DNA from: Dehalococcoidia bacterium
Lineage (GTDB): Bacteria > Chloroflexota > Dehalococcoidia > JAUSIH01
DNA length: 32,327 nucleotides
Reading direction: 5' to 3'
NCBI GenBank assembly: GCA_030648205.1
Contig: JAUSIH010000057.1
Location: 1-32,327 of the forward strand
Positions 1 to 32,327 of the stretch are shown here, one piece after another; within the stretch, counting starts at the first letter, position 1; every line of letters starts with the position of its first letter. The notes under the pieces were generated by a model that worked only from the letters and a program-made list of their open reading frames with translations, did not search any database and had not been told where the DNA came from. Both the position numbers and the translations under genes were made by a program.

Positions 1-578
1 GCCGACTTGATGAGCTGGAACTGCTCGCGGCGGAGCAGTCTCCTGTCGTCGGAGCTCTTGCGCTTGAAGTTCCACAACACGTCCTGGGCGGTGAACTCCC
101 TGCCGTTCACGGGCTCCATGTTGTGCCACTTGACGCCCCTGCGGAGTTTAAAGATGTATGTCTGAGCGTCGGGCGCCTCCCATGACTCGGCCAGGTCGGC
201 CACTATTTCGAGGTCGCCGTCCAGCGTGAGAAGCCCGTTATAAGCGGGCGTGACGACGGGCGCCCACCACGGCGCGCCACGCCAGTGGTCCGTGTCCAGG
301 CTGTCGGGGAAGTTCTCCGCTACGCGGGTGAGCGTGCCGCCGTACTTGGGCGCTCCCGCGGGCGGCTGGACGGCCGCCACCGTGGGGGCGGGCGCCGCAC
401 GGGGGACTTGGGGCGCCGGGGCGGGGGCGGCGGCCGGCGGTTGCGCGGGAGACGGCGCACGGGGCTGCGCGGCGGGCGCCGCGGGTGCGGCAGGCGCCGG
501 CGCGGCGGCGGGCGCGCACGCCGCTATGATGAGCGCGACGGTGATACCCAAAACCACGAGCAGGTTCAGGCGAAGCAT
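1..578 (-). CDS. Peptide ABC transporter substrate-binding lipoprotein (C-terminus beyond window)
   Basis: Extracytoplasmic solute-binding protein family 5 (DppA/OppA type), the part of an ABC importer that captures peptides or similar ligands at the outer membrane face. The reading frame opens at an ATG behind AAGGAGGG. It begins with a short hydrophobic signal and a lipobox ending IIAAC, so Cys21 should be lipidated. A long Ala/Pro linker (about residues 22-75) follows, and then the family start, KYGGTLTRVAENFPDSLDT, and the sequence WEAPDAQTYIFKLRRGVKW. The frame stays open to the window edge, so about 190 residues are seen of the roughly 550-600 usual for the family. It lies 18 bases downstream of the permease gene on the same strand and is probably co-transcribed with it. 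The ligand cannot be told from sequence. Confidence 0.9.
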   Translation of the reverse strand, partial: MLRLNLLVVLGITVALIIAACAPAAAPAPAAPAAPAAQPRAPSPAQPPAAAPAPAPQVPRAAPAPTVAAVQPPAGAPKYGGTLTRVAENFPDSLDTDHWRGAPWWAPVVTPAYNGLLTLDGDLEIVADLAESWEAPDAQTYIFKLRRGVKWHNMEPVNGREFTAQDVLWNFKRKSSDDRRLLRREQFQLIKS

Positions 579-596
579 GAAGTCCCTCCTTCCAGA

Positions 597-1541
597 CTAC
601 CTATAGCGAATCCGGGGGTCGAGATACGCGTACAGCAGGTCCACGAACAGGTTGGTGGTCAAAAACACTCCCGCGATGATGACCATCGCGCCCTGGAGAA
701 GGACAAAGTCCCGCTGGCGGATGCTGTCCAGGACCAGACGCCCCACGCCCGGCAGCGTGAATATGGTCTCGATAATCACGCTCCCGGCCAGCAGGTGGCC
801 GAACTCGAATCCCACGAGCGTGAGGACAGGGATGGATGCGTTTTTCAGGACGTGACGCATTGTGACAGTGAACTCGGCAAGCCCTTTGGCCCAGGCCGTC
901 CGCACGTAGTCCTGCCGCAGGACCTCAAGCACGCACGAGCGCGTCATGCGCATGGTGAACGCGGCGAAGTAAAAGCCGAGGGCCAGCGCCGGAAATGCGA
1001 ACTGCTGGAGGTTGCTCCACGGGTCCTCCCACAAGGGACGGTACACCGCCGGAGGCGTCCATGTGAAAAGCACGGACGGGCCGAACAGGAGCAGCGTGCC
1101 GAGCCAGAAGCTCGGTATCGCCAGGCCGGCAATGGCCACCACTCGGCTCGCATGGTCCATCCATGTGTCCTGACGGATGGCGGCCAGGATGCCGGCAGGG
1201 ATGGCGACGAGAAGGGAGACCGCCGTCCCCAGTAGAGCAAGCTCCACCGTGATGGGCGCGGCGAGGGCTATCTCCTCCAGGACGGGCGTCTCTTTCCAGA
1301 AAGACATGCCGAAGTCGCCCCGGAGGGCGCCCCACAGCCAGCGCAGGTACTGTTCATGAATCGGGCGGGCGAGACCCAGCTTCTCCTTAAACGCGAGCAG
1401 GTCCTCTCGCTTCATCTCATCTCCGAACTTGGCGTCAACAACATCTCCGGGTATGACCCATATCATCAGAAAAACAAGCAGGGAGATGCCCAGGATGGCT
1501 GGGATGAACAGTACCAGGCGACGGAGAATGTATTGGCTCAT
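597..1541 (-). CDS. Peptide/nickel-type ABC transporter permease (DppB family)
   Basis: Inner-membrane permease of the DppB/OppB family, one of two membrane subunits of an ABC importer. It starts MSQYILRRLVLFIPAILG, the typical N-terminus of the family, and has about six hydrophobic segments in 314 residues. The coupling loop, around VRTAWAKGLAEFTVTMRHVL, and the family ending with LDPRIRY are visible. I chose the ATG at 1541, which has GGAG about 9 bases upstream. The frame stays open for 40 codons further upstream, but those residues are polar and unlike the family. The binding-protein gene follows after 18 bases. The second permease and the ATPases are not in the window and may lie beyond the left edge. 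Confidence 0.9.
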   Translation of the reverse strand: MSQYILRRLVLFIPAILGISLLVFLMIWVIPGDVVDAKFGDEMKREDLLAFKEKLGLARPIHEQYLRWLWGALRGDFGMSFWKETPVLEEIALAAPITVELALLGTAVSLLVAIPAGILAAIRQDTWMDHASRVVAIAGLAIPSFWLGTLLLFGPSVLFTWTPPAVYRPLWEDPWSNLQQFAFPALALGFYFAAFTMRMTRSCVLEVLRQDYVRTAWAKGLAEFTVTMRHVLKNASIPVLTLVGFEFGHLLAGSVIIETIFTLPGVGRLVLDSIRQRDFVLLQGAMVIIAGVFLTTNLFVDLLYAYLDPRIRYR

Positions 1542-1662
1542 GCCGTTCGCTCCAGGTCTGCTGCTAACTCGTGATCGCTCAGGCGATTCAACCGCGACCA
1601 ATGCACCGCTGGATTTTTTGCATGTAAACCGCCGATAATCGTGACTTGATGCATCCTTCATA

Positions 1663-1684
1663 TAACCAATCGAATAATTGGTTA
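1663..1684. promoter_or_regulatory. Inverted repeat, candidate operator upstream of the peptide transporter
   Basis: A perfect 8-base inverted repeat, TAACCAAT and ATTGGTTA, separated by 6 bases. It is an AT-rich island in a GC-rich 350-base gap between two divergent genes (permease at 1541 on minus, the ATP-cone gene at 1892 on plus). Its size and symmetry fit a dimeric repressor site. There is no regulator gene next to it. Nothing else in 1542-1891 stands out apart from the ribosome site of the plus-strand gene. Confidence 0.45.
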
Positions 1685-1891
1685 CGCGGGCGTCGCCAGA
1701 TTGCGGCTTAGGTTAGCAGGTCTCTTCGCGCATGTCAATCTGCCGCGCCACGCATTGCGGCGCTCCTCCGGCGCGTCGCGCTACCCCTTGCCGGAGACGT
1801 ACCGCGGAAGCGGTTGGGCGAGCGCCGCCGTTGCGGAAGGTGCGTCCAGACCGCGGACCCGCGGCGGAAAGCAGGGATGGGAGGTGACACG

Positions 1892-2386
1892 ATGGCGCTA
1901 GGGCCGACCATCCAGCAGGTGCGCAAGCGCGACGGCCATCTGGAGCCGTTCATGCCCTGGAAGATCGCTCAGGCCATCGGGAAGGCGCTGCGCGCGAGCC
2001 AGGAGGCGGACGGAGAGCGGGCGCGCATCCTCTCGGCGCATGTCGTGGGCAGGGTCGAGGACCGCTTTCGGAGGCGCATCCCCGGCGTCGAGAGCATCCA
2101 GGACATCGTGGAAGAGACGCTGATTCAGCATGGACTTGCCCAGACAGCCAAAGCCTCTATTCTGTACCGGCAGCGCCGCACCGAGATTCGGGAGGCAAAG
2201 AAGCTCCTTGGCATCCAGAACGACCTGAATCTGACCGTCAACGCGGTCACCGTCCTGGAGAAGCGCTACCTGCTGCGCGACGACGAGGGGCGCGTCGTCG
2301 AGACGCCGGGGCCTGTCTCCGAAGCATGCCATCGGCCACGTTTTCCCGCGTGTCCTGTCTTGTTCGTCTGCGTAACGGTAGCGTAG
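1892..2386 (+). CDS. ATP-cone protein, truncated N-terminus of a class II ribonucleotide reductase
   Basis: The first 120 or so residues form an ATP-cone domain, the nucleotide-binding regulatory domain of ribonucleotide reductases and NrdR; VRKRDGHLEPFMPWKIAQAI and SIQDIVEETLIQHG are recognisable. It continues with DLNLTVNAVTVLEKRYLLRD and DEGRVVETP, which match the start of the catalytic domain of B12-dependent (NrdJ-type) reductases. After ETP the similarity stops. About 23 unrelated residues and a stop follow, and I find no continuation in the other two frames before folC. The total is 164 residues against many hundreds for a full enzyme. The ATG has GGAGGTG 6 bases upstream, so it may still be translated. 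It is most likely a deletion remnant, or less likely a stand-alone ATP-cone regulator. No catalytic cysteine region is present. Confidence 0.7.
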   Translation: MALGPTIQQVRKRDGHLEPFMPWKIAQAIGKALRASQEADGERARILSAHVVGRVEDRFRRRIPGVESIQDIVEETLIQHGLAQTAKASILYRQRRTEIREAKKLLGIQNDLNLTVNAVTVLEKRYLLRDDEGRVVETPGPVSEACHRPRFPACPVLFVCVTVA

Positions 2387-2432
2387 CGGGCTGCCCTGCA
2401 AGCGGGACAGGCCTCTGCAACGCCGGCCTCTA

Positions 2433-2441
2433 TGGTAGAAT
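2433..2441 (+). promoter_or_regulatory. Extended -10 promoter giving a near-leaderless folC mRNA
   Basis: TGGTAGAAT is an extended -10 element (TG, one base, TAGAAT). It ends 9 bases before the folC ATG, so transcription would start about 3 bases before the start codon. No Shine-Dalgarno sequence lies in the gap and there is no good -35 element, which fits an extended -10 promoter and leaderless or nearly leaderless translation. Confidence 0.55.
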
Positions 2442-2450
2442 GGAATAGCT

Positions 2451-3818
2451 ATGCTTACCGCCTATCAGTCGGCGTTGACATGGGTGCTGAGCTTTGCCGA
2501 TTACGAGAGAAACCCCGTGGTCAAGTACTCGTCGGCGGAGTTCAACCTGCCGCGGATGGAAGCTCTGCTGGCCCGGTTGGCTAACCCGCACCGTGCGTCG
2601 CCCGTTATACATATCGCCGGGACCAAAGGCAAGGGCAGCACGGCGGCGCTTGTTGCGTCCGCGCTGTCCAAGGCCGGCTACAGAGTCGGCCTGTACACGT
2701 CACCGCATCTGCATACGTTTCGAGAGCGCATGCGGATAGGGCGGCGCCTGATTACCGAGGAGGAGGTGGCGGCGCTGGTGGCGCGGCTTCGGCCAGAGGC
2801 GGAGACTCTGAATGCTCAGGGGACGTTGGGGCAGGTGACGACCTTTGAGCTTATCACGGCGCTGGCCTTTCTCTTCTTTGAGGGGAGGGTGGACGTTCAG
2901 GTGTTGGAAGTGGGCCTGGGCGGCAGGTTGGACTCCACGAACGTGTGCCAGCCCGAGGTCTGCGTTATCACCAGCCTGAGCTATGACCACACGCAGATCC
3001 TGGGACGAACGCTATCCGAGATAGCCTATGAGAAGGCGGGCATCCTGAAGGCGGGGGCTCTGGCGGTGAGCGCGCCCCAGGCGCCGGAGGCTATGGCTGT
3101 GGTCGAGGATGCTGCTTGGAGCAAGGGTGTGCCCCTGACGGTGGCGGGCCGCGACGTGACATGGGAACCAATCCGGCAAGACCTGGACGGCCAATCGGTA
3201 CGCATCCAGGGACTGCGGGACTCCTATGATATATGGCTTCCCCTGCTGGGCGACCATCAGGTGGAGAACGCGGCGGTGGCTGTGGCGACGCTGGAGCTGG
3301 CCGGGCGTCGAGGCCTGATCGTGCCCGCCTACGCCATCATCGCGGGGTTCCGTGACGTCTCCTGGCCGGGCCGCCTGCAGGTGCTGGAGCGCAAGCCCCT
3401 GGTGATTGCGGACGGAGCGCACAACCCGTACTCCATGGCGTGTCTGCGGAACGCCCTTCGCGGGCATTTTCCCTTTCGCAAGGCCTTTGTCGTTATAGGG
3501 TTGTCGGCGGACAAGGACGCGCCGGGTATTCTGCACGAGTTGGCGTCGCTGGGGTGCAAGCTCATCGCCGTGCGCTCACGGCACCCGCGGGCCGCGGACC
3601 CGGCACAGCTTGTCGCCGAGGCCCGGCGTCTGGGCATGGAGGCCGTGAGCGCGCCGACGGTCGCGGACGGCCTGGCTTTGGCCCGCCGAGAGGCGCAACC
3701 GGACGACCTGGTCTGCGCGACGGGGTCGCTCTTCGTGGCGGCGGAGGCCATCGAGGCCGTGTGCGGCATTACGCCCGAGGTCCTGCCGCTGCCCTCGAAG
3801 GTTGCGCCCGCGCGCTAA
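2451..3818 (+). CDS. folC: Bifunctional folylpolyglutamate synthase/dihydrofolate synthase
   Basis: Cytoplasmic ATP-dependent ligase of the Mur ligase superfamily that adds glutamate to dihydropteroate and to folates. The 455-residue length is normal. The P-loop HIAGTKGKGST lies at residues 54-64, followed by the family motif LYTSPHLHTFRERM. The central domain has EVGLGGRLDSTN and ITSLSYDHTQILG, where the folate family carries its metal and ATP ligands. The C-terminal Mur ligase domain carries DGAHNPYSM, whose His and Asn are diagnostic. The start codon sits directly behind an extended -10 promoter without a ribosome site. fabF follows after 21 bases, so the two are probably one transcript. 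Confidence 0.95.
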   Translation: MLTAYQSALTWVLSFADYERNPVVKYSSAEFNLPRMEALLARLANPHRASPVIHIAGTKGKGSTAALVASALSKAGYRVGLYTSPHLHTFRERMRIGRRLITEEEVAALVARLRPEAETLNAQGTLGQVTTFELITALAFLFFEGRVDVQVLEVGLGGRLDSTNVCQPEVCVITSLSYDHTQILGRTLSEIAYEKAGILKAGALAVSAPQAPEAMAVVEDAAWSKGVPLTVAGRDVTWEPIRQDLDGQSVRIQGLRDSYDIWLPLLGDHQVENAAVAVATLELAGRRGLIVPAYAIIAGFRDVSWPGRLQVLERKPLVIADGAHNPYSMACLRNALRGHFPFRKAFVVIGLSADKDAPGILHELASLGCKLIAVRSRHPRAADPAQLVAEARRLGMEAVSAPTVADGLALARREAQPDDLVCATGSLFVAAEAIEAVCGITPEVLPLPSKVAPAR

Positions 3819-3839
3819 GTAATCACCTGAGGAGTCGTC

Positions 3840-5126
3840 ATGACCCCTGGTTTTGAGAATCTGGACCCGCTTGTCCGACCCCGACGACGCGACCGACGGG
3901 TCGTTGTCACGGGCATGGGCGTCATATCGCCCATCGGCAATACGCTGGAAGAGTACTGGCGCGGGCTGCTGACGGGCAAGTCGGGCATCGCCCGCGTGAC
4001 CTTCTGCGACTCTTCGGACTATCCGACCAAGATAGCTGGCGAGGTCAAGGACTTTGATCCGACCCTGTACCTCAATCCCAAGGAAGCACGTCGGCTGGCG
4101 CGCTTCACTCAGTTCGCTGTTGCCGCGACGCGGATGGCCCTGGCGCATGCGCAGCTTGATCCGGCGAAGCTGAAGCCGGACCGCGCCGGAGTGCTGCTTG
4201 GCAACGGTAACGGCGGATTCCCGACGGTTGAGGAGGGCGTTCGCGCGCTGGTGAGCAAGGGTGGGAGGCGGACAAGCCCGTTCTTCATGCCCATGATCCT
4301 GCCGAACATGGCGGCGTCCCAGGTCAGCATCAGCTTTGGACTCAAGGGCTATAACTCCACCATCGTGACTGCCTGCGCCGCGGGGACCCAGGCCACGGGT
4401 GACGCGGTGGAGGTCATCCGCCGCGGCGCCTGCGATGTGATGGTCGCGGGCGGGACAGAGGCGGGCATGACGGAGATTGGCCTGGCGGGGTTTTGCGCCA
4501 TGCGAGCCATGAGCACGCGCAATGACGAGCCTGCTCGAGCCAGCCGTCCCTTCGACGCGCTGCGCGACGGGTTCGTGGCGTCCGAGGGGGCCGCGGTGTT
4601 GGTGCTGGAGAGCCTGGAGCACGCAGTCAACCGGGGCGCGCTTATCCTGGCGGAGATGTCAGGCTACGGCGTCTCCTCCGATGCGTACCACGCTGTCCAG
4701 CCCTCGCCGGACGGGGCGAGCGCCGCGCTGGCAATGCAGCGGGCCATCGCGGACGCGGGCATTCAGCCCACGGACGTTGACTATATCAACGCCCACGGCA
4801 CATCCACGCCGCTGAACGATGCGGTGGAGACGGCGGCCATCAAGAGCGTATTCGGGGAACACGCCTACCGCGTGCCGGTAAGCTCTACCAAGTCCATGAT
4901 CGGCCATGCTCTGGGCGCCGCGGGCGCGCTGGAGGCGGTGGCCTGCGTCAAGATGATTCAGGAGGGTGTCCTGCACCCAACGACAAACTACGAAAATCCG
5001 GACCCGGCGTGCGACCTTGACTATGTGCCCGGAAAGGCGCGGCCCGCGAGGCTGCGGCATGTACTCAAGAACAGCTTTGGCTTCGGAGGGCAGAACGCCT
5101 GCCTGGTGGTAAGCAAGTACGAGTAG
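3840..5126 (+). CDS. fabF: Beta-ketoacyl-[ACP] synthase II
   Basis: Condensing enzyme of type II fatty acid synthesis that joins malonyl-ACP to the growing acyl chain. The 428-residue protein has the thiolase fold and the full Cys-His-His triad: Cys179 in TIVTACAAGT, His319 in INAHGTSTPLND, and His356 in KSMIGHALGAAGA. The glycine-rich end NSFGFGGQNACLV is also typical. An N-terminal extension of about 20 residues precedes VVVTGMGVISPIG. Its ATG lies just behind GAGGAGTCGTC. It follows folC closely and ends at a strong terminator. No other fab genes or acyl carrier protein are next to it, so it is separate from a fab operon. A specialised ketosynthase is possible, but the sequence looks like ordinary FabF. 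Confidence 0.93.
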   Translation: MTPGFENLDPLVRPRRRDRRVVVTGMGVISPIGNTLEEYWRGLLTGKSGIARVTFCDSSDYPTKIAGEVKDFDPTLYLNPKEARRLARFTQFAVAATRMALAHAQLDPAKLKPDRAGVLLGNGNGGFPTVEEGVRALVSKGGRRTSPFFMPMILPNMAASQVSISFGLKGYNSTIVTACAAGTQATGDAVEVIRRGACDVMVAGGTEAGMTEIGLAGFCAMRAMSTRNDEPARASRPFDALRDGFVASEGAAVLVLESLEHAVNRGALILAEMSGYGVSSDAYHAVQPSPDGASAALAMQRAIADAGIQPTDVDYINAHGTSTPLNDAVETAAIKSVFGEHAYRVPVSSTKSMIGHALGAAGALEAVACVKMIQEGVLHPTTNYENPDPACDLDYVPGKARPARLRHVLKNSFGFGGQNACLVVSKYE

Positions 5127-5148
5127 TAGTCCGCCGTCACGGACGCGG

Positions 5149-5188
5149 AAGAGGGGCCTGCCGTGTTGCGGCGGGCCCCTCTTGTTTT
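5149..5188 (+). terminator. Rho-independent terminator after fabF
   Basis: A 15-base stem, AAGAGGGGCCTGCCG paired with CGGCGGGCCCCTCTT (one G-T pair), with a 5-base loop, followed by GTTTT. It ends the folC-fabF unit. Confidence 0.88.
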
Positions 5189-5259
5189 GCGCGCGACATA
5201 ACACGCGCCAGTGTCGAGCGGTGCTGACGCTCGCGCCGACGGATGCGGCTGGCAGGTCG

Positions 5260-5520
5260 CTAGACTGTCAGCGGCGCGGAGGCGAGGGCTTCTTTGGAAA
5301 GCATCTCATGCATGATGCGCTGGACTGCCATGACGTGGGAGCACGTGCTATGGGTGGGAAAGAAGTGGCAGGTGCATGACCAGGAACCGTCTTGGAAGCT
5401 GAGGGTGTAGTCGTCGTGGTCGCCTTTGAACCGGGCGGAGAAGTCCGTAAAGTTGATCCGGTGGCGCTCTTCGGCATACCGCTTGGCCTTCTCAATCTTC
5501 CCGATCAGGCTGGAGTACAT
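5260..5520 (-). CDS. Small SWIM zinc-finger protein
   Basis: An 86-residue protein with a SWIM motif: Cys49, Cys51, Cys60 and His62 in SCTCHFFPTHSTCSH, giving C-x-C-x8-C-x-H. SWIM fingers bind zinc and usually mediate contacts with DNA or protein. The N-terminal part is basic and helical, and the middle DDYTLSFQDGSWSCTC is the usual strand pair leading into the finger. The ATG has an excellent AAGGAGGA ribosome site, and a good promoter lies about 60 bases upstream. It stands alone between two terminators, so it is its own transcription unit. Short SWIM-only proteins have no established role that I know of; a nucleic-acid-binding regulator is a guess. Confidence 0.85.
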   Translation of the reverse strand: MYSSLIGKIEKAKRYAEERHRINFTDFSARFKGDHDDYTLSFQDGSWSCTCHFFPTHSTCSHVMAVQRIMHEMLSKEALASAPLTV

Positions 5521-5583
5521 GGCTCCTCCTTACATGGATTGAGTACTACCGGGTCCGTGCGCCTTTTGCCTTCCCTTGACTGC

Positions 5584-5612
5584 ATTCTACTCCCCGCACC
5601 TAAAACGGTCAA
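5584..5612 (-). promoter_or_regulatory. Promoter of the SWIM-finger gene
   Basis: On the minus strand, TTGACC and TAGAAT are separated by exactly 17 bases. Transcription would start near 5577 and give a leader of about 57 bases before the start at 5520. This is one of the two best vegetative-type promoters in the window. Confidence 0.72.
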
Positions 5613-5663
5613 CTCGAAGGGCCAGACATGCGGGGCCAGGACGTTGGGTCGGGCACGCGCGCC

Positions 5664-5696
5664 CCAACAAAAACGCCTCGCGGTCGGCGAGGCGTT
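5664..5696 (-). terminator. Rho-independent terminator after the sortase gene
   Basis: On the minus strand, a perfect 10-base stem AACGCCTCGC/GCGAGGCGTT with a 5-base loop is followed by TTTGTTG just after the paired TT. It lies 25 bases past the sortase stop codon. Confidence 0.9.
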
Positions 5697-5720
5697 CGCA
5701 AACGGTAGTGCGCTCATCTC

Positions 5721-6632
5721 TTACTTGCCGCCGTCCAGCGGCGACATCGCCACCAGACGCGACCGGATGATGAGCCGGTCCCAATAGGCGTAGTCCGGGT
5801 AGCAGGTGATGAGGGTCACGGTAGGCTCAGCGGTCTGGGCGAACACGTCGAGCGCTTCCGGCTTGACCAACTCCCACCCTACTACTCTGTAAAGGAACTT
5901 GGCTTTGTCAGTCGAAATGATGATGTCCACAGCCTGCCCCGCGTCCAGCAACTTGGGAATCTCCGGCAGGCGCTTGAAGACTTCACCCTCACGCAGGAGG
6001 GGGCTGCTGATATGGCCGGACATGACTATGTTGCCCAACTCTCCAGGGTTGGCCGTGCCCTTGTGGTGTCCCACGGCCCACTTGGCTATCTCCCACTCCA
6101 GCACGCCGTCCTTCCAGACGGTGCCTACCTCCACCACCTTCGAGTCGACGGCTATAGCCGGTATCTGGATGCGGACCGCGGGCGGCGCGACCTCCAGCGT
6201 CCTGGGCAGCGTGTCCCAGTTGACGTATTGCATGCCCACGCCATCTGGCGTGGGGGCGTTGCCGGAAGTGGCCGGGCTGAGCGCGGCGCTGGCCAGCTTG
6301 ACCGCGGGATAAAGCTCAACCGAGGGGCCGTCAAACGCGCTGCGTGAAGACGCAGGCGCGGACGACGGGTTGGAAGCAGGAGCGGCGCTCGCGGGTACAG
6401 AGACCGACTTGACAGACTCCCAGCCGGCGGGAATGTCCTTCGTGAGAGCCGCGGGGTTCGCCGTACGGGCCAGTCCGTTGAACTGGGCGTAGGCGCTGAG
6501 GGAGAGACCGTAGTAAGCGGCGGTACCGCCCATCAGCAGGCCGCCGACGGCGAGGGAGGCAATGCCCAGGAAGCGACGCTTGCCAGGTTGCAGCCGGTTT
6601 GGGGCGCTTAGCAGCCTCGACAGTATGGACAC
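5721..6632 (-). CDS. Sortase family transpeptidase
   Basis: Membrane-anchored cysteine transpeptidase that attaches secreted proteins or joins them into polymers at the cell surface. One hydrophobic segment (about residues 20-45) anchors the N-terminus. A low-complexity Ala/Ser/Pro linker (about 75-110) leads to the sortase domain (about 150-300). The catalytic residues are His207 in NIVMSGHISS, Cys277 in TLITCYP and an Arg in DRLIIRSRL (R290 or R292). I chose the GTG start at 6632 because it has GGGGAGG 5 bases upstream; upstream codons lie inside the preceding gene. It begins 11 bases after the acyl-CoA dehydrogenase stop and ends at a terminator, so it is probably read from the same promoter. 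I see no LPxTG substrate in the window. The class (D, E or other) cannot be settled by eye. Confidence 0.88.
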   Translation of the reverse strand: MSILSRLLSAPNRLQPGKRRFLGIASLAVGGLLMGGTAAYYGLSLSAYAQFNGLARTANPAALTKDIPAGWESVKSVSVPASAAPASNPSSAPASSRSAFDGPSVELYPAVKLASAALSPATSGNAPTPDGVGMQYVNWDTLPRTLEVAPPAVRIQIPAIAVDSKVVEVGTVWKDGVLEWEIAKWAVGHHKGTANPGELGNIVMSGHISSPLLREGEVFKRLPEIPKLLDAGQAVDIIISTDKAKFLYRVVGWELVKPEALDVFAQTAEPTVTLITCYPDYAYWDRLIIRSRLVAMSPLDGGK

Positions 6633-6643
6633 CGTCGCCTCCC

Positions 6644-7792
6644 CTATACGCCCATGTTGCGTGCTATCACCATGCGGAGCACCTCCGACGTGCCCTCCCC
6701 GATGGTCATCGCCTTCGCGTCCCGGTAGAACCGGTTGATGGGTGTTTCCCTCATGAAACCATATCCCCCGTGGATTTGCAAGCCCTCGTCCGCGGCCTTG
6801 ACCGCTATCTCGGACGAGAAGAGCTTGGCCATTGCGGCTTCCTGCGTGAACGGCGCGCCCTTGTCCTGGAGAAATGCGGCCTTGTAGGTGATGAGCCGGG
6901 CCAACTCCACGTTCACCGCCATGTCGGAGAGCTTGAACTGGATCGCCTGGAACTTGCTGATTGTCTGCCCGAACGCGACCCGCTGTTTGGCGTAGGCGTG
7001 GGACAGGTCCAGGCAGCCCTGCGCGATCCCCGTGCACAGCCCCGCCACCGCCACGCGGCCCCGGTCCAGCACGACCATGAACTGGCGCAGCCCGGCGCCT
7101 CGCTTGCCGACGAGGTTCGCTTCGGGCACACGGCAGTCGTCGAACCGAAGCTCACGCGTGTCGGATGCGCGCCAGCCCATCTTCTTGTACGGCTTGCTGA
7201 CGCTGTAGCCCGGCGTGCCCGTGGGCACCAGGATGGTGCTGAACTCTTTGCCGCCCTGGGGTCGCGTGCCCGTGACGGCGGCCACGGTCACGAACGTGGT
7301 CATCTCCGTGCCCGCGTTCGTGATAAAGCACTTGCTGCCGTTGATGACCCAATTCCCGTTCTGGACTGACGCGGTGCTCTGCATGCTCCGGTTGTCCGAG
7401 CCTCCTGACGGCTCGGTCAGGCCGAACGCCCCCAGCGTCTTGCCCTGCGCCAGGGGCGTGAGCCAGCGCTTCTTCTGCTCCTCGGTGCCGTACAGGAGGA
7501 GCGGCATGCCGCCCAGGGTGACGTCCGCCTCGATGGTGATGCCGACGGACGAGTCCACGCGCGCCAGTTCCTCTAGCGCGATGACGTAGGAGATGGTGTC
7601 AGCGCCGCCGCCGCCGTACTTTTCCGGGAAGGGCAGGCCCATGACGCCCAGCTCGCCGAGCTTGCGGATGATGTCGGTGGGGAACTCCTCCGCCTCGTCG
7701 TAGCGGGCGATGACGGGGGCGATCTCCTTCTGAGCGAAGTCGCGCACCAGCGTCTGGATGGCGATGTGCTGTTCCTGGAGGTCGAAGTCCAC
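6644..7792 (-). CDS. Acyl-CoA dehydrogenase
   Basis: FAD-dependent flavoenzyme that introduces the alpha-beta double bond into acyl-CoA and passes electrons to ETF. The 382-residue length is standard. Visible features are FGLTEPSGGSDNRSM (substrate and FAD region), KCFITNAG, the C-terminal helical domain RVAFGQTISKFQAIQFKL, and QIHGGYGFMRETPINRFYRD. The catalytic base is Glu366 in TIGEGTSEVLR, where most relatives have YEGT. The start is GTG with AGGAG 7 bases upstream. An extended -10 promoter lies just upstream. The sortase gene follows after 11 bases. Substrate chain length cannot be told. No ETF or thiolase genes are adjacent. Confidence 0.94.
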   Translation of the reverse strand: MDFDLQEQHIAIQTLVRDFAQKEIAPVIARYDEAEEFPTDIIRKLGELGVMGLPFPEKYGGGGADTISYVIALEELARVDSSVGITIEADVTLGGMPLLLYGTEEQKKRWLTPLAQGKTLGAFGLTEPSGGSDNRSMQSTASVQNGNWVINGSKCFITNAGTEMTTFVTVAAVTGTRPQGGKEFSTILVPTGTPGYSVSKPYKKMGWRASDTRELRFDDCRVPEANLVGKRGAGLRQFMVVLDRGRVAVAGLCTGIAQGCLDLSHAYAKQRVAFGQTISKFQAIQFKLSDMAVNVELARLITYKAAFLQDKGAPFTQEAAMAKLFSSEIAVKAADEGLQIHGGYGFMRETPINRFYRDAKAMTIGEGTSEVLRMVIARNMGV

Positions 7793-7829
7793 GGCGCGCT
7801 CCTGGAGGGAATGTGGCGGCTCCGGGAGA

Positions 7830-7838
7830 AGTATAACA
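7830..7838 (-). promoter_or_regulatory. Extended -10 promoter of the acyl-CoA dehydrogenase/sortase unit
   Basis: The minus strand reads TGTTATACT, an extended -10 element (TG, one base, TATACT), 38 bases upstream of the GTG start. No clear -35 element is seen. Confidence 0.5.
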
Positions 7839-7971
7839 CATATCTGAATCTATCGAGAGTGGGCGTCGTGTGCTGACCAAGGCAATCGCATTTTAGTGCG
7901 AGCGTTCATTCCCGTCCATCCGGTGAGTCCTTGAAGAAATGATGAAGGAAGCCCGCCGGTCCACCACCGTC

Positions 7972-8047
7972 ATTCCGGCGTAGGCCGGAATCCTGTTTCG
8001 CCGTCGCGGGCGAGCTTGTGTCCCTGGGCTCCGGCGTTCGCCGGAGC
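7972..8047. repeat. Pair of REP-like intergenic palindromes
   Basis: Two short palindromes of the same design: ATTCCGGC-GTAG-GCCGGAAT at 7972-7991, and GCTCCGGC-GTTC-GCCGGAGC at 8028-8047. Each is an 8-base stem with a four-base loop, and both share the core CTCCGGC/TTCCGGC. They sit in the 351-base gap between divergent genes. Paired palindromes of this kind are typical of dispersed extragenic repeats. The rest of the gap holds only the two extended -10 elements. Confidence 0.65.
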
Positions 8048-8124
8048 GACGATGGGACGCCCCCTTTGTGGTTTGCCATGTCCATGCGTAAGTAAGAAGG
8101 AATCAAGACGCGATTGCCCTGGTG

Positions 8125-8133
8125 TGCTATCAT
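8125..8133 (+). promoter_or_regulatory. Extended -10 promoter of the membrane-protein gene
   Basis: TGCTATCAT is an extended -10 element that ends 10 bases before the first ATG at 8144. The transcript would start within about 4 bases of that codon. No ribosome site is visible, the same arrangement as for folC. Confidence 0.45.
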
Positions 8134-8143
8134 CGTGCCCGAT

Positions 8144-8863
8144 ATGATGACGCAAGGGCCAACGGACAATCGCAGGCTCGCCGGTATGGCGGTCATGGGC
8201 GTCAGCGCGGTCAACCTGGCGGCCAGCCTCGCGCTGCTGCTCCTGCTGCGGCCCGGCACGCTGGCGGGCGGCGGCGTCACCGACCGCATGACGTACATCG
8301 TGACGAACCGCTTTGTCTGGACGGCGGGCTGGCTGCTGTGGGTGCTGGCCGCGCTCTCGCTCGTGGGCCTGTTCTATGTCCTGAGCGCGCACCTGGACAG
8401 TCGCATGGCGGGGCTGCTCCGCTACGCGCGGGCGCTCGCCGTGCTGGGCGCGGCGCCGGACATCATCGCCAACCTCATCAACGCGGGTGTCCTCGCGGAC
8501 ATGCCCGCCCGCTGGCTCGCGGCGTCGCCCGCGGTGCGCCCCGTGGTGCTGGAGGAGTTCGCGGTGTGGGACCGGTTCGCGGTGCTGCTGACGGGCGGGC
8601 TGGCGAACCTGCTGTACGGCCTCGCCGGGGCGCTGCTCACGGCGGCGATGTTCCGGACGGCGCATTTCCCGCGCCTCCTGGCGTGGGGCGGCGCCGTGGT
8701 GTGGGGCATGGCGCTCGCGATGAGCGTCGCGGGCTTCGCGGTGTCGCCCGCCGCGCTGGAGCCGACCGTGGGCGCGACGATGGCGCTGTTCATTGCGTGG
8801 AGCTTCGCCGTGGGGTACGTCTTCCTGTACCGGCGCGGCGGGCCTCCCGCTACGAGACTGTAG
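8144..8863 (+). CDS. Multipass membrane protein of unknown function
   Basis: A 239-residue protein with about six or seven hydrophobic segments, for example AVNLAASLALLLLL, GWLLWVLAALSLVGLFYVL and LYGLAGALLTAAM. A soluble-looking stretch with charged residues (ARWLAASPAVRPVVLEEFAV) sits in the middle. I do not recognise a family with confidence. The design resembles small membrane proteins of the DUF4386 kind, which is only a guess. The start is one of two adjacent ATG codons at 8144/8147, right behind an extended -10 element and without a ribosome site. Its 3' end overlaps that of the convergent Nudix gene by 14 bases. Codon use is strongly GC-biased like that of its neighbours, which supports a real gene. 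Confidence 0.75.
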   Translation: MMTQGPTDNRRLAGMAVMGVSAVNLAASLALLLLLRPGTLAGGGVTDRMTYIVTNRFVWTAGWLLWVLAALSLVGLFYVLSAHLDSRMAGLLRYARALAVLGAAPDIIANLINAGVLADMPARWLAASPAVRPVVLEEFAVWDRFAVLLTGGLANLLYGLAGALLTAAMFRTAHFPRLLAWGGAVVWGMALAMSVAGFAVSPAALEPTVGATMALFIAWSFAVGYVFLYRRGGPPATRL

Positions 8864-9251
8864 GCGGCTTCCGGTCCGACAGGAGGGCCTTGAGGCGCTC
8901 TAGGGCGTCACGGTACTCCTGGTAGTAGAGCAGCCGCGTCGCCTCCCCGTAGTCGCGCCAGCAGAAGGCGGTATGCTCGTCGCTGAGCGTGACGGGCGTG
9001 TCCGGCGCGACCTCCATCGCGAAGCATCGCTCCGAGCACGTCTGGCCGTTCGCCGGGTAGTCGTAGGCGTAGTCGAGGTCGGTGACGCGGGTGAAGCGGC
9101 GGATGCCGGACTCCTCCGCGACCTCGCGCACGACGGCGTCGCGCGGCGTCTCGCCGTCGTCCACCACGCCGGTGATGGGCTGCCAGAAGCCGCCGAGCGC
9201 CTCGACGCGCTTCAGCAGCAGGAAGCGCGGTTGCGCGCCGCCGGTGTACAC
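8850..9251 (-). CDS. Nudix hydrolase, NudB-like, possibly with a broken N-terminus
   Basis: Hydrolase of nucleoside diphosphates linked to another group. The Nudix box is perfect: Gly28, then Glu34, then REVAEESGI at 42-50 (G-x5-E-x7-REUxEExGU). FWQPITGVVDDGE before it and DEHTAFCWRDYGEA after it resemble NudB, the dihydroneopterin triphosphate pyrophosphatase of folate synthesis. The only in-frame start after an upstream TAG is the GTG at 9251, which leaves the first beta strand incomplete. The codons just before it read PRVSVAAF, a natural family N-terminus, and an ATG at 9301 lies in a frame one base off. A lost base in the G6 run at 9272-9277 would explain this. Substrate assignment is tentative. 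Confidence 0.8.
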   Translation of the reverse strand: MYTGGAQPRFLLLKRVEALGGFWQPITGVVDDGETPRDAVVREVAEESGIRRFTRVTDLDYAYDYPANGQTCSERCFAMEVAPDTPVTLSDEHTAFCWRDYGEATRLLYYQEYRDALERLKALLSDRKPPTVS

Positions 9252-9340
9252 GAACGCGGCGACGGAGACGCGGGGGGAGGGCTACTGTGCTTTGGTGGCA
9301 TGACTTCTCTAATGAGGTCTGCTGGCGGAAGCAATATCTA

Positions 9341-9441
9341 CTAGTACCTAATGGCGACAAACCGCGTACCCTTCACCGAACGTGCGCCGTGGTTCACCAG
9401 ATACAAGTCTTATTACGCTGATTTACGCAACTAGGTACTAG
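9341..9441. repeat. 10-base inverted repeat at the end of the restriction gene
   Basis: CTAGTACCTA (9341-9350) and TAGGTACTAG (9432-9441) are perfect inverted copies 81 bases apart. The right arm includes the stop codon of the restriction endonuclease gene. They lie in the AT-richer gap (9252-9437) at the downstream edge of the restriction-modification island. They may mark a junction or form a long hairpin; there is no U-tract. Confidence 0.5.
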
Positions 9442-10328
9442 GTTGCGAGATCAAAGGGTAAGTCACTGATGTCGCGAAGACGCCTGCCATTGATCATGGT
9501 TATGAGCATGTCTAGTTGGTCTTGATTATCAACCTCTCTGAGGGTCTTCGTTAGTTCCGTAAGCGCGAAGTGATATACGCAATCCAAGTCACCGGTACCA
9601 AGCGCTAGAGCTGAAATCCGTGTGGGCAGGGGTTCAGCCGTCACCGCAACTATATGAGGCGAGTGCCCTTTGCGATTTCGGATCAAATTCAGAGCCTCCG
9701 TTCTTGTATTTTGAGATCTATCACTTCGTATTGTCCACTTGCAGGAGATACTAGCGTGCAGTATCGGAAAAGATTTCTCGCGATTAACAAGCCGAAGAGG
9801 CGTCAGGCGGGCCACATCGTCCTGTGCACTGACCAACTTCTGCTCTCTGTTAACTTCGGCATCAGATATAGGTGTTCTGGCGACGATAATGTCGGGCTTG
9901 ACAATATAGTCGCCTCCTAGCGCGGGAGCCAAAGCTCTGTCTTGGGCGACTAGCTTTTCCAAGTATGCCAAGTGCTCATATTGGTCAAACCTGGAGATGA
10001 CCGTTTGAGCAGTTGAATATATCCAATGTCCTGGACGTACGTGGTGCAAAAGTTTGAACGCCTCTGCTAGGAAGTCCTTAGTGGCTACCTCGAACAGACC
10101 TCCAACTGTCTGCTCGTTGATTCGCTTATGGTCAGCCACATATCCCAGACGTTTGACTATCCCCCAAGCGATATTCACACTCGATTTATTACTGCCGTCG
10201 GCAAAGTTGGGGTACTCAACATGTTTCTTGGAGTCTCGGCTTATCCGTATAATGTCTTTGCAGATACGATTGTGGTACGCTTCTCGAAGCTCGGCAATTC
10301 CCATCTTCCTTGTTTCACGTGAAGCCAT
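9438..10328 (-). CDS. NgoMIV-type type II restriction endonuclease
   Basis: A 296-residue protein that I recognise as a relative of NgoMIV, which cuts GCCGGC. Long stretches recall that enzyme: ADGSN, HVRPGHW, ALGGDYIVKPDIIVAR, HASISCKWTIRSDRSQN, GHSPHIVAVTAEPLPTRIS and ALGTGDLDCVYHFAL. The metal site of this family seems intact: Glu80, Asp146 in KPDII, Ser195 and Lys197 in SCK, and Glu211, with the same 14-residue Lys-Glu spacing as in NgoMIV. The ATG at 10328 has GGAGG 7 bases upstream, inside the end of the methyltransferase gene, with one base between stop and start, so translation is coupled. Base composition is clearly lower in GC than the flanks. GCCGGC specificity is inferred from family resemblance, not shown. 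Confidence 0.9.
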   Translation of the reverse strand: MASRETRKMGIAELREAYHNRICKDIIRISRDSKKHVEYPNFADGSNKSSVNIAWGIVKRLGYVADHKRINEQTVGGLFEVATKDFLAEAFKLLHHVRPGHWIYSTAQTVISRFDQYEHLAYLEKLVAQDRALAPALGGDYIVKPDIIVARTPISDAEVNREQKLVSAQDDVARLTPLRLVNREKSFPILHASISCKWTIRSDRSQNTRTEALNLIRNRKGHSPHIVAVTAEPLPTRISALALGTGDLDCVYHFALTELTKTLREVDNQDQLDMLITMINGRRLRDISDLPFDLAT

Positions 10329-10329
10329 C

Positions 10330-11739
10330 TTAAGCCTCCGGTTTGAAAAAACCGATGACAAACTCCTCATGCATGCGCTGTTGGATTTGGGAACCCAAGT
10401 CACGCGTGACCCCCATTGGGAGCATGCGACGGTCTCGGTCCAGGCTTCGTACTCCGACCTTTGGAACCTCAAACCCTATCGCTTTACCGATCTCGACTAG
10501 GCAAGACCCTGTCTCCGTGTTCTTGCCACGCATGACCGAAGACCCAACAACAACTACTGCTGCTCTGCCTGGCTTAAGAACGCGGTACATCTCACGCAAA
10601 GCCCGCATCATTTCAGAATAGTAGCGGTGCAAGACGCGTCCCTTTCTCCTGTCAAGACATCCTATCTGCGACACGACTTCCGCCGTTCCATTGGGCAACT
10701 TCTCCAAGTCTTTGTCTACTACGCCTTCACTACCGATATATTCCTTTCTCCTGTGACTCAGTTCATTGAGAGCATGTCCAGTCCATACAAGCGAAAACTT
10801 GTGAGCTCGCATGTAGTCGATAGCGTTGGAGGCATATGGTGGTGAAGTCACAATCAGGTCTACGGAGGCGTTGGCGACAGGTAGGCATTGGGCATTCCCA
10901 AAGGCCAACAGCGGCGTGATCTTGCCGTGGGCGGATTCTTGTAATCCCACCAGATTTTGACGTACCCGTCGTTTGAACTCTTCTAATGGGGAGCGGACGA
11001 TCTTGGTCTGGTGTTTTAGTCGCCCAGAGGCCGAATTAGGCAACTCTTGGCTTCGCAGGGTCGCGCCGGTCTTGTAAACAATTACTTTGGCCTTGTGCGG
11101 TCGAGTATGACCCAGGTCCAATGCGAAAGAGACCCCACCGGACTTGGTAACAATGATCGCGGAGAGAGCCAATTCAAAGAAGGCTTTCGCAGTCATGTCC
11201 GACATGCCTTCTATTTGCTGAACCAGCGCGAGAAGCTCTAGCTGCGTTTCTCGTGCAAACCAGTAGTCAACAAACCGTGTTGTCTTCGCATCCCAACGAT
11301 TCTCAAGCGCCCTTTCTAACTGCGCTCGATTCTCCTTAATGGTGACGGCGAGAGCTGCTTGCCGCGAAATAGATTCTCCCAAAGATATGATTTGCAGAAC
11401 ATCCGAGGGGGTGACTTTGACTTTGGAAATGAGTACAGCAAGAGGGTCAATATCGATCCCAACGGCATATCTTCCAGATAAGAAGGCTTCAAGAATGGTC
11501 GTGCCTGAACCCATCATCGGATCAAGCACGACATCTCCCGCGTTGGTTAGTGCAGCGATGAACTTGCATGGTAGCTGTGGAGGAAACTTTGCCGGAAAAG
11601 AGTGGAAGTTGTGGGATGCGTACCCGCTCCCCTGGTCATGGAAATCTAGGTCCTGATTAAGGAGCGCCACAAGTTTCCGACGCGGGTTTTGTTGAGGTGC
11701 GGTATAGACGCCCTCTTTCGTTTGGACAATGTTTGTCAT
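10330..11739 (-). CDS. Site-specific DNA amino-methyltransferase of the restriction system
   Basis: S-adenosylmethionine-dependent methyltransferase that should protect the site cut by the downstream endonuclease. Motif I is LDPMMGSGTT (residues 72-81), followed by GIDIDP. The catalytic motif is TSPPY (298-302), which points to an exocyclic amino group, most likely N4-cytosine. The order motif I, then about 200 residues including GGVSFALDLGHTRPHK, then motif IV, with the last motif near the C-terminus, is an alpha-like order. I chose the ATG at 11739, which gives 469 residues; an ATG at 11784 with AGGT upstream is also possible. It is probably the first gene of the unit. Its AT-rich composition, like that of its partner, suggests transfer. 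Confidence 0.87.
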   Translation of the reverse strand: MTNIVQTKEGVYTAPQQNPRRKLVALLNQDLDFHDQGSGYASHNFHSFPAKFPPQLPCKFIAALTNAGDVVLDPMMGSGTTILEAFLSGRYAVGIDIDPLAVLISKVKVTPSDVLQIISLGESISRQAALAVTIKENRAQLERALENRWDAKTTRFVDYWFARETQLELLALVQQIEGMSDMTAKAFFELALSAIIVTKSGGVSFALDLGHTRPHKAKVIVYKTGATLRSQELPNSASGRLKHQTKIVRSPLEEFKRRVRQNLVGLQESAHGKITPLLAFGNAQCLPVANASVDLIVTSPPYASNAIDYMRAHKFSLVWTGHALNELSHRRKEYIGSEGVVDKDLEKLPNGTAEVVSQIGCLDRRKGRVLHRYYSEMMRALREMYRVLKPGRAAVVVVGSSVMRGKNTETGSCLVEIGKAIGFEVPKVGVRSLDRDRRMLPMGVTRDLGSQIQQRMHEEFVIGFFKPEA

Positions 11740-11907
11740 ACGGGTCAAGACAAGCCTAAACTCAACTATGACGCCTGCCTGCATGCATCTTACCTGAAAA
11801 TTGCATGCGTCGTCTATCTAGCGCGTATTCTCTCTTCATCGTCCGTCTTCGGTTGGGTTGTGCGACTGGCTTGCATCCTTGTGGCTGGGCTTGGCGACGT
11901 TCGCTCC

Positions 11908-13182
11908 TTACTCCCAGTACTGCACCGTCGCGTCCGGCAGCACGGCGACGCGCCCCCCTCGCGGGTAGTCCTGCTCCAGGTCGCGCAGCACGTCGGCCCA
12001 CGTCTTGCGCCACACCACCGCGTCCAGCGGCCCGAACCAGTCGGCGCCCGCCCTCTCGCCGAAGCGGGAGAGCGCGATGAGCTTCTTCGTCCGGGGCGGC
12101 AGGCCCTTGTGCGCCCCCCACAGCCGCCCGCCCATCTCCGTTCCGAAGCTGCGGCTCAGGTAGTGGGGTATCTGGCCCTCCGGCGTGTTATAGACGAGCA
12201 CGAAGGTCCCGCCCTCCGGCCGCAGCGCCTCCGGGGCGACGCTCAGCGTGATGAGCGCCTCGTTCGCCTTGTGGTAGGCGTTGGCGATGACCACGTCGCA
12301 TGGGCCGGGCCGTGGCGTGGCGTACACCTCCATGCCCTGCGCGCAGCCCGCGCGGTGCGCCGCCACCACGTCGCCGACGTACATCCCGACAATTTCGCGG
12401 CGCAGGTTCATCACGCAGTTGACGATCATGTCCAGCCCCGCCAGACGCGCAATCTCCTCCATGTCCTCGCGCACGGGGTTGCCCTCGACAATCGCGCGTC
12501 CGACGCCCTGCTTCAGGTCGCCGACGGGTTTGCCCGCGGCGGGCTTGCCGCGTCCGCCGACGTCGTGATGGTTGGCGAAGACGGTATCCACGTAGCCGAC
12601 GCCCGGGCAGAGCACCTTGGCACCGCCGCCGAAGCCCGCGAGCGGGTGCGGCACAATGCCGCCGAGCGCTATCTTCAGGTCGCAGGACATGACCTCGGCG
12701 TTGAGGACGGCCTTCGTGCCGCGACGGGTAACGCCGACCTCGACGCAGTTCTCGTACGGGTTGTGGTTATAGACGGGGAAGCGCTCGACGACGTCCTCGC
12801 CGAGCTTCTTGACGAAGTCCCATCGCCGCATGGCCCCGTGCGTGCCGAGCGCCGCGATGAAGCGGACGGCGCTGTCCGGGACGCCCGCCGCCTTGAGCTC
12901 GTCGAGGACGTAGGGCACCATCTCGGCGGTGGGCGTGCCGCGGGCCATGTCGTCGAAGAGTATGGCGACGCGCTTGCGCCCGCGCGCCAACTCGCGCAGA
13001 GGCGGCGTGCCGATGGGGTGGTCGAAGGCGGCGCGCATCTGCGCGGGCGTGAGTTTGGGCGCGCGCTCTCCCCGCATGGCGCAGTACCGCACGTCCCAGG
13101 ACGCGGGGAACGTCAGCGTTGTCTCGGTGTCGCCGAACCAGGGCATCTCCGGGATGCGGATAACAGTCTCAGTCGCGACCAT
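11908..13182 (-). CDS. larA: LarA-family nickel-pincer racemase
   Basis: Member of the lactate racemase (LarA) family, cytoplasmic enzymes that racemise or epimerise 2-hydroxyacids with a nickel-pincer nucleotide. The 424-residue length is right. Conserved features are DDMARGTPT (77-85), His115 in ALGTHGAM, His179 and Lys189 in VPHPLAGFGGGAKVLCPG, and His205 in ANHHDV; the Lys joins the cofactor in LarA, and the spacing H179-K189-H205 equals that of LarA (174-184-200). The ATG at 13182 has GGAGGG 6 bases upstream; codons upstream of it fall in repeat DNA. The cofactor-making genes larB, larC and larE are not in the window. The substrate may not be lactate, because many paralogs have other substrates. 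Confidence 0.85.
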   Translation of the reverse strand: MVATETVIRIPEMPWFGDTETTLTFPASWDVRYCAMRGERAPKLTPAQMRAAFDHPIGTPPLRELARGRKRVAILFDDMARGTPTAEMVPYVLDELKAAGVPDSAVRFIAALGTHGAMRRWDFVKKLGEDVVERFPVYNHNPYENCVEVGVTRRGTKAVLNAEVMSCDLKIALGGIVPHPLAGFGGGAKVLCPGVGYVDTVFANHHDVGGRGKPAAGKPVGDLKQGVGRAIVEGNPVREDMEEIARLAGLDMIVNCVMNLRREIVGMYVGDVVAAHRAGCAQGMEVYATPRPGPCDVVIANAYHKANEALITLSVAPEALRPEGGTFVLVYNTPEGQIPHYLSRSFGTEMGGRLWGAHKGLPPRTKKLIALSRFGERAGADWFGPLDAVVWRKTWADVLRDLEQDYPRGGRVAVLPDATVQYWE

Positions 13183-13232
13183 TGTTTGCCCTCCGTAGTC
13201 CGATGTTAGGGGGGATACCTCATCCCATGTGT

Positions 13233-13433
13233 CCCCTTCTCCCACAGGAGAAGGGGAGAAGGAAAAAGACGAAACTGGGAGGACACCCTTCGGCTGCGCT
13301 CTCCGAAGGAGTCCGGAGTCCTTCGGACAGGGCAGGCTCTCCCAGACCCTCCAGCCGCCCTGCGGCTCTGCACCCCCGGCGTAGTCATTCCGAGCCCTTC
13401 GGCTACGCTCAGGGTAAACTCCGCGAGGAATCT
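13233..13433. repeat. Cluster of intergenic palindromic repeats
   Basis: The gap between larA and ybaB holds three palindromes: CCCCTTCTCC-CACA-GGAGAAGGGG (13233-13256), TCCGAAGGA-8 bases-TCCTTCGGA (13302-13327), and a longer imperfect one from TCATTCCGAGC to GCGAGGAATC (13385-13433). The first resembles the palindrome at 24181-24205, which supports a dispersed family. I see no coding potential here. Confidence 0.6.
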
Positions 13434-13460
13434 CCTAGGGCCGATTGCCTATCGCGTCCA

Positions 13461-13766
13461 CTACATCAGCCCCGGAATCTTCATGCCGCCCGTGAGCTGG
13501 CCGAGGTGCTTCGCGGCCAGGTCGCGGGACTTGTCCAGCGCTTCGTTCACGGCGGCCAGCACCAGGTCCTGGAGCATCTCCACGTCCTCCGGGTTGACCG
13601 CTTCCTTCGCGACGGCTATGGATACTATCTTCTGGTGCCCCGTCGCCACCACCTTGACCGCGCCTCCGCCCGCGGTAGCCTCCACCGTCATCTTGCCCAG
13701 CTCCTCCTGGAGTTTGGCAAGGCGGTTTTGAAGCTCCTGGGCCTGACGCATCAGGTTCCTGTTCAT
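13461..13766 (-). CDS. ybaB: YbaB/EbfC nucleoid-associated protein
   Basis: A 101-residue dimeric DNA-binding protein of the YbaB/EbfC family. The N-terminal helix MRQAQELQNRLAKLQEEL is a coiled coil, followed by the strands VEATAGGGAVKVVATGHQKI and the helix LQDLVLAAVNEALDKSRDL. GGMKIPGLM at the end is typical. The ATG overlaps the dnaX stop as ATGA, so the two are translationally coupled. The dnaX-ybaB pair is widely conserved in bacteria and is linked to replication or repair; the exact role of YbaB is not settled. Confidence 0.95.
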   Translation of the reverse strand: MNRNLMRQAQELQNRLAKLQEELGKMTVEATAGGGAVKVVATGHQKIVSIAVAKEAVNPEDVEMLQDLVLAAVNEALDKSRDLAAKHLGQLTGGMKIPGLM

Positions 13767-15541
13767 TGGCTCTCCTCTCGCGCCGCCGGAGGCGCGTCTC
13801 CTTGCGCCTTCTCTGGCGTAGACGTGGTCACCACGCGGGCGCCCATATCTTTCAAAGCCTGGACCATGTGTCCGCCGGATGTGGCCTGCCGGAGAGTCGG
13901 AGCGGCGACTGGCGCAGTTTGCCGCTGCGGCGTCGCGGCTCCTGGCGCGGCCAGCGTGCACTTAAGCCGGTAGGGCTTGGCCAGGATGTACTCGAACAGC
14001 TTCTCCACTTCCTTCCGGTTCTCCAGCTTCTCCACCAGCTCTTTGTAGATGGCCTTGTTGAATTCCAGCGTGATACAACCGTCTTCCACGGCGACGGGCT
14101 GGGCATAGACTCGGACGTAATACACGCCGGGGTTCTTGTGGAAATGGGGTGGTATCCGGTCCTGACGCAGCAACGCGGCCCAATTGGCCTTGAGGTGTTC
14201 CTGGGGCGTCATGCCGGACGGTACGCCGGGAGGGAGTGCGACCTGCGCCGCGGGCGGAGCCGCCGGCCGGGGCCTGGCTGTCGGCGCATCCCCGGCGTCG
14301 GCTGCGTCCATTGCGGGGATTCGGGATGCGGGCGGAGCGACTGGCCGCACGGGCGCGGCGAAAGGGGCTACGCGCGGCGGCGCGGCGGCGCTTCTTGCGG
14401 CAGGCGGCGGTCGTGGCGCGGGGGAAGGTTGCTGCGCGCGGGGCGTCGCGGCGACGGCGGTAGGCGGTTGGCTGAACTCCACCAGCGCCAGCTCCAGCGG
14501 CAGCGGCGACTGCACGTCCGCGCGCACGTCCGCCTGGCTGAACAACTTGACCGCGCGGGCGATCTCCTCGAGTGTCGCCGCCGATCCCGCCAGCGCCTTG
14601 ACGTCCGCGGCGGCGTCCGCGTCCAGGTCCAGCGCATCCGTGGCGCCGGCCTTGGCGAGCAGGGCCGCGCGGAGCCATTCCACCAGGCTCCGGTGAAGCT
14701 GGCGCAGGTCGATCCCTTCCAATGTGGCCGCGCTGATGGCGGCCAGCCCGCCGGGGACGTTCTTTGCCAAGATGAGCTTCGCCAGATCGCGCACCCGCTG
14801 GTCGTTCCCCATCCCGAAGAGTTCGCGTACCTGCTCCAGCTTCAGCCCAGTCCCGTAGGAGACGGCAAGCTGCTCCAGCAGGTTCTCGGCGTCCCGCAGG
14901 CTGCCGCCGGCGTGGCGGGCCACGGCCCGCAGCAGTTCCGGCGCCGCCTGAATGCCCTCCGCGTCGCAGACCTGCCGCAGCCGCGCGACGATGGCCTGCG
15001 GCGACAGCCGATGGAAGTCGAAGCGCTGGCAGCGGGAGATGATGGTGGCGGGCACTTTGTGGGCGTCAGTCGTTGCCAGGATGAAGATTGTGTTCGGCGG
15101 CGGCTCCTCCAGTGTTTTCAGGAGCGCGTTAAAGGCCTGCTCCGTGAGCATGTGCACTTCATCAATGATATAGACCTTGTACCGGGCCTCTGCGGGGGCG
15201 TAGCGCACCTTCTCGCGCAGGCTGCGTATCTCGTCTATGCCACGGTTGCTCGCCGCGTCTATCTCGATGAGGTCCATCGCACGGCCTTCGGTGATGCCCT
15301 GGCACATGGCGCAGGTGTTGCACGGCTCGCCCTTGCCGCCGGTGGTCAGGCAGTTCATGGCCTTGGCCAGGATGCGGCCCGTGCTGGTCTTGCCCGTGCC
15401 TCGGGGGCCGCAGAACAGGTAGGCGTGGGCGGTGCGTCCCGTAGCCAGGGCGTTGGTCAGCGTGCGCGTCACCGCCTCCTGGCCCACCACGTCGGCCAGG
15501 CTCTGCGGGCGCCACTTGCGATAGAACACCTGAGATGTCAT
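13763..15541 (-). CDS. dnaX: DNA polymerase III subunit gamma/tau
   Basis: Clamp-loader ATPase of the replisome, 592 residues. The N-terminus MTSQVFYRKWRPQSLADVVG is typical. Walker A is GPRGTGKT (45-52), the zinc cysteines are Cys64, 74, 77 and 80 (CNTCAMC), Walker B is IIDEVH (125-130), and the arginine-finger motif is ISRCQRF (168-174). A Pro/Ala-rich linker (about 375-460) joins the ATPase part to a C-terminal domain that should hold polymerase-binding tau functions. The ATG overlaps the ybeY stop as ATGA. A longer open frame upstream runs antisense-free inside ybeY and is not used. I see no obvious A-rich slippery site that would yield a separate gamma form. Confidence 0.95.
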   Translation of the reverse strand: MTSQVFYRKWRPQSLADVVGQEAVTRTLTNALATGRTAHAYLFCGPRGTGKTSTGRILAKAMNCLTTGGKGEPCNTCAMCQGITEGRAMDLIEIDAASNRGIDEIRSLREKVRYAPAEARYKVYIIDEVHMLTEQAFNALLKTLEEPPPNTIFILATTDAHKVPATIISRCQRFDFHRLSPQAIVARLRQVCDAEGIQAAPELLRAVARHAGGSLRDAENLLEQLAVSYGTGLKLEQVRELFGMGNDQRVRDLAKLILAKNVPGGLAAISAATLEGIDLRQLHRSLVEWLRAALLAKAGATDALDLDADAAADVKALAGSAATLEEIARAVKLFSQADVRADVQSPLPLELALVEFSQPPTAVAATPRAQQPSPAPRPPPAARSAAAPPRVAPFAAPVRPVAPPASRIPAMDAADAGDAPTARPRPAAPPAAQVALPPGVPSGMTPQEHLKANWAALLRQDRIPPHFHKNPGVYYVRVYAQPVAVEDGCITLEFNKAIYKELVEKLENRKEVEKLFEYILAKPYRLKCTLAAPGAATPQRQTAPVAAPTLRQATSGGHMVQALKDMGARVVTTSTPEKAQGDAPPAAREESQ

Positions 15542-16089
15542 GGTTTCCCTGCTATGCGCGGGAGGCGCGACGATTGTTTCGACTTCAACGGGGGTGTGCT
15601 CGCCATCTCCGCCGCGACCGCCTCCTGCTTGCTGAACATGACGCGCTTCTCCTCCGGCTCCGCGTGATCGTACCCCAGGAGGTGGAGCACTCCGTGCGCC
15701 ACCAGGATGGCGGACTCGTGGTCCACCGTATGCCCTGCCTGACGCGCCTGTCGCTCCGCCTGGGGGTAGGACAGGACCACGTCGCCGAGCTGGATGCGCC
15801 CCGACGGCGGCAGCGCGAACGGCCCGCCTGGTGCGTCGGGACTGGCTTCGGTCAGCCCAAAGGACAACACGTCTGTAATCTCGTCCATGCCGCGGTAGCG
15901 AGCGTTGAGCGCCCGGACCGTGGCGTCGTCGGTGACGGTCAGACTTACCTCCGCGGGCGTGTGCAGGCGTTCGCTCTCCAGGGTGCGACGCACCACGTCG
16001 CGGAGCCACGCTACTTTCAGACGTCCTCGAAAGGCGGGGGCAACCTGCACGGCCACTCGATGTTGGACCATTCCCTCGTACTGCGGCAA
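15538..16089 (-). CDS. ybeY: Endoribonuclease YbeY
   Basis: Zinc metalloenzyme involved in 16S rRNA 3' end maturation and ribosome quality control. The signature H-x3-H-x5-H is intact in HGVLHLLGYDH (His132, His136, His142). The upstream region MDEITDVLSFGL and the strand GDVVLSYP are also family features. The length of 183 residues is slightly above usual. The start is uncertain: the TTG at 16089 has GGAAGG upstream, while the ATG at 16071 has GAGGGA directly next to it, which is too close. It is the first gene of the ybeY-dnaX-ybaB unit and is divergent from recR. Confidence 0.92.
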   Translation of the reverse strand: MPQYEGMVQHRVAVQVAPAFRGRLKVAWLRDVVRRTLESERLHTPAEVSLTVTDDATVRALNARYRGMDEITDVLSFGLTEASPDAPGGPFALPPSGRIQLGDVVLSYPQAERQARQAGHTVDHESAILVAHGVLHLLGYDHAEPEEKRVMFSKQEAVAAEMASTPPLKSKQSSRLPRIAGKP

Positions 16090-16232
16090 AGGCGCCCTTC
16101 CACGGAAGGGCCGTCTCCGAGGCCCATGATAGCACCGTGGGCACGCCCCAGCAAGGCGGAGGAGCGCGCGTCAGTCTCGTTGCTCCGCCGGGGGGACAGA
16201 GGGATGAATGTGCAATCTACCTAGCTATCGTG

Positions 16233-16238
16233 TACAAT
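16233..16238 (+). promoter_or_regulatory. -10 element of the recR promoter
   Basis: TACAAT stands in an otherwise GC-rich gap, with a predicted start near 16245 and a leader of about 28 bases that holds GGGGAG. The -35 region (GTGCAA at 17 bases) is weak. Confidence 0.42.
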
Positions 16239-16272
16239 GAGGGCGCATCAGAAACAGGGGAGTGTTGACGTC

Positions 16273-16887
16273 GTGCCGAACTTCGATGGCATGCCCTTGG
16301 CGGCGCCCATCGCCCGCCTCATAGACGAACTGCACAAGTTGCCGGGCATCGGGCCCAAGACGGCCCAGCGGCTGACCTACCACCTCATCCGCATGCCTGA
16401 GGAGGAGGCCCGCGTTCTGGCGGAGGCTATTCTGGCGGTGAAGGAGAAGGTGACCTTTTGCTCCGTCTGCCAGAACATCACCGACGTGAATCCCTGCATG
16501 GTGTGCGCGGCCTATGACAGAGACAAAGGCCTCATCTGCATCGTGGAGGAGCCGCTGGACGTGATGGCGCTCGAACGCACGCATGCCTACAAGGGGCTGT
16601 ACCACGTGCTGCACGGCGTCATCTCGCCCATTAACGGCGTCGGCCCGGACGACCTGAAGATCGGCGAGCTTCTGGGCCGACTGAAGGAGAGCGCCGTTCA
16701 GGAGGTCATCCTGGCGATGAATCCCAACCTGGAGGGCGAGGCCACGGCGATGTACCTGCACCGCCTTCTCTCACCGCTGGGCATGAAGGTAACACGACTG
16801 GCCCGTGGCCTCCCCGTCGTCGGCGACCTGGAGTACGCTGACGCCATGACGCTGACGCGGGCGCTCGAAGGCCGGCGCGAGGCCTGA
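16273..16887 (+). CDS. recR: Recombination protein RecR
   Basis: Ring-forming mediator that acts with RecO and RecF to load RecA on gaps. A helix-hairpin-helix KLPGIGPKTAQRL lies near residues 22-34, a four-cysteine zinc finger at Cys63, Cys66, Cys75 and Cys78, and the Toprim domain with CIVEEPLDVMALE and MNPNLEGEATAMYL. The length of 204 residues is standard. I chose the GTG at 16273 because GGGGAG lies 10 bases upstream; an ATG six codons later at 16291 would also give a normal N-terminus. In many bacteria recR follows ybaB; here it is on the opposite strand and forms a unit with recO. Confidence 0.94.
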   Translation: MPNFDGMPLAAPIARLIDELHKLPGIGPKTAQRLTYHLIRMPEEEARVLAEAILAVKEKVTFCSVCQNITDVNPCMVCAAYDRDKGLICIVEEPLDVMALERTHAYKGLYHVLHGVISPINGVGPDDLKIGELLGRLKESAVQEVILAMNPNLEGEATAMYLHRLLSPLGMKVTRLARGLPVVGDLEYADAMTLTRALEGRREA

Positions 16888-16936
16888 CCGGGGCCGGAAG
16901 CGGCCAGTCGGAACACCACGGGAGTAGAGCAAGGCT

Positions 16937-17704
16937 ATGGCGGCGCCGCGCCTCTACAAAACCGAGGGCATCGTCCTTCGCCGTTCCGACATGGGCGAGG
17001 CCGACCTTCTGCTGACCTTCTACACGCCCTTCTACGGGAAGCTGCGCGCCGTAGCCAGAGGGGCGCGCAGGCCCAGCAGCAAACTGGCGGGGCACGTGGA
17101 GCTCCTCGCCCGTGGCCTCTTCCTCCTCGCCCGCGGCCAGAACCTGGACACCTTCAGCCAGGCCGAGTGCGTGGAGCCGTTCGCCGCCCTGCGTGACGAC
17201 CTGGAGTCGGTGGGCCGCGCCCTCTACGTGGCTGAGCTGCTGGACCGCTTCACGCCGGATGGCGCGGAAAACCGCCTGCTGTACCAACTCCTGGTTGAGA
17301 CGCTGCGTCGCTTTCCCGCTGGCGGCGATATGGCGGTGCGCTTCTTCGAGGTGCAGACATTGGTGCTTTCCGGCTTCAGGCCGGACCTGCGCTCGTGCGT
17401 GGAGTGCAGCGCCGCAGTGACGCCGGGGCATCACCTGTTCAGCGCAAGCGGAGGCGGCGTCCTCTGCCCGCGCTGCCGGGACCAGGAGCCTGTCGTCCGA
17501 CCCCTGAGCCTGAACGCGCTCAAAGTCCTGCGGCTCCTGGACCGGGGCGACTACGCGGAAGCGGCGCGGCTGCGCATCTCCGCGGAGCTTGCCGGCGAGG
17601 TGGAGCAAGTGCTCCGGCAGTACATCTGGTACCTGCTGGAACGCGAGGTGAAGGCCATCTCGTTCATGGACAGAGTCCGTCGAGGGGAGCCAGACCCGGC
17701 GTAG
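16937..17704 (+). CDS. recO: DNA repair protein RecO
   Basis: Partner of RecR that anneals single strands and displaces SSB. The 255-residue protein starts with an OB-fold (LYKTEGIVLRRSDMGEADLL, FYGKLRAVARGARRP). A helical domain follows, with a zinc site made by Cys154, Cys157, Cys177 and Cys180 (SCVEC and LCPRC). It starts 49 bases after recR on the same strand. Having both recR and recO together suggests a working RecFOR-type gap repair pathway. Confidence 0.93.
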   Translation: MAAPRLYKTEGIVLRRSDMGEADLLLTFYTPFYGKLRAVARGARRPSSKLAGHVELLARGLFLLARGQNLDTFSQAECVEPFAALRDDLESVGRALYVAELLDRFTPDGAENRLLYQLLVETLRRFPAGGDMAVRFFEVQTLVLSGFRPDLRSCVECSAAVTPGHHLFSASGGGVLCPRCRDQEPVVRPLSLNALKVLRLLDRGDYAEAARLRISAELAGEVEQVLRQYIWYLLEREVKAISFMDRVRRGEPDPA

Positions 17705-17780
17705 CCTCAGTCTTCGCATGCGCCGCGGGAACTTCTTCACGCGGCTGGCGCAGTCCGCCCTCGTCCCGTGGTTAAGACGA

Positions 17781-17810
17781 TTGTTATGCCCCCGCTTCCG
17801 GTGCTACAAT
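17781..17810 (+). promoter_or_regulatory. Promoter of uvrA
   Basis: TTGTTA and TACAAT are separated by 18 bases, and TGC directly before TACAAT makes an extended -10. The predicted transcript starts about 33 bases before the uvrA ATG. I see no obvious LexA-type palindrome. Confidence 0.55.
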
Positions 17811-17849
17811 CGTAAGTTGCTTTCGCTACGATAACGAGGTCGAAACAGT

Positions 17850-20735
17850 ATGCCCCTGGACTCTATTCGCGTCAAAGGCGCCCGCGAGCACAACCTCAAG
17901 AATATAGACGTGACCATCCCCCGGGACAGGCTGGTGGTCATCACCGGCGTCTCCGGGTCTGGCAAGAGCAGCCTGGCCTTCGATACCATCTACGCCGAAG
18001 GCCAGCGCCGCTACGTCGAGTCGCTGTCCGCCTACGCTCGGCAGTTCCTCGGGCGTATGGAAAAGCCGGACGTGGACTACATCGAGGGGCTGTCCCCGGC
18101 CATCTCGATTGACCAGAAAGGCACGTCGCACAACCCGCGCTCCACCGTCGGGACGGTCACGGAGGTGTACGACTACCTGCGCCTGCTCTTCGCCCGCGCG
18201 GGGCGTCCCCACTGTCCCAAGTGTGGCCGCCCCATTCAGATGCAGACAGCTCAGCAGATTGTGGACGCCATCCTGGCTCTGCCGGCGGGCAGCCGTATCA
18301 TGGTCATGGCGCCGGTCATCCAGGGTAAGAAGGGTGAGCACCAGCACGTCTTTGAGGACGCCCGCAAGGCGGGTTACGCGCGCGTCCGCGTCAACCGCCG
18401 CACCTATGACCTGGCGGAAGAGATTAAGTTGGACAAGAACAAGCGCCACACCATTGAGGTCGTCGTGGACCGGCTGGTCGTGGGCGAGGGCGAGGGTGGC
18501 TCTCCGACGCGCGTGGCGGACTCCGTGGAGACGGCGCTGAAGCTGGGCGGCGGCGTCGTGCTGGTCGCGGTGGTGGACGGCGAGGAACTGCTGTTCAGCG
18601 AGCACTTCGCGTGCGTCCAGTGCGGCGTCAGCCTGGGAGAGATCGCGCCGCGTACGTTCAGCTTCAACTCGCCGCACGGCGCATGTCCAGAGTGCACTGG
18701 CCTCGGCGTCAAGCTGGAGATAGACCCTGATCTGGTCATTCCGAATAAAGGCCTCTCGCTGGCCCAGGGCGCCGTCCAGCCGTGGGCGCGGGCGGGCAGC
18801 ATGAGCGGCTGGTACCACAGCATGCTGGAGTCGGTGGCGCGGCACCAGGGCTTCTCCGCGCACACGCCGGTGAAGAACCTGACGAAGGAGCAACTGCGGA
18901 CCGTCCTGTACGGCGCGCCGGAGCAGTCGCTGACCATGAGCCACACCAGCCGCGAGGGGCGTGTCTTCGAGTGGGACAGCCGCTTCGAGGGCGTTATCCC
19001 CAACCTGGTGCGCCGGTACAAGGACACCGAGTCCGAGTTCATGCGTGGGGAGATTCAGCGGTACATGATGGAGCGGCCCTGCCCGGTCTGCCAGGGTAAG
19101 CGTCTCAGGCCGGAGGCCCTGGCGGTCACCGTGTGCGGCAAGAATATCATGGACGCCTGCGCCCTCTCCATCAGCGACGCGCTGGAGTGGACGCGGCTCA
19201 TCGCCGGCGACGCGCGGCCACGGAACGGCGCGCTCACGGAGCCGATGACGGAGCGGGAGCTGACCATCGCCCGCCAGGTCATCAAGGAGATACGCGGGCG
19301 GCTGCAGTTTATGGTGGACATCGGCCTTGAGTACCTGAGCGTTGACCGCAGGGCCGGCACCCTCTCCGGCGGCGAGGCCCAGCGCATCCGCCTGGCTACT
19401 CAGATAGGCAGCGGGCTAATGGGCGTGCTCTACGTGTGCGACGAGCCGTCCGTGGGGCTGCACCCCGCCGACGACGACCGCCTCATCCGCACATTGCAGC
19501 GGCTGCGGGACGTGGGCAACACCATCATCGTCGTTGAGCACGACGAGGCCATCATGCGCGCCGCCGACTGGATAATTGACATGGGCCCTGGAGCAGGCGA
19601 GAAGGGCGGCCATGTGGTCGTGGCGGGCACCATTGACGACGTGATGCGCAGCGAGGAGTCTCTGACTGGCGCCTACCTCTCCGGGCGCAAGGTCATCCCC
19701 GTGCCGCCGAAGCGTCGCAAGGGCAACGGCAAGCACATTCTCATCCGGGGAGCGCGGGAGAACAACCTCCAGGATGTGGACGTGTCCATCCCGCTGGGAC
19801 TGCTGGTGGTGATCACCGGCGTCTCCGGCTCCGGCAAGAGCACGCTCATCAACGACGTTCTGTACAAGAAGCTGGCCCAGGTCCTGTACGCCGCGCGGGA
19901 GGCCCCCGGCAAGTGCGAGGAGGTTGAGGGCATTGAGCACATTGACAAGGTCGTCAACATTGACCAGTCGCCCATCGGGCGGACGCCTCGCTCCAACCCG
20001 GCCACCTATACCGGGACGCTGACGCCCATCCGCGAGCTCTTCGCGACGTTACCGGAGGCGAAGATGCGGGGATACGCGCCGGGGCGCTTCTCCTTCAATG
20101 TCAAGGGCGGTCGCTGTGAGGCCTGCCAGGGCGATGGCTACATTCTGGTGGAGATGCAGTTCCTGCCGGACGTGACCGTCCCCTGCGAGGTGTGCAAGGG
20201 CCAGCGCTACAACCGGGAGACGCTGGAGGTCAAATTCAAGGGCTGCGGCATCGCTGATGTGCTGAATATGACGGTGGACCAGGCCGTGGATCTGTTCAGC
20301 GCCTTCCCTCGCCTCAAGGGCAAGATGGACACCATGAGGGATGTGGGCCTGGGGTACATCCGCCTGGGCCAGCCCGCCACCACGCTGTCCGGCGGCGAGG
20401 CCCAGCGCATCAAGCTGGCCTCGGAGTTGTCGCGGCGCTCCACGGGCCGCACTCTGTACATACTGGACGAGCCGACCACCGGCCTCAGCTTTGAGGATGC
20501 CTACGCCTTGCTGCGGGTGCTTCACCGGCTGGTGGACGCGGGCAACTCCGTCGTCATGATTGAGCACCACATGGACCTCATCAAGAACGCCGACTGGATC
20601 GTGGACCTAGGCCCGGGCGCGGGCGATAAGGGCGGGCGCGTGGTGGCTGAGGGCACGCCGGAGCAGGTGGCGAAGGTCAAGGTCAGTCGTACCTCCGAAT
20701 ACCTGCGGCGTGCGCTGAACGGCGCGCGGGGTTAG
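17850..20735 (+). CDS. uvrA: Excinuclease ABC subunit A
   Basis: Damage-recognition ATPase of nucleotide excision repair, 961 residues. It has two ABC ATPase modules. The first Walker A is GVSGSGKSS (33-41), with the signature [16 protein letters not shown] and DEPSVGLHP. The second Walker A is GVSGSGKST (near 657), with [16 protein letters not shown] and [12 protein letters not shown]. Zinc motifs CPKCGRP (N-terminal) and [18 protein letters not shown] (C-terminal) are present. The second module reads GLSFED where most UvrA proteins have GLHFED. The ATG has GAGGT upstream. It follows recO after a 145-base gap with its own promoter. Confidence 0.97.
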
Positions 20736-20860
20736 ACGCCTCGTCGCCTGACCCGCTTCGCCGTATCGCACACCCCAGGAAGCAGGACTGGGCGCGCCGA
20801 TAACATGTGCTGATTGGTTTTCCTGACGCAACCGCGATACTCCAGCATCGGAGTTCATAG

Positions 20861-21067
20861 TAGAATAGCTTATGGAGGCACGTTGGACGGTGGTCTGCCA
20901 CAAGCCCTCAGGGGATGACCGAAAGGCTGGCAGTGATTGCTGTGGTCATAGAATTGAGCGTCAGGTAGCTTCCCGATATTCGCACCTCTGGTGAAGAAAT
21001 CCAAAGCGAAAGGCGGAATGATGTACCCGCAGGGTTACTCACTAAGATCGTCTTTCTGGAGTAGGCG
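20861..21067 (+). promoter_or_regulatory. Promoter and long leader of the DEAD-box helicase gene
   Basis: TAGAAT at 20861-20866 is a plausible -10 element; no strong -35 is seen. A start near 20873 gives a leader of about 195 bases before the helicase ATG. The leader contains a 40-codon frame from an ATG at 20872 to a TGA at 20992-20994, with no ribosome site of its own and no similarity I recognise. The rest of the 332-base gap after uvrA shows no gene. Confidence 0.35.
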
Positions 21068-22450
21068 ATGACCGATTTCTTGAACCTGGGCCTGAGTCCG
21101 CGCGTTCTCCGCGCCGTGTCCGCCATGGGGTTTGAAGAGCCGACCCCTGTTCAGTCGAGGACGATTCCCCGGCTGCTGGCGGGCAAAGATGTCGTGGTTC
21201 AGGCCCAGACCGGTACGGGCAAGACCGCGGCCTATGGCCTTCCAATCGCCGAGCGGATGGATGCATCAAGCAGGAGCGTGCAGGCGCTGGTGCTGACGCC
21301 CACTCGGGAGCTGGCTTTACAGGTTGCCAACCAGTTGGCTCAGCTTACCCAGTTCCAGGGCCTCTCCGTATTGCCTGTCTATGGCGGGCAGTCGTATGTC
21401 CTTCAAATACGTTCTTTGAAACGGGGTGTTCAGATAGTCGTCGCAACGCCCGGGCGGTTGCTGGACCTGCTGAAGCAGCGGGTCCTCACGCTGGCGCAAG
21501 TCCGATTCGTCGTGCTGGACGAGGCGGACGAGATGCTGAACATGGGCTTCCAGGAGGATGTTGAACGGATTCTCCGCGAAACGCCGGGGGAGCGCCAGAC
21601 CGCCCTTTTCTCCGCCACCATGCCGGAGGCCATCCTACGGCTCGCCAACCGCTATCTGCGCGAGCCGGAGCGCATCATCCTGTCACAGCCCCAGGCGCTG
21701 ACAGTCCCCACCATCACCCAATCGTATTTCCTTGTCCCGCCCCAGTTCAAGGTGGAAGCCTTGAGTCGTGTCCTGGAGGCTCGCGCTCCCGACCTTGCCC
21801 TTGTGTTTTGCGCCACCAAATGCATGACAGCCGAACTGGCCAGGGAACTGCAGAGCCGGGGCTATCGCACCGAGGCGCTGCACAGCGACATAACTCAAAG
21901 CCAGAGGGAAGCCGCGATGCAGGCAGCCCGCAAGGGACAGGTGGACGTACTCGTGGCGACTGACGTGGCCGCGCGTGGCATTGACATCCCTGAAGTGTCT
22001 CACGTCATCAACTTCGATGTCCCGCAGGACTCGGACTCCTATGTGCATCGCGTCGGACGGACTGCGCGGGCCGGGCGGGCTGGCGAGGCGATGACGTTTG
22101 TAACGCCGCGTGAGTTGCGCCTGCTGAGGGCGATTGAGAGCGCCGTGGGAGTTCGCCTGAAGCGCGAGGAACTGCCAACCGCGGCTGAGGCTGAGGGGCG
22201 GGAGCGAGAGAGCATGACGGCCCGGCTGCGGCAGGTGTTGGTGGACGGCCAGTGGGGAGCGTTTCGGTCGCTGGCAGAGGAATTGGCGCAGCAAAACGAT
22301 CCTCTGGATATCGCGGCGGCGGCGATGAGCATGGCCTATGGGCCCGTCAAGCCACGACTGGACATCCCTCGGGTGTCACCGCATGAGCCAGCGCCGCCGG
22401 CAAAGCCGAGGTTCAGCAGGCGTCCCACGTTCAAGCGGGGCCGCAGGTAG
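21068..22450 (+). CDS. DEAD-box ATP-dependent RNA helicase
   Basis: RNA helicase of the DeaD/CshA type, 460 residues, acting in ribosome assembly or RNA turnover. The Q motif is FEEPTPVQSRTIP (Gln29), Walker A is AQTGTGKT (46-53), then PTRELA, ATPGRLLDLL, DEAD (near 151-154), SAT, and in the second domain DVAARGIDIPEVSHVINFD and HRVGRTARAGRAG. A C-terminal extension with a basic tail, KPRFSRRPTFKRGRR, probably binds RNA. The ATG has GGAGTAGGCG upstream. It is a single-gene unit with a long leader and a downstream hairpin. Confidence 0.95.
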   Translation: MTDFLNLGLSPRVLRAVSAMGFEEPTPVQSRTIPRLLAGKDVVVQAQTGTGKTAAYGLPIAERMDASSRSVQALVLTPTRELALQVANQLAQLTQFQGLSVLPVYGGQSYVLQIRSLKRGVQIVVATPGRLLDLLKQRVLTLAQVRFVVLDEADEMLNMGFQEDVERILRETPGERQTALFSATMPEAILRLANRYLREPERIILSQPQALTVPTITQSYFLVPPQFKVEALSRVLEARAPDLALVFCATKCMTAELARELQSRGYRTEALHSDITQSQREAAMQAARKGQVDVLVATDVAARGIDIPEVSHVINFDVPQDSDSYVHRVGRTARAGRAGEAMTFVTPRELRLLRAIESAVGVRLKREELPTAAEAEGRERESMTARLRQVLVDGQWGAFRSLAEELAQQNDPLDIAAAAMSMAYGPVKPRLDIPRVSPHEPAPPAKPRFSRRPTFKRGRR

Positions 22451-22467
22451 CGTTGACGTCCGCTCAC

Positions 22468-22500
22468 ACCAGGCCGCCGCGCCGCGGCGGCCTGGTTGGT
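22468..22500 (+). terminator. Hairpin terminator after the RNA helicase gene
   Basis: A perfect 12-base stem, ACCAGGCCGCCG paired with CGGCGGCCTGGT, with a 5-base loop. The following TGGTCATCTTT is only moderately T-rich, so termination may be partial. Confidence 0.65.
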
Positions 22501-22585
22501 CATCTTTCGTCCACTTCTGCACCTGGGTGCGTTTGCTATCTTCCGGGTGCATGAGACCGATTTGGGCGCAGGTTCATGGCTCCCC

Positions 22586-22614
22586 TTTACAGAGATGCCT
22601 GCTCTGCATAAGAT
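22586..22614 (+). promoter_or_regulatory. Promoter of the CoA-transferase operon
   Basis: TTTACA and TAAGAT are separated by 17 bases. The predicted start is near 22621, giving a leader of about 35 bases. The -10 element lies within the left arm of the adjacent inverted repeat. Confidence 0.62.
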
Positions 22615-22652
22615 AGGGGCCATGCGTCCAAGGGACACCGCCTATCTTATGC
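22606..22652. promoter_or_regulatory. 12-base inverted repeat, candidate operator of the CoA-transferase operon
   Basis: GCATAAGATAGG (22606-22617) and CCTATCTTATGC (22641-22652) are perfect inverted copies separated by 23 bases. The left arm covers the -10 element and the right arm ends 3 bases before the start codon. A repressor bound here would block transcription. Alternatively a transcript starting upstream could fold and hide the start codon. No regulator gene lies beside it. Confidence 0.6.
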
Positions 22653-22655
22653 GCT

Positions 22656-23411
22656 ATGCCCCTCGATAAAGTTGTGGCTGGGCTGGATGCCGCCGTGCGG
22701 GATATAGCCGACGGCGCGGTCCTGCTGCTGGGCGGCTTCGCCGGCGTGGGCGTGCCGTCGCACCTCATTATGGCGGTGTTGGAGAAGGGCGCGAAAGACC
22801 TGACTATTGTGTGCAACGACTGCAACGGCGGCACGCGCGGGGACAGGCTGGACGCCGCGATGCTGGTGGACTTCCGGCGGGTGCGCAAGGCCATCACCTC
22901 GTACCCCGTCGTGACCACGACGGTCAAGTCGTGCTCCTTTGAGCTTCAGTACCGCCGCCGCGAGGTGGATCTGGAGCTGACGCCGCAGGGATCGCTCGCC
23001 GAGCGTCTGCGGGCCGCGGGCGCTGGCATACCCGCCTTTTACACGCCGACCGGCATCGGCACGCGGTTCGCGGAGGGCAAGGAGACGCGCGTTTTCGACG
23101 GACGTCCCTGCGTGATGGAGCGGGCGCTGAAGGCGGACTTCGCGCTGATCCGGGCGTGGAAGGCGGACCGCTACGGCAACCTGGTGTACCGCCGCGCGGC
23201 GCGCAACTTCAACCCGGTCATGGCGCCCGCCGCCAGGACGACCATCGCCGAGGTGGACGAGGTGGTGGAGCCGGGCGAGCTGGACCCGGAGGCGGTGGTC
23301 ACGCCGGGCATCTTTGTGCACCGCGTGGTGCGCGTGACGGAGGCCGACCGCCGCAGGCTGGCGATGTTGGGGGAGAAAGTGGTGGCGCTGCGGCGGAGCA
23401 CAGGGCAGTAG
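22656..23411 (+). CDS. CoA-transferase family I, subunit A (first copy)
   Basis: Alpha subunit of a two-subunit family I CoA-transferase (3-oxoacid or acetate type), which moves CoA between carboxylic acids by way of a glutamyl-CoA intermediate on the beta subunit. The 251-residue protein has LLGGFAGVGVPSHLI (24-38), GAGIPAFYTPTGIGT, AEGKE and the C-terminal PEAVVTPGIFVHRV. The catalytic glutamate is not on this subunit. No Shine-Dalgarno sequence is seen before the ATG; the right arm of the inverted repeat lies there instead. A paralogous A subunit follows after 32 bases. It has a C-terminal extension of about 20 residues that the second copy lacks. The acid substrates are unknown. Confidence 0.88.
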   Translation: MPLDKVVAGLDAAVRDIADGAVLLLGGFAGVGVPSHLIMAVLEKGAKDLTIVCNDCNGGTRGDRLDAAMLVDFRRVRKAITSYPVVTTTVKSCSFELQYRRREVDLELTPQGSLAERLRAAGAGIPAFYTPTGIGTRFAEGKETRVFDGRPCVMERALKADFALIRAWKADRYGNLVYRRAARNFNPVMAPAARTTIAEVDEVVEPGELDPEAVVTPGIFVHRVVRVTEADRRRLAMLGEKVVALRRSTGQ

Positions 23412-23443
23412 CCGACAACCATCCCAGAAAGGGGTGAGGCGCA

Positions 23444-24136
23444 ATGCCGATGAACAAGCTGGTCAGGAGCGCGGACGAGGCCGTGGCGGACATCTTTGAC
23501 GGCGCGGTCATCCACTTCGGCGGGTTCGCGGCGCGCGGAGTCCCGTACGAGCTTATCGCGGCGCTCAAGCGCAAGGGGGCGAAGAATCTGACCGCCGTCT
23601 GCAACGACATCTGGGGCGGCTGGCGCAACTTTCCGGACGTCTCGGTGCTTGTCGCGAACAGGCAGGTGAAGAAGCTCATCGCGACCTTCCCCGTACCCGC
23701 GTCGCCTCTGGAGAAGACCCCGTTCGAGGAGCAGTGGCGCGCGGGCCAGATCGAGCTTGAGATGTGTCCGCAGGGCACGCTCGCCGAACGGCTGCGCGCC
23801 GCGGGCGCTGGCATACCCGCCTTCTACACGCCCACGGGCGCGGGCACGCAGTTCGCGGAGGGCAAGGAGACGCGCGCCTTCGACGGGCGGGAGTACGTGC
23901 TGGAGCGGGCGCTGAAGGCGGACTTCGCGCTGGTCCACGCCCACAAGGGCGACCGCTACGGCAACCTGGTCTATAACAAGGCCGCGCGCAACTTCAACCC
24001 GCCGATGGCCATGGCCGCCAGGACGACCATCGCGGAGGTGGACATAATTGTGGAGCCGGGCGAGTTGGATCCGGAGGCGGTGGTCACGCCGGGCATCTTC
24101 GTCGAGCTGGTCGTCCGCGTGCCGAAGAAGAAGTAG
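23444..24136 (+). CDS. CoA-transferase family I, subunit A (second copy)
   Basis: A second alpha subunit, 230 residues, with HFGGFAARGVPYELI near the N-terminus. From about residue 108 onward it is very close to the first copy (LAERLRAAGAGIPAFYTPTG, ERALKADFAL, AARTTIAEVD, VEPGELDPEAVVTPGIFV), while the first 100 residues differ much more. The ATG has GGGGTGAGG upstream. A good ribosome site and intact core motifs suggest both copies are functional. They may give the shared B subunit two acid specificities, or they may work as a heteromer; the sequence does not decide. Confidence 0.88.
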   Translation: MPMNKLVRSADEAVADIFDGAVIHFGGFAARGVPYELIAALKRKGAKNLTAVCNDIWGGWRNFPDVSVLVANRQVKKLIATFPVPASPLEKTPFEEQWRAGQIELEMCPQGTLAERLRAAGAGIPAFYTPTGAGTQFAEGKETRAFDGREYVLERALKADFALVHAHKGDRYGNLVYNKAARNFNPPMAMAARTTIAEVDIIVEPGELDPEAVVTPGIFVELVVRVPKKK

Positions 24137-24151
24137 CTTGTCGAGCGGGGG

Positions 24152-24205
24152 TCTGGGGGTGTCCCCCAGAACTAAATAAAACCCCCTCTCCAATGGAGAG
24201 GGGGT
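24152..24205. repeat. Two palindromes between CoA-transferase subunit genes
   Basis: TCTGGGGG-TGT-CCCCCAGA (24152-24170) and ACCCCCTCTCC-AAT-GGAGAGGGGGT (24181-24205) lie between the second A and the B subunit genes. The second resembles the palindrome at 13233-13256. They look like dispersed repeats, but they could also lower expression of the B gene or stabilise the mRNA end. No U-tract follows. Confidence 0.65.
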
Positions 24206-24220
24206 CAGGGGGTGAGGCAT

Positions 24221-24889
24221 ATGGCAACCAGGGAGCGGCTGCCCCGCGAGGTCATGGCGATGCGCATCGCGCGGGAGCTGAAGGACGGCTACTACGTCAA
24301 CCTGGGCATCGGCATCCCGACGCTTGTCTCCAACTACATTCCGCCGGAGATGACTGTCATCGTGCACTCGGAGAACGGCATCCTGGGCGTCGGCCCTCTC
24401 GCCGAGCCGGGGCAGGAGGACTTTGAGCTTATCAACGCGGGGGGCCAGCATGTGACCCTCGTCCCCGGCGGCTGTTTCTTCCATCACGCCGACTCCTTCG
24501 CCATGGTGCGCGGCGGACACATTGACGTGACCGTCCTCGGCGGCCTTCAGGTCTCGGAGAAGGGCGACCTGGCGAACTGGATGATCCCGACCCGCGGCGT
24601 GGGCAGCATCGGTGGCGCGGCCGACCTGGTGTATGGCGCGAAGATGCTCATCGTCGTCATGGAGCATACGGCCAAGGACGGCCAGCCGAAGTTGGTCAAG
24701 AAATGCTCATTTCCCTTGACCGGCAAGGAATGCGTCAAGATAGTGGTCACCGATGTGGCGGTCATTGATGTGACAAAGGAGGGGCTGGTCCTGCGGGAGG
24801 TGGCCCCCGGCTGGACGCCCCGCGAGGTGCAGGCCATCACCGAGCCAAAGCTCATCGTTCCCAAAAGCGTCAAAGAGATGGAGCTATAG
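24221..24889 (+). CDS. CoA-transferase family I, subunit B
   Basis: Beta subunit carrying the catalytic glutamate, Glu51 in HSENGILGVGP, which forms the glutamyl-CoA intermediate. The 222-residue protein shows GYYVNLGIGIPTLVSNYIP, VTVLGGLQVSEKGDLANWMI and the glycine-rich GVGSIGGAADLVYGA, all family features. I chose the ATG at 24221 with GGTGAGG upstream; a GTG three codons earlier is possible. It is 84 bases downstream of the second A gene, and the gap is filled by two palindromes. The operon ends at a 14-base-stem terminator. Confidence 0.92.
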   Translation: MATRERLPREVMAMRIARELKDGYYVNLGIGIPTLVSNYIPPEMTVIVHSENGILGVGPLAEPGQEDFELINAGGQHVTLVPGGCFFHHADSFAMVRGGHIDVTVLGGLQVSEKGDLANWMIPTRGVGSIGGAADLVYGAKMLIVVMEHTAKDGQPKLVKKCSFPLTGKECVKIVVTDVAVIDVTKEGLVLREVAPGWTPREVQAITEPKLIVPKSVKEMEL

Positions 24890-24902
24890 GCGCTAGACAA
24901 AG

Positions 24903-24934
24903 AGAGGGGGCCGTCCGCACGGACGGCCCCCTCT
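24903..24934. terminator. Bidirectional-type terminator between convergent units
   Basis: A perfect 14-base stem AGAGGGGGCCGTCC/GGACGGCCCCCTCT with loop GCAC. It sits between the CoA-transferase B gene (plus, ends 24889) and the Ig-like protein gene (minus, ends 24953). On the minus strand it is followed by CTCTTTGTC; on the plus strand only weak T content follows. It may serve both sides. Confidence 0.8.
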
Positions 24935-24952
24935 GCCAGACCGGGGAGGGTT

Positions 24953-26230
24953 TTAGTCCTCGCCCTTGCCGCGGCCTTGCTTGCCGTGGTCTTTCCGAAG
25001 GCCCGGAGGAACAAACTGAGTGCCGCGCCCGTCATCACCGTTGGAGAACGACAGTTTGTCGTTGCCGCCGGAGCGCGAGGCCGTACCCATCATCTTGTCC
25101 AGACGCTGTTCAAGCTGGTCCAGGCGCTTGTTCATCTGCTCCCGGAGCCGCTCGATCTGGTCTTTCTCCTTCTCCAGTTGTCCCGTGCTCGGAGTCGGCT
25201 GAGGACGCTTCACCTGTGGCTGCGCCTTGGCCACCAGCGTCACCTCACCGTTGATGGTGCCGATAGTCACCTGGTCGTTCACCTGGAACCCCGCCAGACC
25301 CTTCTGACCGCTCTGCGCCGCGGGGACGTACTGGGTCTTGTCGGATACGGTGTACGTTTGGACGTCCGTGCCACCGTTAAGCATAATTGTGATGCTCGTC
25401 TGGGTGACGGCGGTGACCTTGCCCGCGACCGCCTTCAGGGACATCGGATTGCCCTGACCGTCCAGGAACTTCGCCTCTATGCCCAGGAAGTGATCGAAAC
25501 CGATCCGGTGCAGGAGGCCGTTGTATAGGGCCTGAAGCGCCCGGATGCCGATAGGATTCGGCGTTTGTGGAGCTGGCGTGGAAGCGGTCACCGTGAAGGA
25601 CGCGGATGCCGTCTTGGTCACGCCGCTGACGGTCGTGGACGCCTGCACCGCGTTGGCGTAGGTCCCGGCGACAGCGCCCGCGGTGAGCAGGCCGCTGGTA
25701 CTAATGGAGCCGCCGCTGGTGACGCTCCAGGCGAAAGTGGCGCCGGAGATGACGTTGTTGCTGGCGTCGTAGGCGGTGGCGGCGAACTGCTGAGTTGCGC
25801 CCTGAGCCAGAGAGACGCTGGCGGGCGTCACGCCCACGTGGTCCAGCGCGCCAGGCGCCACTGTGAACGAAGCTGTACCGCTCTTGGTCACGCTGTTGAA
25901 CGTGGCGGTGACTTGGACGGCGTTGGCGTAGGTCCCGGCGACAGCGCCCGCGGTGAGCAGGCCGCTGGTGTTAATGGAGCCGCCGCTGGTGACGCTCCAG
26001 GCGAAGGTGGCGCCGGGGATGATGTTGTTGCTGGCGTCGTAGGCGGTGGCGGCGAACTGCTGAGTTGCGCCCTGAGCCAGAGAGACGCTGGCGGGCGTCA
26101 TGGTCACATGGTCCAGCGCGCCGACCGCCTGAGCCGAGGCGGACCGCATCAAGGACGGCGACAGGACGGCCAGGAGACCGAAGCCTCCGACCACTAGTGC
26201 GACCAGCAGGCGAGTAAACAATGCTTTCAT
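24953..26230 (-). CDS. Secreted protein with two bacterial Ig-like domains and a coiled coil
   Basis: A 425-residue exported protein. A signal peptide (residues 1 to about 33, ending SASA) precedes two Ig-like domains of the BIG2 type (about 38-127 and 128-217), each with VTPASVSLAQGATQQFAATA and FAWSVTSGGSI. A linker and a beta-rich domain follow (about 235-335) with VAGKVTAVTQTSITIMLNGG and LAGFQVNDQVTIGTINGEV, which looks like the DUF5666 kind. After it come a charged coiled coil (KEKDQIERLREQMNKRLDQL, about 345-377) and a basic Gly-rich tail. There is no LPxTG sorting signal and no lipobox. The ATG overlaps the stop of a small upstream ORF as ATGA, with GAGGAGGG as ribosome site. A surface or adhesion role is likely but unproven. 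Confidence 0.85.
   Translation of the reverse strand: MKALFTRLLVALVVGGFGLLAVLSPSLMRSASAQAVGALDHVTMTPASVSLAQGATQQFAATAYDASNNIIPGATFAWSVTSGGSINTSGLLTAGAVAGTYANAVQVTATFNSVTKSGTASFTVAPGALDHVGVTPASVSLAQGATQQFAATAYDASNNVISGATFAWSVTSGGSISTSGLLTAGAVAGTYANAVQASTTVSGVTKTASASFTVTASTPAPQTPNPIGIRALQALYNGLLHRIGFDHFLGIEAKFLDGQGNPMSLKAVAGKVTAVTQTSITIMLNGGTDVQTYTVSDKTQYVPAAQSGQKGLAGFQVNDQVTIGTINGEVTLVAKAQPQVKRPQPTPSTGQLEKEKDQIERLREQMNKRLDQLEQRLDKMMGTASRSGGNDKLSFSNGDDGRGTQFVPPGLRKDHGKQGRGKGED
25651..26120. repeat. Tandem duplication of an Ig-domain coding unit, period 270 bases
   Basis: 25651-25850 and 25921-26120 are nearly identical at DNA level with an exact 270-base offset, which encodes one 90-residue Ig-like domain. 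Identity covers stretches of more than 40 bases, including silent positions, which suggests a recent duplication or gene conversion. Confidence 0.88.
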
Positions 26231-26358
26231 CGGACCCTCCTCATAATAGTGCGCGTGGATTCAATGGACACCTGGACTGTGTACGGCACCAGCACTCCTC
26301 TGGGGGCGGCGACGCCCTCCGTCAGGGAAGCCAGCACCCTGGCGATGAATCCCTTCAT
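26227..26358 (-). CDS. 43-residue ORF translationally coupled to the Ig-like protein
   Basis: A short ORF, MKGFIARVLASLTEGVAAPR followed by 23 more residues and ending MRRVR. Its ATG has a perfect AAGGAGG 5 bases upstream. Its TGA overlaps the ATG of the Ig-like gene in ATGA. Both features argue for real translation. The N-terminus could form an amphipathic helix; there is no recognised domain. It may work mainly as a leader that couples translation of the downstream gene, or be a small protein in its own right. Confidence 0.55.
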   Translation of the reverse strand: MKGFIARVLASLTEGVAAPRGVLVPYTVQVSIESTRTIMRRVR

Positions 26359-26409
26359 CGTGGCCTCCTTGTAATGTTGATTTCCCTATGGAGAGCTGTT
26401 GCAGTTCCT

Positions 26410-26423
26410 TTTCCGGCCGGAAA
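26410..26423. promoter_or_regulatory. 14-base palindrome upstream of the small ORF
   Basis: TTTCCGGCCGGAAA is a perfect palindrome without a spacer, about 50 bases upstream of the small-ORF start. It may be a regulator site. No regulator is adjacent. Confidence 0.35.
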
Positions 26424-26500
26424 TATGTCGTGCTGTTGCTCTCGTTTCTGAAAACGTGGGGGCGCGGGAAAGGTTAGGGGTCGGACGGCGGTCTGCGTCG

Positions 26501-26597
26501 AGAGGGTACTAAGGTACTGGGCTAAGAGCCCGGCGACTCGGAAGGTGGCCTTTTGGTCAGCCCGTTGCCACGCCAGGCTGTCTCTGTGCGTCCCTCT
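26501..26597 (-). ncRNA. Candidate structured RNA in the leader of the small ORF/Ig-protein unit
   Basis: Outer arms AGAGGG (26501-26506) and CCCTCT (26592-26597) can close a structure of about 97 bases. Inside are hairpins GTAC-TAAG-GTAC (26506-26517), CTGGGCT-AAG-AGCCCGG (26517-26533) and CAGCC-13 bases-GGCTG (26558-26580). The strand is uncertain; minus is preferred because it would place the element in the leader of the genes below 26358. A separate 8-base inverted repeat, TCCGTCAG/CTGACGGA, lies at 26655-26687. I could not match the element to a known riboswitch. The rest of the 421-base gap (26359-26779) shows no gene. Confidence 0.3.
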
Positions 26598-26779
26598 GAT
26601 TCACCAAGAGTCCCGCGGAGGGGTCTTCATTGTGCTTCCCGTGCTCGAATCCGCTCCGTCAGTTACCACAATGGCAATTCTGACGGAACGAGCGGGCACA
26701 TGAGTCATTGGGCATCGTGGTCTCTCCCCTACGAGGGATGACAGGCCGCCATGCCGCTACGATGCCAGGAGGGGGGAAC

Positions 26780-27496
26780 TTAGTGAGGGTCGGGCTGACC
26801 AGGGGGCGGGGGCGCCTGCCGGTCCAGTTCGTCCACCCACTTCTCGTGGTGCTCCGCTGCCCAGTCGCGCTTCACCCAGCCCACGGTCATGCCGCGGATG
26901 GACTCCCGTGTCGTGGGGTTCAGCAGCGCCATGTACATATGGCCGATCCAGACCGCCACGGCAAGGGCCGTCATAACATCGTGCAGGCCGCCCGCGTTCT
27001 CGACAAGCCATCGTGGGAAGTAGAACCACTTCCACATGATGACGCCGGTGACAAAGAAAAAGAGAACGGTCGCGCCGGTGAAGACCGCGTTCACCTTCTG
27101 GCCCGCGTTGAACCGTCCCTGGGGCGGCGGCATGCGCCTGCCATGGCGGTAGTACGACCAGCCGCGAATCCAGAGCCAGTCGTCCTCCTCCCACCGGTCA
27201 ACGTCGGCGAGGTCCCGCCGCACGGCGCGGCGATTGCCCGCGAGGGCGATGGCGATGGGCGTCAGGACGAGGCCGAATCCGGCGGTGATGTGGACGGCGC
27301 GCACCAGCTCTCGGTCCGCGATGGACGTGGCGAACACAGGGAACAGGATGGCCGCGCCCGTTATCACCAGAAGGAGGAAAACGACGGCGTGGGCCCAATG
27401 GAGCGTCCGCTCCGTCAGGGTGAAGCGGTGAAGGCGGTCGCTAGCCGAAGAGGGGGTTACGTTGGCCCTCGATGTAGGCGTCAATGGGGTATCCAT
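26780..27496 (-). CDS. Membrane cytochrome b subunit (formate dehydrogenase gamma/cytochrome b561 type)
   Basis: A 238-residue membrane protein with about four hydrophobic segments and histidines placed for two b hemes: His33 and His36 in RTLHWAHAVVF, His69 in VHITAGF, His172 in GLHDVMT and His186 in WIGHMYMAL. This pattern fits the cytochrome b561/FdnI family, which passes electrons between the quinone pool and a partner enzyme. It starts inside the end of the molybdoenzyme gene (56-base overlap), so the two should be co-translated and work as a complex. The C-terminus is polar and Pro-rich. The direction of electron flow cannot be read from sequence. Confidence 0.87.
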   Translation of the reverse strand: MDTPLTPTSRANVTPSSASDRLHRFTLTERTLHWAHAVVFLLLVITGAAILFPVFATSIADRELVRAVHITAGFGLVLTPIAIALAGNRRAVRRDLADVDRWEEDDWLWIRGWSYYRHGRRMPPPQGRFNAGQKVNAVFTGATVLFFFVTGVIMWKWFYFPRWLVENAGGLHDVMTALAVAVWIGHMYMALLNPTTRESIRGMTVGWVKRDWAAEHHEKWVDELDRQAPPPPGQPDPH

Positions 27497-28139
27497 AGTT
27501 CTGCCAGTAGCCCACGTCCTGCTTGTCCTTGAACTCTACCCGGTACACCCACTTGGGGCCCTTATAACCATACATATGGGGATTGATGAGCCGGAGTGGC
27601 TGGCCCTGCTCCAGAGGCAACGGCTCGCCGGACATCTCATACGCGAGGATGACGTCCGGCAGGGTGGCTTGTTCCATTGTCAGACTGTCTGTATAGACAC
27701 CGTCGCCGGAGTAGAAGGTGATGTACCTGGCCTGCGGCGTCGGCTGCACCATCCGAACGAGGTCGCGCAGCGCCACGCCCTTCCACGGGACGTTCTTGAC
27801 CTTCCAGCCGGTGACGCACTCGAAGTCGCGGGTCATCGCCGTCGCGGGAAGCTGGGTGACGTCGGCGAAGGTGAAGGTCTGCGGGTTCGCCACAAGACCG
27901 TCCACGCGCAGGCGCCACGTCCGCTGGTCCCACTCCGGGATGCCTTCGGCGGCGTAGATGCGAAAGCCGCGCGCGGTCACGCCGCCGGTGAAGGCGGATA
28001 CGATCGGCTGCAGGGAGAACCCGCTGACGAGGTCGCGGACTTTCTGGCCCGCGATCAGGGCAACGGCTCCCACTCCCAGAAGCCCCAGGAACAGGCGACG
28101 CCCAAAACGGACAGGCTTGTCCGATGTGTTCGGCACCAT
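27441..28139 (-). CDS. Molybdopterin-dependent oxidoreductase, sulfite oxidase/MsrP family
   Basis: A 232-residue protein of the sulfite oxidase fold. A twin-arginine signal (GRRLFLGLLGVGAVAL, Arg14-Arg15) indicates folded export across the membrane. The molybdenum-ligand cysteine is Cys108 in DFECVTGWKVKNVPW. LRLINPHMYGYKGPKWVYRV in the C-terminal part is also typical. It lacks the C-terminal dimerisation domain of true sulfite oxidases and resembles MsrP (YedY), a methionine sulfoxide reductase, in size. Its partner here is an FdnI-like cytochrome b and not the MsrQ type. The substrate is open: sulfite, methionine sulfoxide or another small compound. The ATG has GGGGAGG upstream. Confidence 0.9.
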   Translation of the reverse strand: MVPNTSDKPVRFGRRLFLGLLGVGAVALIAGQKVRDLVSGFSLQPIVSAFTGGVTARGFRIYAAEGIPEWDQRTWRLRVDGLVANPQTFTFADVTQLPATAMTRDFECVTGWKVKNVPWKGVALRDLVRMVQPTPQARYITFYSGDGVYTDSLTMEQATLPDVILAYEMSGEPLPLEQGQPLRLINPHMYGYKGPKWVYRVEFKDKQDVGYWQNYGYPIDAYIEGQRNPLFG

Positions 28140-28186
28140 CGCTCATCCCTCCCCATTTGTAGCGATTGGCCGTACGAGGACTCTTC

Positions 28187-28192
28187 AGTATA
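28187..28192 (-). promoter_or_regulatory. -10 element upstream of the molybdoenzyme/cytochrome unit
   Basis: The minus strand reads TATACT about 50 bases before the start at 28139. No -35 at proper distance is seen; TTGACA occurs nearby but 24 bases away. Confidence 0.3.
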
Positions 28193-28354
28193 TCCGAGCG
28201 GAGTCCACGCGGCAACTGTCAAGTCATAGGGTGTCATAGTTTTCTCGTGTTCTCGTTGAATAGTCATCGTTTCCCCTACGCATGGGGTGAACGACCAACC
28301 CAAGTGCAAGAAGACTCATATTCGCTGGACATTGGCACGAGGCGCGCGAACCAC

Positions 28355-28383
28355 TCGACCGTGACTAAGCGCCATTGTATAAT
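28355..28383 (+). promoter_or_regulatory. Promoter of the UbiD-UbiA-UbiX unit
   Basis: TCGACC and a consensus TATAAT are separated by 17 bases. Transcription would start near 28390, about 42 bases before the UbiD start codon. The rest of the 292-base divergent gap holds no gene I can support. Confidence 0.6.
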
Positions 28384-28431
28384 GCGCTGTACGATTGCGT
28401 GCAAATCTTCACAAATCGTGGGGGCGCGGAC

Positions 28432-29889
28432 ATGGCGTTCAACGACCTGCGCGAGTTCATTGCCTTCCTGGAGAGCAAAGGGGACATACGCCACGTCAAG
28501 GCCCCCGTGAGCCGCGATTTCGAGATAACCGAGATTGTGGACCGCCTCGCCAGGAAGGACGGCGGCCCCGCCCTCCTCTTTGAAAGCGTGACGGGTTTCA
28601 ACGTCCCGTTTCTCATTAACATCTTCGGCACACGGCAGCGCATGGCGTGGGCGCTGGGCGTGGAAGACCTGGACCAGCTCGCTGACCGCGTGCGCGACCT
28701 CCTCAACGTCTTTCGCGAGCCGCCGACAGGGGTGGTGGACAAGCTCCGCGCCCTGGGCAGCATGGCGCAGATGGCCTCCTATCGTCCCCGGACGGTGGGC
28801 CGCGCTCCGTGTCAGGAGGTGGTCCGCACGGGCGACGACGCGGTGCTGGACTGGCTCCCGATTCCTCAGTGCTGGCCGGGCGACGGGGGGCGCTACATCA
28901 CCTTCCCCCTGGTTATCTCCCGCAACCCGGTGACGGGCAAACGCAACGTGGGCACCTATCGGATGCAGGTGTACGACAGCCGCACCACGGGCATGCACTG
29001 GCAGACGCACAAGGGCGGCGCGCAGCACGAGCGCCTGGGCCGCGAGCTGGGACAGCGGAGCATCCCCGTGGCGGCGGTCCTGGGCGCCGACCCGGCGACC
29101 CTCTACGCGGGCACCGCGCCGCTGCCGCCGGAGATGGACGAACTGGTCTTCGCGGGCTTCCTGCGCCGCGAGCCGGTGGAAGTCGTGCCATGCAAGACCA
29201 GCGATCTGGAGGTGCCCGCGCACGCGGAGATCGTCCTTGAGGGCTACGTTGACCCCGCGGAGCATCGCACGGAGGGGCCTTTCGGCGACCATACGGGCTA
29301 CTACTCCCTCGCGGACGAGTACGCCGTCTTCCACATCACCGCCATCACGCACCGCGCCAGGCCCATCTATCCGTCCATCATCGTGGGCAGGCCGCCCCAG
29401 GAGGACTACTGGCTGGGCAAGGCGACGGAGCGCCTGTTCCTCCCCATCATCCAGATGATCCTGCCGGAGGTGGTGGACATCAACATGCCCGCGGAGGGCA
29501 TCTTCCACAACCTCGTCATCGTCTCGGTCAAGAAGGAGTACCCGGGCCATGCCCGCAAGGTGATGTACGCCCTGTGGGGCATGGGGCTGATGATGCTTGC
29601 CAAGGCCATCGTGGTGGTTGACCACTTCGTGAACGTGCACGACCTGTCGGAGGTGGCGTGGCGCGTCACCAACAACATAGACGCGCGGCGCGACTTCGTC
29701 ATCGTGGACGGCCCGCTGGACGACCTTGACCACGCCGCGCCGCTGCCCAAGTACGGCAGCAAGGTGGGCATTGACGCCACGACCAAGGGGCCGTTGGAGG
29801 GCCACACGCGGCCCTGGCCTCCGGATATCGTCATGAGCCCGGAGATCAAGGCGCTGGTGGACCGACGCTGGAAGGAATATGGGATCTAG
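28432..29889 (+). CDS. UbiD-family prenyl-FMN decarboxylase
   Basis: Decarboxylase of aromatic or unsaturated acids that uses prenylated FMN. The 485-residue length fits. DLREFIAFLESKGDIRHV is a typical N-terminus; AVLGADPATLYAGTAPLP, TEGPFGDHTGYYS (about 280-291) and EYPGHARKVMYALWGMG are strong family marks. I chose the ATG at 28432; the frame is open 19 codons further but starts inside the -10 element. UbiA and UbiX genes follow at once, so the enzyme most likely acts in quinone synthesis, as MqnL in the futalosine menaquinone route or UbiD of ubiquinone synthesis. UbiX supplies its cofactor. Confidence 0.93.
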   Translation: MAFNDLREFIAFLESKGDIRHVKAPVSRDFEITEIVDRLARKDGGPALLFESVTGFNVPFLINIFGTRQRMAWALGVEDLDQLADRVRDLLNVFREPPTGVVDKLRALGSMAQMASYRPRTVGRAPCQEVVRTGDDAVLDWLPIPQCWPGDGGRYITFPLVISRNPVTGKRNVGTYRMQVYDSRTTGMHWQTHKGGAQHERLGRELGQRSIPVAAVLGADPATLYAGTAPLPPEMDELVFAGFLRREPVEVVPCKTSDLEVPAHAEIVLEGYVDPAEHRTEGPFGDHTGYYSLADEYAVFHITAITHRARPIYPSIIVGRPPQEDYWLGKATERLFLPIIQMILPEVVDINMPAEGIFHNLVIVSVKKEYPGHARKVMYALWGMGLMMLAKAIVVVDHFVNVHDLSEVAWRVTNNIDARRDFVIVDGPLDDLDHAAPLPKYGSKVGIDATTKGPLEGHTRPWPPDIVMSPEIKALVDRRWKEYGI

Positions 29890-30805
29890 GGCGGCGGGCG
29901 ACGAGAGGATAGAGATCGCGCCGTCCGTGCGGGCGGCGGGCGTCCTCGGCGTGGCCCGGCTGGGCGTGCTGCTGGACGCGGTGCGCTTCGAGCATACCCT
30001 CTTCGCCCTACCCTTCGCCTACCTGGGCGTCATCCTGGCCGCTCGGGGGCTGCCCACCGGGCACCAGCTCCTGTGGGTGACCGTCGCGATGGTGGCGGCG
30101 CGCACCCTGGCCATGTCCGCGAACCGCCTCATTGACTGGCGCCTGGACGCCCTGAACCCCCGCACGGCGGGTCGGGCGCTGCCTCGGGGCATCCTCCGTC
30201 CCATCGAGATGGCGGCGCTGTCTCTGGTCTCCCTTGCGGGCTTCCTGTTCGCGGCGGCCCAGCTCAACCCACTGGCGCTGACGCTGGCGCCCTTCGCCGC
30301 CGTGTTCATCGTCGGGTACTCCTACACGAAGCGTTTCACGTGGCTGAGCCACTTCGCCCTGGGTATAGCCGACGGGATTGCGCCGATGGGCGGCTGGATA
30401 GGCGTGGCGGGCGCACTCCCGTGGGAAGCGATACTGCTCGGACTCGCCGTCGCCACGTGGGTGGGCGGCTTCGACATGATGTACTGCTGCCAGGATTACG
30501 ACTTCGACCGGCGGCAGGGGCTGAAGTCGGTGGCGCAGACGTTCGGGATTGGGGCCGCGCTGCGTTGGTCCGCGGCGATGCACGGGCTGACCTCGGCCTC
30601 TCTCCTCACCCTGGGGATTGTGCTTGGCCTGGGGCCGGTATACTACCTGGGGTGGGCGGTAGCCACGGTGCTGCTCGTTTACGAACACTGGCTTGTCATG
30701 CCGGAGGACCTGTCCCGTCTGGATACGGCGTTCTTCAACGTGAACGGATACCTGGCCATCATCATATTCCTGTGCACCGGGGCGTCGGTGCTGTTCCGGG
30801 TCTAG
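29879..30805 (+). CDS. UbiA-family prenyltransferase
   Basis: Integral membrane prenyltransferase that adds an isoprenoid tail to an aromatic acid. The 308-residue protein has eight or nine hydrophobic segments. The first Asp-rich motif is NRLIDWRLD (Asn82, Asp86, Asp90); the second is in QDYDFDRRQGLKS (about 206-218). Both bind the magnesium-diphosphate of the prenyl donor. It overlaps the UbiD gene by 11 bases, so translation is coupled. In the futalosine pathway the matching enzyme is MqnP; in ubiquinone synthesis it is UbiA. The N-terminal 20 residues are polar and extra. Confidence 0.92.
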   Translation: MGSRAAGDERIEIAPSVRAAGVLGVARLGVLLDAVRFEHTLFALPFAYLGVILAARGLPTGHQLLWVTVAMVAARTLAMSANRLIDWRLDALNPRTAGRALPRGILRPIEMAALSLVSLAGFLFAAAQLNPLALTLAPFAAVFIVGYSYTKRFTWLSHFALGIADGIAPMGGWIGVAGALPWEAILLGLAVATWVGGFDMMYCCQDYDFDRRQGLKSVAQTFGIGAALRWSAAMHGLTSASLLTLGIVLGLGPVYYLGWAVATVLLVYEHWLVMPEDLSRLDTAFFNVNGYLAIIIFLCTGASVLFRV

Positions 30806-30827
30806 CGCCTTTGGCGCGGGAGTCACC

Positions 30828-31418
30828 GTGGAGCCATACGTCATCGGTATAACGGGCGCCAGCGGCGCGCCCCTTGCGAAGCGGGCAGTCGAGCAGCTTC
30901 TGGCCCGCTCGATTCCCGTGGCGCTCACCTGCTCCAGCCACGCGGACCAGGTGTGGCGGCAGGAGCTGGGCGAGAGCTTTGCGACCGCGCTTGAGCGCTT
31001 CCGAAAGGACGGCAACTTCCGTTACTACGAGACGCACGACATGGCGGCGTCCATCTCCAGCGGGACGTACGCCACGGGCGGGATGCTGGTCATCCCGGCG
31101 AGCATGTCGAGCATCGCGTGCATCGCGCACGGCGTGGCGACGAACCTGCTCCAGCGCGCCGCCGACGTCACCCTGAAGGAGCGGCGCCGCCTGGTCATCG
31201 TGCCTCGGGAGACGCCCCTCTCGCTTGTCCATCTGGAGAACATGGTGACGCTGGCCCGGCTGGGCGCGGTCATCCTGCCGCCCATGCCCGCCTTTTACCT
31301 GCATCCAAAGAGTGTGGACGATATCGTGGACTTTGTCGCCGGCAGGGCGCTCCTGGCCCTGGGGGTCAAGGACGCCCTGGACACGCGCTTTCGCTACAAG
31401 GGACAACCAAACTCATAG
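30828..31418 (+). CDS. ubiX: Flavin prenyltransferase UbiX family
   Basis: Makes prenylated FMN, the cofactor of UbiD enzymes, from FMN and dimethylallyl phosphate. The 196-residue length is usual. IGITGASGAPLA (6-17) binds FMN, and MLVIPASMSSIACIAHGVAT plus RRRLVIVPRETPLS are family signatures. The start is GTG with GGGAG upstream, 22 bases after the UbiA stop. Standing next to UbiD, it should activate that enzyme. It could also be named MqnM in the futalosine scheme. Confidence 0.95.
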   Translation: MEPYVIGITGASGAPLAKRAVEQLLARSIPVALTCSSHADQVWRQELGESFATALERFRKDGNFRYYETHDMAASISSGTYATGGMLVIPASMSSIACIAHGVATNLLQRAADVTLKERRRLVIVPRETPLSLVHLENMVTLARLGAVILPPMPAFYLHPKSVDDIVDFVAGRALLALGVKDALDTRFRYKGQPNS

Positions 31419-31426
31419 GAGGGATC

Positions 31427-32327
31427 ATGCGTTCCAAGACGTGGAGCCTGGCGCTTTTCATGGGAATTCTTGCGCTGGCCGTGGGGCTGGCGGGGTGCGC
31501 GACCGCGCCCGCACCGGCCAAGCTGAAAGTGGGCCTGCTGCCCATCATAGACAGCCTGCCGTTCTATGTCGCCGATCAGGAGGGCTACTTCAAGGAGCAG
31601 GGCGTTGACGTGGAGCTGGTCACGTTCTCCAGCGCCCTGGAGCGGGACGCCGCTCTGCAGGCCAAGCAGACCGACGGACAGCTCGCCGACCTCATCGCCA
31701 CGGGGCTGTTGAACAAGGACCAGACTCGGGTGAAGATCGTGAAGGAGACCTTTCGGGGCGGCCCGGAGATGGCGATGATCTCCGTTCTGGTGGGGCCGAA
31801 CAGCCCGATCAAGTCCGCCGCCGACCTGCGGGGCAAGGAAGTAGCCGTCTCCCACAACTCGCTCATCGAGTACCTGACGGACCGGCTGGTCGCCGAGGCG
31901 GGCGTTGGCGCGGACGCCGTGAAGAAGACCGAGGTCACGCGCATCCCCGTCCGCATGGAGATGCTGGCCAAGGGCCAGGTGGCGGCGGCCACGCTGCCGG
32001 AGCCTTTGACTACCCTGGCGATTCAGGCGGGCGCCCGCGTCATCCTCTCCGACGCCAAGAGCCAGATTGGCCTGTCGGTCCTGGAGTTCCGGACTGAAAC
32101 GCTGCAAGATAACCCGGAGGGCGTGCGCCGCTTCGTCGCAGCGCACGAGAAGGCGGTGAAGGCCATCAACGCCAACAGGGCGAAGTACCTGTCGCTCCTG
32201 GCGCAGAAGGCCAATCTCCCGGCGAGCCTGGCGACGACATTCAAGGTGCCGCCATTCCCGGAGAACAAAGTGCCGAATGCCGAGGACATCAATCAGGCCC
32301 AGAAGTGGATGCTGGACAAGGGCCTCA
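31427..32327 (+). CDS. NitT/TauT-type ABC substrate-binding lipoprotein (C-terminus beyond window)
   Basis: Periplasmic-type binding protein of the NMT1/SsuA-like family. The signal MRSKTWSLALFMGILALAVG leads to a lipobox LAGC, so Cys24 should be lipidated. The mature part begins KLKVGLLPIIDSLPFYVADQ, with EGYFKEQGVDVELVTFSSAL next, typical of this family. It has 300 residues to the window edge with the frame still open. The ATG has AGGAGGG upstream and lies 8 bases after the ubiX stop, so it is probably part of the same transcript. The ligand is unknown; a link to quinone precursors or to a cofactor precursor is possible. Confidence 0.92.
   Translation, partial: MRSKTWSLALFMGILALAVGLAGCATAPAPAKLKVGLLPIIDSLPFYVADQEGYFKEQGVDVELVTFSSALERDAALQAKQTDGQLADLIATGLLNKDQTRVKIVKETFRGGPEMAMISVLVGPNSPIKSAADLRGKEVAVSHNSLIEYLTDRLVAEAGVGADAVKKTEVTRIPVRMEMLAKGQVAAATLPEPLTTLAIQAGARVILSDAKSQIGLSVLEFRTETLQDNPEGVRRFVAAHEKAVKAINANRAKYLSLLAQKANLPASLATTFKVPPFPENKVPNAEDINQAQKWMLDKGL

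Follow-up and report, generated by a model that had tools for sequence, protein, structure and literature searches.

The window, i.e. the whole stretch of 32,327 nt that was analysed, contains a compact pair of genes, M and R, that very likely is a Type II restriction-modification operon gained by horizontal transfer. In the manner of NgoMIV, a Type IIF tetramer that requires two sites, the endonuclease R would be expected to act as a tetramer and to cleave G^CCGGC. The methyltransferase M, encoded first in the operon, would protect GCCGGC by modifying the amino group of cytosine (N4-methylcytosine, m4C), whereas the NgoMIV system modifies carbon 5. Together they would defend the cell against phages and plasmids. 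Both genes are intact and tightly coupled, R has the family and the contact residues of NgoMIV, M has the family and the motif order of an amino-methyltransferase, the pair recurs in other genomes and its composition is foreign. As a restriction-modification pair it is ordinary, and its subtype is widespread but undescribed in the literature searched. The features discussed are:

10330..11784, minus strand: M gene, 484 aa, alpha-order SPPY amino-DNA-methyltransferase, predicted to be N4-cytosine-specific at GCCGGC
9438..10328, minus strand: R gene, 296 aa, NgoMIV-family type II restriction endonuclease
10326..10340, minus strand: M/R junction, with the M stop codon TAA at 10332-10330, the R start codon ATG at 10328-10326 and GGAGG just 5' of it within the end of M
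11785..11907, minus strand: leader 5' of M that contains the palindrome GCATGC twice (about 11780-11811)
9341..9441, no strand assigned: MITE-like terminal-inverted-repeat element of the host genome, 101 bp, directly after R

Gene layout and composition of the islet

A coupled endonuclease and methyltransferase had been proposed in the first-pass annotation. Both genes are real and intact on the minus strand with M preceding R, and the ATG of R at 10328 lies two bases past the stop codon of M, preceded by GGAGG. TTG 10472, given as the start of R by the ORF tool, was rejected because it falls within M. An alternative start codon of M is the ATG at 11739. The pair is flanked by genes for a NUDIX hydrolase (8850-9251) and a LarA-type racemase (11908-13245). 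The paired GCATGC palindromes upstream of M weakly suggest a candidate operator; such a pair was found upstream of only one of 70 M genes, that of the window.

The interval originally assigned to the islet, 9252-11850, holds both genes, but its part 9252-9437 takes in the 101-bp host repeat. This element has CTAG at both ends and the first of these supplies the stop codon TAG of R. Full copies are present at C42:4855-4955 (100%) and C115:19031-19132 (98%), and end-only copies are found elsewhere in the genome. Short inverted-repeat elements of ~93-151 bp, mostly with CTAG ends, occur in the window and in C42, C115, C50, C46, C96 and C20 of the same genome (G000). They directly follow the stop codons of R, of an EF-P-like gene and of a quinolinate-synthase-like gene, and end-only matches were seen in three other genomes of the class. 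An integron attC site was considered for 9341-9441 and dismissed, since its ends do not resemble integron core sites and its copies have the appearance of a MITE family. The element has no Rfam match.

The GC content in 500-base segments is 0.50-0.53 over 9251-11750 and 0.56-0.76 in every segment clear of the islet, which bears out the initial observation of a base composition well below that of both flanks. The GC3 values of R (0.51) and M (0.55) compare with 0.67-0.95 for the 13 other genes of the window. In 38 of 40 loci with a related restriction-modification pair, the GC content of the pair is lower than that of its flanks; the median difference is -0.094, and one genome enters the set twice. 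Thus, the low GC content travels with the module. Five other 2.4-kb stretches with a GC content of at most 0.53 were detected in 320 kb sampled of the genome; two carry GmrSD-type genes, one carries a methyltransferase-caspase fusion, and Pfam gave no match for the remaining two. The pair is one of several scattered islets that are probably defence-related.

The fusion (L178, G000:C3:6244-8298, minus strand) comprises 684 aa with an N6_N4 DNA methyltransferase domain (residues 34-277) and a caspase-like Peptidase_C14 domain (319-530), and is possibly a methylation-linked suicide gene. None of 412 matching plasmid records covers 80% of it. The GmrSD-type nuclease genes are located at L184:11040-12302 and L170:4980-6677, one of them with an HNH domain that is weakly IscB-like.

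Endonuclease and methyltransferase

R matches PF09015 (NgoMIV_restric) in a profile search with 369.5 bits (E 1.2e-110; curated cut-off 23.2 bits) and the NgoMIV structure 1fiu with E 8.6e-79. It is 52.5% identical to a gonococcal copy over residues 43-295. The active-site residues E70, D140, K187 and E201 of NgoMIV correspond to E80, D146, K197 and E211 of R. The residues R191-S-D193-R194, which read the CCGG core, correspond to R201, D203 and R204, and the outer-pair residues D34, Q63, S192 and R227 to D44, Q73, S202 and R237. The roles of these residues in the active site, in CCGG core recognition and in reading of the outer G:C pair are taken from portions of PMC6344858 and PMC4652773. The resemblance to NgoMIV in all key motifs, noted from the letters, is hereby borne out. 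NgoMIV/NgoAIV from Neisseria gonorrhoeae (G^CCGGC, Type IIF) accordingly shares with the window the R family, the contact and active-site residues and the expected target.

Gaps aside, D44, Q73, D146, K197, D203, E211 and R237 have no replacement in 100 relatives of R, whichever partner these have. Replacements were counted in one relative at R201, one at R204, four at S202 and eleven at E80, the last in a column that is sensitive to the alignment. Since the contact residues are nearly fixed irrespective of the partner, GCCGGC is very likely still the target throughout the family. Unprotected GCCGGC would very probably be cut by the nuclease of this pair.

The kind of methyltransferase was left unstated in the first-pass annotation. 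By sequence, M differs from the NgoMIV partner type. It matches PF01555 (N6_N4_Mtase, E 1.5e-20), and a profile search for PF00145 (C5-cytosine methyltransferase) gave no match in M. Motif I (DPMMGSGTT, residue 88) lies ahead of motif IV (TSPPY, T313-Y317), which is invariant in 56 of 56 relatives. In beta-class enzymes such as 2zie the motif order is opposite, and the N-terminal part of M aligns to the C-terminal part of beta profiles. An order of motif I, insert and motif IV is the alpha order. By this arrangement M is an alpha-order amino-methyltransferase; the order also fits the alpha-class DpnM, which has an extra DNA-binding domain (PMC5173035). Rotation of M to the beta order yielded 29.5 bits against the beta-partner profile (29.7 bits for native M). 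The claim was therefore restricted to the motif order, and M is not presented as an exactly permuted form of the beta partner.

An AF2 model of M based on 56 relatives (pLDDT 84.8, pTM 0.87; mostly below 50 for residues 1-28) has a Rossmann-type core whose closest resemblance is to Trm11-type enzymes (Z 19.7, rmsd 2.4, 180 aligned). In the model, Trm11-type RNA methyltransferases are the nearest solved structures by fold, a likeness that is only a shared core. The E. coli Dam chain appears at Foldseek rank 3, which fits the alpha order. A mostly helical segment (about residues 125-290) is modelled between the two halves of M, i.e. between motifs I and IV. It would be a candidate for the target recognition domain, which in alpha-class enzymes separates motifs I-III from motif IV.

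GCCGGC contains no adenine, so an amino-methyltransferase for this site must act on cytosine and N4-methylcytosine is predicted. The product of M should be m4C at GCCGGC, visible in PacBio kinetics, and not m5C. The target GCCGGC is assigned to M from its partner R alone. Close relatives of M (~47-52% identity) exist without an NgoMIV-type R in two genomes (G021 and G088); the M family is therefore not bound to R. In G088, the relative (47-51% identity) adjoins a 184-aa open reading frame (L034:4467-5021, minus strand) bearing KWSVRHDR, which resembles the NgoMIV core motif KWTIRSDR. This frame has no Pfam or NCBIfam match and may possibly encode an unlisted CCGG-family nuclease.

PMC5578853 lists alpha-class amino-methyltransferases for GGNCC and CCWGG under m4C alpha. 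These share with M the order of motif I, insert and motif IV and the predicted m4C on a GC-rich site; they differ in the site and in the partner nuclease. For Sinorhizobium, a part of PMC11711589 lists GCCGGC as m4C with a methylation frequency of 6%. No description of an NgoMIV-type nuclease with an m4C partner was found in the literature searched; REBASE may list such pairs.

Partners of the nuclease family

A scan of 84,980 species genomes identified 505 relatives of R, the best 80 of which were used, a choice biased toward the R of the window. In total, 116 loci with R were reduced to 103 distinct places by dropping 13 repeats of the same place. Partners were labelled by tblastn matches within 2 kb of R. 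In these 103 loci (including the best 80 of 505), 75 partners are of the alpha-order type, 12 of the beta-order type and 13 of the m5C type, one of which (L138) is a weak (82 bits) and divergent match; for three loci none was found. No locus has m5C and amino-methyltransferase matches together within 2 kb of one R. PF09015 is present in five of 100 genomes of the class, the host included, and all three partner types occur in this class. Among 400 evenly drawn genomes of the phylum, 21 (own included) contain an R, with 12 alpha-order, four beta-order and four m5C partners and one without a partner.

In alpha-order loci M is located directly upstream of R, and in 55 of 62 such loci no more than 30 nt separate the M stop codon from the first aligned base of R. 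The distances between R proteins and those between M proteins are correlated (Spearman 0.495 for 63 pairs; the best of 999 permutations reached 0.261). Relatives of the pair occur in many phyla. One scan of viral contigs returned no relative, and among 50,697 phage records a single one, an unannotated faecal scaffold, has a relative. R is broken or partial in five of the 21 R-bearing phylum genomes (loci L054, L058, L060-L063). At some of these loci (L062, L058) M is still open beside the damaged R, and in such loci the nuclease seems to decay before the methylase.

In NgoMIV/NgoAIV the partner is a C5-cytosine methyltransferase (PF00145), whereas M of the window is an alpha-order SPPY enzyme with m4C as the predicted product. 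Gonococcal NgoAIV (GCCGGC) is listed as 5mC in a section of PMC6789123, and NgoMIV is also given as 5mC in a review table that contains other errors (PMC12114051). Plasmid systems from Azonexus, Sulfitobacter, Rhodococcus, Achromobacter, Acidovorax, Paracoccus and Mycobacterium share the R family with the window. Seven of eight plasmid loci inspected have the same order of M followed by R; unlike in the window, the partner in these seven is annotated as DNA cytosine methyltransferase, and Vsr is present in two. The eighth, pNOR-2000 (L027), has an NgoMIV-type R without an adjoining methyltransferase; integron and resistance genes are found instead. Systems with a beta-order SPPY partner (e.g. 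L033 of Dehalococcoidia; cyanobacteria, Nitrospira and Planctomycetota) agree with the window in R family, amino-methyltransferase and gene order. Their partner, unlike M, has ~290-300 aa with SPPY ahead of motif I, and their R proteins form one clade.

This clade (99*) lies within a 64-row starred group that is otherwise alpha-partnered in the R tree (100 rows, quick method, unrooted; L025, L060 and L061 left out). The partner types fall into few blocks on the tree: five label changes are needed, or three without the rows labelled 'none', and the mean for shuffled labels is 24.7 (all labels). Hence, a change of partner appears to be rare and then stable.

Deamination of m5C leads to a T:G mismatch that is repaired by Vsr, according to the part of PMC7973814 concerned. 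With two Vsr proteins as queries, a Vsr gene was detected near R in four of 13 m5C-type loci, in none of 75 alpha-order loci and in none of 12 beta-order loci, a contrast that is no more than supportive, given the relatedness of the loci and the short length of many of them. The genome of the window has a single PF00145 m5C methyltransferase (L166, G000:C22:26759-27784, minus strand) with ~24% identity to the GCCGGC type. Next to it lie a Vsr gene and another frame, of 340 aa, and this region probably represents another restriction-modification system.

Taken together, the NgoMIV nuclease lineage is probably a conserved core with an exchangeable antidote: one GCCGGC cutter would be combined with three protector designs (C5, alpha-order N4 and beta-order N4). 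Most of the sampled diversity would then rely on N4-methylcytosine. Loss or absence of Vsr would go along with the switch from m5C to m4C. The beta type would have replaced the alpha type at least once in the R tree, provided that the root lies outside that part.

Site counts and alternative explanations

The window has 18 GCCGGC sites, among them the one at 433-438 that was cited earlier as an example of its presence in host DNA; the assembly of 2.69 Mb has 1503. The count in the window is below the 35.6 expected from dinucleotide shuffles but equals the genome average. The observed/expected ratio of 0.49 against shorter words (rank 12 of 64 palindromes) indicates moderate under-representation, and the ratio to the reversed control CGGCCG (1.67) is within the range of 100 genomes examined, own included. 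As the site is only moderately rare and not depleted relative to this control, prolonged restriction pressure is not apparent, and avoidance of GCCGGC was dropped as evidence of a long-lived active system. CAGCTG is almost absent from 16 sampled stretches of the genome and the flanks of the window (six seen, 119 expected; observed/expected 0.05, the lowest of 64 palindromes), which suggests long-lived PvuII-like pressure.

It is unlikely that R and M are unmatched neighbours, with R inactive or directed at another target and M acting as a solitary or regulatory methyltransferase. The relatives of M without an NgoMIV-type R would fit such an arrangement, as would the damaged R genes of the phylum, some with an intact M alongside. 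Against it, the R of the window is intact and lacks none of the catalytic and contact residues, and the tight coupling and correlated divergence of M and R extend across many loci. A native islet that is merely AT-rich is very improbable. In its favour, no empty site was found: 34 of 100 genomes of the class, counting that of the window, have relatives of LarA (nearest other 54% identical), and since the NUDIX gene was not beside LarA in the 11 loci read, none is demonstrable. A native origin would also fit the lack of a tRNA in the window and of flanking direct repeats beyond weak matches, and on these latter grounds an integrase-type genomic island was rejected. Against a native origin stand the GC3 gap to the other genes of the window, the occurrence of relatives in many phyla and the AT-richness of nearly all related pairs. 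It is highly improbable that M methylates carbon 5 of cytosine despite its sequence family, with the chemistry of NgoMIV; the 5mC entry for gonococcal NgoAIV would speak for this, whereas the missing PF00145 match, the invariant SPPY motif IV and the absence of Vsr near all 87 amino-type loci speak against it. A horizontally acquired operon with an m4C-type protector remains the best explanation.

The pair is noteworthy for the exchange of the methylase rather than for the single copy in the window. The distribution suggests that in Type II systems a toxin-like nuclease can outlive its methylase antidote through rare replacements. It offers a clean natural setting in which protection of one site by m5C can be compared with that by m4C. 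The presence of m5C at GCCGGC does not follow from that of an NgoMIV-type nuclease, which corrects a habit of the databases. If this is true, the mark of most of these bacteria would be visible to PacBio kinetics, a method blind to m5C.
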